Positions 1-64,000 of a stretch of 64,000 nucleotides of DNA are shown in pieces. The DNA lies in contig JAUXUI010000032.1 of the NCBI GenBank assembly GCA_030681035.1, forward strand, positions 1-64,000, written 5' to 3'. The notes under the pieces were generated by a model. That model did no database searches. It worked only from the letters and a program-made list of their open reading frames with translations, and was not told the DNA's origin. A program made the position numbers and the translations under genes. The first letter of the stretch is position 1. The number at the start of each line of letters is the position of its first letter. The stretch is from Lysobacteraceae bacterium. GTDB taxonomy: Bacteria; Pseudomonadota; Gammaproteobacteria; Xanthomonadales; Xanthomonadaceae.

Positions 1-115
1 GGAGAGGGGTTGGGGGTGAGGGTTCGGTGCGAGTATCGGCTATCGTACGGGCTTGAACCCTCATCCGGCGCTTCGCGCCACCTTCTCCCGGAGGGAGAAG
101 GGGCCGAAGCCCGCC
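1..115. repeat. dispersed inverted repeat at left edge
   Basis: The left edge carries a G-rich stretch (GGAGAGGGG...GAGGGTTC) that is roughly inverted after about 50 bases as AACCCTCATCCGG followed by CTTCTCCCGGAGGGAG. This is the general form of the dispersed intergenic repeats common in Xanthomonads and Pseudomonads. I see no coding region in bases 1-184. Confidence 0.5.
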
Positions 116-184
116 GGGCTGAGATATAGCGCTAATCAGGACTACCTTAAGCCGTTAGATGTTACGCCGACCCACGGCCGATAC

Positions 185-1936
185 TCAGCCAGCCAACGCC
201 GCTGCAACCCGATCCAGTTCGGCATTCATCGCGGCGGGCAGGCGCTCACCGTAGGTTTGCAGATACGCGCGTACCGCTGCGATCTCGGCTTTCCAGGCGT
301 CACGATCCACCGCCAGCAGTTGCCTGAGTTGATCGGGATTGCAGCCGAGCCCGTCGCAGTTGATCTCATGTGGGTGCGGCAGCAGGCCGATCGGTGTGTG
401 CAACGCGTCGGCATCACCCTGGATGCGACGAATCATCCACTCCAGCACGCGCAGGTTGTCGCCGAAGCCGGGCCACAGGAATTGGCCATCGGCATCCTTG
501 CGGAACCAGTTGACGTGGAAAATCTTCGGCAGCTTGGCCTCGGGCTGCTCGAAGCTGAGCCAATGCGCGAAGTAGTCGGCGAAGTTGTAGCCGCAAAAGG
601 GCTTCATCGCCATCGGGTCGCGGCGCACTACGCCCACCGCGCCGGTGGCGGCAGCGGTGGTTTCCGACGCCATTGCTGCACCCAGCAACACGCCATGGCA
701 CCAGTCGCGCGCTTCAAACACCAGCGGCACCAGCGATTCGCGGCGGCCACCGAACACGATTGCCGAGATCGGCACGCCGTGCGCATCTTCCATACGCGGC
801 GAATAGCTGGGGCATTGCCGGGCACTGACGGTGAAGCGTGAGTTGGGATGCGCCGCCGGGCCATTGCCCGGATCATAGGGGCGGCCACGCCAGTCGAATG
901 CCGGCACCCGGTTGTCCAATCCTTGCCACCACGGCTGGTTGTCGTCGGTGAGCGCGACGTTGGTGAAGATGGCGTCGTGATGCAGCATCTCGACGGCATT
1001 GCGATTGGTCTTGCTGCTGGTGCCGGGCGCAACGCCAAAAAACCCGGCTTCGGGATTGATCGCCCACAGCCGGCCATCGGCACCGGGCTGCATCCAGCAG
1101 ATGTCATCGCCCAGGGTCCACACCTTCCAACCGGCTTCGCGGTAGGCCTGCGGTGGAATCAACATGGCCAGATTGGTTTTGCCGCAGGCGGAGGGAAACG
1201 CGGCGGCAATGTAATGCGTTTCGCCAGATGGGGTCTGGATGCCGACGATCAGCATGTGCTCGGCCAGCCAGCCCTCGTCACGCGCCTGCCACGAGGCAAT
1301 GCGCAGGGCGTGGCACTTCTTGCCAAGCAAGGCGTTGCCGCCATAGCCCGAGCCATAGCTCTTGATCGTGAGTTGTTCGGGGAAGTGCATGATGTAGCGG
1401 CGCTCGGGATCGAGCTCGCCGATCGAGTGCAGGCCCTTGACGAAATGCCCGTCGCGCTCGATCCGCGCCTGCGCCGCAGCGCCCATGCGGGTCATGATCC
1501 GCATGTTGGCCACCACGTACGGGCTGTCGGTGATTTCAACCCCGCAGCGTGCCAGCGGTGAGTCGATCGGGCCCATGCAGTACGGCACCACATACATCGT
1601 GCGGCCACGCATGCAGCCGGCGAACAGTGCATCGATGCGGGCGTGGCCTTCATCCGGCGCCAGCCACAGGTTGTTGGGGCCGGCGTCGTCGCAGTTTTCG
1701 GTGCAGATGAAAGTGAGGTGCTCGACCCTGGCCACATCATCCGGGTGCGAACGATGCAGGTAGCAATCCGGGTGAGTATCCGGGTTCAGCGGCAGCAGGT
1801 CGCCGTTGTCGAGCATGCCGGCGGTGAGCGCACGGCGTTCGTCATCGGAGCCATCGCACCAGTGAATGTGCGCGGGTTGGGTGAGGCGGGCAACGGTTTC
1901 GACCCAGTGGGTCAATGCAGGCAACGAACTGGGCAT
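185..1936 (-). CDS. pckG: phosphoenolpyruvate carboxykinase (GTP)
   Basis: Cytosolic GTP-dependent PEP carboxykinase, which converts oxaloacetate and GTP to phosphoenolpyruvate, CO2 and GDP in gluconeogenesis. The 583-residue product is close to the usual length of about 600. It carries the nucleotide-binding signature FPSACGKTN near residue 248, with the active-site cysteine of the GTP family. It also has the conserved stretches KSYGSGYGGNALLGKK and PFCGYNFADYFAHW. The gene is followed on the same strand by repeat DNA. A TetR gene lies 36 bases upstream of its start, so the two could be co-transcribed. Its job fits the fatty-acid genes nearby, since growth on fatty acids needs gluconeogenesis. 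The family assignment is secure. Confidence 0.97.
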   Translation of the reverse strand: MPSSLPALTHWVETVARLTQPAHIHWCDGSDDERRALTAGMLDNGDLLPLNPDTHPDCYLHRSHPDDVARVEHLTFICTENCDDAGPNNLWLAPDEGHARIDALFAGCMRGRTMYVVPYCMGPIDSPLARCGVEITDSPYVVANMRIMTRMGAAAQARIERDGHFVKGLHSIGELDPERRYIMHFPEQLTIKSYGSGYGGNALLGKKCHALRIASWQARDEGWLAEHMLIVGIQTPSGETHYIAAAFPSACGKTNLAMLIPPQAYREAGWKVWTLGDDICWMQPGADGRLWAINPEAGFFGVAPGTSSKTNRNAVEMLHHDAIFTNVALTDDNQPWWQGLDNRVPAFDWRGRPYDPGNGPAAHPNSRFTVSARQCPSYSPRMEDAHGVPISAIVFGGRRESLVPLVFEARDWCHGVLLGAAMASETTAAATGAVGVVRRDPMAMKPFCGYNFADYFAHWLSFEQPEAKLPKIFHVNWFRKDADGQFLWPGFGDNLRVLEWMIRRIQGDADALHTPIGLLPHPHEINCDGLGCNPDQLRQLLAVDRDAWKAEIAAVRAYLQTYGERLPAAMNAELDRVAAALAG

Positions 1937-1972
1937 GAACGAACCTTGTCGGTTGAATGGGGATTGATCAGG

Positions 1973-2566
1973 TTATGGCGCCGCAACCGGAATCAAGGTT
2001 GTCATCACATGCTCGACGTAGGCGTCGTATTCATCGTGATGCAGCCGCGCCTGCTGCGATTGCAGGCTCAGTTGCAGGAATCCGACGTAGGCAGCATAGG
2101 TGAGGCGCGCGCGATGTTGCGCCTCGACCCGGCCCATGCCGGCCTGACGATAGGACGCGGTGAGGTAATCCAGGCGGCGTTTGGACACCCGCTCGATCAC
2201 CGGCTGCACCACCGGATGGTCCAATGCCTTGAGCAGTTCGGAATAGATAATGTGTGAGCGGGCTTCGTGCGCCACCAGTTTGAACAGTGCGCGCATCCGC
2301 TCGCGCGGGTCGGAAATGGCCTCAAGGGTGCCGAACACTGCTTCCTGTTCGTACGCCTCCCAACGGCTGAGCGCGGCCTCCAGCAAGGCTTCGCGCGATG
2401 GGTAATGCCAGTAGAAGCTGCCCTTGGTGACACTGAGCCGGCGCGCCAATGGCTCCACCGCGACCGCTGCAATGCCGCTTTCGGCAACCACGTCGAGCGC
2501 AGCGCGGGCCCAGTCCTCGGCACTCAGCCGCGCGGGCTTGTCAGTCTTGGTCATCGTTCTAGCCAT
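1973..2566 (-). CDS. TetR family transcriptional regulator
   Basis: A 197-residue TetR-type repressor. The N-terminal helix-turn-helix (DVVAESGIAAVAVEPLARRLSVTKGSFYWHYPSREALLEAAL) matches the family closely; the C-terminal ligand domain is less conserved and its ligand cannot be read. I chose the ATG at 2566. A promoter-like TTGCCA, 16 bases, TACACT places the transcript start at or next to that ATG, suggesting a leaderless mRNA; a longer frame starts at 2614. The half-site TATGGTTA overlaps its -10 and resembles the arms of the palindrome in front of the hydrolase-fadE operon (3146-3171). Self-regulation and control of that operon are therefore possible but inferred. Confidence 0.88.
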   Translation of the reverse strand: MARTMTKTDKPARLSAEDWARAALDVVAESGIAAVAVEPLARRLSVTKGSFYWHYPSREALLEAALSRWEAYEQEAVFGTLEAISDPRERMRALFKLVAHEARSHIIYSELLKALDHPVVQPVIERVSKRRLDYLTASYRQAGMGRVEAQHRARLTYAAYVGFLQLSLQSQQARLHHDEYDAYVEHVMTTLIPVAAP

Positions 2567-2629
2567 CGGCGCAGTGTAACCATATGTCGGGCACTGGCAA
2601 GTGATCGAGCCCAACTCAGGTGGGTGGCA

Positions 2630-2815
2630 TTACGGCGGCGGAACCTCAAGGTCTTTACAGATGCGGCGCGCCAAATACTCATTGATTTCTCGGTGACGCG
2701 GCACCGTTGTCGCCTTCTGCGCCACGCGATTCACAAAGACCGAGTGGGCACCACCTTGGCGTAGCAGCTGACATCCATTGTGCTCCAAGTGCCGCACAAG
2801 ATCGCGGCGCTTCAT
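2630..2815 (-). CDS. hicA: HicA-type mRNA interferase toxin
   Basis: A 61-residue HicA toxin, a small double-stranded-RNA-binding-fold ribonuclease that cleaves translated mRNA. The sequence has the family pattern: MKRRDLVRHLEHNGC, then GAHSVFVN with the catalytic-type histidine, then VPRHREINEYLARRICKDL. Its ATG shares one base with the stop of the upstream hicB (TGATG), so the two are translationally coupled. The order is antitoxin first, the reverse of the hicAB pair at 34.4 kb. Confidence 0.88.
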   Translation of the reverse strand: MKRRDLVRHLEHNGCQLLRQGGAHSVFVNRVAQKATTVPRHREINEYLARRICKDLEVPPP

Positions 2816-3030
2816 CAGGCGGCTGCAGCCAGCCTCTCTTTCAAGACCTTGCGCCCTTTAATCGATTCTTCGGCAAGGGCGCGGTTCGCCGCCAGTACCA
2901 ATTCGATGGCCTCTCGTACATTGGCCCGCGCCTCATCCAAGGTGGCACCCTGCGTATTGGCGCCGGGAAGCTCTTCAACGAATGCGATATAGCCCTCGGG
3001 AACCTTTTCAAATACGGCGGTAAACTCCAT
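2815..3030 (-). CDS. hicB: HicB-type antitoxin
   Basis: A 71-residue short HicB antitoxin with the partial RNase-H-like fold (FTAVFEKVPEGYIAFVEELPGANTQGATLDEARANVREAIELVLAANR). It would bind and neutralise the HicA encoded immediately downstream. It lacks a recognisable C-terminal DNA-binding ribbon-helix-helix or HTH domain, unlike the 140-residue HicB at 34.6 kb, so self-regulation is less certain. The start ATG at 3030 fits the family N terminus. Confidence 0.87.
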   Translation of the reverse strand: MEFTAVFEKVPEGYIAFVEELPGANTQGATLDEARANVREAIELVLAANRALAEESIKGRKVLKERLAAAA

Positions 3031-3100
3031 GGCACGTCTCGCGCATTGGTAACGGGTGGAAGCATTATGACACCCATCACCGCATCAACCCACCACTACC

Positions 3101-3126
3101 GTCGCCCACAGGGTGGGCTCCCACAG
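3101..3126. repeat. single copy of the GTCGCCCACAGGGTGGGCTC repeat
   Basis: One arm of the dispersed repeat family that also occurs at 9313, 16738, 23144 and 31157. Here it lies just before the -35 of the hydrolase promoter. Confidence 0.7.
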
Positions 3127-3127
3127 A

Positions 3128-3171
3128 TTGACAAGCGGGCCGGGCTTTACCATACTGTTGAGTATGGTAAA
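3128..3171 (+). promoter_or_regulatory. promoter with perfect palindromic operator, leaderless start
   Basis: A -35 TTGACA (3128-3133), a 17-base spacer and a -10 CATACT (3151-3156) point to a start at about 3163-3164, which is the ATG of the hydrolase gene. An exact palindrome covers the -10 and the start codon: arms TTTACCATACT (3146-3156) and AGTATGGTAAA (3161-3171) separated by GTTG. This geometry suits a dimeric repressor such as a TetR protein. The sequence is seen directly; its regulator is inferred. Confidence 0.75.
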
Positions 3172-4066
3172 GTCGGATATTGCCGCCGGGATTCACGCCA
3201 CCTCGCAAGCGCTGCGTATCCACAGCGCCGACGGTTTGCTGCTGGCTGCCGAGCGCTGGCCGACGCAAGGGCCCGAGGTGCTGCTGGCACATGGCTTCGG
3301 GCAAACCCGGCAATCGTGGCAGGGCACTGCGGGCAGCCTGCGCGCGAACGGTTACTCGACAATGAGTTTTGACGCCCGCGGCCACGGCGAAAGCGGTCGC
3401 AATGCGCCGATGCAGCGTTACCAACCCGAACAATGGGTCGCCGATCTGCATGCGATCACAGCGCAGGTATCAGGGCCACGGCTGCTGATCGGCGCCTCGA
3501 TGGGCGGCTTGACCGGGTTGATGGCACAGGCCGAACACGCTTTGTTTGATGCCATGGTGCTGGTCGACATCACCCCGCGCTGGGAGGCGGAGGGCTTCGC
3601 CCGCATCGTCGCGTTCATGAGTGCGCACCCGGACGGGTTTGATGACACTGAACATGCCGCCGACGCGATTGCCGGCTACCTGCCGCAACAGCGTGTACGC
3701 AAGCGTCCGGAACAGCTTGCCTCGCTGCTGGTGAAGCGCGACGATGGGCGTCTGGTTTGGCATTGGGACCCGCGCATGCTGACCGACCTACCCATTCAGA
3801 GCGAACCGATCCAGCGCCGCGTGGTCGAAGCTGCGCGGCAGATCACCGTTCCGTTGTTGCTGATCAGCGGTGGCCAAAGCGATCTGGTGTCCGAACAGAC
3901 TGTGGCCGAGTTTCTTGAACTGGTGCCACACGCCCAGCACCGGCGTATCGACAAAGCCAGCCATATGGTGGCTGGCGACGACAATGCGGCCTTCACGGCC
4001 GCCATTCACGCTTTTCTTGCGTCCCCTGCGGCTCGCGCCGCGCTGTGTACCGGAGAACACCGATGA
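3164..4066 (+). CDS. alpha/beta hydrolase
   Basis: A 300-residue alpha/beta hydrolase. Landmarks are LLAHGFGQTRQSW (oxyanion region), FDARGHGESG, and the nucleophile elbow GASMGG with its serine; a late KASHMVAGD supplies the candidate catalytic histidine. The substrate cannot be read; an ester or thioester is likely. I chose the ATG at 3164 because the promoter places the transcript start there and the protein similarity begins there; an in-frame start at 3113 lies upstream of the promoter. The stop overlaps the fadE start (ATGA), so the two form an operon, suggesting a role in handling fatty acyl compounds. Confidence 0.88.
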   Translation: MVKSDIAAGIHATSQALRIHSADGLLLAAERWPTQGPEVLLAHGFGQTRQSWQGTAGSLRANGYSTMSFDARGHGESGRNAPMQRYQPEQWVADLHAITAQVSGPRLLIGASMGGLTGLMAQAEHALFDAMVLVDITPRWEAEGFARIVAFMSAHPDGFDDTEHAADAIAGYLPQQRVRKRPEQLASLLVKRDDGRLVWHWDPRMLTDLPIQSEPIQRRVVEAARQITVPLLLISGGQSDLVSEQTVAEFLELVPHAQHRRIDKASHMVAGDDNAAFTAAIHAFLASPAARAALCTGEHR

Positions 4067-6528
4067 GCATCGTGCTTCCGTTTCTTGCTATTGCCGTGGC
4101 CGGCGCGTTGGCCGCCTATCACCGCATGCCGCTGCTGTTCTGGGCGCTGCTTTCAGCCGCGCTGCTGACCGGCTCGGCATTTGCCGGCGCCAACCCGGTC
4201 GCTCTCTGGATCGCGGTGATTGGCCTGGTCTTGATTACCGTGCCGCTGTTGATCGCGCCGTTTCGGCGCAGCGCGATCACCACGCCGCTGCTGAAGTTTT
4301 ACACCCGCATCCTGCCGCCACTGTCGGCTACCGAGCGCACTGCACTGGAGGCAGGCACGGTCGGTTTTGAGGGCGAGTTGTTTTCCGGCAAGCCCAAATG
4401 GAACGAGTTGCTCGATCAGCCCAAGCCGCGACTGAGCGCCGAGGAACAAGCATTCCTTGATGGCCCCTGTGAAGACGTGTGCGCACTGATCGATGATTGG
4501 GAAATCACCCACGAGCGCGCCGATCTGCCGCCGAAGGTGTGGGATTACCTGAAGAAGCACAAGTTCTTCGGCATGATCATTCCTCGACAGTACGGTGGCC
4601 TGCAGTTCTCGGCACTGGCGCATTCGCGGGTACTGCAAAAGCTGGCGTCGATATCGACCACGGTCAGCTCGACCGTCGCCGTACCCAACTCGCTGGGCCC
4701 GGCCGAATTGCTGCTGCACTACGGCACCGAGGAGCAGAAAAACCATTACCTGCCACGCCTGGCCGATGGCCGTGACATCCCCTGTTTCGCGCTGACCGGC
4801 CCGCATGCCGGTTCGGATGCCACCTCGATCCCCGATTACGGCATCGTCTGCACCGGCAAGTGGAACGGCGCCGAAGTGGTCGGCATCCGGCTTACCTTCG
4901 ACAAGCGCTACATCACCCTGGCACCCGTTGCGAGCGTGGTCGGTCTGGCGTTCCGCATGTACGACCCGGACGGCTTGCTCGGCGAAGTCAAGGACATCGG
5001 CATCAGCCTGGCGCTGATTCCGCGCGATACCCCAGGGCTGGAAATCGGCCGTCGCCATTTCCCGCTCAATGTGCCGTTCCAGAATGGCCCGGTGCGCGGC
5101 AAGGACGTGTTCGTGCCGCTGTCGGCGCTGATTGGCGGCCCGGACATGGCCGGCCAGGGCTGGCGCATGCTGGTTGAGGTGCTGTCGGTGGGCCGCGCAA
5201 TTTCGCTGCCCTCCAATGCTACCGGCGCGATGAAGATCGGTGCGCTGGTCACCGGTGCCTATTCACGCATCCGCAAACAGTTTGGCCTCTCGATTGGCCG
5301 CTTCGAGGGTATTCAGGAAGCCTTGGCGCGCATCGCCGGCCACACCTACGCGATGAGCGCGCTGACACTATCCACGGCGGCGGCGGTGGATCGCGGCGAG
5401 AAGCCGTCGGTGCCGTCGGCGATCGCCAAATATCACGCCACTGAAATCAGCCGCGAAGTGGTCAAGGACGCGATGGACGTGCATGGCGGCAAGGGTGTCA
5501 TCCTCGGCCCACGCAATTATCTGGGCCGCGCCTGGCAGGGCTCGCCGATTGCGATCACGGTGGAGGGTGCCAACATCCTCACCCGCAGCATGATGATCTT
5601 CGGCCAGGGCGCCATCCGCTGCCATCCGTGGGTACTGAAGGAAATGCAGGCGGCACAAGACCCGGATCGCGCTGCCGGCCTGCGCGCGTTCGACCATGCG
5701 CTGTTCAGCCATATCGGCTTCGCCATTTCCAATGCCGTGCGCAGCTTCTGGCTCGGCCTCACCTTCGCCAATTACGGCAGCGCGCCGGGCGACAAATACA
5801 CCGCCCGCTTCTACCGCAAGCTCAACCGCTATTCGGCCAATCTGGCACTGGTTGCCGACACCTCAATGCTGCTGCTCGGCGGCAAGCTCAAGTTCAAGGA
5901 AAGCCTGTCGGCGCGTCTGGGCGATGTGCTCAGTGGCCTGTATATCGCCAGCGCCATGCTCAAGCGTTACGAGGATGAAGGCCGCCCAAGCGACGAGCAG
6001 CCATTGCTGGCCTGGGCCTTCCACGACCGCGCCCATCGCATCGAACTGGCGCTGTCGGCGGCGCTGCGCAATTTCCCGATCCGTCCGGTCGGCTGGTTGC
6101 TGTGGCTGCTGGTGTTCCCGTTCGGTCGGCGGGCGCAGGCACCGTCGGATCGACTCGGTCGCCGTGCCGCGGCGCTGCTGATGTCGCCATCAGCAGCGCG
6201 TGATCGCCTTGGTGAAGGGGTGTATCTGACCCCCGGCGCGCACCACCCGGCCGGCCGTATCAATGCGGCGCTGGCGAAAGCCATTCTGGCCGAGCCGATC
6301 GAGCGTAAATTCCTCAAGGCGCTGAAAAACAGCGATATCGAAGCGCTGGAGTTCGAGGATCAACTGAGCGAAGGCGTGAAGGAGGGCTGGATCAGCGCCG
6401 ATGAGCGTCGCCTGCTCGAAGAATTGCGCAAAATCACCATGGATGCGATCACGGTCGATGATTTCGATCCGGTCGATCTCGCTGCCGGCAAGCGCAGCGT
6501 AACCGCGCGGGTCGAGAAGGCGGCATGA
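4063..6528 (+). CDS. fadE: acyl-CoA dehydrogenase FadE
   Basis: An 821-residue FadE-type acyl-CoA dehydrogenase, which carries out the first FAD-dependent step of fatty-acid beta-oxidation. Two or three hydrophobic segments at the N terminus (MSIVLPFLAIAVAGALAAYH and the next 50 residues) anchor it to the membrane, as in E. coli FadE (814 residues). The dehydrogenase core has PCFALTGPHAGSDA and the VHGGKGVILGPRNYLGR stretch, followed by the long FadE-specific C-terminal domain. The start at 4063 overlaps the upstream hydrolase stop by ATGA. It is probably controlled by the palindrome at 3146-3171. Confidence 0.95.
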   Translation: MSIVLPFLAIAVAGALAAYHRMPLLFWALLSAALLTGSAFAGANPVALWIAVIGLVLITVPLLIAPFRRSAITTPLLKFYTRILPPLSATERTALEAGTVGFEGELFSGKPKWNELLDQPKPRLSAEEQAFLDGPCEDVCALIDDWEITHERADLPPKVWDYLKKHKFFGMIIPRQYGGLQFSALAHSRVLQKLASISTTVSSTVAVPNSLGPAELLLHYGTEEQKNHYLPRLADGRDIPCFALTGPHAGSDATSIPDYGIVCTGKWNGAEVVGIRLTFDKRYITLAPVASVVGLAFRMYDPDGLLGEVKDIGISLALIPRDTPGLEIGRRHFPLNVPFQNGPVRGKDVFVPLSALIGGPDMAGQGWRMLVEVLSVGRAISLPSNATGAMKIGALVTGAYSRIRKQFGLSIGRFEGIQEALARIAGHTYAMSALTLSTAAAVDRGEKPSVPSAIAKYHATEISREVVKDAMDVHGGKGVILGPRNYLGRAWQGSPIAITVEGANILTRSMMIFGQGAIRCHPWVLKEMQAAQDPDRAAGLRAFDHALFSHIGFAISNAVRSFWLGLTFANYGSAPGDKYTARFYRKLNRYSANLALVADTSMLLLGGKLKFKESLSARLGDVLSGLYIASAMLKRYEDEGRPSDEQPLLAWAFHDRAHRIELALSAALRNFPIRPVGWLLWLLVFPFGRRAQAPSDRLGRRAAALLMSPSAARDRLGEGVYLTPGAHHPAGRINAALAKAILAEPIERKFLKALKNSDIEALEFEDQLSEGVKEGWISADERRLLEELRKITMDAITVDDFDPVDLAAGKRSVTARVEKAA

Positions 6529-6631
6529 GCGCCGCAGGCAGCAACGGCGCTGGGGACGTTGCTACGCCAACGCGTCACTCGGCCTGCAACAATGGCGTGA
6601 TACGATCTTCGGGGCGGAAGGAGATAGGGTG

Positions 6632-6895
6632 ATGACCGACAACGTCGAAAGCCTGCTGCTGGAACATCTGAAGCAATTTCAGGCCGGGCTTGCGCGCATC
6701 GAGCGCAAGCAGGATGAGGCGGTAACGCGCCTCGGCCGACTTGAGGTTGCGATGGCAGGGCTACGACGTGACGTAGCGCACGCCGAAGAAGGCGCGGCCG
6801 AAGGTGGCGTTCGAGTCGATCACCTGGCCGAGCGCATCGAGCGCATTGAGCGGCGGCTTGATCTGGGTGACGCCCCCAGGCCAAGCGCCCGGTAG
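6632..6895 (+). CDS. small coiled-coil protein, function unknown
   Basis: An 87-residue protein made almost entirely of heptad-rich helix (VESLLLEHLKQFQAGLARIERKQDEAVTRLGRLEVAMAGLRRDV ... HLAERIERIERRLDL). A good ribosome-binding site (AAGGAG, 9 bases before the ATG) supports it; an in-frame GTG lies at 6629. Similar short proteins occur widely as unnamed coiled coils. No enzymatic motif or membrane segment is visible. Confidence 0.7.
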   Translation: MTDNVESLLLEHLKQFQAGLARIERKQDEAVTRLGRLEVAMAGLRRDVAHAEEGAAEGGVRVDHLAERIERIERRLDLGDAPRPSAR

Positions 6896-6964
6896 GCTGC
6901 TGGTATCACCTGCGTGAGGTGTCCACGGCCGGCCTGTATTCTTCTGAAAGCCGACATCTACCCG

Positions 6965-7447
6965 ATGGATTCCACCATGCTCATTCGCGTTCGCGTCATC
7001 GTGTTGCTCGCTGCCACGTTGCTGCTCGCCGCTTGCGGCGGCGGCGGCGAGATCCGACGTATCTATCCACCACAAGCCACCATCCAGCAGCTCACTGTGC
7101 AGGCCGACGGCCAATGGTCGCTTAATGTGCGCATCGAAAACTTCAGCAATGTCAGCGCGCGGATCGACAACATCGACTTGAGGATGCAGGTCAACAGCAT
7201 CGCTGCCGGCACGATTACACTCAAGCCAAAGCGCCAGATCGCACCAAACTCGGTCGAGATTTTCACCCTCGCCCTGCAACCCTCGCCCGCAGCACTCGAC
7301 GCAGCCGCGCTGGCACAAAGCGACCATCGCGGCCTGCGCTACCGGCTTGACGGGCACCTCATCACCAGCGACCCGGATGATCGCTACCCAACCGAGTTTG
7401 AAAGCGTGCTGTCGCCCGTTCCCGGGCTTGATGGCGTGTTTCGCTGA
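6965..7447 (+). CDS. lipoprotein with LEA type 2-like domain
   Basis: A 160-residue lipoprotein. The signal peptide MLIRVRVIVLLAATLLLAAC ends in a lipobox (LLAAC) with the acylated cysteine, followed by GGGGEIRRIYPPQATIQQLTV. The mature part, with WSLNVRIENFSNVSARIDNIDLRMQVN, resembles LEA type 2/WHy domains, which occur in stress-related envelope proteins. I took the ATG at 6965 (7 to 11 residues before the hydrophobic core); 6977 is equally possible. It precedes the acyl-CoA dehydrogenase by 23 bases and may share its transcript. Confidence 0.75.
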   Translation: MDSTMLIRVRVIVLLAATLLLAACGGGGEIRRIYPPQATIQQLTVQADGQWSLNVRIENFSNVSARIDNIDLRMQVNSIAAGTITLKPKRQIAPNSVEIFTLALQPSPAALDAAALAQSDHRGLRYRLDGHLITSDPDDRYPTEFESVLSPVPGLDGVFR

Positions 7448-7470
7448 TTTTCCACAATGGATTTCCGACC

Positions 7471-9261
7471 ATGAACAGCTACAAAGCCCCACAACGTGAC
7501 ATGCAATTCGCCCTGTTCGACGTGCTTGGCGTACAGGCGCTGTACCAGCGTTTGGGCTTTGATGCCGCGCAGCGCGACGTGCTCGATGCCGTGCTTGAAG
7601 AAGGCGCGCGTTTCACCGAGCAGGTGCTGGCGCCGCTCAATCAAACCGGCGATGCCGAAGGCTGCGTCTACGACAAGGCCAGCGGCGCGGTGTCGGCACC
7701 CAAGGGCTTCAAGCAGGCGTATCAGCAGTTCGTTGAAGGTGGCTGGAACGGATTGACCGCCGCTGAGGCATTTGGCGGGCAGGGTCTGCCGGAGTCGTTC
7801 GGCGTAGCGCTCAAGGAAATGATCGATGCCGCCAACCTCGCCTGGGGCAACTACCCGTTGCTTTCGCATGGCGCTACCGAAGCGCTGAAACATCATGGCG
7901 AAGACTGGCAAAAAGACGTGTTCCTGCGCGCCATCGTCGATGGCCGCTGGACCGGCACCATGTGCCTCACCGAACCGCATTGCGGTTCCGATCTGGGCCT
8001 GCTCAAAACCCGCGCCGAACCGCAGGCCGATGGCAGTTACGCGATCACCGGCACCAAGATATTCATCACCGCCGGCGAGCACGATTTCACTGACAACATC
8101 GTGCATCTGGTGCTGGCGCGGCTGCCCGATGCACCGCCCGGAACCAAGGGCATTTCCACCTTCATCGTGCCCAAGCGCACGGTTGCACGCGATGGCAGTG
8201 TCGGTGACGGCAATGCGGTGCGCTGTGGCGCCATCGAACACAAGATGGGCATCCACGGCTCGGCCACCTGCGTGATGAACTTCGACGGCGCGCAGGGCTA
8301 CCTGATCGGCCCGGCCAACAAGGGTCTGTCGGTGATGTTCACGATGATGAACAGTGCCCGCCTTTCGGTCGGCATCCAGGGCCTTGGCCTGATCGATCGC
8401 GCTTACCAGAACGCGCTGGCCTATACCCGCGACCGGCTGCAGATGCGTTCACTGTCCGGCCCCAAGTTCCCGGACAAGCCCGCCGACCCGCTGATCGTGC
8501 ATCCTGATGTACGGCGCATGCTGCTGACCTGCAAAGCCTTTGCCGAGGGCGGCCGGCTGCTGGCCTATCACGCGGCGACCCTGCTCGATGTCATCGAACA
8601 CAGCGCCGACGCCGAGGAGCGCAAACGCGCCGATGACCTGCTCAGCTTCCTCACCCCGGTGGTCAAGGCCTGCCTGACCGAATGGAGTATCGAAAGTACC
8701 TACAACGCGCTGCAATGCTTTGGTGGCCACGGCTATGTGCGCGGGTGGGGCATGGAGCAACTCAGCCGCGATGCCCGCATCACCACCATTTACGAAGGCA
8801 CCACCCAGATCCAGGCGCTGGATCTGCTCGGCCGCAAAATACTGCAAACGCAAGGGCCGGGCCTGCGTCAGTTTGGTGCGCTCATCGAGGCGTTCTGCAT
8901 TGAACATGCCGGGAACGCGGCGTTGGCCGAGTTCATCGGCCCGTTGGCAGAAAAGGCCAAAGAACTGGCAACGCTGACCCTGGAAATCGGTGGCAAGGCC
9001 GCACGCGACCCCGAGGAGATTGGTGCCGCCGCAGTCGATTACCTGTTCCATACCGGCTACGTGGTGCTGGCTTACTGGTGGGCGCGCGCGGTGGCGGTCA
9101 GCGCTGCCGGCGATTATCCGGCGGCATTCAAGGCCGCCAAGCGCGATACCGCGCGCTTCTATTTCGCCCGCATCCTGCCACGCACCTTGAACCACGCCGC
9201 CGGCATACGCGCGGGTGCGGCCAGCTTGCTGGCGCTGGATGCCGACAACTTCGATAGCTGA
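7471..9261 (+). CDS. acyl-CoA dehydrogenase (FadE5-like)
   Basis: A 596-residue acyl-CoA dehydrogenase of the large soluble class with a C-terminal extension. FAD- and substrate-binding signatures are MCLTEPHCGSDLGLLKTRAE and KIFITAGEHDFTDN; the catalytic region is QCFGGHGYVRGWGMEQLSRDARITTIYEGTTQIQA, including the IYEGT motif. Length and order fit the FadE5/AcdA type that acts on medium- to long-chain acyl-CoA. It lies about 940 bases after fadE on the same strand, separated by two small genes; no shared operator was seen in front of it. Confidence 0.93.
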   Translation: MNSYKAPQRDMQFALFDVLGVQALYQRLGFDAAQRDVLDAVLEEGARFTEQVLAPLNQTGDAEGCVYDKASGAVSAPKGFKQAYQQFVEGGWNGLTAAEAFGGQGLPESFGVALKEMIDAANLAWGNYPLLSHGATEALKHHGEDWQKDVFLRAIVDGRWTGTMCLTEPHCGSDLGLLKTRAEPQADGSYAITGTKIFITAGEHDFTDNIVHLVLARLPDAPPGTKGISTFIVPKRTVARDGSVGDGNAVRCGAIEHKMGIHGSATCVMNFDGAQGYLIGPANKGLSVMFTMMNSARLSVGIQGLGLIDRAYQNALAYTRDRLQMRSLSGPKFPDKPADPLIVHPDVRRMLLTCKAFAEGGRLLAYHAATLLDVIEHSADAEERKRADDLLSFLTPVVKACLTEWSIESTYNALQCFGGHGYVRGWGMEQLSRDARITTIYEGTTQIQALDLLGRKILQTQGPGLRQFGALIEAFCIEHAGNAALAEFIGPLAEKAKELATLTLEIGGKAARDPEEIGAAAVDYLFHTGYVVLAYWWARAVAVSAAGDYPAAFKAAKRDTARFYFARILPRTLNHAAGIRAGAASLLALDADNFDS

Positions 9262-9312
9262 GTTGCAGAGCCATACACTGGAGTGACAGTTTCCGGCGTG
9301 GTGATGATCCCG

Positions 9313-9374
9313 GTCGCCCACAAGGTGGGCTCCTACAGGGGGGCGCATTTGTAGGAGCCCACCTTGTGGGCGAC
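9313..9374. repeat. paired inverted REP-like repeat
   Basis: GTCGCCCACAAGGTGGGCTC and its reverse complement stand as a hairpin-forming pair separated by about 15 bases, between the convergent acyl-CoA dehydrogenase and TraB genes. It is a copy of the family described at 3101 and may act as a bidirectional transcription end. Confidence 0.75.
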
Positions 9375-9433
9375 CAATTCTGCGAATACGGGCGACGCGT
9401 CGCACCACCATGACGCACCTGACAGCGACGGCC

Positions 9434-10444
9434 CTACTCCGGCGCCACCACGTCATAGCCACGCTCGCGTAACGCCACGAGAAAACCGTTGTCGCCCAGC
9501 AGGCTTTCGATCGCCATCACGGCAACCGTCGATTCATTCTTGAGCAACGCCGCATCGGCCGCCTGCAGCCAGCGCACACGCAATTGCTCGCGCAGATCAG
9601 TCATGCCCTGCTTTTCGGCAATCGCGGTTGCCAGCACAGCATCGGCGCAAACGCCGCGTTGATCCGGATGCGGCAACGCAATCAGCGCCGGCACATCGCC
9701 AACCGCCCAGGCATTCGCGCGCGCCTTCATGTTGTCCATGTCGGTTTCCAGTCGATCCAGCGTCGTCGCAAAACAGGCTTCGTCATCGAGCGCAGTTTTT
9801 GCAAACTCCTTCAACGTGGCCTTGGGATTGGCAATTTTGATGGTCACCATCGGCACGGTAATGGGCACCTTGTTGCGCTTGGCGGATTTGCGCAACACTG
9901 GCCAGACCCGGTTTTTTTCGCTCAACGCGTTGTCATCCAGCGCTGCTTCGTACAGCTTGATCGCAGCCATGATCGGCCGTCGCTTTTCCACTGATTTGCT
10001 GCGTCCCAGATAACGTTTTTTCAAAACCAGCCAGCGCTGGTACAACGCATCCGATACTTGCTCCTGCAACGGTTTGCCATCGGGGTTGTTGCGTACACGC
10101 AGCGCGGTTGGAATCAGTGCCAGACGACCAAAGAACCCGACATCGGCATTCAAGGTTACCGAGGGTTGCGCCAACAACTCCTGTGATCGTGCAACCAGCC
10201 GCTCAACCTTTCCCGACTCCCATTGCATGCGCTTGGGCAATGGCGACAGCGTGCCCAGAATCCACAGGTCGTGATCGCCGTTGCTGACGCGCCACATGCC
10301 TGGCCCGGGCTGTTTGCCGCTGACAACAAGCGTTTCCATGCGTGTGGTTGTCAGTTCAGGCGAAACTGGCTCTGCCATATCCTGGGCCGAGGCATTGCCC
10401 AGCACAAATGCGAGCGCGGCCGAGCAAAAAACGAGTACTTTCAT
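9434..10444 (-). CDS. exported TraB/GumN family protein
   Basis: A 336-residue protein. The start MKVLVFCSAALAFVLGNASAQD at 10444 is a clear Sec signal peptide; the frame runs upstream to 10636 without similarity. The mature part opens with the TraB/GumN signature GMWRVSNGDHDLWILGTLSPLPKRMQWES and ends with ESLLGDNGFLVALRERGYDVVAPE, both typical of the family. The related GumN protein lies beside the xanthan genes of Xanthomonas, but its biochemical role is not settled; TraB-fold proteins may be metal-dependent peptidase-like. The gene stands alone. Confidence 0.85.
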   Translation of the reverse strand: MKVLVFCSAALAFVLGNASAQDMAEPVSPELTTTRMETLVVSGKQPGPGMWRVSNGDHDLWILGTLSPLPKRMQWESGKVERLVARSQELLAQPSVTLNADVGFFGRLALIPTALRVRNNPDGKPLQEQVSDALYQRWLVLKKRYLGRSKSVEKRRPIMAAIKLYEAALDDNALSEKNRVWPVLRKSAKRNKVPITVPMVTIKIANPKATLKEFAKTALDDEACFATTLDRLETDMDNMKARANAWAVGDVPALIALPHPDQRGVCADAVLATAIAEKQGMTDLREQLRVRWLQAADAALLKNESTVAVMAIESLLGDNGFLVALRERGYDVVAPE

Positions 10445-10641
10445 TGAACGGGTTCCTGATTGATACAACACTATCCGCTGTGAAAAGTCGACGCCAGCGA
10501 GTTCGTCCGTTTCACCATGATCTCGCCGCATTATTGCCTGAATCTGCATGCAGACAGTTGCGCATTTGTGCCAGTTCGGTAGTCTTGCAGTTGAGCGTTG
10601 CAAATGCTCAGCCCAACTAACCCAAAAAAGCGCCAATCAGT

Positions 10642-11127
10642 ATGCATATCCAGGTCGGTGACACCGAGTTGCTCATGCGCGCAGCAGAGCCCGGTGATGA
10701 TGATTTCATCCTTTCTCTGGTTCCACGGTTTGTCGATTTTGAAATGCCCCCCGGACGCAAGCGACCGGTTGTCGCCGATGGCATCCGCCGCGACCTGCTC
10801 AAACACCTTGAGGAACCGCGACCGGGAAACTTCATGCTGATCGCCGAAACCGACGATGGCAGCCCGGCCGGATTTTTGCACCTGCAATTGGTCACTGATT
10901 ATTTTTCGGGCAAGATGAACTGCCACATCTCCGACATTGCGGTGGCGAGCAACTGGGACGGTCGCGGCCTGGGCCGGGCGCTGCTTGATTACACTGAGGC
11001 CTTTGCCCGCGAGCATCGCTGTGAACGGCTCACGCTGGGCGCGTTTCCCGGCAATGCCCGCGCCCTGTCGGTCTACCAGGCCGCCGGCTACCACACCGAT
11101 ATGCTGCGCTTGGCGAAACCCCTGTAA
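10642..11127 (+). CDS. GNAT family N-acetyltransferase
   Basis: A 161-residue GNAT acetyltransferase. The acetyl-CoA-binding motif A is clear in HISDIAVASNWDGRGLGRALLDYTEAFAREH (R/Q-x-x-G-x-G/A form), followed by the motif B region LTLGAFPGNARALSVYQAAGYHTDMLRLAKPL. It could acetylate a small molecule or protein N terminus; the substrate cannot be told. It is divergent from the TraB gene, with about 200 bases between the two starts. Confidence 0.88.
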   Translation: MHIQVGDTELLMRAAEPGDDDFILSLVPRFVDFEMPPGRKRPVVADGIRRDLLKHLEEPRPGNFMLIAETDDGSPAGFLHLQLVTDYFSGKMNCHISDIAVASNWDGRGLGRALLDYTEAFAREHRCERLTLGAFPGNARALSVYQAAGYHTDMLRLAKPL

Positions 11128-11180
11128 GCACCTTGAGATAACAACAAATCGTCACGGTTTTGCTTTATGCTCAGGGGGCA

Positions 11181-11828
11181 ATGGATACCGACACAGCCGG
11201 TCCAAGCCACACGTCCTCCGGGATCATCGCATTCCCGGTGCGGCCGGTTTTTGCCGGCACCTCGCATCCACCGCGTGTCCTTTCGCTCGACGCCTATGGC
11301 CGCATCCTGAACTGGATCAGTTGGCAAGACGCCGCCTGCCTGTTCGCGCGCGATGCCATTGCCTGGACACTGGGCTCGCCCTGCCTGCTGGTACGCGGCG
11401 GCATCAACCGTAGCAATGGCCAACAAAGCATCATCGAGTTGCATTCGATCATTGCCGCCCGCGGCCATGCGCGCGCAAGCGCCATCGACCCGACCCCGGC
11501 ACTGACCAATACGGCGTTGTTCGCGCGCGACGCACACCTGTGCCTTTACTGCGGCAATGAGTTGGGTCGCCACCAGTTGACCCGCGATCACGTGCAGCCG
11601 ATCTCGCGTGGTGGCCACGATATCTGGGAAAATGTGGTGTCCGCCTGCATCAACTGCAACTCGCGCAAGGGCAACCGCACACCACAGCAAGCCGGCATGC
11701 CACTGCTGGCGGTACCGTTCCGGCCCAGTTGGGTGGAGCACCTGATCCTGTCCAACCGCAACATCCTTGCCGACCAAATGGCGTTTTTGAAGAGCCATTT
11801 GCCGCGACGGGCACGCCTGAACACCTGA
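11181..11828 (+). CDS. HNH endonuclease domain protein
   Basis: A 215-residue protein with a C-terminal HNH nuclease fold: CLYCGNELGRHQLTRDHVQPISRGGHDIWENVVSACINCNSRKGNRTPQQAG. Two CxxC pairs bind zinc, and DH...N...N are the catalytic and metal-binding residues. The N-terminal half (LSLDAYGRILNWISWQDAACLFARDAIAWTLG) is characteristic of a widespread housekeeping-like HNH family in Xanthomonads. The start at 11181 was preferred because the residues before it are unrelated. No methylase, phage gene or intron lies beside it, so a homing role is unlikely. Confidence 0.85.
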   Translation: MDTDTAGPSHTSSGIIAFPVRPVFAGTSHPPRVLSLDAYGRILNWISWQDAACLFARDAIAWTLGSPCLLVRGGINRSNGQQSIIELHSIIAARGHARASAIDPTPALTNTALFARDAHLCLYCGNELGRHQLTRDHVQPISRGGHDIWENVVSACINCNSRKGNRTPQQAGMPLLAVPFRPSWVEHLILSNRNILADQMAFLKSHLPRRARLNT

Positions 11829-11935
11829 GCTTGGCCGTTGCTGGGTTTGGCCACCGCAATTGACGCAAGTAGCCAATTCCCGGACACTTGCGCAGCTTTG
11901 ATGGCGCGCCGCGCTCGAATCCGGAGGGGGAGTTC

Positions 11936-12925
11936 ATGCGAGGATGGTGTTTTACCGGTATGGAACCGGACGAGCGCGAGCAATTGCACGCGCTGTTTGC
12001 TGTGAGCAATGCGAGCACTGGCCGTGCATTTCAACTCTGCGATGAGCGCAGTGCCGACGTGTTGGTGGTCGATATCGACTCCATCTACGGGCAAATGACC
12101 TGGCTGCGCGCGCGCCAGAACGAGCACACCGTGATTCCGCTCAGCGCCGGTAGCCGTAGTGAGCCGGGCTTGAGTCTGGCCCGGCCGGTTACTGAGGTGA
12201 CCCTGACCGAATTGATGCGTGCCTTGTTGGCTGCTGCACCCGCCAGCAAGCAACAGGCGTCCATGGCAACAACCCCCGCACCATCGACGCCAACGCCAGC
12301 CGTTACCCACGTCGAACCGGTAGCCATCGCGGCACAGCCCGAGCAAATCGCACCGCCACCACGGGCTCCGCGCCTTGGCGACCACCTTGCACCCGGCGCT
12401 CTGACCCAGCAGGTACGTATCGTCCGCGATGGTGCCGAGCCGCTGGTGCTTGATCCGGAAACGCGGGTATATTTTGGGCCGAGTTCGCTCAAGGCACTGC
12501 TACCGTTCTGCCAGGGCGATATGTTGCGTGATGAGATGCAAGTACTCGATGCAGCCGCATTTGCCGAGGTGGTCAAAAAAGGTGGCGCGCAGCCGATGGC
12601 TCGCTTGCGCTGGCTGTTTGCGCTGGTATCGGGCGAGGGCAAGTTGGCAGAAGGCTATGCCATGAATGAGCGCTTTTCGCTCAGCAAATGGCCGCAGATC
12701 GAACGCGAGTTCCCCAAGCATTTCCGCATCGCGACCTCGATGATGAAAGGCCCGGCGACAATCCTCGAAATCGCCGAACAAAGCACCGCGCCGGTTGCCG
12801 AGGTGATCGACTTCGTCAACGCCAACCTGGCATCGGGCTTTGCGCAGGTCGAGCGAGTACCTGAACCGGAGACCGAACAAGCGGCCAAATCCGGCTTGTT
12901 TGACCGCCTGCGCGGCAAGCGCTGA
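11936..12925 (+). CDS. receiver-like and winged-helix-like protein, function unknown
   Basis: A 329-residue protein. The first 100 residues look like a degenerate response-regulator receiver (ADVLVVDIDSIYGQMTWLRARQNEHTVIPLSAGSR), but the acidic-pocket pattern is incomplete. A Pro/Ala-rich linker follows at residues 105-145. The C-terminal part (PMARLRWLFALVSGEGKLAEGYAMNERFSLSKWP ... TILEIAEQSTAPVAEVIDFVNANLASGF) resembles a winged-helix module and ends in a basic tail GLFDRLRGKR. The start at 11936 follows a strong GGAGGGGGAG. I do not recognise a named family; a sensory adaptor is plausible. Confidence 0.72.
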   Translation: MRGWCFTGMEPDEREQLHALFAVSNASTGRAFQLCDERSADVLVVDIDSIYGQMTWLRARQNEHTVIPLSAGSRSEPGLSLARPVTEVTLTELMRALLAAAPASKQQASMATTPAPSTPTPAVTHVEPVAIAAQPEQIAPPPRAPRLGDHLAPGALTQQVRIVRDGAEPLVLDPETRVYFGPSSLKALLPFCQGDMLRDEMQVLDAAAFAEVVKKGGAQPMARLRWLFALVSGEGKLAEGYAMNERFSLSKWPQIEREFPKHFRIATSMMKGPATILEIAEQSTAPVAEVIDFVNANLASGFAQVERVPEPETEQAAKSGLFDRLRGKR

Positions 12926-13001
12926 AGCGCAATTCCATCACGCGCCTTGCCCCAGCCGCCGGAGTGGCCGAAAATCACGGTTTGAACTGACGTGACGGGC
13001 A

Positions 13002-14903
13002 ATGATCGATCCCACCCGCTACCCGCTGTTGTCGCAGATCGCCGTTCCGGCCGATCTGCGCACAGTTTCCGAGGATGAGCTCAAGGCAGTCGCCGATGAG
13101 TTGCGCGCCTACTTGATCGAAACGGTTGCACAGGTTGGCGGTCATTTCGGCGCGGGCCTCGGCGTGATTGAACTGACCGTGGCTCTGCACTACGTATTCA
13201 ACACCCCCGATGATCGCCTGGTGTGGGACGTTGGCCACCAATGCTACCCACATAAAATCCTGACTGGTCGCCGCGACCAGATTCACACGGTCAAGCTCAA
13301 GGGTGGTATTGCACCATTCCCTAAGCGCGAGGAAAGTGCGTACGACACCTTTGGCGTCGGCCACAGTTCCACTTCAATCTCGGCCGCGCTGGGCATGGCG
13401 TTGGCGCTGGCCCAGAGTGGCGATGAGCGGCGCGTAGTGGCGGTAATCGGCGATGGTGCGATGACCGCCGGCATGGCATACGAGGCACTCAATCATGCCG
13501 GTGGCATTGAACCCGAACCGAACCTGCTGGTGGTGCTCAATGACAACCAGATGTCGATCTCGGAAAACGTCGGTGGCCTCACCAAGATGTTCGGCCGATT
13601 GATGACCAATCGCACACTCAATGCTGTACGCGAAGGCGGCAAGCGCCTACTGGGTGACAAGAACCGCCCTACTGCACGATTCATGCGCCGTTGGGAAGAG
13701 CACTGGAAGGGCATGTTCGTGCCCTCCACCCTGTTTGAGGAAATGGGCTTTCACTACACCGGCCCCATCGATGGTCACAATCTGCCGGCGCTGATCACTG
13801 CCCTCAACACCCTCAAGGGATTGAAAGGCCCGCAGCTGCTGCACGTGATGACCACCAAGGGCAAAGGTTACGAGCGCGCGGAGGGCGATCAGATCGGCTA
13901 TCACGCGGTGGGCCCGTTCGACCCGGAGCAGGGCGTCGTGAAAAAGCCGGCACCGACAAAACCCAGTTATACCCAGGTGTTTGGCGATTGGTTGTGCGAC
14001 ATGGCGGCAGCCGATAGCCGCCTGCTGGCGATTACTCCGGCGATGCGCGAGGGCTCTGGCCTGGTGCGTTTCAGCAAGGAATACCCCACACGCTATTTTG
14101 ATGTCGCCATTGCTGAACAACATGCGGTGACGCTGGCGGCCGGCATGGCCTGCGAAGGGATGAAGCCGGTCGTCGCCATTTATTCATCCTTCCTGCAACG
14201 TGGCTACGATCAACTGATCCACGATGTAGCCGTCCAGAACCTCGACGTACTGTTCGCACTCGACCGTGCCGGCGTTGTTGGCCCAGACGGCGCTACCCAT
14301 GCCGGCAACCTCGACCTGAGTTTTTTGCGTTGCGTGCCGAACCTGCTGGTGATGGCGCCAAGCAATGAAAACGAGTGCCGGCAACTGCTCAGCACCGGCT
14401 TTCACCATGATGGCCCGGCGGCAGTGCGCTATCCGCGCGGCAACGGCCCCGGCGTGGCATTGCAAACCGCGCTCGATACCCTGCCGATCGGCAAGGCCGA
14501 GCTGCGCCGGCAAGGTAGCCGCGTGGCATTGCTCGCTTTCGGTTCGCCACTGGCTGCTGCCGAATCGGTTGCCTCAGAACTGGGTCTGAGCGTAGTCAAC
14601 ATGCGCTTCGTCAAGCCGCTGGACCGCGAACTGATTCTGCGCCTGGCGCGCAGCCACGATGCGCTGGTCACCATCGAGGACAACGTGATCGCTGGTGGTG
14701 CCGGCGCGGGTGTGGCCGAGCTGCTCTCCGCAGAAGGGGTAACCGTGCCAATGGTGCATCTCGGCCTGCCCGATGCCTTTCAACACCACGCCAGCCGCGA
14801 AGAACTGCTCGCCGAAGCCGGCATCGATGCGCAGGGTATTCGCCGCGCCATTCTTGCGCGCTGGCCGGCGCTTGCCGAAATGCGCAGCGTGGCTGGGTTG
14901 TAA
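13002..14903 (+). CDS. dxs: 1-deoxy-D-xylulose-5-phosphate synthase
   Basis: A 633-residue thiamine-diphosphate enzyme that condenses pyruvate and glyceraldehyde 3-phosphate, the entry step of the methylerythritol phosphate route to isoprenoids. It shows [20 protein letters not shown], the thiamine-binding [18 protein letters not shown] ending in [13 protein letters not shown], and the transketolase region [21 protein letters not shown]. Length and start ([13 protein letters not shown]) are usual. It is convergent with dinB, 9 bases away. Confidence 0.98.
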
Positions 14904-14912
14904 GCTGCCGGA

Positions 14913-15974
14913 TCAATCAAACAAACCCGATTGCGGCGGCAACAGCTCACGCTCCACGAAGTTCGCCAGCCCCACGCCGAGCAAGCGATAACGCGTGTGC
15001 TCTGGCAACTCCACCCGCGCACAGAGCGCCTGCGCGATGGCAATGAACTGCGCCATATCCGCAGGCGGTACGTCCGGGGTGTGGCTACGGGTGAGAGTGC
15101 GGAAATCGGCGGTCTTGAGTTTGAGCACCACCGTGCGGCCTACTCGCGATTCCTTGCTGGCGGCCTTCCAGGCGCGTTCGGCCAATGCCTGCAGCGGTAG
15201 TTGCAGAGCGCTCAAGGGCAAATCTTCCGCGAAAGTATCTTCGGCCGAAATCGATTGCGTTGGCCGATCCACGCACACCGGATGCGTATCGATGCCGCGC
15301 GCCAGTTGATACAAACGCTGCCCGTAGCGACCAAAGCGGGTTTCCAGATCGTGCTGTGACCACAGCCGCAATTGCCCGACCGTGTCGATGCCGAAACCGG
15401 CCAGTTTGGCCTGCGTGACTTTACCGACGCCAGGAATGCGCCCCACCGGTAACGAAGTCAGAAACGCCTCCACCTGCGACGGACGGATCACGAACAGTCC
15501 ATCGGGCTTGCGCCAATCCGAGGCAATCTTGGCCAGAAACTTGTTCGGTGCAACACCGGCCGAAGCGGTCAACGCAGTGGCTTCGCGGATCTGCGCGCGA
15601 ATGGTTTCTGCAACCGCGGTGGCACTGGACTGGCCGTGCAGGTTGTCGGTGACATCCAGGTAGGCCTCATCCAGCGACAACGGTTCAACCAGCGGCGTGT
15701 GGCTGAGAAAGATTTGCCGAATCTGCCGCGACACCGCGCGATAGCGACTGAAATCCGGCGCCACGAACACCGCATCCGGGCACAGGCGCTCGGCACGCAG
15801 CGCCGGCATCGCCGAGCGAATACCAAACCGCCGCGCCTCATAGGACGCCGCACACACCACCGAACGCGCTCCACGCCAGGCCACCACCACCGGACGGCCG
15901 CGCAACGCCGGATCGTCGCGTTGCTCTACCGAAGCATAAAACGCGTCCATGTCGATGTGGAGAATCTTGCGCAT
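14913..15974 (-). CDS. dinB: DNA polymerase IV
   Basis: A 353-residue Y-family translesion DNA polymerase. Catalytic acidic residues are in ILHIDMDAFYASVEQ and SLDEAYLDVT; the helix-hairpin-helix PVGRIPGVGKVTQAKLAGFGI and the little-finger domain follow. Length matches E. coli DinB (351). The C terminus does not show an obvious beta-clamp QLxLF motif; it ends NFVERELLPPQSGLFD. No LexA-type CTGT-N8-ACAG box was seen just upstream, so SOS control is not supported by the sequence. Confidence 0.97.
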   Translation of the reverse strand: MRKILHIDMDAFYASVEQRDDPALRGRPVVVAWRGARSVVCAASYEARRFGIRSAMPALRAERLCPDAVFVAPDFSRYRAVSRQIRQIFLSHTPLVEPLSLDEAYLDVTDNLHGQSSATAVAETIRAQIREATALTASAGVAPNKFLAKIASDWRKPDGLFVIRPSQVEAFLTSLPVGRIPGVGKVTQAKLAGFGIDTVGQLRLWSQHDLETRFGRYGQRLYQLARGIDTHPVCVDRPTQSISAEDTFAEDLPLSALQLPLQALAERAWKAASKESRVGRTVVLKLKTADFRTLTRSHTPDVPPADMAQFIAIAQALCARVELPEHTRYRLLGVGLANFVERELLPPQSGLFD

Positions 15975-16115
15975 CGTTTACCGCGCTTGCAGCGAGGCGG
16001 TCATCGTAGCGCGTTCAAAATCAGTGCCAACCAGACGCATGCGGACTACCCGGCATTTGCTCCAAAGCTGCCACAACCCGTTCGTGGCGGCTGTAGCAAG
16101 CTGCGATGGTGTTGG

Positions 16116-16697
16116 TCAGGAAAAATCCGCAAGCAGCGCCGCACGGCTATCGCGCTTGACCGTATACCCGACCCGCAAGCGCTCGTCATCGATGCCAAAC
16201 CCGAACTCGGCACCTGCGCGCAGCGCGGCGATCTGTTCGGCGCCGAACTCGAAGCGCAGGAAATGCACCGCCGAGGTTTTTTCGCTGTTGCTGCGATCCA
16301 TGTCCTCATCGGCAATCGCAAACGCGCGACCAAGCCCTTCAACTTCGCCGTAAACCTTGTGCTCGATGCCGCCAAGCCGCGCCAGCTCGACGCGGCGTTG
16401 GGCTTCGTCGGGAAACTCGATCAGCATGGTGGCCTTGAGGTTGTGCCCGGTCGGGATCAAGGCGTTGTAGGTGTCAAGCTCGTCCTGGATGGCAGCGGGC
16501 TCGAAGATGCGTTCGATGCGCAGCATTTCCTGCACCTGATACTGGATGGTGAGGCGGTCTTCGAACAGCAGGTTGATGTGCTCACCCAGCGGCACTTGGC
16601 GATGCTTCTTGTGGGCAATGACCTTGGCGCGAAACGCAGAGCGCTCGCTGGCATAGGCTTCAAGGGTCAACAGATCGGTTCGTGTCAAAGCTTTCAT
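16116..16697 (-). CDS. DUF3501 family protein
   Basis: A 193-residue protein matching DUF3501 (MKALTRTDLLTLEAYASERSAFRAKVIAHKKHRQVPLGEHINLLFEDRLTIQYQVQEMLRIERIFE). Its biochemical role is not established. It is typically encoded next to a rubrerythrin and a GlpC-like Fe-S protein, exactly as here, which suggests it works with them in peroxide or redox defence. I took the ATG at 16697 rather than 16712 because the similarity begins there. A 329-base repeat-filled gap separates it from the Fe-S gene. Confidence 0.88.
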   Translation of the reverse strand: MKALTRTDLLTLEAYASERSAFRAKVIAHKKHRQVPLGEHINLLFEDRLTIQYQVQEMLRIERIFEPAAIQDELDTYNALIPTGHNLKATMLIEFPDEAQRRVELARLGGIEHKVYGEVEGLGRAFAIADEDMDRSNSEKTSAVHFLRFEFGAEQIAALRAGAEFGFGIDDERLRVGYTVKRDSRAALLADFS

Positions 16698-16737
16698 GGC
16701 GGTTCCTTTCATCGTGTTGCGTTGTGGCGGTCCAAAT

Positions 16738-16808
16738 GTCGCCCACAGGGTGGGCTCCTACAAAAAGCGCGATGACCTGTTCCTGTAGGAGCCCACCCTG
16801 TGGGCGAC
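16738..16808. repeat. paired inverted REP-like repeat
   Basis: GTCGCCCACAGGGTGGGCTC and its reverse complement flank about 20 bases of spacer. It is the same family as the pairs at 9313 and 31157, and runs straight into the 66-base tandem repeat that follows. Confidence 0.78.
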
Positions 16809-16990
16809 CGAGCGAGCCGCACAGCGGCGAAGCGAAGGCGGGGCCGGCGCAGCCGGCGTTGTGCAGCAACCGACCGAGCGAGCCGCACAGCGGCGAAGCG
16901 AAGGCGGGGCCGGCGCAGCCGGCGTTGTGCAGCAACCGACCGAGCGAGCCGCACAGCGGCGAAGCGAAGGCGGGGCCGGCGCAGCCGCCG
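16806..16990. repeat. 66-base tandem repeat, nearly three copies
   Basis: Units start at 16806, 16872 and 16938, each beginning GACCGAGCGAGCCGCACAGC; the third is cut short near 16990. The copies are essentially identical. Reading frames through them are long only because the unit is a multiple of three. A diverged inverted version of the unit's first 30 bases lies at about 47790-47821, so the unit is part of a dispersed family. Confidence 0.85.
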
Positions 16991-17026
16991 TTGACCAAGC
17001 ACTGGCGTGCGGCCATGGGCACCGCG

Positions 17027-18370
17027 TCAAATGCCATACGCCTTGCGCAACAAGCTGAGCGGGTGCTCGGCGCTGCGGCCGTCGCCAAGACCGTGCGCGA
17101 TGTGGTTGCCGGCCATCACGCAGTCGCTGGTGAAATGGTCGGGCTCGGCCTGCTTGACCCGAGTCTCCACCGGCTTGGCGATCTTGCGCGCCAGTGCGTA
17201 AGTGGCCTTCTTGACGCCATAGGTGCCATCGTGGCCCGAGCAACGCTCGATCGCGGTGACCGCAGTGCCAGGCACCAGCTCCAGCACCTGCTTCGTTTTT
17301 GGGCCAATGTTCTGCACGCGCTGGTGGCAGGCCACCTGCCAGGCGATCTTGCCGAGGTCGTTCTTGAAGTCGGTATTGAGCTCGCCGGCATTGTGGCGAT
17401 GCATCAGGTATTCGAATGGGTCGAAGATGGCGCGCTTGACCGCTTGCACCTGCGCATCGTCGGGATACATCAACGGCAGTTCCTGCTTGAACATCAAAAC
17501 GCACGAGGGGATCGGCGCCACGATATCCCAGCCATCGGCAACCAGCGCCGCCAGCGTTGGCAGATTGTCCTGCTTGTAGCGATCCACCGAATCGAGATCG
17601 CCCAGTTCCAGCTTGGGCATGCCGCAGCACTGGTTTTTGCGGATCAATTGCACCGCGATGCCGTTGTGGCGATACACCGCAACCAGGTCTTCGACCATCT
17701 GCGGGTGATTGAAGCGGCCGTAGCAGGTGACGAACACCGCGACCTTGCCGTGGGTCGGGCCGGCGGCGATCGCGTGCTCGCCACGATCATCATTGCGCAC
17801 GCGCTTTTCGGCAGTGTCGCTGTGATATTCGGGCACGACCGCGTCGCGGTGTACGCCGAGCGTGGTTTCCAGCACACCACGCAGCACGCCGTTGCGATTG
17901 CCCCAGTTCACCGCCTGAACCACGACCGGTATCGACGCCAGCCTGCCAACGGTTTTGGTGTTCGACAGCAGCCTGGCTGCGGCCGGAGCACTGTCGCGGC
18001 GGAATTGCACCGCCTTGGCGCGCAGCATCAGGTGCGGAAAGTCGATGTTCCACTCATGCGGCGGGATGTATGGGCACTTGGTCTGGTAGCACAAGTCGCA
18101 CAGGTAACATTGCTCCACCACCTTGCCGTAATCGGCCTTGGCAACACCGTCCACTTCCATGGTTTTGGAGTTGTCGACCAGATCGAACAACGTGGGAAAC
18201 GCGTGGCACAGGCTGACGCAACGGCGGCAACCATGGCACAGGTCGAACACCCGTTCGAGTTCGTGATCGAGTGCGCCCTGATCCCAGAACTCGGGGTTTT
18301 GCCAATCCAGTGGATGGCGGGTGGGGGCATCGAGACTGCCTTCGCGGGCGGTGGTGGGTGGGTTGCTCAT
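17027..18370 (-). CDS. Fe-S oxidoreductase, GlpC/heterodisulfide reductase-like
   Basis: A 447-residue two-[4Fe-4S] protein. Near the N terminus [15 protein letters not shown] and [17 protein letters not shown] are ferredoxin-type cysteine clusters. The C-terminal part holds CCG-like domains ([21 protein letters not shown]) as in GlpC, glycolate oxidase GlcF and HdrD. It probably passes electrons from a quinone or flavoprotein to its partners. Located between rubrerythrin and DUF3501 on the same strand, it is a likely electron donor for rubrerythrin peroxidase activity; that link is inferred from recurrent gene context. Confidence 0.88.
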
Positions 18371-18478
18371 CGCTTACCTCATGCAGGCGCAGATGCTGGT
18401 TGATGCAGGAACCCACCCCAGACCCTTTCTGGGGCAGGCGCTGCACGCGACACGATGGCATCAGCCGCGCGAAACTTG

Positions 18479-18540
18479 TGGGAGCGCGCCTGCGCGCGAA
18501 GCCATTGGCGAAATCGTTCGCCGGCAAGGCCAGCTCCCAC
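18479..18540. repeat. REP-like inverted repeat
   Basis: GTGGGAGCGCGCCTGCGCGC at the left and GCCAGCTCCCAC at the right form an imperfect stem of the type found as REP elements in Pseudomonads and Xanthomonads. It lies between the rubrerythrin and Fe-S genes. Confidence 0.6.
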
Positions 18541-18578
18541 AGAGGCAGATCACCATTACTCTCGGGCGCTGTGCAGCG

Positions 18579-18995
18579 TCAAGCAAGTTCGTTCAGCGCC
18601 TTGGTGAAGCGATTGGCGTGTGAGCGCTCGGCCTTGGCCAGGGTCTCGAACCAATCGGCAATTTCATCAAAACCTTCGTCGCGCGCGGTCTTGGCCATGC
18701 CCGGGTACATGTCGGTGTACTCGTGGGTTTCACCGGCGACAGCGGTCTTGAGGTTGTTGCTGGTGCTGCCGAACGGCAGGCCGGTGGCCGGGTCGCCGCA
18801 GGTTTCCAGGTATTCCAGATGGCCGTGGGCATGGCCGGTCTCGCCTTCGGCGGTGGAGCGGAACACCGCAGCAACATCGTTGTAGCCTTCAACATCGGCC
18901 TTCTGCGCGAAATACAGATAACGACGATTGGCCTGCGACTCGCCGGCGAAGGCGGCCTTCAGATTTTCTTCGGTCTTGGAGCCTTTGAGCGACAT
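18579..18995 (-). CDS. rubrerythrin
   Basis: A 138-residue diiron peroxidase of the rubrerythrin family. The ferritin-like bundle carries the metal-ligand motifs [21 protein letters not shown] and [15 protein letters not shown] in the first half and [19 protein letters not shown] and [11 protein letters not shown] in the second. The C-terminal rubredoxin domain is absent, so electrons must come from another protein, plausibly the Fe-S oxidoreductase downstream. The start at 18995 follows GGAGGTT; a longer frame to 19133 has no similarity. An OxyR-like site sits about 86 bases upstream. Confidence 0.92.
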
Positions 18996-19080
18996 GGGGA
19001 ACCTCCGGTTACGTGAGCAAAATGGCGGCCCGGCACCTGCCGGGACAGACAAGAATAACGCGTCGCAACGCCAATGAAAA

Positions 19081-19117
19081 ATCGATTGTTCATATCGCTT
19101 TGATTGAGTACGACTAT
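19081..19117 (-). promoter_or_regulatory. OxyR-like binding site in front of rubrerythrin
   Basis: Four tetranucleotides spaced by 7 bases, as in the OxyR consensus ATAG-N7-CTAT-N7-ATAG-N7-CTAT: ATCG, ATAT, ATTG and CTAT. This gives 13 of 16 matches with exact spacing. It lies between the rubrerythrin start and oxyR. Sequence match only; binding is inferred. Confidence 0.6.
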
Positions 19118-19143
19118 CATGTGATCTGTACATTGCGGCGTTT

Positions 19144-20088
19144 TCATTTCACTTTGCGCAACCTGCCCGCTTTGGCCGGCGGTAACTGCGGATCAAGCAA
19201 GCCCTCCGGCAATTCGCGCAGACTGGCGGCCAGACGCAGCAAGAACGCCGCCATCGCCGAACTGCGTCGCCACACCATCGCGATGCGTCGGATTGGCGGC
19301 TTGCCCTTGAACGGCAACAGCCGAATGTGGCTGTTGGGCGCCTGCGGCGGCTTCACCGCAAGCATGGGCAGCAAGGTGATACCCACATCGGCGGCAACCA
19401 TCTGGCGCAGGGTTTCCAGGCTGGTGGCGCGAAAGCCGGTGCGCTCACCGGCACCGGCGAGTTGACACACATCCAGCGCCTGATCGCGCAGGCAATGGCC
19501 ATCCTCAAGCAACAGCAGACTTTCGTGGGCGAGGTCGCTCATGCCGATCTCGCTGCGCGTGGCCAGCGCATGGCTGATCGGTACCGCCAGCACAAACGGT
19601 TCAGTGAACAGCGGCTCGATGTGCAGCATGTCATCGTGCAGCGGTAGCGCCAGTACGCCGGCATCCAGCGCGCCCTCGCGCAACATGCGCAGAATGGTTT
19701 CGGTTTTTTCCTCCACCAGCAGCAACTCAAGGCGGGGGAAGCGGGCGCGGATGGTGGGCACCACATGCGGCAGCAGGTAGGGGCCAAGGGTAGGAAACAA
19801 ACCCAGACGCACGGTGCCGGCTTCGGGATCGATTTGTCGCCGCGCCGATTCCTTGAGCTGATCGACTTCGCTGAGGATGTGCCGCGCACGCTGTGCGATG
19901 TCGCGTCCTGCCGGGGTGAGCATCACCTTGCGCGGTGCGCGCTCGATCAAGGTAATGCCGAGCTCATCCTCCAGCTTTTTGAGCTGCGTCGACAAGGTAG
20001 GCTGGCTGACAAAGCTGGCCGCAGCGGCGCGACCAAAATGACGATGCTCAGCCAACGCCACGAGATAACGCAGGTCACGAAGGTTCAT
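19144..20088 (-). CDS. oxyR: peroxide-sensing LysR-type regulator OxyR
   Basis: A 314-residue LysR-type regulator. It has the N-terminal HTH of OxyR (MNLRDLRYLVALAEHRHFGRAAAASFVSQPTLSTQLKKLEDELG). Both redox cysteines are present: GHCLRDQALDVC places them at residues 199 and 208, the same numbers as in E. coli OxyR. RDQ and the surrounding residues are the family signature that separates OxyR from other LysR proteins. It lies upstream of rubrerythrin on the same strand, 148 bases apart, and has its own OxyR-like site. Confidence 0.96.
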   Translation of the reverse strand: MNLRDLRYLVALAEHRHFGRAAAASFVSQPTLSTQLKKLEDELGITLIERAPRKVMLTPAGRDIAQRARHILSEVDQLKESARRQIDPEAGTVRLGLFPTLGPYLLPHVVPTIRARFPRLELLLVEEKTETILRMLREGALDAGVLALPLHDDMLHIEPLFTEPFVLAVPISHALATRSEIGMSDLAHESLLLLEDGHCLRDQALDVCQLAGAGERTGFRATSLETLRQMVAADVGITLLPMLAVKPPQAPNSHIRLLPFKGKPPIRRIAMVWRRSSAMAAFLLRLAASLRELPEGLLDPQLPPAKAGRLRKVK

Positions 20089-20101
20089 CGATAATCCATT
20101 G

Positions 20102-20138
20102 ATACATTTTGACTATGGAAAATATAGCAACAATCGGC
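20102..20138 (-). promoter_or_regulatory. OxyR-like site upstream of oxyR
   Basis: ATAC, CTAT, ATAG and CGGC at 11-base periods: three of the four tetranucleotides fit the OxyR consensus (12 of 16 overall). It ends about 50 bases before the oxyR start, consistent with autoregulation. It also lies about 130 bases before the divergent aminopeptidase gene. Confidence 0.5.
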
Positions 20139-20265
20139 GGCGGGTATTGAATCCGGGTTGCCTTTACGGCCCGCAAGACGGCATTGATCCATGACCTTCG
20201 GCTGATAGCCGATGCCGGTGGCACTGCTATGCTGATGCGTTCTATCTCAATGGAAGGCGCACCTC

Positions 20266-22944
20266 ATGCTCCACTGCCGCCGTGCTGCTTCGCTGTATCT
20301 GTTTGTCCTGACGGCGATTGCCTTTGCGGCGACCGCAGCCGATGTACCCAGCGGCAAGCTGCCCGACACCCTGCAGGCCGACGCATTTGCCGTTGAACTG
20401 CGCATCGACCCGCGCAACGACGATTTTACTGGTGTCTCGCGTATCGATGGCGCCATCACGCACACCACACGTAGCGTATTCATCCATGGCCGCGACATGC
20501 AGATCAGCCGCGCCACCATTACGCCCAAGGGTGGCGAATCACTTAGCCTGAATGCCAGGCAGGTTCACGTATCGGGCGTGATCGAGTTGACTGCGGCCGC
20601 AGATATTCCGGCCGGGCCGGCCTCGCTGGTGCTGGAATACAGCGCGCCATTCAATCGTCAGCTCGAAGGCGCCTACAAGCTGGTACATGCGGGTGAATCG
20701 TATGTGATGACACAGATGGAGCCGCTCGGCGCGCGGCTGGCTTTCCCCGGCATGGACGAGCCGGCATTCAAACGGCCGTGGGACATCACCCTGATCGTGC
20801 CGCAGGATCAAAACGCGGTGGCCAACACTCGGCTAATCGAAGAAACCAAACTCGCCGATGGCTTCAAGCGCATGCGTTTTGCCCGCACCGAAAACCTGCC
20901 GAGCTATCTGATTGCGTTTGCAGTTGGCCCGTGGGACATCGTGGAATGGCAAGACATACCAGCCAATGCGGTGCGTAAAACACCGCTGGCCTTGCGCGGC
21001 ATCGCCGCCAAGGGCCGTGGCAAGGACATGCATTATGCGCTGGAAAACACCGCCGAGATTGTCAACGAACTTGAGCGCTACTTCGGCATTGCCTATCCGT
21101 TCGACAAGCTCGACATACTCGCTGCACCGGATTTTGCCGCCGGCGCGATGGAGAATGCGGGCCTGATCACCTATCGCGACAGCCTGGTGTTCGCCAACGA
21201 CAGTTCGCCAACCGGCCTGCGCCAGGCCTATTGGAACGTGCATGCGCACGAATTGGCACATCAGTGGTTTGGCGATCTGGTCACCATGCCGTGGTGGGAT
21301 GATCTGTGGCTCAACGAAGCCTTCGCCACCTGGATGGCAACGCGCACCATCCGCACCATCAAACCCGAGTTTGGTGGTGAGCGCGGCAAGCTGGAAGGCA
21401 CGCTGGCAGCAATGGGTGGCGACAGTTTGGCGACCACGCGCCGGGTACGCGAGCCGATCGACGACTTCACCGAAATTGCCGCCGCATTTGACGGCATCAC
21501 CTACCAGAAGGGTGGTGCGGTATTGGCGATGTTCGAGCATTTCATCGGTGCAGAAAACTTCCGCGCCGGCATCCACCAGTACCTGATTGAACACGCTGGC
21601 GGCAACGCCACCAGCCGCGACTTGATTGCTGCTGTTGCAGCGCAGTCCGCTGATCCCGAAGGTGTGTTCGCCGCCTTCAGCAGCTTTGTCGATCAGCCCG
21701 GTGTGCCATTTTTGCGCGTGGCGCTGCATTGCGAAGCCGGCAAGGCACCCACGGTGAACATCGCCCAGAGCCGTTACCTGCCGCTCGGTTCCAGCGCCGC
21801 CTCCGGCCAACATTGGGGCGTACCGCTGTGCCTGCGCTTTGGCAATGGCGACAGCACTCACACGCAGTGCAATCTGATCAGCGAAACACAGTCCAGCGTC
21901 ACCTTGGACAGCGCAAGCTGCCCGGACTGGCTGATGCCCAATGCCGATGCCGCCGGTTACTACCGCTTTGCCCTGGCCCCTGCCGACCAGCAGCGCCTCG
22001 ACACGGCATTCGACAAGCTCAGCGACACCGAGCAGCGCGTCTATGCCGATTCGCTGGAAGCCGCGTTTGAAGCCGGCGCCATCGATCCAGCGGCTTACCT
22101 GGCGGCATTGCCAAAGCTGGCGGCTGCGCAGGCGAGGCAGGTGGTGACCGCGCCGATCAGCACCTTGTCGTGGATGGATGAGCATCTGGCACGCAACGAC
22201 ACCGAGCGCGCCGCCCTGTACGCAAAAGTACGCGCCGTTTATCAGCCACGGCTGGATGCGCTGGGCCTGGACGCCAAGCCGGGTGAAAGCGACGACGATC
22301 ATTTGCTGCGCGCCGCCTTGCAAAACCTGCTCGCCGATTTCGGGCATGACCCCACACTGCGCGCCACCCTCGGCAAACGCGGCCGTGCCGTGCTGGGCAT
22401 CGATAGCGACGGCGTACTCAAACCCGACGCGGTAGCGCCCGATCAACGCGCACTTGCGCTGGAGATGGCTGCCGTCACCGGTGACGCTGCGCTGTTCGAT
22501 GCCATGGCCAATGCCTTCCGTGCCTCTACGGATTCCGTGTTGCGTGGGCAGTTGCTGAGTGCGCTCGGCCGTTTCAGCGACCCTGCGCTGGCCGCACGGG
22601 CGCGTGCAATTTCGCTGGAAGAGGGTACCCGCTCCAACGAACTGACCCTCGTGGCCTTCAGCCAATTGGCTGAACGCGCCCTGCGCAACGATACCCGCGC
22701 ATGGCTGCGCAGCGAATACGATGCACTGATGAAAAAAGGCCCACGCGGGCTGGGCGGCGGTTTTGTCCGTCTGGATGCTTACGCGCGCTGCAGCACTGCC
22801 GAGGCGGATGCGATTTCGCGCTGGCACGAACCCCGCCTGCGCGAAGTGGAAGGTGGCCCACGCCGCCTGGCGCAGTCGGTTGAAGGCATTCGCCTGTGCG
22901 CCGCGCTGAAGGCCGCGCAGCAACGCAAAGGCCTGGGCCTGTAA
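20266..22944 (+). CDS. exported M1 family aminopeptidase
   Basis: An 892-residue zinc metallopeptidase. A signal peptide (SLYLFVLTAIAFAATAADVPS) directs it to the periplasm. The exopeptidase motif GAMEN (residues 293-297) binds the peptide N terminus. HELAHQW at 328-334, with the glutamate of WLNEAFATW, is the HExxH-x18-E zinc site. A long C-terminal ERAP1-type helical domain follows. It trims N-terminal residues from peptides. The gene stands alone, divergent from oxyR. Confidence 0.95.
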   Translation: MLHCRRAASLYLFVLTAIAFAATAADVPSGKLPDTLQADAFAVELRIDPRNDDFTGVSRIDGAITHTTRSVFIHGRDMQISRATITPKGGESLSLNARQVHVSGVIELTAAADIPAGPASLVLEYSAPFNRQLEGAYKLVHAGESYVMTQMEPLGARLAFPGMDEPAFKRPWDITLIVPQDQNAVANTRLIEETKLADGFKRMRFARTENLPSYLIAFAVGPWDIVEWQDIPANAVRKTPLALRGIAAKGRGKDMHYALENTAEIVNELERYFGIAYPFDKLDILAAPDFAAGAMENAGLITYRDSLVFANDSSPTGLRQAYWNVHAHELAHQWFGDLVTMPWWDDLWLNEAFATWMATRTIRTIKPEFGGERGKLEGTLAAMGGDSLATTRRVREPIDDFTEIAAAFDGITYQKGGAVLAMFEHFIGAENFRAGIHQYLIEHAGGNATSRDLIAAVAAQSADPEGVFAAFSSFVDQPGVPFLRVALHCEAGKAPTVNIAQSRYLPLGSSAASGQHWGVPLCLRFGNGDSTHTQCNLISETQSSVTLDSASCPDWLMPNADAAGYYRFALAPADQQRLDTAFDKLSDTEQRVYADSLEAAFEAGAIDPAAYLAALPKLAAAQARQVVTAPISTLSWMDEHLARNDTERAALYAKVRAVYQPRLDALGLDAKPGESDDDHLLRAALQNLLADFGHDPTLRATLGKRGRAVLGIDSDGVLKPDAVAPDQRALALEMAAVTGDAALFDAMANAFRASTDSVLRGQLLSALGRFSDPALAARARAISLEEGTRSNELTLVAFSQLAERALRNDTRAWLRSEYDALMKKGPRGLGGGFVRLDAYARCSTAEADAISRWHEPRLREVEGGPRRLAQSVEGIRLCAALKAAQQRKGLGL

Positions 22945-23030
22945 TGTCGATAACGCAGCCATGCCGTGATCCGGCATGGTTGTGCATGTCCACGAACGCA
23001 TCCAAGGTCATCGACCAATCCCTACCGTAG

Positions 23031-23050
23031 GGGCGCGATTCATCGCGCCC
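23031..23050. repeat. short perfect inverted repeat in intergenic gap
   Basis: GGGCGCGAT and ATCGCGCCC form a 9-base stem over a 2-base loop inside the 380-base gap after the aminopeptidase. Around it (22975-23100) a partial second copy is visible. No gene is seen in the gap. Confidence 0.6.
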
Positions 23051-23143
23051 TGGTTCATCGCAGCCGGGTCGTGGGACGCAATGAATTGCGCCGCTACGGG
23101 GGGTTTATCATCACGATGCCGTGGAAAAGCGGTGAACGCCCCC

Positions 23144-23168
23144 TGTAGGAGCCCACCCTGTGGGCGGC
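23144..23168. repeat. single REP-like repeat arm
   Basis: TGTAGGAGCCCACCCTGTGG, one arm of the family also at 9313, 16738 and 31157. It lies in the gap before the large envelope protein gene. Confidence 0.7.
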
Positions 23169-23324
23169 CGAGTGAGCCGCGAAGCGACCGGCCAAGTGCA
23201 GCGCCGGGGCCACTGCCCCGCCAACGGCAAAGTGATCGACGGCGCGATTCTGAAAGTACCGCCAAGCACGAAGCACTACACTAGCCCATCATGCGGCTAC
23301 CGCCGCCTGCCGGGAGAATGGGGA

Positions 23325-26300
23325 ATGCGCACGATTCGGGTTTTGCTGGTACTGGTATTGCTTGCACTGGCCGCGCCGTTGACCGCCGCACCGCGCGATA
23401 TCGCCATCCCACCGACGTTGCGCGACTGGACCGGCTGGGTGTTGCACGGACACGAGCGCGAACTGTGCCCGCGCATCGGCGGCAGCGGCAACGTGTGCGG
23501 CTGGCCGGGTGAGCTTCAACTCGAAGTCGATGCCGACGGCGCCCGTTTTGCGCAGCGCTGGGAGATCAGCCAAGCCGACTGGGTTCCGCTGCCGGGTGAT
23601 GCGCAGTGGCGACCGGAAGCGCTCGAAGTCGATGGCCGCGCCGCGCCAGTGCTGCTGCGCAACGGCACGCCGATGGTGCATCTGCAAGCTGGCAACCATC
23701 GCCTGAATGGTCGCATCGCCTGGGATCAGCGCCCGGCCGAACTGGCACTACCGCCAGCGATTGCACTGCTGTCATTGCGCGTCGATGGCCGCGATGTTGC
23801 CGCCGTACAGCGCGCGGACAACGGTACGGTGGCTTTCGGCAGCAGCACCCATTACGAAGCGGACAGCTTGCAGCTCGATGTGGCGCGGCTGTTGCACGAT
23901 GATCTGCCGGCCACGCTGACCACCTGGATTCAATTGTCGGTGGCCGGGCGGCCGCGCGAAATCAGCCTGGGCAAGGTACTGCCGGAGGGCTACACCCTGC
24001 TGGCGCTGGCTGGCGATCTGAGCGCGCGCCTGCTGGCCGACGGCACGCTGCAGGTACAGGCGCAACCCGGCGTCAGCGAAGTGTTGCTGGCCGCACGCGC
24101 GCCGGGCGCATTGACCACGTTGCAAGTACCGGCACTGCCGGCACCCTGGCCGCAGCAGGAAGTGCTGCAGTTCGCCAGCATGACGCAATTCCGGATCGCG
24201 CAACTGGAGGGCCTGCGCGCACTCGACCCGCAGCAGGCAATCCTGCCGCACTGGGCAAACGTGATCGACCGCCTGTATGTCGGTGCCGGGCGCACCGCCT
24301 GGGGTAACGTTGGCGATAGCGGATGGCCAACGTTTTTGATCGAACCCGGCAACACCGCCACGGTGAACGTGCGCCAGCGCGGCTTGCCCGAATCACGGCC
24401 AGCGCAATTGAACCTGCAACGCAGCCTGTGGCTCGATTTCGATGGCGCCGGTTACAGCGTCAGTGACCAGATCAATGGCGATATCGGCAGCCTGCGCCGG
24501 CTGGGCATGGCCGCGCCATGGCAATTGCAGAGCGTGCGCAGCGGCAATGCGCAATTGCTGGTTACTCATGGCGACTCCGCCGACAGCGCCGGCGTGGAGC
24601 TGCGCGCACAAACCGCCGGCATGCAGGCACAGGCACGGGTTGCCGCTGGCAGCGCCGGCAGTGGCTGGCAGCAGCCGTTCGACAGCGCCCGTTTCGTGCT
24701 CAACCTGCCGCCGGACTACCGGCTGCTCGCCGCGCACGGCGCCGAGCGCGCCTGGGGCAGTTGGTGGGATGCCTGGAGCCTGCTCGACCTGTTCCTCGGC
24801 AGCCTGCTGGTGTTGTTGGGCTGGCACCTGGGTCGCTGGCCGGCGGCGGGCCTGTTGCTCGCCTACGTTCTGCTGGTCTGGCACGAACCGGCGGCGCCGC
24901 AGTTCACTTTGTTGATTGCACTGGCGTTAGCGGTGGTATTGCGCTTGACCGTGCCCGGCGTATGGCGCGAGCGTACGGCATGGCTGCAACGCGTCGTGCT
25001 GGTTGCCATCGTGCTGCTGGGCTTGCCGTTCGTGGCCAACCAGTTGCGGCTGGCGTTGCATCCGCAACTGGAGCGCTGGGCGGTGCAAGTGGGTGCTATG
25101 GACATGCCGCGCCGCATGGAAGCCAAGGTTGCGATGGCGCCGGCGCTGGAGGAGGCAATGCCAATGACCGTGGAGATGCCTGCGCCTGAACCGCCGAGCG
25201 CGCAGCGCCCACGGACGGATAACGGCAACGCCGCAAGCGACACGCTGGACCGTGTCTTCGTCACCGGTTCTCGGATCACGGTCACGGATTTGTTTCGCTA
25301 TCCCGATGACGCCATTCCGCAGGCCGGTTCGGCGATGCCGGCGTGGAGCTGGCAGCAACACACCTTGAGCTGGGCCGGGCCGCTGTTGCCCGATGACGAC
25401 CTCGGCATCATGCTGTCGCCGCCGTGGTTGACCGCGCTGTGGCGCGTGGCGTCGGTGTTGTTGCTGGCGGCACTGCTGTGGCAGTTGCTGCGCGCGTTGC
25501 CGGCGTTGCCATCGCGTGTCGCGGCGCACATGGCCGCTCGATCCACGCCCGGCGCCAATGCCACGCTGTGGGTGGTGGCGCTGGCCTTGTCCGCCGGCCT
25601 CGCTGCGCCCGGCACGGCACAGGCACAGACCGCGATTCCCGACCCGGCGCTGCTCGATCAGCTACGCACCCGTCTGCTCGCACCCGATCCGCGTTGCGGC
25701 AACGACTGCCTCGCTGTCGGCGTGGCCGAGGTGCAAGCCAGCGGCCGTGATCTGAGCATCCGCCTGCAGGTGCAGGCGTTGGCTGATGCCGTGTTGCGCC
25801 TGCCGCACGCCAATGCGGGCACCCTGTCGGCGGTGTCGATGGATGCTGCTACCGTGCCGGTGCTGGCGGTTGGCGGCTTCGCGCACGTAAACGTCACGCC
25901 CGGCATCCATGCTGTGCTGCTGCGCTATCGCCTCGATGGTGGCCCGGTCGGCCTGCATTTTGCACAGCAGCCGGCGCGGGTCAGCGTGCAGGCGCCCGGC
26001 TTTGGCATTGCCGGGCTGGATCGCGGCCGCTTGGTCGGCAATACCCTGAGCCTGACGCCGCCGGTGGCAGCGGCGGCGAGCGCCGACGAACCCCAGGCCA
26101 GCGTGCCGGCACCGGCGTTTGTGCAGGTGGTGCGCAACTTCCGATTCGATCGTGAATGGCTGCTCGATACCCAGGTGCTGCGGCTGGCGCCTGCGCAAGC
26201 GGGCTTCAGCATCGCGGTGCCCTTGCTGGCCGGCGAGGAAGTCATCGGCGAGGCCCCACCGATCAACGCTGGCGTGGCGCAGGTGGCAATGGCAGCCGGC

Positions 26301-27512
26301 AGCGACACGGTGAGTTGGAGCTCACGCCTGAAGCCGGCGGCAACACTCAGCCTGCAAGCCGCCGAGCGCCCCGACCTGACCGAACGCTGGGATGTGGCCG
26401 TGAGTCCGCTGCTGCACGCTACAGTGCAGGGTGTGCCACTGGCGCTGGATCGTTACGGCGCAATCGACAACGGCGGCTATTGGCACTTTCTGCCGTTGCC
26501 GGGCGAACGCCTGGAGCTGGCGATCAACCGCCCCGAAGCGATCAAGGGCAACGATCAGGTGATCGAAAACGTGCAATTGCACAGCAGTCCGGGCAAGCGC
26601 GCCAGCGATCACAACCTGTCCTTCACGATACGCGCCACCCGCACCGGCGAGTTGCGTCTGCCGTTGCCGCCGGGTGCGCAGTTGCAGTCCTTGGCAATCG
26701 ATAATGACGCTTTGCCGCTGCTGCTGGCCGAGGGTGCGGTCAACTTGCCGGTGCATAGTGGCAAGCAATCGGTGAGCATCAACTGGCGCGAGACCCACGA
26801 CAACGGCTTTGTCTTGCGTACCCCGGCAATGCAGCTCGGGCGCTCGACCGCCGACATCCAGTTGTCGATGGCGTTGCCGGAAGATCGCTGGCTGCTGCTC
26901 ACCCGCGGGCCGCAGATCGGGCCGGCGGTGTTGCTGTGGAGCGAACTGGCACTGCTGGTGTTGTTGGCACCAGTGCTCGGACGCTGGAGCGGCACCCCCC
27001 TGCGCTGGCCGCAGTGGCTGCTGCTGGGCCTGGGGTTCGCCACCGTGTCGTGGTGGGCCGCACTGATCGTGGCCGGCTGGTTGCTGGCACTGGGCCAGCG
27101 CGCGCGTATTCCGGTTGATCGCGCGCAGCCGTTGCGTTTTGACTTCGGCCAAGTGTTGCTGCTGGCGCTCAGCGTGGCGGCATTGCTGAGCCTGCTGATG
27201 GCGGTGCCGGCCGGCCTGCTCGGTAGCCCCGACATGGGCGTGCTCGGCAATGGTTCCAGCGCCGATTTATTGCAGTGGTTCGATGATCGCAGCGCCAGCG
27301 GCGAGCTACCGCAGGCGAGCGCTTGGACGTTGCCATTGTGGGCTTACAAAGCCGCCGTGCTGGCGTGGGCACTGTGGCTGGCCAACGCCCTGCTCGGCTG
27401 GCTGCGCTGGGGCTGGCACTGTTTCAGCAGCGGCGGCATCTGGTTGCCACGCACGCGTAAGGCGGCGCCAGCGCCGGCACAAACCGATGCAACAGCGGAC
27501 ACGTATGACTGA
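23325..27512 (+). CDS. very large multi-spanning envelope protein, function unknown
   Basis: A 1,395-residue protein. A signal peptide ([23 protein letters not shown]) leads into about 450 beta-rich periplasmic residues, then a cluster of membrane segments (about residues 485-580). A linker with EQ/GSRI-type text (RVFVTGSRI near residue 643) follows, then two further hydrophobic segments. One of these, [21 protein letters not shown], reads like an internal signal peptide. A second beta-rich stretch and four to five C-terminal membrane segments end the protein. [11 protein letters not shown] near the N terminus and CGNDC after the internal signal begin the two halves, hinting at an old duplication. 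Its stop overlaps prmC by 8 bases. I do not recognise a family. Confidence 0.8.
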
Positions 27513-28338
27513 GCAACGGCTGGGCGCTGCACTGGCACAGGCTGCGTCCCAATTATCCGGGCCGCAGCCACGCTTCGAGGCCGAGCTGCTGCTTGGCCAT
27601 GCGCTGGGCCGTGATCGCGCCTGGTTGTTTGCGCATGGCAATGACGTGCTGAGCGCAGCACAACACGCCGCGTTCGGCGCGTTGATCGAACGCCGGATCG
27701 CCGGTGAGCCGGTGGCGTATGTGATCGGTACGCGTGGTTTCTGGACGCTGGATCTCGCCGTGCAACCAGGAGTGCTGATTCCGCGCCCGGAAACTGAATT
27801 GCTGGTGGAGATCGCCTTGCTGCAGCTTGCCGATCATGGTCGACTCGCCGACCTCGGTACCGGCAGCGGCGCCATCGCGCTGGCGATCGCCAGTGAACGG
27901 CCGCAGGCGCAGGTCATCGCCGTCGATATCAGCGTCGAGGCATTGGCAATCGCACAACGCAATGCCGCCAGTGCCGGCTTCGGCAACGTGACGTTTCGCC
28001 AAGGCGATTGGCTGGCGCCGTTGGCCGCCGAGCGTTTCGATGTGATCGTCAGCAACCCACCCTATCTGGCAGCCGACGATCCGCATCTGCAACAAGGCGA
28101 TCTGCGCTTTGAACCGGCGCTGGCATTGGCTTCGGGCAGCGATGGGCTGGATGCCATCCGCCACATCGTTGCCGATGCGCCGGGCCATCTCGTTCGCGGC
28201 GGCTGGTTGTTGCTCGAACACGGCTGGACCCAGGGCAGCGCGGTGCGCGCGTTGCTCACAGTCGCCGGTTTTGTCGAGGTGGGTACGACGCTGGACTTGG
28301 AGCAACGCGAGCGGGTGAGCATGGGGCGGTGGCTGTAG
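27505..28338 (+). CDS. prmC: peptide chain release factor N5-glutamine methyltransferase
   Basis: A 277-residue SAM-dependent enzyme that methylates the glutamine of the GGQ motif of release factors. Signatures are the N-terminal helical domain, [14 protein letters not shown], the SAM-binding [16 protein letters not shown], and the catalytic NPPYL. I chose the ATG at 27505, 8 bases inside the end of the upstream gene; the frame runs further upstream without similarity. An unusual partner for a huge envelope protein, so the overlap may reflect compaction rather than function. Confidence 0.95.
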
Positions 28339-28380
28339 GGGTAGAGCGAGCAAACCCCAGCAATCATGAGTCCCGCGTCC

Positions 28381-28461
28381 GTAGAAGGATGGGTAGAGCG
28401 CAGCGAAACCCATCATTGCCAGTTGTTGTTGATGGGTTTCGCTGCGCTCTACCCATCCTAC
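28381..28461. repeat. long inverted repeat, GATGGGTAGAGCGCAGCGAA family
   Basis: An arm reading GGATGGGTAGAGCGCAGCGA is followed about 15 bases on by its reverse complement, forming a stem of over 30 base pairs. A second copy lies at 42627-42710. It sits between two convergent methyltransferase genes and may end both transcripts. Confidence 0.82.
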
Positions 28462-28495
28462 GTCACTGCATTTTAGCAATCCCGAGCGATCTGAC

Positions 28496-29272
28496 TCAGC
28501 CCGACGCCACCACCCGCCCCACGCGCAAGTTCAAGGTCCAGACTACGCGGCGCACCATTGCCGGATCACCCCATGCCTCGTGAAAGGCCGGTTGTAGTGC
28601 GATCAACGGGTCACTGCCGGTAACAGCGATGTATTTCTGGCAAGCCGACCAACTGCGCAGGTAGGCGAGGTATTGCGCCAGCGTCCAATCGCACTGCAAC
28701 TGCAATCGCGGCACATCGGGCACTGGGACAAAGGGAAACAGTACGTCGCGATAACCATCTTCAACCTGCTGCCGCTCGGGTGGCCAATACGGGCCGAGCA
28801 CGTCGCGATACAGATGCTCGAACAAGACATCAACATCGCAGTTCACCGTGGAGCGCTCGTAACTGTAGATCGCCACCAGCGCGCCAGGGCGCGCAACGCG
28901 CTGCACTTCATTGCAAAACTTCGTTTGATCGAACCAGTGATACGCCTGCGCCACGCTGACCAGATCGACGCTGGCATCGGCAAGCGAGCAGGTTTCGGCC
29001 GGCTCCACCGCATAACGCAGCCGCGGATGCGCCAGCGCCTCGCTGATTTGGTTGCTGCTGGGATCGCTGGCATACACTTGCGCGAAGTGCTCGGCCAGCG
29101 CGATGCTCGCCTGGCCATTGCCGCAGCCTGCGTCCCACGCCATGTCGTGCGCCTGGCACTGCTGCGCGAGCCATGCAAACAAAGCCTCGGGATATCGCGG
29201 CCGGGCGCTGGCGTAGTGTACGGCGTGACCGGAAAAGTGGTCGGCAAACGTACTCACCGCGCCTCGCCCCAA
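28496..29272 (-). CDS. class I SAM-dependent methyltransferase
   Basis: A 258-residue class I methyltransferase. Motif I is MAWDAGCGNGQASIALAEHF, motif II/III YASDPSSNQISEAL, and the post-motif region ETCSLADASVDLVSVAQAYHWFDQTKF. These fit the Methyltransf_11 type, often annotated as trans-aconitate or ubiquinone-like methyltransferases, but the substrate cannot be read. The start at 29272 could be shortened to a GTG a few codons in (VSTFADHFSG). Confidence 0.87.
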   Translation of the reverse strand: MGRGAVSTFADHFSGHAVHYASARPRYPEALFAWLAQQCQAHDMAWDAGCGNGQASIALAEHFAQVYASDPSSNQISEALAHPRLRYAVEPAETCSLADASVDLVSVAQAYHWFDQTKFCNEVQRVARPGALVAIYSYERSTVNCDVDVLFEHLYRDVLGPYWPPERQQVEDGYRDVLFPFVPVPDVPRLQLQCDWTLAQYLAYLRSWSACQKYIAVTGSDPLIALQPAFHEAWGDPAMVRRVVWTLNLRVGRVVASG

Positions 29273-29305
29273 TGCTGTTTAGTTAGCCACCAAGCGCTTT
29301 CATTT

Positions 29306-29393
29306 CGTCATTCCAGCGAAAGCCGGAATCCATTCTGCTTTTGATTGGTCAACGAAAGATCAACATGGACCCCAGCTTGCGCTGGGGTGACGA
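29306..29393. repeat. CGTCATTCCAGCGAAAGCCG inverted repeat
   Basis: CGTCATTCCAGCGAAAGC at the left pairs with the distant GCTTGCGCTGGGGTGACG. This is a common dispersed repeat of proteobacterial genomes. A second, more symmetrical copy is at 36387-36473. Confidence 0.72.
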
Positions 29394-29429
29394 CACGATG
29401 GTTTGTCGTCTGAATGCACAGTATCGCAC

Positions 29430-29975
29430 CTACTCGGCTTCGCTGCGCCATTCGCCCGGTTGCAGGCCGTCGAGCCGATACGGGCCAATCGCGATCCGGA
29501 TCAGGCGCAAGGTGGGCAGACCAACTGCAGCAGTCATCCGCCGCACTTGCCGATTGCGGCCTTCGCGGATGGTGATTTCAATGAAATGATCGGGCACGCT
29601 CTTGCGCTCGCGCACCGGCGGGTCACGCGGCCATAGCCATTCCGGCGGATGCGCCAACACCTGCACACGAGTGGCTTCGCTGGGGCCATCGTTGAGCACC
29701 GGGCCGGCCTTGAGCGCCGCGATCTGCTCGGCGCTAGGCGTGCCCTCCACCTGCACTACGTAGGTTTTTGGCCACTTGAATTTCGGCGAACTGATTTGCG
29801 CGATACGGCGGCCATCATCGCTCAGCAGCAGCAGACCTTCGGAATCGAAATCCAGGCGGCCAGCAGCGTAGATGCCTTGCGGCAAACCGTAACCGGCCAG
29901 TGTCGGACGCGCAGCTTTGCTGCTGTCAGTGAACTGACACAGAACGGCATAAGGTTTGTTGAGAGCGACCAGCAC
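29430..29975 (-). CDS. rluE: 23S rRNA pseudouridine synthase, RluE type
   Basis: A 181-residue RsuA/RluB/E/F-family pseudouridine synthase without an S4 domain. The catalytic aspartate is in YAAGRLDFDSEGLLLLSDDG; KWPKTYVVQVEG and TIREGRNRQVRRMTAAVGLPTLRL are family motifs. The lack of an S4 domain and the start MLVALNKPYAVLCQF fit RluE, which modifies U2457 of 23S rRNA in E. coli. The gene is monocistronic. Confidence 0.92.
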   Translation of the reverse strand: MLVALNKPYAVLCQFTDSSKAARPTLAGYGLPQGIYAAGRLDFDSEGLLLLSDDGRRIAQISSPKFKWPKTYVVQVEGTPSAEQIAALKAGPVLNDGPSEATRVQVLAHPPEWLWPRDPPVRERKSVPDHFIEITIREGRNRQVRRMTAAVGLPTLRLIRIAIGPYRLDGLQPGEWRSEAE

Positions 29976-30098
29976 TTGCGTATTCTACGGCAGGACACCC
30001 GAACGTGCCTGTACGCCAGCGCTTCGATGCGAAAACCGTCCTGCCCATGTCACGCCGATTGCATTCACGCGCCCGATGTCGGCCTGACGCACTGCCGT

Positions 30099-30130
30099 AA
30101 AAAACGAAGGCCCGCTTGCGCGGGCCTTCG
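30099..30130 (-). terminator. rho-independent terminator
   Basis: An 11-bp stem CGAAGGCCCGC/GCGGGCCTTCG followed, on the minus strand, by six T. It lies about 25 bases after the stop of the lipoprotein at 30153. Confidence 0.88.
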
Positions 30131-30152
30131 TATCTGCATCGTGATGACAGCC

Positions 30153-31043
30153 TTACTGTGCTGCTGGCGCTGCGGCGGCATGCTTATGGAAGCGCAGCGT
30201 CATGCGATCACTTTCACCGATCGCGGCATATTTTTCGCGATCCTTGTCGCCAAGGCGCATCACCGGCGGCAAGCTCCACACGCCGGCCTCGTGATCCTTG
30301 GTGTCGGCCGGATTGGCATTGATCTCGCTCGCCTCGTCCAGCGCAAAACCGGCTGCCGTGGCCATGGCAATCACCTGCTCCTGACCGACATAACCGCTGC
30401 TGTCGCCCTTGGCGACATCGCCATTGGCACGATGCTCGACCACACCCAGGGTGCCGCCGGGTTTCAGGACATCATAGAAACCCTGGAACATCAGTTCGGC
30501 GGTTTCCGAACGCTGCCAGTTGTGGACATTGCGGAAGGTCAGCACCGCATCGGCGGAGCCGGGTTCGCCAAATACCGGCTTGGCCAGGTCGAAGGCACGA
30601 ATTTCTGGTGTGCCATATGCGTCCGGCGCCGTTGCGAGCTTGGCCTTCAGGGTTTCGATCTGTTTCGCGTAATAGCCCTTTGCCCCTTCGCTGGTGGCAC
30701 TTTCCGGGTCCATCACGGCGGCGATGTAGTGGCCATTCTCGCGCAGCATTGGTGCGAGAATTTCGGTGTACCAACCGCCGCCGGGGGTAATTTCGATCAC
30801 GGTCTGATCGGGCGCAATGCCAAAAAACGCCAATGTTTGTGCCGGGTGCCGCCAACCGTCGCGCGCCGCATTGGCCGGATCGCGCCAACTGCCGGCGATC
30901 GCCGCATCCAGCGCCGAGATTGCCGGTTCGGCAGCAGCGGTGGCGGCCTGTGAAGCCGCTTCATTGCTGGCGGCCGGCTTGTCCGAAGGTGAACAGGCAG
31001 CAAGGGTGGCGATCATCGCCAAAGCGAGAGTGGAACGAATCAT
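30153..31043 (-). CDS. lipoprotein with class I methyltransferase-like fold
   Basis: A 296-residue protein. The signal peptide MIRSTLALAMIATLAAC is followed by a lipobox (LAAC), so it is exported and lipid-anchored, which is odd for a SAM-binding fold. The body has PDQTVIEITPGGGWYTEILAPMLRENG (motif I-like, GGG in place of GxGxG), ADAVLTFRNVHNWQ and LKPGGTLGVVEHR. Similar periplasmic proteins are often called methyltransferases, but SAM is not known to be available outside the cytoplasm. The start at 31043 follows AGGGAG; a longer frame crosses repeat DNA. Confidence 0.85.
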   Translation of the reverse strand: MIRSTLALAMIATLAACSPSDKPAASNEAASQAATAAAEPAISALDAAIAGSWRDPANAARDGWRHPAQTLAFFGIAPDQTVIEITPGGGWYTEILAPMLRENGHYIAAVMDPESATSEGAKGYYAKQIETLKAKLATAPDAYGTPEIRAFDLAKPVFGEPGSADAVLTFRNVHNWQRSETAELMFQGFYDVLKPGGTLGVVEHRANGDVAKGDSSGYVGQEQVIAMATAAGFALDEASEINANPADTKDHEAGVWSLPPVMRLGDKDREKYAAIGESDRMTLRFHKHAAAAPAAQ

Positions 31044-31156
31044 GGCAGTCTCCCTGTAGTGGGTCGGTTGCCGGCATGACGTATCGCCGGCGTGTAGCGA
31101 ATGCACCTGATTGAGCCAGGCAAAGTGCGCACGGCACAGTTTGCCACAAGCACGTT

Positions 31157-31264
31157 GTCGCCCACAGGGTGGGCTCCTACAGGGACAGAGTGCCGCTGTT
31201 TGTGGGAGCCTCCACCGTCGAAGCAACTGACCGAGCGCATGTAGGAGCCCACCCTGTGGGCGAC
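31157..31264. repeat. paired inverted REP-like repeat
   Basis: GTCGCCCACAGGGTGGGCTC (31157-31176) and its reverse complement (31241-31264) are separated by about 60 bases that contain another partial copy. This fills most of the 336-base gap between aceK and the lipoprotein gene; no gene is visible there. Confidence 0.78.
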
Positions 31265-31379
31265 TGTGTTGCGAAGCAAATGACCGTGCGAAGCGAAGGC
31301 ATGGCGGGCACAGCTTGCGGCAGGGCGGGCTCCCGCAAAAGCACACACTCCGCACAATAGGCGGCGGGGAATCCATTCT

Positions 31380-33110
31380 TCAACCGGCCTGCAACAACTT
31401 CGCCGCTGGTGGATACGGCGGTACATCAACATAGGCGCCCGATTGCAGTTGCGTGCTCAATGCGGCCCACCACGCGTCATCGAATATCTCGCCATGCGCG
31501 TCATGGAGCGTTTGTTGTTGCGGCTTGTCGAGCCCGAGAAAACGCGGGAACTGCTCCGGAAACACATCGTGCTCGCCAACATGAAACCACGCGCCGTCGG
31601 CAATTTCTTCCTCATGGTGGCGTGCTATCGGCAACTTGCGAAAGCGACATTCGGTGACCAGACACAACTCGTCGTAGTCGTAAAACACGACACGGCCGCT
31701 GCGCGACACACCGAAGTTTTTCAGCAGCAGATCACCCGGAAACAGATTGCTGCGCGCCAGATCCTTGATCGCCTGGCCGTAGTCGAGCAACACCCGCTCG
31801 GCTTCGCTGCACGGCACTTCGCGCAGGTACAGATTCAGCGGCCGCAGGCGGCGCTCGACATAACAATGCAGCAGCACCAGATCATCACCATCGCGCAATA
31901 CCCGCTGGCTGCATTCACCTTCCAGCTCCGCCAGCATTTCATCGTTGAACTGGCTGCGCGAAAAGCGCAGATGGCGAAACTCCTGCACATCGACCAGACG
32001 GCCCACGCGATCATGATGCGCAACCAGCCGGTATTTTTCGTGTACCTGCTCGGGCATCACCGATTTGCCATAACCGAAACGGTCGCGGATCACCTTGAAC
32101 ACGAGTGGATAACTGGGCAGGGTGAACACCGCCATCACCATGCCGCGCACGCCGTCGGCGGTGTGAAACCGCTCATCGCGGCGCAGCTCCAGATGCCGGA
32201 AAAAATGTCGGTAACGCTCGGTCTTGCCCTGCTTGGCACGACCGAGCACGGTGTACAGTTCATCCACCGGTTTGTTCGGCAGCAACGTGCGCAAAAACAC
32301 CACCGCATCGCCGACGGTCGGCAGGTCGGCATGGAAGTAGCTGTGGGTGTAGCCAAACAGGACGGCCACATCATCGGCAGCGGTGAGCAACGCATCGACG
32401 CGCAAGCCGGCATCCTCGTTGACCAGCGCAATCACGCACGGCGCATGGCGTTCGCGGCCGATCACGCGGCCAACCAGATAGGCGCGGCGCTCACGATAGA
32501 ACACGGTTTCCAGCAACTCCACCGCAATCACCGGCAGCGGGCCCCATGCCTGCAAACGCTGCTGCAAGGTCGCGGCAATCGCGCGCGCGCAGCCGCTGGC
32601 ATCACTGAATGGCAGCGCAAACGGATAGTCGGCCAGCACCCGCTCGAACAATGCCGCCAGCCCGGCGGAAGCGACATAACTGTGGCGCGCCACCGGGTGG
32701 GTGATGCGATCGGTCGGCTCGATGTCCAGCGCAACGAACTCGATGCTGGGATCAACACCGCGCGTGCGAAAAAAACGCCGCGTGAGCGTGTTGAAAAACG
32801 TCTTGTACAACTCCGAATCGAGCAGCGGCGCAATGAGTTCAGCGTATTCTCGCGCAACCTGTACCCACAAGGCATGCGCAAAAATGCGCTCGCCCATGCG
32901 TTGTTCCAGACGGGCAAAGGTTTCAGCCACGATCTGGTCGTACAACTCGATGCGTGCCACCGCATCGCGTCGCGCCGCCAGCCAGTCGCGTTTTTCGAAA
33001 TGACGCTGCCCCCGCCGGGTGATATCGGCAAAACGCGCGTTGTAGTCGGCAAAGGCATCCACCAGCAGGCGTGCAGCCTGTTCGGCATGGCGGTTGATGT
33101 GGGCGAGCAT
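31380..33110 (-). CDS. aceK: isocitrate dehydrogenase kinase/phosphatase
   Basis: A 576-residue bifunctional enzyme (578 in E. coli) that phosphorylates and dephosphorylates isocitrate dehydrogenase at one serine, sending isocitrate to the glyoxylate shunt. The regulatory N-terminal domain is followed by the atypical kinase fold, with the ATP-binding LPSYPLVFKVIRDRFGYGKSV and the catalytic region DLARSNLFPGDLLLKNFGVSRSGRVVFYDYDELC. The substrate gene icd lies about 9.6 kb upstream on the same strand, beyond a toxin-antitoxin island. A second copy of its first 55 or so codons lies at 33879-34049. Confidence 0.97.
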   Translation of the reverse strand: MLAHINRHAEQAARLLVDAFADYNARFADITRRGQRHFEKRDWLAARRDAVARIELYDQIVAETFARLEQRMGERIFAHALWVQVAREYAELIAPLLDSELYKTFFNTLTRRFFRTRGVDPSIEFVALDIEPTDRITHPVARHSYVASAGLAALFERVLADYPFALPFSDASGCARAIAATLQQRLQAWGPLPVIAVELLETVFYRERRAYLVGRVIGRERHAPCVIALVNEDAGLRVDALLTAADDVAVLFGYTHSYFHADLPTVGDAVVFLRTLLPNKPVDELYTVLGRAKQGKTERYRHFFRHLELRRDERFHTADGVRGMVMAVFTLPSYPLVFKVIRDRFGYGKSVMPEQVHEKYRLVAHHDRVGRLVDVQEFRHLRFSRSQFNDEMLAELEGECSQRVLRDGDDLVLLHCYVERRLRPLNLYLREVPCSEAERVLLDYGQAIKDLARSNLFPGDLLLKNFGVSRSGRVVFYDYDELCLVTECRFRKLPIARHHEEEIADGAWFHVGEHDVFPEQFPRFLGLDKPQQQTLHDAHGEIFDDAWWAALSTQLQSGAYVDVPPYPPAAKLLQAG

Positions 33111-33267
33111 GGCTCAGTGTAGTACACGCGTCAGAGGTTAAATCTCTGGTCGGTCCAAAGCTGCTCAGTTGTCGAATGCTCGGGGTTGCCGTGCAAAAAT
33201 CATGCTTGTCGCAATGATCGTGGCGCGATTCCACGCCCACTCCAACCAAAACTCTGGATTCCCCAAC

Positions 33268-33549
33268 TCACAGGCCAAGTTCGCTATGCGAACCGAGGCG
33301 CACGAGTTGCAACACGGTGTCATCGGGCTTGCGATAAATCAGCACCAAGTCGGGTTTGACATGGCAATCCCGATAGTCTTTCCAATCGCCGCTCAAGGCA
33401 TGGTCACAGTGCTTTTCGGCCAATGCCTGATTGTTTGCCAACGCCGCGACGATGGCAACGAAATCACGTTGCAGCACTTGGCGGTGCGGGCCTTTAGCTT
33501 CGCGTTTGAGGTCTCGCTTGAATTGCCCGGACTGTTTAATCGTCCGCAT
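33268..33549 (-). CDS. yafQ: YafQ/RelE-type mRNA interferase toxin
   Basis: A 93-residue toxin of the YafQ branch of the RelE superfamily (MRTIKQSGQFKRDLKREAKGPHRQVLQRDFVAIVAALANNQALAEKHCDHALSGDWKDYRDCHVKPDLVLIYRKPDD). The histidines and aspartates of HALSGDWKDYRDCHVKPDLVLIYR match the ribosome-dependent YafQ nuclease. The ATG at 33549 lies inside the last codons of dinJ (14-base overlap), the normal dinJ-yafQ arrangement. Confidence 0.9.
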   Translation of the reverse strand: MRTIKQSGQFKRDLKREAKGPHRQVLQRDFVAIVAALANNQALAEKHCDHALSGDWKDYRDCHVKPDLVLIYRKPDDTVLQLVRLGSHSELGL

Positions 33550-33796
33550 CGAGCACCGCTTGAAGTTCATCGAGTGACACGGCTTCCAGCTTGCCACGAC
33601 GCGCTTCCTTCATGGCTTCGATGGTCGTGGCGTTCGGCACCATCGGCTCGAAGGGCAACGCCTTCTCGTGTGCGACACGAGTGAGCAGGATGCGGAACGC
33701 ATCCGACACGGTCAGACCCATCGCGGCGAGTACAACACTCGCCTCTTCCTTGATGTGCTCGTCGATGCGCGCACGGACAACGGCATTTGCAGACAT
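33536..33796 (-). CDS. dinJ: DinJ/RelB-type antitoxin
   Basis: An 86-residue antitoxin with a ribbon-helix-helix N terminus (MSANAVVRARIDEHIKEEASVVLAAMGLTVSDAFRILLTRVAHEKALPFEP) and a toxin-binding tail (ATTIEAMKEARRGKLEAVSLDELQAVLDADD). It follows a strong GGAGGAG; the frame upstream belongs to the aceK fragment. It should neutralise YafQ and repress its own promoter; GAGC/GCTC arms about 35 bases upstream are a weak candidate operator. Confidence 0.9.
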   Translation of the reverse strand: MSANAVVRARIDEHIKEEASVVLAAMGLTVSDAFRILLTRVAHEKALPFEPMVPNATTIEAMKEARRGKLEAVSLDELQAVLDADD

Positions 33797-33878
33797 GATG
33801 TGCTCCTCCAACATACGTGAGCCACATTGTAGCTCAATGCGACGAACGATGCGCTGAATGGGTTTCGCATGAGCTGAC

Positions 33879-34049
33879 TTACAACTCAATGCGCGCCACC
33901 GCATCGCGCCGTGCCGCCAGCCAGTCGCGTTTTTCGAAATGACGCTGCCCCCGCCGGGTGATATCGGCAAAACGCGCGTTGTCGTCGGCAAAGGCATCGA
34001 CCAGCAGGCGTGCAGCCTGCTCGGCATGGCGGTTGATGTTGTTGGGCAT
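33879..34049 (-). pseudogene. aceK: duplicated 5' fragment of aceK
   Basis: About 57 codons (NINRHAEQAARLLVDAFADDNARFADITRRGQRHFEKRDWLAARRDAVARIEL) nearly identical to residues 4-56 of the intact aceK, ending in a stop where similarity breaks off at TACAACTC. The match extends about 10 bases upstream of the start. The dinJ-yafQ pair lies exactly between this fragment and the intact gene, so the module is bracketed by direct repeats of about 170 bases. Confidence 0.92.
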
Positions 34050-34100
34050 GGCCCAGTGTAAAGGCAGCCGCGTCGGACGTATCCATGCTCGCATTCGACA

Positions 34101-34152
34101 GCAAGCGCGGGAGCCCGCTACAACGCTGGATCAACGAAACTGGGGCCAGTCG
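34101..34152. repeat. 52-base direct repeat, left copy
   Basis: 44 of 52 bases match 41038-41089, in the same orientation. At the right copy this sequence holds the last codons of brnA (DWPQSR) and its downstream flank; here the same codons read DWPQFR and follow a transposase fragment. The left copy may therefore be a relic of a lost brnA. Confidence 0.75.
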
Positions 34153-34157
34153 CAACT

Positions 34158-34259
34158 CACCGCATACGCCCGCAGCGAGATGGCAAACACCCCGGCCAGT
34201 TGCTGCAGGTAGTCTTCGATCCACTGCGGGCGGTGCTCGAACGACTGTCCGCTGTAGCG
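34158..34259 (-). pseudogene. fragment of REP-associated (Y1) transposase
   Basis: Thirty-odd codons reading YSGQSFEHRPQWIEDYLQQLAGVFAISLRAYAV resemble the N-terminal part of RAYT/IS200-like Y1 transposases just before the HUH motif (usual continuation MSNHYH). The HUH motif and the catalytic tyrosine are missing; the frame runs into a brnA-like tail. Assignment is from memory of the family pattern. Confidence 0.6.
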
Positions 34260-34266
34260 AAGGGAC

Positions 34267-34392
34267 GTGGAGCGTGGTACCAAGCGCGTGGTGGACGAAA
34301 CCGAACGGCTGATCGACAAAGTCGTCGACAAGCTCGACGGCAGTGGCCTTGGTACCTCTATCGAGATGGAGGCGGTGGCTGCTGGCGATTGA
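34267..34392 (+). CDS. possible short protein or gene remnant, unknown
   Basis: A 41-codon frame from a GTG: ERGTKRVVDETERLIDKVVDKLDGSGLGTSIEMEAVAAGD. Its composition is protein-like (amphipathic helix) and it ends just before the hicAB promoter. It may be a small gene or the end of a lost one. No similarity recognised. Confidence 0.3.
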   Translation: MERGTKRVVDETERLIDKVVDKLDGSGLGTSIEMEAVAAGD

Positions 34393-34399
34393 TCGGACA

Positions 34400-34447
34400 G
34401 GTGGTTATGGTGTTGGCAGCCGCCGCGCGGTGTGTATAATAACCACC
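34400..34447 (+). promoter_or_regulatory. hicAB promoter and operator, leaderless
   Basis: A -35 TTGGCA (34413-34418), 16-base spacer and perfect -10 TATAAT (34435-34440) give a start at about 34447-34448, the A of the hicA ATG. Exact arms GGTGGTTAT (34400-34408) and ATAACCACC (34439-34447) bracket the promoter and are the likely HicB operator. Confidence 0.78.
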
Positions 34448-34630
34448 ATGAGCAGCGCGGCACTGATCAAGCAACTGGAACACGATGGTTGGGTGCTGCG
34501 TGGCGGCAAGGGCAGCCACCGGGTATTCCGCCACCCCACCAAGCTGGGCCATATCAGCGTCCCGCACCCGAAGAAAGATCTCGGTACCGGCCTCGTCCAC
34601 AAGCTGCTCAAGCAAGCCGGGCTGAAGTAA
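34448..34630 (+). CDS. hicA: HicA-type mRNA interferase toxin
   Basis: A 60-residue HicA: SSAALIKQLEHDGWVLRGGKGSHRVFRHPTKLGHISVPHPKKDLGTGLVHKLLKQAGLK, with the GSHRVF histidine of the family. It begins at an ATG that coincides with the predicted transcript start, so it is probably translated from a leaderless mRNA. hicB starts 10 bases downstream after AAGGAG. Confidence 0.92.
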   Translation: MSSAALIKQLEHDGWVLRGGKGSHRVFRHPTKLGHISVPHPKKDLGTGLVHKLLKQAGLK

Positions 34631-34640
34631 GGAGAACACC

Positions 34641-35063
34641 ATGAAGTTTCTGATCGCCATCGAACAGGGCACCGAGCGCACCGCCTTCGGCGTCATCGTG
34701 CCGGATCTGCCCGGCTGTTTTTCTGCCGGCGATACTCTGGAAGAAGCCTTCAGCAATGCCGTCGAAGCCATCGACGGCCATATCGAGATACTGATCGAGG
34801 ATGGCGCCAGCGTACCCGCGCCGGCCGACCCCGCCGTACACATGGCGGATCCCGATTACGCGGGCATGGCCTGGGGTTACGTCGACGCACCGATCGAGCG
34901 CTACCTCGGCCCGGCGCAAAAAATCAACATCACCGTGCCGGCGTTCGCGCTGCGCCGCATCGACGAATACGCCCGCCGCCACGGCTTGAGTCGCTCCGGG
35001 TTCCTGGTCGATGCAGCCAACCGGGTCATCGCAGCGGCCGGCGCGCCACCCGTGCAAGGTTGA
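34641..35063 (+). CDS. hicB: HicB-type antitoxin with ribbon-helix-helix domain
   Basis: A 140-residue HicB. The N-terminal part (FLIAIEQGTERTAFGVIVPDLPGCFSAGDTLEEAFSNAVEAIDGHIE) binds HicA. The C-terminal part (INITVPAFALRRIDEYARRHGLSRSGFLVDAANRVIAA) is a ribbon-helix-helix DNA-binding domain. Broken copies of this C-terminal domain occur at 35727 and 40842. It is followed within 32 bases by the HigB-like toxin gene. Confidence 0.93.
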   Translation: MKFLIAIEQGTERTAFGVIVPDLPGCFSAGDTLEEAFSNAVEAIDGHIEILIEDGASVPAPADPAVHMADPDYAGMAWGYVDAPIERYLGPAQKINITVPAFALRRIDEYARRHGLSRSGFLVDAANRVIAAAGAPPVQG

Positions 35064-35090
35064 CACTCGTTCGCTTATATGCGAACGTGT
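35063..35090 (+). promoter_or_regulatory. candidate operator before HigB-like toxin
   Basis: Perfect arms CGTTCGC (35068-35074) and GCGAACG (35081-35087) around TTATAT, extended outward by ACAC/TGT. It lies 5 bases before the toxin ATG, so a bound repressor would block transcription or translation initiation. Confidence 0.6.
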
Positions 35091-35094
35091 GCGC

Positions 35095-35415
35095 ATGGAA
35101 ATCCGCCACTACCTCGACCCGCAAGGACGCGACGTATACCAGGCGTGGGTGGATGGGCTGAAGGATCCGATCGGCCGCAAGGCCGTTGTCCGGCGCGTGC
35201 TGCGGATCGAGCTGGGCAACTTCGGCGACCACAAGTTTGTGCGCGACGGCGTGTCCGAGTTGCGCATCGATGCAGGTCCGGGCTACCGCCTGTACTACGC
35301 GCAGGACGGCGATCGGATAGTCCTGTTGTTGTGCGGCGGCGACAAGGGGTCGCAGCAGCGCGACATTGACCGCGCCGTGGCCTGCTGGCACGACTACCAA
35401 CGGAGGATCCGATGA
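35095..35415 (+). CDS. RelE/HigB-like addiction module toxin (COG3657 type)
   Basis: A 106-residue protein: EIRHYLDPQGRDVYQAWVDGLKDPIGRKAVVRRVLRIELGNFGDHKFVRDGVSELRIDAGPGYRLYYAQDGDRIVLLLCGGDKGSQQRDIDRAVACWHDYQRR. This is the killer-protein family of phage-derived RelE-like toxins. Its stop overlaps the antitoxin start by ATGA. I chose the ATG at 35095 right after the operator-like palindrome; the longer frame overlaps hicB. Confidence 0.9.
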   Translation: MEIRHYLDPQGRDVYQAWVDGLKDPIGRKAVVRRVLRIELGNFGDHKFVRDGVSELRIDAGPGYRLYYAQDGDRIVLLLCGGDKGSQQRDIDRAVACWHDYQRRIR

Positions 35416-35729
35416 CCCAGCCCTATCGCAGCCATGCCGAAGCGACGGCAGAGATGTTCCGCCGCGACCCGGACTTCGCCGCCGATTACCTCGACAGCCT
35501 GCTGGCCGATGGCGATCAGGCAGACCTTATGCTGGCCCTGCGCCACATGGCGGACGCCTTCGGCGGCGTGCCCAAGATCGCCGAACAGGCGCAACTCAAC
35601 CCGACCACGCTCTATCGCACGCTCTCCCGCGCGGGCAACCCCGAGCTGCGCAGCTTGTCGGCGATCCTCGGCGCGATGGGGTTGCGGATAGCCATCCAGC
35701 CGGTCGGGAAACCCGCCGTCACGGCTTGA
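35412..35729 (+). CDS. HigA-like addiction module antitoxin (COG3636 type)
   Basis: A 105-residue antidote: HAEATAEMFRRDPDFAADYLDSLLADGDQADLMLALRHMADAFGGVPKIAEQAQLNPTTLYRTLSRAGNPELRSLSAILGAMGLRIAIQ. The helix-turn-helix is PKIAEQAQLNPTTLYRTLS. It pairs with the toxin just upstream through a 4-base overlap. Its last codons run into a broken hicB tail. Confidence 0.9.
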   Translation: MTQPYRSHAEATAEMFRRDPDFAADYLDSLLADGDQADLMLALRHMADAFGGVPKIAEQAQLNPTTLYRTLSRAGNPELRSLSAILGAMGLRIAIQPVGKPAVTA

Positions 35730-35874
35730 GCCGCTCCGAGTTCCTGGTCGATGCTGCAAACAGGGTCATGGGCGCAGGCGATGCGCCTGATCACGCCAAC
35801 GCCTGAAGCGCTGCCGCCAGGGCATGGGGTTGGCCACCACGCGTAACTGCGAATCCTGGGTGTCCGGGGCTTTC
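35714..35874. repeat. 160-base direct repeat, left copy
   Basis: Closely similar to 40866-41023 in the same orientation. It contains a hicB ribbon-helix-helix tail and about 80 further bases (GAAGCGCTGCCGCCAGGGCA onward) that are not in the intact hicB locus. The transposase fragment starts where the match ends. Confidence 0.8.
35727..35806 (+). pseudogene. hicB C-terminal remnant
   Basis: Codons reading LSRSEFLVDAANRVMGAGDAPDHANA and a stop, matching the end of the intact HicB at 34976-35063. No start or N-terminal domain remains. It overlaps the last codons of the HigA-like antitoxin, pointing to a recombination junction. Confidence 0.8.
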
Positions 35875-35875
35875 T

Positions 35876-36375
35876 CCCGTTGGCCCAAGAAGCCGTTGGA
35901 CCCAATCCTACGGATCGGGGAAAAAAAAGGGAGCAAGCGTCACCTGTTGGTGGACGGACGTGGCGTCCCGCTATCGATCATCGTGACCGGCGCACATCGC
36001 CATGATGTCAGCCAGATCGAAGCGGTACTCGACGCGATCGCCGTGCAACGTCCTGCGCCGCCGCGACGGCGCAGCAAGCATCTGTGTGCCGACGCCGGCT
36101 ATACCGGTGCGCCGGCGCTTTGCATCATCGAGGCCCACCACTACATCGCTCACGTCAAAGGGCGAGGGCAAGAAGCCAAAGAGAAGCGTCGAGACCCGAC
36201 AACACGTGCCCGGCGCTGGGTGGTCGAGGTCACGCACAGTTGGTTCAATCGCTTTCGCAAGCTCTTGGTACGATACGAAAAACTTGAACGCAGCTTTCTC
36301 GGCCTCAATCATCTCGCCGCCGCGATCATCGCATTTCGCAAGGTGCCTTTGAAGGTCAATATTATTTACGGATAA
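35876..36375 (+). pseudogene. truncated, frameshifted IS5-family transposase
   Basis: The C-terminal half of an IS5/IS427-type transposase (GSKRHLLVDGRGVPLSIIVTGAHRHD ... HLCADAGYTGAPAL ... RRWVVEVTHSWFNRFRKLLVRYEKLERSFLGLNHLAAAIIAFRKV), with the late catalytic region WVVE. Residues before it (EAVGPNPTDRGKK) are in another frame; the shift is at a run of eight A at 35921-35928, and seven would restore the frame. The N-terminal half and left inverted repeat are absent. The right end is near 36380. Confidence 0.85.
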
Positions 36376-36386
36376 GTTCTTAGCGT

Positions 36387-36473
36387 CGTCATGCCAGCGA
36401 AAGCTGGCATCCAGCGCCTTGCTCTTGCTCAATCTCTTGAAGTCACTGGATTCCAGCTTGCGCTGGAATGACG
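36387..36473. repeat. CGTCATGCCAGCGAAAGCTG inverted repeat
   Basis: CGTCATGCCAGCGAAAGC and GCTTGCGCTGGAATGACG form the ends of an 87-base palindromic element directly after the transposase fragment. Same family as 29306-29393. Bases 36474-36632 hold no other feature I can name. Confidence 0.78.
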
Positions 36474-36632
36474 GCCTTGAAGCGTGCGGCGACCATCTGA
36501 ACAGCATTGGCGCTAACCATCTGTTTTATAAAAACATTATTCGGAACTGAACTTCCCTTGAACGTGGTGTATCAAACCTCTGCGGCACCGGCATTGCAGC
36601 GATGCCGCCAACTTTGACTTCAGGAGAAGCAC

Positions 36633-37073
36633 ATGCGCATGAACCAGAAAACCCGGTTGGTGGTGGCTATGGTGTTTTCGATGGCAAGTTCGGCTGCATT
36701 GGCACAGGAAGCGGCGATTTTCAGCAACCCGGTAACCTGCACTACAGGCGCATGCAGAGCGGGGTACATCGCAACAAGAACCACCTCAATTGTCTCAGGG
36801 TCTGATTGTTCAGCATATGGCACACATAAAGTTACGATCAGCAACAACGGCGAAACACAAACGATAACAGCCGCGTGTTCGGGCGGGTCGTTATGCGCGG
36901 GGCAGGTCGCTGCAACCGTTGGCGGGCAGCAATTCTATGTGGACGTTGACGCGGAAGCCTCAGGTATGTCTGGTGGCTCTACTGTTCCTGAACCCTGTAA
37001 TGGAGATTGTGGCGGTTCAGGAACATCCGTGAGTTACGCGGAATGCACAAAGACGGCGATCGGGGGTCATTGA
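36633..37073 (+). CDS. cysteine-rich exported protein, function unknown
   Basis: A 146-residue protein with a clear signal peptide (MRMNQKTRLVVAMVFSMASSAALAQE). The mature part has eight cysteines spread through CTTGAC, DCSAYG, ACSGGSLC, PCNGDCGG and AEC, enough for four disulfides, and is Gly/Ser/Thr-rich. AGGAG lies 7 bases before the ATG. Codon use is visibly less GC-rich than the neighbours, suggesting a foreign origin. No family recognised; it could be a small secreted or surface protein. Confidence 0.72.
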   Translation: MRMNQKTRLVVAMVFSMASSAALAQEAAIFSNPVTCTTGACRAGYIATRTTSIVSGSDCSAYGTHKVTISNNGETQTITAACSGGSLCAGQVAATVGGQQFYVDVDAEASGMSGGSTVPEPCNGDCGGSGTSVSYAECTKTAIGGH

Positions 37074-37110
37074 CGCGCGCTAATTGACATTGAGGACATC
37101 AATAGCCGAG

Positions 37111-37140
37111 AAAACGAGAGCCGCCCATGGGCGGCTCTCG
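37111..37140 (-). terminator. rho-independent terminator of the TonB receptor
   Basis: A perfect 26-base palindrome (CGAGAGCCGCCC/GGGCGGCTCTCG around AT) followed by TTTT on the minus strand, 25 bases after the receptor stop. Confidence 0.87.
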
Positions 37141-37165
37141 AACTGCCAGTTGAAGAAGCGCCGGC

Positions 37166-40100
37166 TCAGAACTCCATGCGAACACTCAAACGCACGGAAC
37201 GCGGCGCTATGAAGCCAATGGCCTCACCGAAGGCCACGTTAACGTCACCACTATCCGGGTCTTCGCCTACCTCTTGCCGGTCGGTGACGTCATCGAGGTT
37301 GAGGATGTTGAAGATATCGACCCGGAACTCCGGATTCTTCAAGCCGGCCGGAAGGTCCAGTTTCGGCGTGAACGCAAAGGTCATATCCAAAACTTTGGTC
37401 CACTCGCTCTTCAACACTGAGCCGCGCGGCGTGCCCACCGTCGGCAGCGGACCATTTTCGCCATCGGGGTCGCAGGTGAAGGCCGAGGCACCAAACTGCG
37501 AGGCGATCGGGTCAGACTGCAGCACGCCCAGGCAGCCGAAGTGGCGTGGCGATGCCAGGGTAAAGTTGGCACCGATAGTGAAGCCATCCGCCACCTCGTA
37601 GGCACCAAACAACTTGAAGTTATGCTTGCGATCATTCGGCAGGCGCCCTTGCGAGTTGATTTGCAATCCGGCGGTGTCGAAGTCCTGGGTCAGGCCAACG
37701 TCCGATTGGCCGATATCGGACTTGGGCCCACCCTCGGAATTGCCGCGCAGCCGCGACCAGGTGTAGGAACCCTGCAGCGACCAGCCATCGGCAAAGGCGC
37801 GTTCGCCGGTCAGCTCGATCGCGGTATAGCGCCGCCGTTGTTTGGGCACGCCAATCTGGTCGGCGGTCAGATTGACCTCCACCAAGCCATCGCCATCGGG
37901 GTCGCCACCGAGGAAGGCCAAGGCATCGGCTGGCAGGTTGCCCGCTTGGGTGAAGAAGCTGACATCGCTGCCGGGATTGAACAGTATGAATTGATTGAAT
38001 CCCCTGAATTTATTCGCCATGGCAGCGACATCGAGGCCGTTATCGGCCGCAAATTGGCGCAGGCCGCGATCCATCGCGCCGTCTTCGATACCTGCGCGGA
38101 GCTTGCGGTAGACACCCTTGATGCCAAAGGTATACAGGCCGAAGGTCTTTTCAAAGCCGAGGATGTATTCGTCCTGGCTCTGGGCTTTCAGGGTGCTACT
38201 GACCAAGGTCTTTGGGTCCTGGATGCCCAACGGCGACACCTGATCCTCTCCGAGGAATTGCCCGGTTATCGGCGTGTCATCCGGATTGAGGCCATTGAGC
38301 AGGAAAAACTCCCTGACAAACACCTCGGAACCGGCCAGACGCACATTGGTGTTGTTGGGCACGCCCTGATGGGTCCGCCCGTAAAAACCGTAGACACGAC
38401 TAGTGCCATCGCCGAAGGTGTCAAAGGTGAAGCCGTTGCGGAAGTCGAACTGGTTGTTGAGCTTGACGAATGACGAACCATCGATGGCGAAGTTTTCCCC
38501 ATCTTCGCTGCGGACACCGAGATTGAGGGTCAGGCGATCGGTGACCGCCCAGCGGTCTTCGGCGTAAAGTGCTTCGTAGGTGGTTTTGAACGAGCCACCG
38601 GTGGTGCGGCGGTCGCGCGTTACCAGTTCCACGGTCTGGCCAGCAAATACCCCGTTGGGATCGAAGCGCACGGGTACCGCCCCGATGGAATAAATGTAAA
38701 GGGCATTACCGCTGCGCCTCGACACTTCATCGGAGCTCAGGTTTTCATGGTCAAAACCGAGGCGGATTTTGTGGTCGCCAAATCCAAACAGATCGGTGAG
38801 GAAAATATCAGAATCAAAGCGATATTCCTCACGCGAGTTTGCGTTGACGGGCGTAAACGTGGTGGTGGCAGAATCGCCCAGTATCGCAGTGCTGCCGCTA
38901 CGTCGATCCAGAATGCGCGGGTTGGCATCCTTATTCGAGGTCGTGTCGGTGACGTTATCGCTCTTGCCGTAGGTGCCCGACACCGTCAGCCAGTCGCGAA
39001 CCACACCAGTGTACTTGATGATGTCGGTGTTGCCGCCGCGATTTCGCGTGATCAGGGTGTCGCCGGGAAAAACGGTGCGCGAGTCACGATCGAAACCGTC
39101 TTGGTTGTCGAGGCTCGTGCGCTTGTCGTCGATATGGGTCCACGTAAAGGAGTGCCGGCCCCATGCCTCACTGTCGAGCAGTACGCCATCGATATTGAGG
39201 CCCCAGAACGGATCGTTGTCCTTGATGGTGTCAAACGTGCCGACGTCTTCGAAATCCTTGATGGTGTTGGTGCGGAAATTGACCAGGCCGTAGAAGAACA
39301 AACGATCCTTGATCAGCGCGCCGCCGGCCCAGACATTGGTTTCGACATTCTTGGAGGCGTCTTTGGAGTTGAATACTTCTGAGCTATCCGGTGAATGCGC
39401 GCGCAGGTCCTCAGGCGTATAAAACACGCTCGATCCGGCGGTGAAGTCGTTGCTGCCACTGCGGGTGACCAGACTGATGATGCCGCCGGTCGCCCGTCCG
39501 TATTCGGCCTGGAAGCCGCCGGTCTTGACATCGATCTGCTGGAAGAACTCGAACGGAATTTGATTCATCAGGCCGAGGAAGCGGCGCGGATCGCTCGAGT
39601 TGTAGCCGTTGATCTGGTAGACATTCTCCGAGACCGATGAGCCGGAGAACGAAGGCAGGTTGCCGAACGAAGCATCACCGGCAGTTGTGCCCGGCGCCAG
39701 CAGGGCGGCCGAGAAAATATTGCGCGGCACCGGCACCCGGGTCAACAGGTTGTCAATGTCGATATTGATACCCGATTCCTGGCTGTAATAATCCTTCGAT
39801 GTCGAGGTGGCGGCCTGGCCGGTGACCACGACCTGCTCCAGGGTCTTGGCGTTGGCGCTACCGACGGTAAAGGCCAAGGTCTGCACGGTACCGGCCGACA
39901 CACGCACGGTGCGCGTCGCGTCGCCGAGCGTGGCCACGTAGTCGCCATTGGCCAAACGGGCAAAACGGAACACGCCATCACTGCCGGTGGTGGAGGTGGC
40001 GCGGAAGCCGCGGCTGTCATCGCTCAGCACCACGTCAACGCCGGCGACCGGATTGCCGCTGTCGTCGAGCACCTTGCCGAAGATTTCGCCGGAGGTGGCA

Positions 40101-40272
40101 TCCTGCGCGCGCGCCTGTTGCGGTGCCAGCAGCGCCACGCCTGCGGTGGTCAGCAGCGCCATCGGCGCGCTCGCCGCCAGCAGGGTGGAAATGGCGAGGG
40201 CCAGTTGGTTGCGGTGTTTGGTCGGGCTGGTGCCCCCCCCGCGATGGAACGGACAGCAAATCGAGAATTCAT
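37166..40272 (-). CDS. Oar-like TonB-dependent receptor, start out of frame at a G8 tract
   Basis: An outer-membrane TonB-dependent receptor. The continuous frame (from 40162) gives 998 residues: an N-terminal carboxypeptidase-regulatory-like domain (GEIFGKVLDDSGNPVAGVDVVLSD), LEQVVVTG, an Oar-type plug (DVKTGGFQAEYGRATGGIISLVTRSGSNDF) and a barrel ending VRLSVRMEF. The natural start is probably the ATG at 40272, preceded by GGAGG. It would give MNSRFAVRSIAGG, then TSPTKHRNQLALAISTLLAASAPMALL, a proper signal peptide. A run of eight G (40233-40240) leaves this start out of frame; nine or six would restore it. The internal ATG at 40162 gives a signal peptide without its basic start. Confidence 0.87.
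40233..40240 (-). repeat. G8 homopolymer in receptor signal-peptide region
   Basis: Eight C on the plus strand (G8 in the gene), 32 bases into the frame that starts at 40272. Length must be a multiple of three for the start codon to read into the receptor. This is the classic form of a phase-variable contingency tract, though a sequencing error would look the same. Confidence 0.8.
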
Positions 40273-40606
40273 CGGTGCTACCTCCGGGATAATGATGAAG
40301 GTCAACCTGGCCACCCTTGTGACCAGGGTCACGGTTCGGATCATGACCACCGGACTATACGCCTAAACGAAAAGTAAACGAAGTCTCGGAAACCTCGCAA
40401 TTTATGCCTTTTGGTACAGCTTTTTTCGCACAGATGCGGTACAGGCAGCACCCTCGCGCCGGCTCGCCGGCACTTGCGCCAAAGCCCAGGATGCACGAAG
40501 GCGGCTTTTGCCGGGAGTTCAGGCCAAGATGGCAGCAGGTTGCAGTGAGATCGCTTCGATCCGCCATCGCCGATCGGCGGACGCTTCGCCAAAGTTGCGC
40601 CGTCAC

Positions 40607-40796
40607 TCGGCCGGCGACATCGCGAGAAGCGCGGTGGGGCTGTCCCAGGCGGCGTTCGCCACGCGCATCGGCACCCCGGTGGCGACCCTGCGCGATTGGG
40701 GGGCAAGGGCGTTTTGCGCCGCCCGACGCGGTGCTTTGCCTGCTGCGATTGCTGATCGCGCACCCTGAGCTGTCCAGCGAACTGGAAGCGGCCTGA
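40607..40796 (+). pseudogene. broken XRE-type (NadS-like) antitoxin
   Basis: A helix-turn-helix stretch (VGLSQAAFATRIGTPVATLRDW) is followed in the next frame by QGRFAPPDAVLCLLRLLIAHPELSSELEAA and a stop. Together they form the C-terminal part of a HigA/NadS-type antitoxin. The two frames meet at a run of six G near 40698-40703; five would join them. No N terminus or partner toxin is visible. Confidence 0.75.
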
Positions 40797-40841
40797 TCGC
40801 ACGCGGCGCGACAGTGAGCGCGCCGTGAGGTGCTTGCTCTG

Positions 40842-40955
40842 CGCCGCACTGACGAATACGCACACCGCCACAGCCTGAGCCGCTTCGGGTTTCTGGTCGA
40901 TGCGGCCAACCGGGTCATCGCCGCAGGCGATGCGCCTGATCACGCCAAAGCCTGA
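40842..40955 (+). pseudogene. hicB C-terminal remnant
   Basis: RRTDEYAHRHSLSRFGFLVDAANRVIAAGDAPDHAKA and a stop match the ribbon-helix-helix tail of the intact HicB. No start or N-terminal half. Bases 40273-40606 upstream hold nothing else I can name. Confidence 0.8.
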
Positions 40956-41023
40956 AGCGCTGCCGCCAAGGCATGGGGTTGGCCACCGCGCGTGACTGCG
41001 AACACTGGGTGTCCGGGGCTTTT
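40866..41023. repeat. 160-base direct repeat, right copy
   Basis: Partner of 35714-35874. Similarity continues through GTGTCCGGGGCTTTT and stops there. The shared non-coding half suggests that both remnants come from one ancestral hicB locus with its downstream flank. Confidence 0.8.
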
Positions 41024-41037
41024 CTTTTCCTTCAACG

Positions 41038-41089
41038 GCAAACGCAGGAGCCTGCTACGGCCCTGTATCAACGAGACTGGGGCCAGTCG
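41038..41089. repeat. 52-base direct repeat, right copy
   Basis: Partner of 34101-34152. It overlaps the last codons of brnA. Confidence 0.75.
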
Positions 41090-41292
41090 ATTTTAACTTT
41101 GCGACTCGTTGCAAGGCAGTCGCGCAGGTACAGATTGATAAGGCTCTGATACGGAACGCCAGCCTCATCGGCCATCCCCTTGAAATACGCCACAACGTCC
41201 TCTGACAGCCGCATGGTGACTGGCCTCTTCAACTTCGAGACGTATGGGTTTTTGCGGGACTTCAGTTTGGCGAGATCGTATTCTGGTTTCAT
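41068..41292 (-). CDS. brnA: BrnA-type antitoxin
   Basis: A 74-residue antitoxin: LKSRKNPYVSKLKRPVTMRLSEDVVAYFKGMADEAGVPYQSLINLYLRDCLATSRKVKIDWPQSR. The second half is a ribbon-helix-helix (MRLSEDVVAYFKGMA...YQSLINLYLRD) as in BrnA. It starts 2 bases after the brnT stop and would bind BrnT and repress the shared promoter. Confidence 0.9.
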   Translation of the reverse strand: MKPEYDLAKLKSRKNPYVSKLKRPVTMRLSEDVVAYFKGMADEAGVPYQSLINLYLRDCLATSRKVKIDWPQSR

Positions 41293-41294
41293 GG

Positions 41295-41576
41295 CTAGCC
41301 ACCTCGATAGAACGCGCTTTCACGCTTGGTTGCCTTGCGGGCCGAGATGATGCGAATGACGGCACCATGATCACATTCGCAATGACAGATGATGAGCAAC
41401 CTCTCACCAGAGCTCCTGCCCAGCATCAGGAAGCGATCTTCTTCGAACGAGTGTTCGTCATCGAAGAACTGAATGGCGAACTCATCGTAAAAAACGGACT
41501 TCGCTTCTTCAAAGGAAACTTTGTGTTTCTTGAGGTTCGAAGCGGCTTTTGACGGGTTCCACTCGAACTTCATCAT
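41295..41576 (-). CDS. brnT: BrnT-type ribonuclease toxin
   Basis: A 93-residue BrnT toxin of the RelE-like fold: KFEWNPSKAASNLKKHKVSFEEAKSVFYDEFAIQFFDDEHSFEEDRFLMLGRSSGERLLIICHCECDHGAVIRIISARKATKRE. FEWDxxKAxxNxxKHxVSFEEA and RIISARKATKxE are the family marks. The first ATG of ATGATG coincides with the predicted transcript start; no Shine-Dalgarno is visible, so a leaderless mRNA is likely. Confidence 0.92.
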   Translation of the reverse strand: MMKFEWNPSKAASNLKKHKVSFEEAKSVFYDEFAIQFFDDEHSFEEDRFLMLGRSSGERLLIICHCECDHGAVIRIISARKATKRESAFYRGG

Positions 41577-41611
41577 AAGTACATTGTATTTATGATATGC
41601 CACCGCGTCAA
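41577..41611 (-). promoter_or_regulatory. brnTA promoter
   Basis: On the minus strand TTGACG (41611-41606), a 17-base spacer and TACAAT (41588-41583), each five of six to consensus, place the transcript start on or next to the brnT ATG. Confidence 0.72.
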
Positions 41612-41677
41612 ATCTCTTACAGTGCAGAGCGGCGAAGTGGCGGGTGCCATCGGTGTCGATGCACGCGTGGCTGTACG

Positions 41678-41826
41678 ATGTCGGTTCCGCGCCGTTGGCG
41701 CTTGAACCGACCTGCATTCACCCTGCTGCGTTGCGCGATGTCGGTTGCGCGCCGTAACCGACCTACATTCAGTGCTGCGCTTGGCGTAGGTCGGCTCAAG
41801 GCGCTTGCGCCGGAGCCGACATTGCG
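41678..41826. repeat. cluster of GTCGGTT.../CCGACCTACAT repeats
   Basis: Three short REP-like elements follow each other: GATGTCGGTTCCGCG...AACCGACCTGCATTC, GATGTCGGTTGCGCG...AACCGACCTACATTC and GTAGGTCGGCTCAAG...GGAGCCGACAT. Each can form a stem. They fill the 311-base gap between brnT and the ParE-like gene. Confidence 0.75.
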
Positions 41827-41887
41827 CTGGCCGGGTCGTTTGGTACGGGCTCAAGCCCTGCTCAAGGCCAGGCTCGGCTGCGGTTTC

Positions 41888-42181
41888 TCAGTACCCTGCT
41901 TCTTTTTGGTGCCGGAAGGCCAGCACGTAAACCGCATCGTCGGCCGGCTCGTGGCGGTACAGCGCCACGTAGCCGGTATCCCCGAACGCCATCACCAGCT
42001 CGCGCAACTCCATCAGCCCGGGCAACGGCCGGCCCATTTCCGGTGTCTTTTCCAGGAGCAGGAGTTGCCGATCAATAACCTGGCCAGCCCGCTTGGCCGC
42101 TTCCGGGGCTTTGCCGGCCAGAAACCGACGGCAGCGCTCCAGGCCCTGCGTCACGCCTTCCGTGACGATTATTTGTGGCAC
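41888..42181 (-). CDS. RelE/ParE-type toxin
   Basis: A 97-residue toxin: PQIIVTEGVTQGLERCRRFLAGKAPEAAKRAGQVIDRQLLLLEKTPEMGRPLPGLMELRELVMAFGDTGYVALYRHEPADDAVYVLAFRHQKEAGY. The arrangement and the LRELVMAFGDTGYVALYRH...VYVLAFRHQKEAGY end fit ParE/RelE toxins. It overlaps the antitoxin gene by 13 bases. Confidence 0.9.
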   Translation of the reverse strand: MPQIIVTEGVTQGLERCRRFLAGKAPEAAKRAGQVIDRQLLLLEKTPEMGRPLPGLMELRELVMAFGDTGYVALYRHEPADDAVYVLAFRHQKEAGY

Positions 42182-42441
42182 TCAGGTGCCGCCTTTTCGT
42201 CATCGGTGCCCCACGTGTTCAACCACGTGCGGACTTCCGGGACGGTCAGGTGGCGCCCGGTTTCCTGATAGGCGGTCCAAGACGCCAAGGCTTCCTGTTT
42301 GAAGCTATCGCGCGCTTCTTCGCGCTGCACATACTGTTCGATCGCTTCGAGCATGATCCAGTGCGCCGAGCGCCGACGCTGGCTGGCGAGCTTCTGGACA
42401 CGGCTTTTCAGGGCATCATCGATCTTGATGGATGTTGCCAT
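42169..42441 (-). CDS. ribbon-helix-helix antitoxin (ParD/CopG-like)
   Basis: A 90-residue antitoxin with a CopG-type N terminus (MATSIKIDDALKSRVQKLASQRRRSAHWIMLEAIEQYVQREEARDSFKQEALASWTAYQETGRHLT). It would neutralise the overlapping RelE/ParE toxin. A 29-base near-palindrome lies 10 bases before its start. Confidence 0.88.
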   Translation of the reverse strand: MATSIKIDDALKSRVQKLASQRRRSAHWIMLEAIEQYVQREEARDSFKQEALASWTAYQETGRHLTVPEVRTWLNTWGTDDEKAAPECHK

Positions 42442-42450
42442 GACGTAGCC

Positions 42451-42479
42451 ATTATCACATGGTAATACCAGGTGATAAT
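42451..42479 (-). promoter_or_regulatory. operator of ParDE-like pair
   Basis: Outer arms ATTATCAC (42451-42458) and GTGATAAT (42472-42479) are exact; inner TGGTA/TACCA bases extend the symmetry to almost all 29 positions. GATAAT within it can serve as the -10, so a bound antitoxin would close the promoter. Confidence 0.7.
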
Positions 42480-42533
42480 GTAACCCCTGCCTGCTCCGCT
42501 GTCCATCGGCGACATCGGCGACATCTGATGATT

Positions 42534-42616
42534 GGGGTCAGGTCTTGCCTTTTGCCCCATACAACGCCGAGGTTGAGCGAGCCCCTTGCACGAGGCAAAA
42601 GGCAAGACCTGACCCC
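42534..42616. mobile_element. 83-base MITE-like element with perfect 23-base inverted ends
   Basis: Ends GGGGTCAGGTCTTGCCTTTT (plus GCC) at 42534-42556 and the exact reverse complement at 42594-42616 enclose 37 bases. The GGGGTCAGGTCTTGCC end sequence is, from memory, associated with REP/Y1-transposase elements. No transposase is inside. Confidence 0.72.
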
Positions 42617-42626
42617 GTGATTCGTC

Positions 42627-42710
42627 GTAGGATGGGTAGAGCGCAGCGAAACCCATCAACGCTCGTTCACGCGTGTTGTGATGGGTTTCGCTGCGCTCTA
42701 CCCATCCTAC
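42627..42710. repeat. long inverted repeat, GATGGGTAGAGCGCAGCGAA family
   Basis: Same element as 28381-28461: outer stem of over 30 base pairs with a different loop. It ends 4 bases before the icd stop codon and may be its transcription end. Confidence 0.82.
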
Positions 42711-42713
42711 ATG

Positions 42714-44042
<1,329 letters not shown>

Positions 44043-44232
44043 TGGGGTCCTCCCGGGATTGAGCTGTGCCGCGTCCATGCCACTGGCGCGGTTGAATGCT
44101 GCGGTGAATGTCGTTGGACAAGCACACCATTGTCGCGGTTCCTGCGCCTGAGGTGAAGCACCAAACAACGGCATCGTGTCTTGGCACCCGAACGCGTTAG
44201 ACTTGTCGATTGCCTGAATCGTTTTGAAGCGC

Positions 44233-47643
<3,411 letters not shown>

Positions 47644-47856
47644 GCCCATTCGCCACACAGACGACTCATTTGCCTTGGAAAAATCCGATCCGTACAACGG
47701 ATCGTGGCCCGCAGGGAACCCGTTGAAACCGTAGCGAGCGGCCCGAGTGCAAGGCGCACGGAGCGGTCGCTTCGCGACAACGCCTTTACGTCGCCGCTGC
47801 GCGGCTCGCTCGGTCGGGTCGCGCATGAGGTTTCAAGACGTTCCATGCGGTACCGA
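47644..47856. repeat. gap with inverted copy of the 66-base repeat start
   Basis: GTCGCCGCTGCGCGGCTCGC at about 47790 is the inverse of the opening of the tandem unit at 16806. The gap separates the convergent helicase and restriction genes; no gene or clear terminator is seen. Confidence 0.5.
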
Positions 47857-48636
47857 TTACGTTTGAGCTGCCAATACCCGGCCTGCAAACTCCGCGAATA
47901 CATTGCGGATGCTCGTGGCCGAAGACAGCGCACGGCTGCTGGCGCAGTTCGCGACGCTCAGCTCCAATGCTGCAGCGGAGTAGAGCTGGCGTTCGACCAA
48001 CCGTTCGCACAAAACCTGATAGCGCTGGGCGTAGGACGCGGAGCGAAACTCATCGAACACGCGAAAGTGCGGTTCATCACAGCGTACGGCTGCGAGCGAT
48101 GCGTCGCATTCTTCCAGCAGCATCAGCCAGGCGAGAAACGGTGGCCGTGGGTCGGACTGCATGCTGGGGTTCAGCAGCGCCGCACTGGATTCGCGAACAC
48201 GGTTGCGACTGGGGCGAGGAGCGTCGCCATAGGCGCCGTGATGGTGCGCAACCCACAGGTCGGCAGCGGAACCGATCGCTTCTTCGCTACGGTTGTTGAA
48301 ATTGTTGCCAAAGGATCCGACTTGCGATTTGAATTCGAATACCGCCAACAGCCTGCGCTCGTGGATCACCAGCGCATCCCAGTTTTTGGTGGCGCGAAAA
48401 AAACCGGGCAATACGAGTTGGGACTTGCGTGTGTACACGGCCGATGCGGGTAACCCGCAATGCCCGCTCACGTGCTCGACCAAGCCAACAAATCCATCCA
48501 TGTTCTTGCCGCTGACCACGGCATCGCGAGCGCCACCCTGCTTGCCGACGTTATCTGGCGCGCGTGCCTGCCAAAACTGTCGCACTGCGTCGGCAGCCCG
48601 CGTGTCGAAATCAGCGGGCAACAACGACGGCTTCAT
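47857..48636 (-). CDS. PaeR7I/XhoI-type type II restriction endonuclease
   Basis: A 259-residue restriction enzyme matching PaeR7I (246 residues): [85 protein letters not shown], then [35 protein letters not shown]. The catalytic PD-(D/E)xK-type core is [20 protein letters not shown] (D...ExK). PaeR7I and XhoI cut CTCGAG, so that is the likely site. The start ATG at 48636 overlaps the methylase stop (ATGA); a longer frame upstream is the antisense of the methylase. Confidence 0.93.
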
Positions 48637-50405
48637 GGGCGGCCCTTGTTCAACCGCGTCGTCACTTGGGCCGCATCGGCGATGCGACGCACAAGCTCTG
48701 CCTCCGAGGGGCTCACGCCGTACAACGTGAATACCGGGGCGTCCACGGCAGTCTGGTCGCGTGCGCCGGCAGCCGCAATCAATGCGACGCGCAGTTGCTC
48801 CGAAACCTGCTCCCAACGCGGCAAGCGAATGCGGCGCAGGTACTGTGCCTGGAAACGCAAGAAACCACCCGCCATGCGGGTGCAATACGCTGCCACCGTC
48901 ATCACGGTAATCGACGAGCGCAGTACCGTCTGCAAGGCGCGCAAGTCCCAGACATCGGACGTGATGTAGTACAGGTTGTGATGCGGGTAGTACTGGCCCG
49001 GATCGAGTACCACAGTGGATTCGCCCTTGATATCCGGAATCAACAACTTGTGTTGCTGCACAAGCCCCGGATAGATGCGATCGATGGTGCGATACCAGCC
49101 ATCTGCGCTGCGCATGGCAACATGACGCGCAGCAACGGCGCTTCGGTGCCGTTCGAGATAGGCGGCAAAACGCGGGTAGTCCGCCAGGTTCGCCAGGCGA
49201 CCGTCGGGCTCGAACGGATTCAACACGCCCCTGCCCTGCCAACACACGCCATCGCGCGTGAGATCGCGCGCCATCACCAACGGCAACTTGCGCGACTGCT
49301 CGACCGGCAGCGCATCGAATTCCGCGATGAAAACACGGTCGCAACCGGTCGCGACACCGATGCCCACCTTGCACTTGGCCTGCTCCAGCGTCGGCAATTC
49401 GGACTCCAGACGACGCAACAGGTCAAGCTGAGGCAGGTCGTCAAACAACCATGGCGCGTCGCCGCGATCATGCAGCGATACGTTGCTTACCCACTCTTGT
49501 TGCGGCGAGACTGCCAACAACGCCTTGCTTACCGCAGCCAGCGGCATGTCCCGTAACGCGCGCGGATGCGCCACTCGCGTGTATGCCGAGGCCGTAGTTG
49601 GTTCGGCGTTAGCCGGTCGTCGCACGATGGTGATCGCAGGATAAGCGGCAACATCGGTATGAAAAGCATCAACCCCTTCCATGTCGATAAAGTGGCTGAG
49701 GTGGAAGCCCTGAGATATCTTGCGTCGCAATGGGCCGCCGTAGCGGTTTTTCAACCACCGATTGGCGCAGATGAACCCGAGTGTGCCGCTTGGGGCCAGC
49801 AGGTCGAGCGCGCGCTCGAAGAACGGCACGTACAGATCGGCGCGATCGTAGAGTGTGCGAAAGCGGCTGCGATACTCGCTCAGCAGCGGTGCAGGGATGC
49901 GCTCCTGGCGAACGTAAGGTGGATTGCCGACGACGATGTCGAATTCATTGTCGAAGGCGCACAACAGGAAGTCGTCGCAAATCAACCAGGCGTCGCACAG
50001 AGTGTGTGCATCCGTTTCGCTCAGCCCAGCGCGAGTCAACTGCTGCACCAGCCGCTGCAATGTCCCGGCGTGGCTGGCTGGGTGCAGCTCCACGGCTCGT
50101 ACCGCATCGCGCAGGTCGTCACACGCATTGCGCAAGTTCGCAACGCTGTGCCGATAGGCTGTCAATAGTCGTTCGACTACCGGCAACAGGAAATCGCCAT
50201 CGCCAAATGATGGTTCCAGCAATCGCATGCGATGTAGCGGTCGGTCGCTGCAATAGCCCGAAAGATCAAGCATGGCCGCGACCACTTCTGGCCGAGTAAA
50301 AACCGCTCCACGCTCACTACTCCCGTCACCCGCCATTTGCCGCAACGCAGCGGTGACCGCAGGTGAGCGCCATGCAGGGCCGAGGCTGTCGAAAAGCAGG
50401 GTCAT
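48633..50405 (-). CDS. PaeR7I-type adenine-N6 DNA methyltransferase
   Basis: A 590-residue gamma-class adenine methylase like M.PaeR7I and M.XhoI. Motif I is [20 protein letters not shown] (residues 62-81) and motif IV is [25 protein letters not shown] with NPPY at 161-164, followed by [17 protein letters not shown] and [19 protein letters not shown] in the target-recognition part. It protects the adenine in the site cut by the partner enzyme encoded just downstream. Both its ends overlap neighbours by ATGA. Confidence 0.94.
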
Positions 50406-51013
50406 GGCTCGATTCCGACCAGCACCAGTGGTACACCGGGGACTCCACGACCGTTACGAATGACGTTGTACAACTCGCCTTCGTAATAGGCCGGGCCCGA
50501 CGACATATGCTGCTGCATCGACTTCATCGGCAGGATTTCGATGCCGACGTCGATGTGGTCGCCCACATAAAATGCAAGGTGCTTGACGAACAGGTCATAC
50601 GCGACAAAGGCATACTTGCCAAATTGGACTTCTACAGCCACACGGTCCTTCACGAAATCAGTCTGATTGTAACTTGCAATGGCGCGTTCTCCGGCCGCCT
50701 CGATGTCATGCTTTTGCTCGGCAGGTGGCTTGGCCAAGGTCTGCCGGATCAGGCGTTGATCGCGCGTCACCCAATATGAAACCCGGCTTTCTTGCCAGCC
50801 CGCCACACCAAGCCGTTCCTGGAACGCAGCATTCAACGCTTTCGGGTTGTATTTCATCTGCCCGGCCATGCGCACTTCCTTGCTTACCTTGGTCTTCATC
50901 GTGTGCGCGTCAATACCGGCGACAACGGCTTGTATCTCCTGCCAGAGCTGTGGTCGATGGACCAACAGGTATTCATGGCCGTTGAGATGTGAGTAGATTT
51001 CGGCGATTTTCAC
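50402..51013 (-). CDS. BglII/BstYI-type restriction endonuclease
   Basis: A 203-residue protein of the BglII/BstYI family. The catalytic core [31 protein letters not shown] carries D119, E128 and Q130, the D...E-x-Q pattern in which glutamine replaces the usual lysine, as in Bgl[52 protein letters not shown] is also characteristic. Expected targets are AGATCT or RGATCY. The start is a GTG that overlaps the upstream methylase stop (GTGA). Confidence 0.9.
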
Positions 51014-52059
51014 TTGCCGTCCCCATAGCGCGACGCCGATTCAAGGAGGCGCAATTGATCGGATCGTGCCGCCTTGCCAGCCTTTGTGCGTGTAGCGTTT
51101 GACGCCGATGACTCGCTTGGCTCTTTCCTCAGCAGCCATGGCGCGCTGGTCAGTGCCTGCCCGGCTTCGGCAGGATCGAACACGGCGGTGTTGCGATCCC
51201 TCACCGGCAGACGGCCTTGTGCAGCAGCATGCACGCGGTCGATGGCAATATCCACGTAGCCGCGCACCAATTCGGCACCAGCCCCGCGTCGTCCATTACG
51301 CACCGCTGCGGCCATCGTGGTACCGACACCGGCATAGGGATCGAGCACCCAGTCGTTCAACCGCGACAATGACAACACCAAACGTTCCACCAATTCCACC
51401 GGAAACTGACAGGGGTGTTCGGTCTTTTCCACGTGATTGCTTTTCACGTTCGGAAATATCCAGACATCACCGGGATTCTTGCCGAGTGGATTGCAAGAAT
51501 ACTGCCCTGCTTTGGGACCCTTGAAGTATTTCTTGCCGGGATATTTCTGCGGCACCCGGATCGGGTCTAGGTCAAAGTGGTATTCGTCGGACTTGGTGAA
51601 CCAGCAGATCGTCTCGTAGCGACCCGATAGCCTCTTGCTGCAATGCAGACCATGCTCGAAATGCCACACGATCCGATTGCGCAGTTTGAGTCCATGCGAG
51701 GCAAACAAGGGATACAACGCAATGTCGAGCGGTACAATGCTGCCGGACTTGCCTTTGTCGATATAGTTGCCAACTTGCCAGCATAGACTGCCGCCAAGCG
51801 CCAGTACGCGCACGCATTCGGCGATGATCGGCGCCTGCTCTTGCAGGTACTGATCGAGACTGGTGCGCGATTCGTAGGACTTGCCGACATTGTAGGGTGG
51901 CGAGGTAACGATCAACTGGATTGCCTGATCGGGTATCTGTCGCAACAAATCCCTGCAGTCACCGTGATACACCACCGCCTGCGCAGCAGGATCAAACCGA
52001 CTGCTCACCACTTGCTTCGGGTGTTCCTGTGCTGCCTTGGTATCGCCGTCACCCCTCAA
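51010..52059 (-). CDS. beta-class (cytosine-N4 type) DNA methyltransferase
   Basis: A 349-residue methylase. Motif IV LIVTSPPYNVGKSY (TSPPYN at residues 52-57) comes first and the SAM motif LDPYAGVGTTMAAAVRNGRRGAGAEL last, the beta-class order; TSPPY is usual for N4-cytosine enzymes. M.BglII is of this type, so it pairs with the BglII-like nuclease downstream. The start is uncertain: a TTG at 52059 overlaps the nrdJb stop as TTGA, in line with the other junctions of this operon; a GTG at 52011 is the alternative. Confidence 0.88.
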   Translation of the reverse strand: MRGDGDTKAAQEHPKQVVSSRFDPAAQAVVYHGDCRDLLRQIPDQAIQLIVTSPPYNVGKSYESRTSLDQYLQEQAPIIAECVRVLALGGSLCWQVGNYIDKGKSGSIVPLDIALYPLFASHGLKLRNRIVWHFEHGLHCSKRLSGRYETICWFTKSDEYHFDLDPIRVPQKYPGKKYFKGPKAGQYSCNPLGKNPGDVWIFPNVKSNHVEKTEHPCQFPVELVERLVLSLSRLNDWVLDPYAGVGTTMAAAVRNGRRGAGAELVRGYVDIAIDRVHAAAQGRLPVRDRNTAVFDPAEAGQALTSAPWLLRKEPSESSASNATRTKAGKAARSDQLRLLESASRYGDGK

Positions 52060-52820
52060 CCGCACTTGGAGTAGCCGCAGTTCAGGCAGGTGGCGCAGCC
52101 GTCCATGATGATCGTGGCCTTGGTGTTGCACTTCAGGCACATGCTGGCGCTGGGCGGAAAGCTGGTGCCATCACCGGTCACCGATACGTCGTCGGAAGCT
52201 GGCTTTATGCTGGTGGTTGGGGCGGACTCAGTGTTCTTTTTTTTTGCACGCGATTCGTAGGCGGCGCGTTTGTCGGCAATCAGCCGCTTCTGGCCGTCGC
52301 TGAGCTCGTCATCGACGATCAGGCCGATCGACTTCATGTGTTCTTCCACCACCGCGCCGATTTCGGCCACGATCGATGGCATATAAACGCCGCCGGCCTT
52401 GAAGTAACCACCGCGCGGGTCGAACACGGCTTTCATTTCATCGACCAGGAAGGTGACATCGCCGCCCTTGCGGAACACCGCCGACATGATGCGGGTGAGC
52501 GCCACGATCCATTGGAAGTGGTCCATGTTCTTGGAGTTGATGAACACCTCGAACGGACGCCGCAATTCGTGTTCGGTGCCGGGATTGAGCACGATGTCGT
52601 TGATGGTGACGTACATCGCGTGCTCGACCAGTGGCGACTTGATCTTGTAGGTAGAACCCACCAGCACCTCGGGGCGCTGCAGCCGCTCGTGCATCTGGAT
52701 CACTTCGGCGCCCGCGAATGGGGGCTGCGCGGCTACCGGCTCGGCAATCGCTTCGGCCACTTGCTGCTCCGGCTTGGCAATGCTGTAGCTCTTGATTTTC
52801 TTGTTGATCTTCACGGTCAT
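52056..52820 (-). CDS. nrdJb: ribonucleotide reductase class II, NrdJb subunit
   Basis: A 254-residue protein corresponding to NrdJb of Pseudomonas, the detached C-terminal part of the B12-dependent ribonucleotide reductase. The TSCPD-type domain (RPFEVFINSKNMDHFQWIVALTRIMSAVFRKGGDVTFLVDEMKAVFDPRGGYFKAGGVYMPSIVAEIG) is followed by a disordered linker. A cysteine-rich tail CLKCNTKATIIMDGCATCLNCGYSKCG carries the redox cysteines that re-reduce the active site. nrdJa lies 0.9 kb upstream, with a histone-like gene between. Confidence 0.93.
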   Translation of the reverse strand: MTVKINKKIKSYSIAKPEQQVAEAIAEPVAAQPPFAGAEVIQMHERLQRPEVLVGSTYKIKSPLVEHAMYVTINDIVLNPGTEHELRRPFEVFINSKNMDHFQWIVALTRIMSAVFRKGGDVTFLVDEMKAVFDPRGGYFKAGGVYMPSIVAEIGAVVEEHMKSIGLIVDDELSDGQKRLIADKRAAYESRAKKKNTESAPTTSIKPASDDVSVTGDGTSFPPSASMCLKCNTKATIIMDGCATCLNCGYSKCG

Positions 52821-52953
52821 CGGGGGTGTTTCCTTGCACGACTGAGTGTGACAACACCAATTGATCGGCGCTGTGTTGCTTTAGGCCTGCTGCGGAATGC
52901 CGCGCCTTCCGGTCAAGGCGCGGCTTCCATTTTCAACGCGGGTTGCGCGCGCT

Positions 52954-53586
52954 TCAGCGCGCCTTGGCTGCTTTTTTTGCCAGCGCCTTTTTTGCGCCCG
53001 GTTTTTTCGCTACGGCCTTCTTCGCTGGTGCCTTCTTGGCGACCGCCTTTTTGGCCGTGGCCTTCTTCGCTGGCGCAGCCTTCTTCACCGGCTTTTTGGC
53101 AGGAGCGGTGGCCTTGTGTACCGTGCTGCGTGCCTTGCTCACCGCCCTCTTCACCGCCTTCACGGCCTTGCCCTCGGCCTTTTTGGCTTTACCGACCACT
53201 TTCTTGACTGCTTTTTCGGCCTTGCCTTCAAGCTTCTTGGCTTTGCCTACGGCTTTCTTGACCGTTCTCTCCGCTTTGGCTTCGGCGTTTTTCACTTTGC
53301 TTACGGCCTTCTTCACCGATTTTTCGGCTTTGCCTTCCATACGCTTGGCTGCACCCACGGCCTTTTTGACCGCTGCCTTGGCTTTTTTCACCGTCGCCTT
53401 GGCTTGCTTTTTGGCGCTGCTTGCGCGCTTGGCGACTGCCTTGCGTGCCTTGCTGACCGCCTTCTTGGTATCTGCGACAGCCGTTTGAGCACGTTGTGCG
53501 ACGGCACTACCCACCTGCATGGCGGCATCGCTGACGCGCTCTGCATCAGACGACATCCCGGATGTAACTCCATTGCCATTGCTCAT
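52954..53586 (-). CDS. AlgP/histone H1-like lysine-alanine-rich protein
   Basis: A 210-residue DNA-binding protein. After a short N-terminal region (SSDAERVSDAAMQVGSAVAQRAQTAV) it is a long run of KKA/AKK units, first as KAVKKAVGKAKKLEGKAEK-type repeats and then as APAKKATAKKAVAKK, ending KKALAKKAAKAR. This is the eukaryotic H1-like tail seen in AlgP (AlgR3) of Pseudomonas. The ATG at 53586 follows GAGGAGGGG. It sits between nrdJa and nrdJb on the same strand and may share their transcript. Confidence 0.88.
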   Translation of the reverse strand: MSNGNGVTSGMSSDAERVSDAAMQVGSAVAQRAQTAVADTKKAVSKARKAVAKRASSAKKQAKATVKKAKAAVKKAVGAAKRMEGKAEKSVKKAVSKVKNAEAKAERTVKKAVGKAKKLEGKAEKAVKKVVGKAKKAEGKAVKAVKRAVSKARSTVHKATAPAKKPVKKAAPAKKATAKKAVAKKAPAKKAVAKKPGAKKALAKKAAKAR

Positions 53587-53722
53587 AAAGCCCCTCCTCG
53601 GTTCGGGCGAAAGTTGAGCGACTCGATTACTCGATTCCGGCGTTGGCGCCCAGCGCCGGTGTGTCATCGACACCATGCTAAATCTACTCTTTGTTGCGAC
53701 AAAAATCCTCCTCTGCACGCAA

Positions 53723-56700
53723 TCAGAACTTGCCGTAGTAGCCTTCCTTGAGCGCATCGAACAGATTGGCCGCGGTGTGCAACTCGCCGTCGTATTCAAT
53801 CTCCTCGTTGCCACGCGCCTCGACTACCGACCCATCCTCCAGCTCGAAGCGGTAGGTGGTGTTTTCCAGATCGGTTTCCTTCACCAATACACCCTGGAAT
53901 GCGGCCGGGTTGAAGCGAAACGTGGTGCAGCCCTTGAGGCCCTGCTCGTGGGCATAGCGATAGATGTCCTTGAAGTCCTCGTAACGGTAGTCGGTAGGGA
54001 CATTCGCGGTTTTCGAGATCGACGAATCCACCCATTTCTGTGCGGCAGCCTGGATATCGACGTGCTGCTTGGGCGACACATCATCGGCGGCGATGAAGTA
54101 CTCGGGCAGGCGGGTCTTGGCGTCGTCGCTGTAGGGCATCGCGTCGGCGTTGACCAAGGTGCGGTAAGCAAGCAACTCGTAACTGAAGACCTCGACCTTT
54201 TCCTTGCTCTTCTTGCCTTCACGGATCACGTTGCGACTGTAATGGTGGGCAAAACTGGGCTCGATGCCATTGGAGGCATTGTTGGCCAGGCTCAGCGAAA
54301 TGGTGCCGGTAGGCGCAATCGAGCTGTGATGGGTGAAGCGCGCGCCCACTTCTGCCAGCTCGGCGACCAAATCCGGCGCAACCTCGGCGATGCGCTGCAT
54401 ATAACGGCTGTAGCGTGCATGCAGCGCCTTGCCACTGATTTTTTCACCCACGCACCAGCCGTCGGTCACCATTTCCGGGCGCTGGCGCAGCATCGCCGCA
54501 CTCACCGTAAACACTTCGCCCATGATCGGCGCCGGGCCTTTCTCGCGTGCCAGCTCCAGCGCCATTTCCCAACCGGCCACGGCCATCTCGCGCGCCACGC
54601 GTTCGGTAAACTCGCAGCTTTCAGGGGAGCCGTATTTCATGCCGAGCAGGGTGACGGCCGAGCCCAGGCCGAGGAAGCCCATGCCATGGCGGCGTTTGCG
54701 CGCAATCTCGTCGCGCTGCTGTTGCAGCGGCAAACCATTCACCTCAACCACGTTGTCGAGCATGCGCGTGAATACCCGCACCACTTCTTTGTATTCGTCC
54801 CAGTCGAAACTGGCTTTTTCGGTGAACGCATTGCGGATGAACTTGGTGAGATTGACTGAGCCGAGCAAGCAGGCGCCATAGGGTGGCAAGGGTTGCTCGC
54901 CGCAATTGTGTGCGTGCAATCCGTTGCCATCAAAGGTGTTGATGCCAGGCACCTGCACGTCATAAACGTCTTCGACACCCCCATCGCGCACGGTAGTCAC
55001 CGTCGCCACGAAACGTTCCCGATTCAGGGAACGCTGGTAGCTGCCCAGCAGGCGTTCCAGGCGGTCGCGCTTGTCGCTATCCGCGAATCCGATGAGACGC
55101 GCAAATTGCGCAACATTGTCGCCCGCGATGACCAGCTCATGTTGGGCTTGGGTAACGTACTGCGCGTAATCGCCGCGCCCGTTGGGCAACGATGCGGTTC
55201 CGGCAAGACGACGCTCGCGGTAAATGCGCGACGCCACGCCCAGACGCAGCAGCATGCGTTGTACCGCTTCCAGGCGAGCGGCATCCGACTGCGACAGGCG
55301 TACGCTAACGCCCTTGAGTTGACTGCCTTGCACCGAGCCGTCGCTATCGAACAAACCACGCAAAAAACCGCGCTGGAAATCGCTGGATGCGCGCTCCATC
55401 GCCGGCGTAATTGCCTTGTTGCCCGGCGTCATGCCGACTTCAGCGGCCAGATGCTTCAACGCGGCCGTCGCCATGCGGTATTCATTGCGGCCAGCGACGC
55501 CATGGAACCCATCGAAATCGCTGCGATGCGGAAGCGTCCGGGCGGCGTGCTCTGTCGCCGCCATCAGTGCCCATGCCCCGCGCGTCAACGCTTCTTCGCC
55601 ACCATTGGCAGCCATGGCCGGGCCATATACCGACAGCACCGCCTTGTCCTGCTTCAACGTGCCATCGCCAACCAGCATGCCGAGCAGAAAACCCTCATCG
55701 AAGGTATGGCGACCCGCCCATTGCGCATTGCCGCGATGATTGTTGAGCAGCACTTCGTCGCCTGCCTCAAGCTCGCCCGCTGGGCACCAAGCCGTGTCCA
55801 GCGACCATCGCGTGTGGCGCACGACCTTGCGCACGCGATGATCGGCGGTCAGGCGCAGCGCATGGCCTTCGGCCGTCGCCAACGTCACGACGGGTTTGCT
55901 CGCCGTGCGGAAGAATCCCTCAACGGTGCTGGGATGATCCTGACCATCGATACGTGCGGCAAACGGCACACCGATCAGGTCAGCAACTTGTCGTGGACCC
56001 TCGCTGGTATGCACCCAGGTGTCGACGGTAACGCACGGGTTGGTCGCACGAATCTGCTCGCACCACCAGTTGTTGTTCATCTCGTTGACGCGGTCGATCA
56101 GGATGAAGCCGGGCTCGGCGAAATCATAGGTGGAAGCCATAATCAGATCCCACAAGCGCTTGGCGCGGATGCGGTTGTAAATCTTGCAGGCCACCAGGCC
56201 GTCGTCGCGGGTGACATAGTTGCGGCTGGTTGGCCACTCGCGCCAGATCACCTGCTCGGGGTCGGTCAGATCAATCTCGGACTCTTCCTTGACGTGTACC
56301 GGAAACAGCAGCGGCCAGTCGGCATCGGTTTGCACCGCGTGCATAAACTCATCGGTGATCAACAACGACAGGTTGAACTGACGCAACCGGCCGTCCTCGC
56401 GCTTGGCCGAAATGAACTCCTTCACATCGGGGTGGCCGACATCGAAGGTGCCCATCTGCGCGCCGCGGCGGCCGCCAGCCGAGCTGACGGTGAAGCACAT
56501 CTTGTCGTAGATATCCATGAAGCTCAGCGGCCCGGAGGTGTACGCACCGGCACCGGAGACATACGCGCCGCGCGGGCGCAGGGTGCTGAACTCGTATCCG
56601 ATTCCACAACCGGCCTTGAGGGTGAGGCCGGCCTCATGCACTTTGTCGAGGATGCCATCCATCGAATCCTCAATGGTGCCCGACACTGTGCAGTTGATGG

Positions 56701-57004
56701 TGGAGGTGGCCGGTTTATGCGCGCGCGCGCCGGCATTGGACGTAATGCGCCCGGCCGGGATCGCACCACGGCGCAATGCCCAGACAAAACGCTCATACCA
56801 ATATGCGCGCAGATCCGCGCTCGGCTCGGCTTCGGCCAACGCTTTGGCAACCCGCTTGTAAGTGTCATCGATGGTGACATCGACCGGGTCGCCCTGCTTG
56901 CTGGTGAGACGATATTTCTTTTCCCAGATATCCTGCGACGCCGGCTGCATGGGAATGTCCCGCGCCACGTCCGGTTTCACAGCGGCAAGGCGTGCCGTAT
57001 TCAT
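53723..57004 (-). CDS. nrdJa: ribonucleotide reductase class II, NrdJa subunit with intein
   Basis: A 1,093-residue precursor of the adenosylcobalamin-dependent ribonucleotide reductase large part, which reduces ribonucleotides to deoxyribonucleotides. After removal of a 377-residue intein (residues 324-700) the mature chain is about 716 residues. Landmarks are STINCTVSGTIEDSMDG with the N-terminal active-site cysteine, LKAGCGIGYEFSTLRPRG, ATNP directly before the intein and CGEQPLPPYGACLLGSVNL directly after it, and APTGTISLSLANNASNGIEPSFAHHYSR. The start at 57004 follows AAGGAG. Two NrdR-like boxes lie about 180-230 bases upstream. The C-terminal cysteines are in the separate nrdJb. Confidence 0.95.
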   Translation of the reverse strand: MNTARLAAVKPDVARDIPMQPASQDIWEKKYRLTSKQGDPVDVTIDDTYKRVAKALAEAEPSADLRAYWYERFVWALRRGAIPAGRITSNAGARAHKPATSTINCTVSGTIEDSMDGILDKVHEAGLTLKAGCGIGYEFSTLRPRGAYVSGAGAYTSGPLSFMDIYDKMCFTVSSAGGRRGAQMGTFDVGHPDVKEFISAKREDGRLRQFNLSLLITDEFMHAVQTDADWPLLFPVHVKEESEIDLTDPEQVIWREWPTSRNYVTRDDGLVACKIYNRIRAKRLWDLIMASTYDFAEPGFILIDRVNEMNNNWWCEQIRATNPCVTVDTWVHTSEGPRQVADLIGVPFAARIDGQDHPSTVEGFFRTASKPVVTLATAEGHALRLTADHRVRKVVRHTRWSLDTAWCPAGELEAGDEVLLNNHRGNAQWAGRHTFDEGFLLGMLVGDGTLKQDKAVLSVYGPAMAANGGEEALTRGAWALMAATEHAARTLPHRSDFDGFHGVAGRNEYRMATAALKHLAAEVGMTPGNKAITPAMERASSDFQRGFLRGLFDSDGSVQGSQLKGVSVRLSQSDAARLEAVQRMLLRLGVASRIYRERRLAGTASLPNGRGDYAQYVTQAQHELVIAGDNVAQFARLIGFADSDKRDRLERLLGSYQRSLNRERFVATVTTVRDGGVEDVYDVQVPGINTFDGNGLHAHNCGEQPLPPYGACLLGSVNLTKFIRNAFTEKASFDWDEYKEVVRVFTRMLDNVVEVNGLPLQQQRDEIARKRRHGMGFLGLGSAVTLLGMKYGSPESCEFTERVAREMAVAGWEMALELAREKGPAPIMGEVFTVSAAMLRQRPEMVTDGWCVGEKISGKALHARYSRYMQRIAEVAPDLVAELAEVGARFTHHSSIAPTGTISLSLANNASNGIEPSFAHHYSRNVIREGKKSKEKVEVFSYELLAYRTLVNADAMPYSDDAKTRLPEYFIAADDVSPKQHVDIQAAAQKWVDSSISKTANVPTDYRYEDFKDIYRYAHEQGLKGCTTFRFNPAAFQGVLVKETDLENTTYRFELEDGSVVEARGNEEIEYDGELHTAANLFDALKEGYYGKF
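54905..56035 (-). other. intein with LAGLIDADG homing endonuclease, in nrdJa
   Basis: A 377-residue intein inserted between ATNP and CGEQ, exactly at the catalytic cysteine that is also the +1 residue needed for splicing. Block A begins CVTVDTWVHTSEGPRQVADLIG (Cys1). Block B is GHALRLTADHRVRKV with the TxxH. The endonuclease blocks are GFLLGMLVGDGTL and RGFLRGLFDSDGSVQGS. Blocks F/G are VEDVYDVQVPGINTFDGNGLHAHN ending in His-Asn. All splicing residues are intact, so it should be active. Confidence 0.93.
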
Positions 57005-57184
57005 GTCAGATAGTCTCCTTGAACTCCCGATGACCGTCGGGATAGCGGATGACAGGGGCACGCCGGGGGCTGCGTGCAAATGTAGAGGTAGGGGCTCAGG
57101 CTCAGCGCGAAAAACGAGGCACATACGGTGCCGGGCCACGCCTTGCAATGGCTGCGGCTGATACCGCCGCATGGAAAGCACCAA

Positions 57185-57231
57185 CCCAATCAGTAGGGTT
57201 AATCATCCCCAATAACCCCTATATGTTGTGT
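57185..57231 (-). promoter_or_regulatory. two NrdR-like boxes upstream of nrdJa
   Basis: Box 1 (57216-57231, minus strand ACACAACATATAGGGG) matches 13 of 16 positions of the NrdR consensus acaCwAtATaTwGtgt. Box 2 (57185-57200, ACCCAATCAGTAGGGT on the plus strand) matches 11. Their centres are 31 bp apart, three helical turns, the usual NrdR spacing. No cobalamin-riboswitch core was seen in the 180-base leader. Confidence 0.65.
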
Positions 57232-57470
57232 GAAGCGTCGTCCAAATTACCCCTGAGCCGAGCGCATGTCAACAAAAACCAAGCCCGATTCAAGCGAAAT
57301 TGGACTTGCAATTTCCGGCATCGCCCGCACAACCAGAGCGTGTCCGCTATTGCCGAGAAAAGCCGTTACCGCCGCATCGACACATCATGAACCGCGACAG
57401 AGCCGGCTTTTGTCAAACCGCCATCGGCGAGGATCGGTCGCATTGTCTCCTACTGTCAGGATTTCGCGTT

Positions 57471-58841
<1,371 letters not shown>

Positions 58842-58872
58842 TTTCCACTTGAAGCCTGCCGCGCGAGCCTCG

Positions 58873-59523
58873 CTACGATTGCGAGGAACTCGGCACAGGT
58901 TGTTGCACCGGATTGATCGGCCGATGCTTGCCGCGATAGGGCGCGTAAATCCGGGCGATCCGATCCAAATCGGCGGCCATGTCGTCACTCAGTTCGATCA
59001 GCGGCCCGACCACGACCGCCTTGTTCGGGTAGTCGAAGGCCACGCATTGCAGCGGTACGCCGGCGGCACGGGCAATTCGCCAGAATCCGGTTTTCCAGCG
59101 CGGCGCATGTCGGCGCGTCCCTTCAGGCGCCAAGGCAAGCCACAGGGTGTCGCGCTCGGCAAAGCGCGCGGCCATGATGCCAGCCAACCCACGCGGGTTT
59201 TGACGATCCGTCGGAATACCGCCCAGTTTGCGCAGAAACCAACCCAACGGGCCCCAGAACAATTCGGCCTTGCCCATGAATTCAATGCCGAGGCCAAGGC
59301 CCAATTTTGCCGCCAGCCCCCACACCACATCCCAACCCGAGGAATGCGGTGCGGCTATGATCACCACCTTGCGGCAATCGGGAAAGCCACCGGTCATGCG
59401 CCAGCCACCCAAGCGCAACACGGTGCGCCCAAACCAGCGGCCAAAGCGGCTGGACGCGCGCGGTGCGCAAGCCGGCACATGCACCGGTAGCGGATCGAAC
59501 ACCGGCCGGCGCAGGTCAATCAT
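58873..59523 (-). CDS. PlsC-like acyltransferase
   Basis: A 216-residue glycerolipid acyltransferase. The catalytic HX4D is APHSSGWDVVWG, and the acyl-acceptor motif is ALAPEGTRRHAPRWKTGFWRIARAAGVPL. FMGKAELFWGPLGWFLRKLGGIPTDR lies between them. It would acylate lysophosphatidic acid or a related lipid at the membrane. The start at 59523 overlaps the end of arfB by 8 bases, so the pair is translationally coupled. Confidence 0.88.
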   Translation of the reverse strand: MIDLRRPVFDPLPVHVPACAPRASSRFGRWFGRTVLRLGGWRMTGGFPDCRKVVIIAAPHSSGWDVVWGLAAKLGLGLGIEFMGKAELFWGPLGWFLRKLGGIPTDRQNPRGLAGIMAARFAERDTLWLALAPEGTRRHAPRWKTGFWRIARAAGVPLQCVAFDYPNKAVVVGPLIELSDDMAADLDRIARIYAPYRGKHRPINPVQQPVPSSSQS

Positions 59524-59947
59524 GATTTTCACGCCACGCCCGCGCCGCACGCCCACGCTTGACCTGCGCGCGTTCACGCTTGGTGCTCAGCCGGCGCTCG
59601 ATGCTGCCACGTTTGGGTTTGGTGGCGACCCGCGGTTTGTCAACCGTCAGTGCGGCATGCAGCACATTGAGCAGGCGCGTGCGTGCATCCTCGCGGTTGC
59701 GCTCCTGGGTGCGGTAGCGCTGGGCGCTGAGCACCAGCACGCCATCGGCAGTAATCCGGCGATCACGGCGCGCCAACAAACGCTCGCGCACTGCCTCGGG
59801 CAGTGAGGGCGATTGCGCAATATCAAAGCGCAGCTCCACCGCCGTGGATACCTTGTTTACGTTCTGCCCACCCGGCCCACTGGCGCGTACAAAACGCTCG
59901 ACCAGCTCGTCATCGGGTATGGCGAACCCCGGCACCACCTCCAGCAT
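59516..59947 (-). CDS. arfB: alternative ribosome-rescue factor ArfB
   Basis: A 143-residue peptidyl-tRNA hydrolase (YaeJ/ICT1 type) that frees ribosomes stalled without a stop codon. The catalytic motif is RASGPGGQNVNKVSTAVELRFD with GGQ, and the basic C-terminal tail (KPKRGSIERRLSTKRERAQVKRGRAARAWRE) enters the empty mRNA channel. Length 140 in E. coli. It overlaps the acyltransferase downstream. Confidence 0.95.
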   Translation of the reverse strand: MLEVVPGFAIPDDELVERFVRASGPGGQNVNKVSTAVELRFDIAQSPSLPEAVRERLLARRDRRITADGVLVLSAQRYRTQERNREDARTRLLNVLHAALTVDKPRVATKPKRGSIERRLSTKRERAQVKRGRAARAWRENHD

Positions 59948-60010
59948 TGCCGCTCCCCTTGATTGCCACTTGGCCGCATGATTTTAACGGTTTCAGTGAC
60001 CGCCGGGATT

Positions 60011-60039
60011 AAAAAAATGACGCGCCCGAAGGCGCGTCA
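60011..60039 (-). terminator. rho-independent terminator
   Basis: TGACGCGCC and GGCGCGTCA form a 9-bp stem over CGAA, followed by seven T on the minus strand, 23 bases after the stop of the gene at 60062. Confidence 0.9.
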
Positions 60040-60061
60040 TGTGTTGCGATGCTTGCAGCCC

Positions 60062-60472
60062 TCAACGACGGTTGCGGCCACGATCACCGCGGTGGTTGTT
60101 GTCATCGTGCCCGCGGCGGCGGTCATCGCCACGATGTCCATCACCGCCGCGATAACCATCGTGGCTGCGATAACCATCGTGGCCGCGATAACCATCATGG
60201 CCGCGATAACGATAACCGGCGTTGTAGCTGTGCCCACGGTCGTAATGGCGGTAGCCATAGGCTGGCCGTGAGTAGTAGTAGCGCGGGCCATAGGCATAGT
60301 GCGCTACGTACAGTGGTTCTCGGGTTTCCCGGTAATACGGCTGGCCGGCGGAAAAGTAGACATTGCCCAGATCGACGAAGATACGGGCATCGCCCGCTTT
60401 GGCTGCTGGCGACAAACCCAGGCCGATGACACTGGACACTGCAAGAATGGATGCAACGACGAGATTGCGCAT
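60062..60472 (-). CDS. exported Tyr/His/Arg/Asp-rich repeat protein
   Basis: A 136-residue protein with a signal peptide (MRNLVVASILAVSSVIGLGLSPAAKAG). The mature N-terminal part (ARIFVDLGNVYFSAGQPYYRETREPLYV) is followed by a low-complexity tail built of YRGHDG-type hexapeptides and RGDD/HRGD repeats. His, Tyr and Asp density suggests metal or nucleic-acid binding at the surface, but no family function is known to me. A strong terminator follows. Confidence 0.82.
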   Translation of the reverse strand: MRNLVVASILAVSSVIGLGLSPAAKAGDARIFVDLGNVYFSAGQPYYRETREPLYVAHYAYGPRYYYSRPAYGYRHYDRGHSYNAGYRYRGHDGYRGHDGYRSHDGYRGGDGHRGDDRRRGHDDNNHRGDRGRNRR

Positions 60473-60581
60473 GGTGTTTCCTCCGCGTTGGGTGCAGTTG
60501 CAGAGTGGCCCGAACGCGGTGAACCGACTTTGAACCTGGCCCTGAACCGGAGCTGTCGTTCAGCTTGGTTCAGGGAACGAT

Positions 60582-61478
60582 TTACAAGGTCTTGTAGATA
60601 AAGCCGATCAGCAGTTCCGGGCTGATGAACTGGCCCGCCCAGATGGCGTCGTATTTCGCGGTGGGTTTGGCTGCGATGATCTGATCCAGGGATTTGCCCT
60701 GTTGCTTGAGCTCGGCCACTCGGGCGCGGAATCCGCGCAGCATCTCGCCATAAGCAACCAGTTCAGCACGATTGCTGAGCGGGCCGTGGCCGGGCACCAC
60801 CACGGCGCTGTCATCAATCAGTGTCAGCGCCTTGTCAACGCCAGCGATCATGCCGTTGATGCCACCTCCGGCATCGACATCGATGAACGGGTACAGGCCG
60901 TTGAAGTAGAGATCACCCATATGCAGCACCTTGGCTTGTTCGAACCAGACCATGGCATCGCCATCGGTGTGTGCATGCGCCACATGGATTGCTCGCACAT
61001 CCTGGCCATTGAGGTGCAGGCTCAGGCCGTCACTGAAGGTGACCAGTGGCAATGCCGCCGCCGGTGCCGGCTTCAGATCGCGCTTGAAGGTCTCCAGAAA
61101 CTGCGCTTGACTCATGCGCTTGCGCACATTGTCATGGGCCACGATCACCGCACCGGCTACACCGAGGTTTTCATTACCTCCGGTGTGATCACCGTGGAAG
61201 TGGGTATTGAGCACAAACCGCACTGGCTGGTCGCTGAGGGTGGCTATGGCGGCACGGATCTTGTCGCTCAACGGCGCGTACTGGTCGTCGATGAGGAAAC
61301 TGCCATCCTCGCCGGTACTGACCACCATATTGCCGCCCTGGCCGGTGAGCAGGGCCAGCCCGTCGCGGATTGGGGTGACCTTGATCTCGACGTTGGCGAA
61401 GCGGTCATCGTTTTGGCCATGAACCGGTAGCGCGACAGCCGCAAACACGGCGGCTAGCAAGACGATGGCAATGCGCAT
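60582..61478 (-). CDS. exported metallo-beta-lactamase-fold hydrolase
   Basis: A 298-residue protein with a signal peptide (MRIAIVLLAAVFAAVALPVHG). The zinc motif is NTHFHGDHTGG (HxHxDH), with further ligands in HTDGDAMVWF and VVPGHGPLSN. SFLIDDQYAPLSDKI precedes the core. It resembles the secreted MBL-fold hydrolases near SoxH/quinoprotein-relay types more than true beta-lactamases; the substrate is unknown. Confidence 0.88.
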   Translation of the reverse strand: MRIAIVLLAAVFAAVALPVHGQNDDRFANVEIKVTPIRDGLALLTGQGGNMVVSTGEDGSFLIDDQYAPLSDKIRAAIATLSDQPVRFVLNTHFHGDHTGGNENLGVAGAVIVAHDNVRKRMSQAQFLETFKRDLKPAPAAALPLVTFSDGLSLHLNGQDVRAIHVAHAHTDGDAMVWFEQAKVLHMGDLYFNGLYPFIDVDAGGGINGMIAGVDKALTLIDDSAVVVPGHGPLSNRAELVAYGEMLRGFRARVAELKQQGKSLDQIIAAKPTAKYDAIWAGQFISPELLIGFIYKTL

Positions 61479-61594
61479 GACGCCTCCTGAATGGTTGTCC
61501 GGGAGGCAGTTTAGCAGCAGGCCGGCGCTGAGCGTTCATGCAGCACCCCTGCTTTTGCATGGCCGGAAATCGCCATGCGGCGCCTGCCTTGCGC

Positions 61595-62032
61595 TCAGGA
61601 TTTTTTGCAGGCACGTGCCACCATCGCATCGAGCTGGCGGAGGCGGTCAAAGGTGATCGTGTACCAATCGCGGTCACGCTCGTCATCGGCAGCCGCCCGC
61701 GCCCTGGCGCAAGCATTGGCGCGCGGTGCTGCGGCATTGGCTGCGCGCACCCGCACCGCCCTGCTACGCGCCGGGGCCGGCCGTTGTGCTGGCGTGCGTT
61801 GCGCAGCCACACGCGGCTGCGGCTCCGGCGTCACCTCGCGTTGCCAAATCTGCTGCGCCGATTGCGCACACGGTGCCGATTGGTAACTGACAACATCATC
61901 CATGCCATGGCACTTGTACAACGATTCAGCGTTGGTGGTCTGCGCCGAAACCAGCAATATCAAACTGAGGGTAATCAGGCGCGATAACCGCACCAAGCCA
62001 AACCTGCTGCGCTGGCGCCGATTTTTATTCAT
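61595..62032 (-). CDS. DUF4124-like exported protein
   Basis: A 145-residue protein. MNKNRRQRSRFGLVRLSRLITLSLILLVSAQTTNAES is a signal peptide with a long basic start. ESLYKCHGMDDVVSYQSAPCAQSAQQIWQREVTPEP is the DUF4124-type module (K-C...G...YQ..PC). A Pro/Ala/Arg-rich linker and a C-terminal helix (DDERDRDWYTITFDRLRQLDAMVARACKKS) follow. Function unknown. Confidence 0.78.
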   Translation of the reverse strand: MNKNRRQRSRFGLVRLSRLITLSLILLVSAQTTNAESLYKCHGMDDVVSYQSAPCAQSAQQIWQREVTPEPQPRVAAQRTPAQRPAPARSRAVRVRAANAAAPRANACARARAAADDERDRDWYTITFDRLRQLDAMVARACKKS

Positions 62033-62145
62033 GGCCAATCCCATTGTGTTGACAATGGCGATCACACTACGGCAGCAAGCCTGCGCTGTCTGTCGGCGCA
62101 GCGCGTATCGGTATGTCAGAAAACGCTGACACGGCGCAAACCGGC

Positions 62146-63632
62146 TCAACCCAGCCAGTGATACGGCGCCGGATCAAAACGCCGCAGGCGATGGCGAAAT
62201 ACAAAGGTGAAATCCGGCCACAGTGTGGTGTTGAGTCCGTCGCGGGTGCGGTACCAACTGCTGCATCCACCGGTGTTCCAGACCGTACGGCAAGCCGTTG
62301 TTGCAGCGCGATGTTGTACTCGCGCTGGAGTACGGCATCCACATCCAACGCCGCGCCCGGGCGCCGGGCCAGGTGCGCAATGGCATCGCTCACGTAGCTG
62401 GCCTGCGCCTCGATCATGTACACCATCGAGTTGTGGCCCAGAGCGGTATTGGGGCCACTCATGATGAACAGGTTGGGGAAGCCGCTGACGGTGGTGCCAA
62501 GATACGCATTCTGGCCGTCGCGCCACGCCTGATCCAGATCCAGGCCGTCGCGACCGGCAACGGGAAACGGCGCACAGGCTTCGGCAGCTTCGAATCCGGT
62601 GCAACTGATCAGCACATCCAACCGATGGTGAACGCCATCGCTGGTTTCGATGCCGGTTGCATTGATTCGCGCAATCGGCATGGTGACGAGTTCAACATCA
62701 TCGCGGCACAGCGCCGGATAGAACGTGCTCGACAACAACACCCGCTTGCAGCCGACCCGGTAATTGGGTGTAAGGCGCGCGCGCAGTTGCCGGTCGCGCA
62801 CCTGCACGCGCAGTTGCAGGCGCGGCAGGATTTCCAGCACACGCAGCAACGCCGGCAGCCGGGTAAAGGCCACTGCGAACAGTTCATGGCGCCAGTAATT
62901 GAATACGCGGCTGACGCGCTGGCTGCTCGGCACCAGCCGGTACAACGCCTTGCGCCAGCGTGACACCGCCCAATTGGGCTTGGCGATGATCCACGCCGGA
63001 GTGCGCTGAAATACCGTTACCTGCGCCGCCTCATCGACTATCGATGGCAACACCTGGATCGCGCTGGCGCCGGTGCCAATGATGCCGACGCGCTTGCCGG
63101 CCAGCGCCGCATCGGCGGGCCAACGGGCCGTGTGAAAGCAAGGGCCGGCAAACTGCTCGATGCCTGCGATGGCGGGCAGCTTGGGGCGGCTCAGGCCACC
63201 GGTCGCCAGAATCAGCGCGCGCGCGTGAAGCACCTGGGCACCGTTGCCGACCTCGACCCGCCAGCGCCGCCGCTGCTCATCAAAACGCGCGGCGGTTACG
63301 GTGTGATTGAAACGCATCTGTGTACGCACGCCGAAACAATCAGCGCAGTGATTGAGATAGCCCTCGATTTCCGCTTGCGCCGGATACGCCCGCGACCAGC
63401 CGGGGTTGGGCGCAAACGAAAAACAATACAGGCTGGACGGGATATCGCAGGCGGCGCCGGGATAGCGGTTCGCCTGCCAGGTACCGCCAAGGCTTGCTGC
63501 CTGTTCCAGCAGCACATAACGATGCCCGGCGCGGCGTAGACGGATCGCCATGCACAAACCGGCGAAACCCGATCCGACAATCAGAACATCATATTCCGTG
63601 GTTTGCGGCTTGGCCGAATCGGCATCGGGCAT
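62146..63632 (-). pseudogene. flavin monooxygenase (Baeyer-Villiger type), frameshifted near its end
   Basis: A flavin-dependent NAD(P)H monooxygenase. FAD site VLIVGSGFAGLCMAIRLRRAGH, GTWQANRYPGAACDIPSSLYCFSF, the NADPH site RVGIIGTGASAIQVLPSIV and FQRTPAW fit Baeyer-Villiger-type enzymes. Near 62290 the frame breaks: the main frame continues as unrelated residues to 62067. Another frame reads VWNTGGCSSWYRTRDGLNTTLWPDFTFVFRHRLRRFDPAPYHWLG and a stop, the expected end of this family. One inserted base between GTAC and GGTCTGG would restore it. The start at 63632 is where the similarity begins. Confidence 0.87.
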
Positions 63633-63723
63633 CGGGGCACGTAGTTGGTGGCGAGAGCGCCAGCATAGCTGCGCACGGGCCAAGCGCATACTGCCCGGCT
63701 CATCGCACCGGGCTTCAACGTCG

Positions 63724-64000
63724 TCAACGTGCGCCGAACTGTGTCGGCGCGATTCGCGCACCCATGATCTTGTTGCGCAGCGCGATGGCATCCGGATCGC
63801 GCGACAGTTCGGCGCGATCGGATGTCACCTTCAGCCCCAAGCGCTGGTAGCTGCTGTTGAGGTTGGGGAAATGCCGCAATGTGGAATGCTCAAGCGCCAG
63901 CCGCGAAAACACGCTGCTTTCGCTGAGCGCATCAAGGCGGGCAATGAACGCATCGGGATCGACCCGCCCCGCCTCGGGTAAACAACACTGCGAATACGCG
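63724..64000 (-). CDS. C-terminal part of an unidentified protein, cut by window edge
   Basis: An open frame enters from the right edge with 91 codons (AYSQCCLPEAGRVDPDAFIARLDALSESSVFSRLALEHSTLRHFPNLNSSYQRLGLKVTSDRAELSRDPDAIALRNKIMGARIAPTQFGAR) and stops at 63724, 91 bases before the monooxygenase start. It looks like the helical end of an enzyme. I do not recognise the family. Confidence 0.6.
   Translation of the reverse strand, partial: AYSQCCLPEAGRVDPDAFIARLDALSESSVFSRLALEHSTLRHFPNLNSSYQRLGLKVTSDRAELSRDPDAIALRNKIMGARIAPTQFGAR

Follow-up and report, generated by a model that had tools for sequence, protein, structure and literature searches.

The closest described relative of the locus reported here is the TfmR system of Xanthomonas citri, in which the regulator XAC3052 is encoded divergently from mhpC-fadE (PMC6637906). 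TfmR of X. citri binds the mhpC/fadE promoter in EMSA and ChIP-qPCR, repression was also seen with reporters, and strains without tfmR derepress mhpC/fadE 50- to 100-fold; binding is lost with C14 to C20 fatty acids (PMC6637906). The protein also bound the fadH promoter, and the same arrangement was reported across the Xanthomonadales, in some members without mhpC (PMC6637906). We found no operator sequence in the main text of that report, where 'palindrom' and 'motif' occur in general statements only. The TfmR of Xanthomonas oryzae pv. oryzicola resembles the regulator studied here in its shared name, and the main text describing it contains none of the words motif, palindrom, consensus, footprint, fadE or start site (PMC11173191); the passages on TfmR in a review of PsrA give no site either (PMC13104628). 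PsrA (Smlt2053) is likewise a TetR-family regulator of beta-oxidation genes that responds to long-chain fatty acids, but its consensus, G/CAAAC(N2-4)GTTTG/C (PMC10304680), is unlike the CCATAC-N6-GTATGG of the palindrome described below, as a sequence-only reading of this DNA had claimed, and PsrA and TfmR are 18% identical (PMC13104628). FadR (GntR family) and FadP (TetR family) also regulate fatty acid degradation in Proteobacteria, although FadR is from a different family and FadP is said to occur in betaproteobacteria alone (PMC5343134). Literature searches for the half-site together with fadE and TetR returned no usable match.

The window, a 64,000-nucleotide stretch of DNA from a Lysobacteraceae bacterium, shares with X. 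citri a TetR gene divergent from a hydrolase-fadE operon, and the system is of the TfmR-mhpC/fadE kind, with its regulator and target already known. The tfmR ortholog, a TetR-family repressor gene, lies on the minus strand at 1973-2566 (197 aa from the ATG at 2566, with a later in-frame ATG at 2554; TetR_N 3.5e-11). On the plus strand, an alpha/beta hydrolase gene at 3164-4066 (Hydrolase_4 1.1e-20) is, by X. citri locus order, the counterpart of the mhpC/bioH-type XAC3053. It is followed by fadE, an acyl-CoA dehydrogenase gene at 4063-6528 (NCBIfam PRK09463, 1133.8 bits against a cut-off of 600; ACDH_C 2.6e-109), whose ATG overlaps the hydrolase stop codon. Two differences from the X. citri system are found in the window: a HicAB pair stands between regulator and operon, and a second operator, O2, is missing. 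The pair (2630-3030), which went unmentioned in the sequence-only reading, separates tfmR from the hydrolase-fadE operon and consists of a HicA toxin gene (2630-2815, minus strand; HicA_toxin 6.1e-14) and a HicB/UPF0150-like antitoxin gene (2815-3030, minus strand; UPF0150 7.2e-06, narrowly missing its cut-off). HicAB is missing from three congeneric loci (L034, L035 and L036), in which the TetR gene is 95.8-100% identical; the insertion is therefore probably a recent event confined to this genome. A further difference from the published X. citri work is that the operator is here located, with its sequence given and the start codon within it. The virulence roles of X. citri TfmR are not carried over to the window's system.

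The putative operator, O1, occupies 3145-3172 on the plus strand as the perfect palindrome CTTTACCATACT-GTTG-AGTATGGTAAAG. It had been described as an exact 11+4+11 palindrome; its exactness stands, and its size is 12+4+12, one pair more. Within it, positions 3150-3167 carry the conserved core CCATACTGTTGAGTATGG, which has the form CCATAC-N6-GTATGG. The palindrome has a G+C content of 36%, against 62% for the window. A 22-base O1 pattern matched once in the window, and 0 of 100 shuffles contained a match; the genome scan that the earlier reading had proposed returned this single site in the whole 3.6 Mb, even allowing up to three mismatches. Perfect inverted repeats with arms of at least 12 bases number five in the window, compared with three in total over 20 order-1 Markov simulations, and the other four lie at 6172, 9312, 30104 and 37115; such repeats are rare, but O1 is not the only one in the window. 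The core itself has one exact match in the window's genome, and its one-mismatch matches number four, as against four for a control, so that there is no evidence of more targets in this genome.

Conservation was assessed on loci gathered by the hydrolase protein alone. Leaving out the truncated L064 and L087, the 80 loci so gathered gave 78, or 79 with the window; loci whose protein alignment started beyond residue 70 were removed before counting. Loci L119-L178, mostly chosen for the exact pattern, were excluded from the 79-locus count and included in a frame count of 91 hydrolase loci and 22 loci with fadE directly after O1, where frame alone is informative. Ahead of the hydrolase, the O1 core is exact in 70/79 loci and carries one mismatch in the other 9, with a chance expectation, calculated by hand, of about 0.001 per 460-bp region. 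Across 74 distinct sites, agreement between paired positions is 93-100% in the core and 5-50% in the spacer and outer arms (0.15-0.50 for the outer arms, which are not conserved), and we therefore take the operator proper to be the 6+6+6 core; the long arms of O1, which lie outside it, are a feature of the window's genus. The base after GTATGG is T in 84% of distinct sites. At the genome level, 103 of the 149 Lysobacterales (Xanthomonadales) genomes contain the exact core, with 129 sites versus 6 for a reversed control pattern. Outside the order it occurs in 18/182 genomes versus 14/182 for the control, which is chance level (the site totals and both of these fractions are hand sums of per-genome counts). 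O1 also precedes fadE directly in loci without the hydrolase. Of the extra exact sites fetched from other genomes of the order, most have neither fadE nor the hydrolase nor tfmR close by. One exact core (L166:2001-2018) lies just 5' of a 51% relative of the window's second acyl-CoA dehydrogenase (7471-9261), making that gene in the L166 genome a possible further TfmR target. This Xanthomonadaceae locus is also found on two contigs titled Rhizobium sp. and Bacillus subtilis (L041 and L089), which probably reflects mislabelling or mixed assemblies.

O1 is built into a promoter. The TTGACA-17-CATACT promoter of the sequence-only reading was recovered, with the -35 element TTGACA at 3128-3133 and the -10 element CATACT at 3151-3156 on the plus strand, separated by 17 nt, the latter lying within the left half-site of O1. 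Among the 91 hydrolase loci, TTGACA is exact in 60 and has one mismatch in 30, standing 16-18 nt 5' of the -10, which reads CATACT in 70, CATACC in 16, AATACT in 3 and GATACT in 2. CATACT fits the -10 consensus at four of six positions only. The -10 is the weak point of the case, both for this imperfect hexamer and for the CATACC loci. In 60 of the 79 protein-picked loci there is also, with at most one mismatch, the second operator O2, CCATAC-N6-GTATTGACA (that is, CCATAC-N6-GTATTG and then AC), 36-38 bp upstream of O1, and its right half merges into the -35 TTGACA. O2 is absent from the window and from the three congeneric loci, and TTGACA is kept in all four. More generally, 22 of the 23 hydrolase loci without O2 retain TTGAC at a 16-18 nt spacer (the exception is L091), which argues for a genuine -35 that is retained in its own right.

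Two accounts of the missing O2 were considered and set aside. The idea that long arms of O1 compensate for O2 loss was discarded as a general explanation: Pseudoxanthomonas loci have neither O2 nor extended O1 arms, and in L055 arms of 12 bases coexist with O2. The O2 position of other genera is taken up by a copy of a dispersed repeat, GGTGGGCTCCYACA (3112-3125, plus strand) and ends just before the -35; the repeat has 319 genome matches versus 0 in a reversed control. As a cause of O2 loss it is unsupported, because L034-L036 lack O2 without a repeat copy there. This REP-like repeat, often arranged in inverted pairs, occurs in the window at 3112-3125, 9312-9375, 16749-16797 and 31168-31253.

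The hydrolase start codon is an ATG at 3164-3166 on the plus strand, within the right half-site of O1 and 7 nt after the -10. In 89 of the 91 hydrolase loci, the ATG of GTATGG is in frame with the hydrolase with no stop between, the exceptions being L070 and L111, in which ACG replaces ATG. The distance from this ATG to the aligned part of the protein varies from 0 to 46 codons, and in two loci the alignment starts before the ATG. The loci with fadE directly after O1 served as a control: there, 1/22 (L153) has the ATG in frame without an intervening stop, and the frames are spread 7, 7 and 8. The difference between the two sets identifies the operator ATG as the hydrolase start in the hydrolase arrangement, the 89 loci being related and therefore not independent. 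A Shine-Dalgarno-like word (four words tried) precedes the ATG in one hydrolase locus; the other 90, the window included, have none. Transcription is predicted to start at the A at 3164 or within 1-2 nt of it. Since the start codon sits where transcription should begin, 7 nt after the -10, the hydrolase-fadE message is probably leaderless. The earlier reading had called it so; the start-codon position behind that claim is strongly supported by the comparison, and the 5' end we only infer. Literature searches on leaderless or mapped starts in Xanthomonas gave no usable match.

The same evidence bears on an alternative in which O1 does serve TfmR as operator but the transcript carries a short leader from which the ATG is read, transcription starting further upstream. 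The imperfect -10, with CATACC in 16/91 loci, would fit this arrangement, as would the loci carrying the same O1 directly ahead of fadE, which must have a leader because fadE begins downstream. However, a short leader accords poorly with the retention of TTGAC at 16-18 nt in nearly all hydrolase loci without O2, with the single Shine-Dalgarno-like word among 91 loci, and with a -10-to-ATG distance that the operator fixes at 7 nt. We regard it as unlikely, and the leaderless message as the better reading.

As for the protein that would act at O1, a TetR ortholog stands divergent from and upstream of the hydrolase in 79/79 loci examined. The site, its conservation, its partner gene and the frame of the start codon can be read directly from the DNA. 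Among the TfmR orthologs the N-terminal, DNA-binding domain is the most conserved part (mean agreement 0.93 vs 0.82), and among relatives with a name that have the locus, the closest is Xanthomonas massiliensis (L090), whose TfmR is 65% identical. By synteny and the published description, the window's TetR protein is taken to be the ortholog of XAC3052. Solved structures offered only general TetR relatives (best 3.7e-06), so no inference on ligand is drawn from them. A transcription factor other than the adjacent TetR protein might in principle bind the palindrome, and X. citri does have another gene of the TetR family, the PsrA-like XAC2014, close to beta-oxidation genes (PMC6637906). Such a factor would have to be reconciled with the unbroken association of the TetR ortholog with the site, with the binding of X. 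citri TfmR to the mhpC/fadE promoter (PMC6637906), and with a PsrA consensus that differs from O1; we consider it very improbable. Least credible of all, to the point of being negligible, is that the palindrome arose by chance or acts as an RNA hairpin or terminator: the window does hold four further perfect inverted repeats whose arms reach at least 12 bases, but across the order the two half-sites of the core are conserved and the spacer and outer arms vary, the palindrome is A+T-rich and sits on a promoter and start codon, and no shuffle in 100 produced a match.

The promoter region of tfmR itself (2573-2585, minus strand) carries a -10-like TACACT (2573-2578), 6 nt from the in-frame minus-strand ATG at 2566, adjoined by an imperfect half-site, CCATAT, at 2580-2585. 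A half-site similar to those of O1 had been claimed at the TetR promoter; it exists, in this imperfect form. Under a rule requiring GTATGG at a distance of 5-25 nt ahead of a tfmR ATG that is in frame, the 79 loci divide into 45 with an exact half-site, 4 with one mismatch (the window included) and 30 with none, and several of these 30, for example L037, have GTATGG right at the ATG of tfmR. Loss of tfmR in X. citri leaves the tfmR promoter unaltered (PMC6637906), and a regulatory role of the tfmR-side half-site is for this reason doubtful. The tfmR message (window 2551-2585) also looks leaderless, with the -10-like TACACT, 6 nt and the ATG in succession. Many Stenotrophomonas and Pseudoxanthomonas loci have GTATGGTTAAAT, and then an ATG 6-7 nt on.

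Taken together, we hold it highly likely that the palindrome serves the adjacent TfmR ortholog as its operator, O1, and controls a hydrolase-fadE operon that is probably leaderless, with both the binding and the 5' end inferred from the sequence. That the operon is a TetR-controlled one for fatty-acid degradation, as had been predicted from the letters of the window, is strongly supported by the joint retention of TetR ortholog and core across the order and by repression of the same arrangement by TfmR in X. citri. Repression, promoter binding and release by fatty acids come from X. citri, and for the window's protein and site they would hold by analogy. We postulate that a TfmR dimer on CCATAC-N6-GTATGG would cover the -10 and the start point, so that RNA polymerase could not start the hydrolase-fadE operon. 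A rise in long-chain fatty acids or their CoA esters would cause TfmR to release, and the operon would then be made. In most relatives O2, 36-38 bp upstream, would additionally cover the -35. The right half-site of O1, being the hydrolase start codon placed at the transcription start, would yield the leaderless message.

We also lean, with less assurance, towards a broader reading in which the TfmR half-sites double as parts of the expression machinery, the right half of O2 serving as the -35, the left half of O1 as the -10, and its right half as transcription start and leaderless ATG. Operator, promoter and translation start would then evolve as one unit across the Lysobacterales, with the second codon constrained by the operator, and the loci with fadE first would be without the start-codon function. 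In the literature searched we found no description of the operator sequence or of how it is merged with -35, -10 and start codon; an earlier prediction (e.g. Kazakov et al. 2009) is possible.

With this finding TfmR, which as a repressor connects fatty acids with metabolism and, in X. citri, with virulence, gains an operator sequence that can be tested. It also makes the start codons of the hydrolase correctable in many genomes. As a comparative example, the fused operator, promoter and start codon argue clearly for a leaderless start retained throughout an order.

Follow-up and report, generated by a model that had tools for sequence, protein, structure and literature searches.

A dinJ-yafQ toxin-antitoxin module between two copies of the aceK 5' end: a probable old insertion with long target duplication

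The toxin-antitoxin (TA) pair dinJ-yafQ lies between two copies of the aceK 5' end in the window (the whole stretch of DNA analysed, 64,000 nt), and this arrangement is probably the product of an old insertion with long target duplication (ILTD). The structure recurs: nine TA modules were found, this one included, that lie between duplicated pieces of a neighbouring gene, the piece being one end of the gene in eight cases and an internal segment in one. Four of the nine are in the genome that carries the window.

The aceK repeat, its module and the surrounding island

The intact aceK gene (31380..33110, minus strand) codes for an isocitrate dehydrogenase kinase/phosphatase of 576 amino acids (Pfam AceK_kinase E 1e-104, AceK_regulatory E 4e-98) that shares 94% amino acid identity with the protein of the nearest congener, G002. 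A repeat search of the window showed that the start of the gene is present twice, as a direct repeat of 181 nt with 93% identity, 12 mismatches and a start-to-start distance of 939 nt. The live copy (32941..33121, minus strand) comprises aceK codons 1-56 and the 11 nt located 5' of the start codon. The dead copy (33880..34060, minus strand) is a 5' fragment (MPNNINRHAEQ...ARIEL) with the change Y23D, and both copies end at TACAACTC. The sequence-only reading had set the limits at codons 4-56 plus about 10 bases upstream, which was nearly right, and the Y/D difference that it reported at codon 23 was confirmed when the copies were compared. Beyond the 181 nt the similarity of the fragment may continue for about 12-18 nt with gaps, a weak signal (p 0.03-0.14). 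A search of the whole genome with the repeat matched these two places (E 3.8e-92 and 4.4e-74) and no other, indicating that it is neither a chance similarity nor a dispersed repeat.

As the same reading proposed, the TA module fills the space between the copies (33122..33879, 758 nt), where the ORF list and Pfam revealed no other recognisable gene. The antitoxin gene dinJ (33536..33796, minus strand; RelB family, 86 amino acids, Pfam RelB E 9e-20) precedes the toxin gene yafQ (33268..33549, minus strand; Pfam YafQ_toxin E 1.9e-29), which overlaps its end. Pfam matches and ORF coordinates place both genes on the same strand as aceK, and the order, overlap and common strand of a RelB-family antitoxin and a YafQ toxin match the layout of a type II TA system. 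In dinJ-yafQ systems the toxin cleaves mRNA at the ribosome and DinJ neutralises the toxin. The ORF list and Pfam contained no site-specific integrase or transposase between the repeats, the module has no terminal inverted repeats (p 0.44), and an Rfam scan of the window gave no matches. Upstream of aceK, near the inserted pair, only weak promoter-like and terminator-like matches were detected.

The region from aceK to an isocitrate dehydrogenase-like gene (42717-44525, named from its sequence alone) is a TA island and a hot spot for TA insertion. Next to dinJ-yafQ it contains a 59-nt remnant of the brnA 3' end (34094..34152, minus strand; 83% identity to 41031-41089 in the repeat search, brnA being named from its translation), a hicAB module (34450..35063, plus strand; HicB_lk_antitox E 4.6e-41, HicA_toxin match at 34463-34624), a higBA-like module (35095..35729, plus strand; Gp49/dnstrm_HI1420 by Pfam), a hicB 3'-end copy and a transposase remnant, as well as a TonB-dependent receptor, a second hicB 3'-end copy, brnTA and a parDE-like pair. 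The repeat search identified a second module-bracketing repeat here, since the higBA-like module lies between the live hicB 3' end (34972..35047, plus strand) and a 76-nt fragment of it with 83% identity (35712..35787, plus strand). Altogether the hicB 3' end occurs three times in the island and the brnA 3' end twice (34940-35047, 35680-35873, 40829-41089, 34094-34152), a pattern that would fit the copying of an ancestral convergent hicB/brnA junction and its splitting by later insertions. In the congeners, the aceK side is occupied by a different higBA-like pair (G002), a receptor fragment (G003) or other aceK neighbours (G001).

Unoccupied sites and the age of the copies

The sequence-only reading had called for a search of other genomes, both for empty aceK loci and for dinJ-yafQ joined to aceK fragments. 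Empty loci were found: the congeners G001, G002 and G003 have one aceK 5' end each and no dinJ-yafQ at aceK. The aceK fragment was absent from about 80 other aceK loci, among them 50 from public genomes. As the insertion is present in one genome only, the event was not caught young. Modules joined to pieces of aceK were not found in the other genomes, which were sampled at one per species. An integrative element that carries a replacement start, one of the two origins put forward at the outset, gained no positive support, since an integrase and terminal inverted repeats are lacking and such joined modules were not found elsewhere.

The 12 sites at which the copies differ were polarised against G002. 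Seven changes were derived in the live copy, five of them synonymous, and five in the fragment, where three alter an amino acid, one is synonymous and one falls in the noncoding part, so the polarisation rests on small numbers (7 + 5 changes). Residue 23 is Tyr in 49/49 aceK orthologs examined and Asp in the fragment. Because the live copy has changed almost only synonymously and the fragment has lost an invariant Tyr, the repeat appears to be an old scar rather than a recent import. The fragment evolves like a dead sequence that has been decaying since the copies separated. Both copies are about equally distant from G002, and they have derived changes in common, e.g., Gly34 where G001, G002 and G003 have Ala. 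Compared with G002, the live aceK 5' end gives 86.9% and the remaining part of aceK gives 87.8%, hence the gene is not a mosaic. Judged by these comparisons, the copies appear to be sister sequences that arose in the carrier lineage, or in a close sister of it, after the split from G002. The idea that the second copy came from another strain is neither needed nor supported by the polarised differences, which make the copies sisters equally far from G002. The upstream flanks of the two copies were compared with G002 to tell which copy is native, but neither matched above chance, and G002 has its own TA insert nearby.

Copied gene ends around other TA modules

YafQ, BrnT, Gp49/HigB and HicA loci from the family and the order (Lysobacterales) were searched for bracketing direct repeats. 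Apart from the two cases in the window, the carrier genome (G000) has a copied GMC oxidoreductase 3' end around phd-vapC (76 nt, 95%; contig C69) and a copied Lrp 3' end around a ParE-like ORF and a yafQ-like relic (111 nt, 93%; contig C16), identities that rest on a Pfam match below the cut-off (E 0.008) for the ORF and on recognition by eye for the relic. In other genomes, a copied STELLO glycosyltransferase 3' end encloses dinJ-yafQ (132 nt, 92%; G190), and brnTA modules are enclosed by the dinJ 5' end (133 nt, 92%; G027), the tilS 5' end (92 nt, 83%; G003), the parC 3' end (114 nt, 85%; G062) and a segment of an M16 peptidase gene (285 nt, 93%; G119). The last case is irregular, and as it lacks the gene start it fits a simple target duplication poorly. 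The glycosyltransferase site is unoccupied in G442 and G206, where the 3' end occurs once and the module is absent. The Lrp site of G000 (L340, G000:C16, 482-2128), with its ParE-like ORF, yafQ-like C-terminal relic and copied Lrp 3' end, has a counterpart in the congener G001, where an Lrp-type regulator is followed by dinJ-yafQ (L051, G001:C271, 8581-9457); one TA pair has apparently been replaced by another.

The frequency of such pairs was compared between TA loci and control loci using one filter (70-300 nt, at least 80% identity, gap 450-1200). The control loci, which contained aceK and cold-shock genes and added up to 629 kb, yielded 0 pairs, and the TA loci yielded pairs in 25/194, attC arrays and duplicate fetches included. 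After curation, 9 sites among about 180 distinct TA loci against 0/106 control loci correspond to a one-sided chance of about 0.015, a value to be read with the facts that the window was picked for this feature, that some contigs were picked for holding TA genes, that the control loci are more conserved regions than the TA loci and that the repeats were sorted by eye. Inspection by eye removed about half of the first repeat matches, which proved to be integron attC sites or dispersed repeats. Six loci dropped from the count were integron cassettes (L148, L156, L210, L295, L296 and L323), four were dispersed repeats (L145, L158, L182 and L134) and two were paralog pairs (L301 and L173). Integron-like attC arrays with brnTA among the cassettes were observed in G027 (L295, L296 and L297, on contigs C42, C18 and C14) and in G124 (L323, on contig C23).

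In about 1.38 Mb of stretches from G000, G002 and G003, four repeats that copy part of a gene enclosed a TA module or relic, and two (L401 and L344) enclosed other sequence. At L401 (G002:C14), the 3' part of a VIT/VWA-domain gene is present in two copies (1441-1614 and 2598-2771; 174 nt, 83%) that enclose a small ORF with no Pfam match. At the end of a Wenzhouxiangella contig (L099), the aceK 3' end is repeated around non-TA genes (1408-1520 and 3503-3615; 113 nt, 96%), an arrangement that could reflect either target duplication during an insertion or an artefact of the contig end. Since L401, L344 and L099 bracket no recognised TA module, the structure is not confined to such modules. The carrier genome also contains two CRISPR-like repeat arrays (L380, G000:C13, about 5.8-6.9 kb; L386, G000:C20, about 15.4-16.7 kb).

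Origin of the structure and comparison with known systems

That the aceK start was duplicated around the module, the other origin put forward at the outset, is the option that fits best, given the sister copies, the dead fragment and the absence of a mosaic; the molecular step is one that we infer. DNA carrying the TA pair would have joined the chromosome at about aceK codon 56 without an integrase, through the joining of broken ends or template switching. The target would have been duplicated either when long staggered ends were filled in or when a template switch copied it twice, and the duplication would leave one full aceK surviving. The insertions seen would be only those whose duplication rebuilds the host gene. 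Where the gene is rebuilt, an insertion into a coding region does no harm, and this would account for the position of the scars at gene ends. Near-identical repeats would be lost by recombination, with deletion of the module, or broken in assemblies, so that the surviving scars would be diverged ones. The insertion would also have deprived aceK of its original upstream region beyond 11 nt. The gene now follows yafQ on the same strand at a distance of 157 nt, and read-through from the autoregulated dinJ promoter may occur.

The main rival to ILTD is homologous import from a close strain, which would lead to the same end product and which we consider unlikely. Donor DNA with dinJ-yafQ and an aceK start, either linear or a circle formed by repeat recombination in another strain, would have recombined with the resident aceK start, each partner contributing one repeat copy. 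A single crossover within the 181 nt yields exactly the structure observed, and an origin from two strains would account for the divergence seen in all nine repeats (83-95%). Furthermore, the phd-vapC site is occupied in both G000 and G002 (L283, G000:C69 versus L410, G002:C30), with both repeats present; the modules are 98% identical and the left flanks about 90%, a difference that suggests a recent exchange between the two species and leaves room for module exchange between lineages. However, at aceK the equal distance of the copies from G002, the unmixed live gene and the loss of constraint in the fragment all speak against import, as does the lack of aceK-joined dinJ-yafQ elsewhere, although with one genome per species a donor could be missed. 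It is more doubtful still that TA modules act as autonomous gene-end cassettes. In such a cycle, recombination between the repeats would excise the module together with one gene end as a circle, which would re-enter the same gene in another cell via that end, the copied end serving as a home-made attachment site and the host gene staying whole.

It is improbable that two independent events were at work, in which the aceK start first underwent a small tandem duplication and a TA module then landed between the copies. Short tandem duplications are common and the interval between aceK and icd attracts TA insertions, but unrelated events would not be expected to place the module precisely at the boundary of the copies, as is seen at aceK and at eight further sites, and no relative among the aceK loci examined has a tandem aceK start without a module. 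An assembly artefact of a short-read metagenome bin, which the sequence-only reading had named as its refuter, is very improbable even with congeners that are MAGs and a carrier genome in 144 contigs, because the copies are 7% diverged (12/181 sites) in a codon-structured pattern, and less fragmented assemblies show the same structure (about 20 contigs in G190, 9 in G062).

ILTD was described for restriction-modification systems by Kobayashi and co-workers, with target repeats whose length varies and is on the order of 100 bp (PMC3874152, PMC3031569; Nobusato et al. 2000 and Furuta et al. 2010, both as cited in PMC3874152). TA systems are discussed in PMC3874152, and in the part of that paper bearing on ILTD the structure is reported only for restriction-modification systems. 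A 2020 review gives the mechanism of TA-system integration as unknown (PMC7167474), and a search of open-access papers, with subscription papers mostly outside its coverage, returned no report of an ILTD-type structure for TA modules.

The ILTD preferred here for aceK resembles the published cases in that a small selfish-type module without its own transposase or integrase (at aceK, 758 nt with dinJ-yafQ only), as at the other TA sites, is bracketed by long and variable target repeats (181 nt and 93% at aceK, 76-285 nt across the TA cases) and has relatives with an empty single-copy site, as found in the aceK and glycosyltransferase cases. It departs from them in its cargo (a type II TA pair rather than a restriction-modification system, although the mechanism is not defined by its cargo), in the divergence of the copies (83-95%) and in the host group, Lysobacterales. 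Among integrative elements, those that rebuild the end of the gene they target, such as tRNA-gene islands and ICEs, likewise duplicate a gene end and keep the host gene whole. In contrast to them, the aceK insert has no integrase in its 758 nt and no shared short att core, the target differs in each TA case, and the repeat is longer and variable. TA-carrying integron cassettes (G027 and G124) also have direct repeats of about 90-110 nt around TA modules, but attC sites are palindromic and common to all cassettes, whereas the aceK repeat is coding sequence present twice in the genome, which rules out a cassette at aceK. TA modules are a different cargo in a known ILTD-type structure, and it is the recurrence, more than the modest single site, that earns interest. 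The copied gene-end scars hint at how TA pairs enter chromosomes, and their recurrence at nine sites, two with empty relatives, opens this entry to testing and places TA modules alongside restriction-modification systems, for which the same structure has been described.
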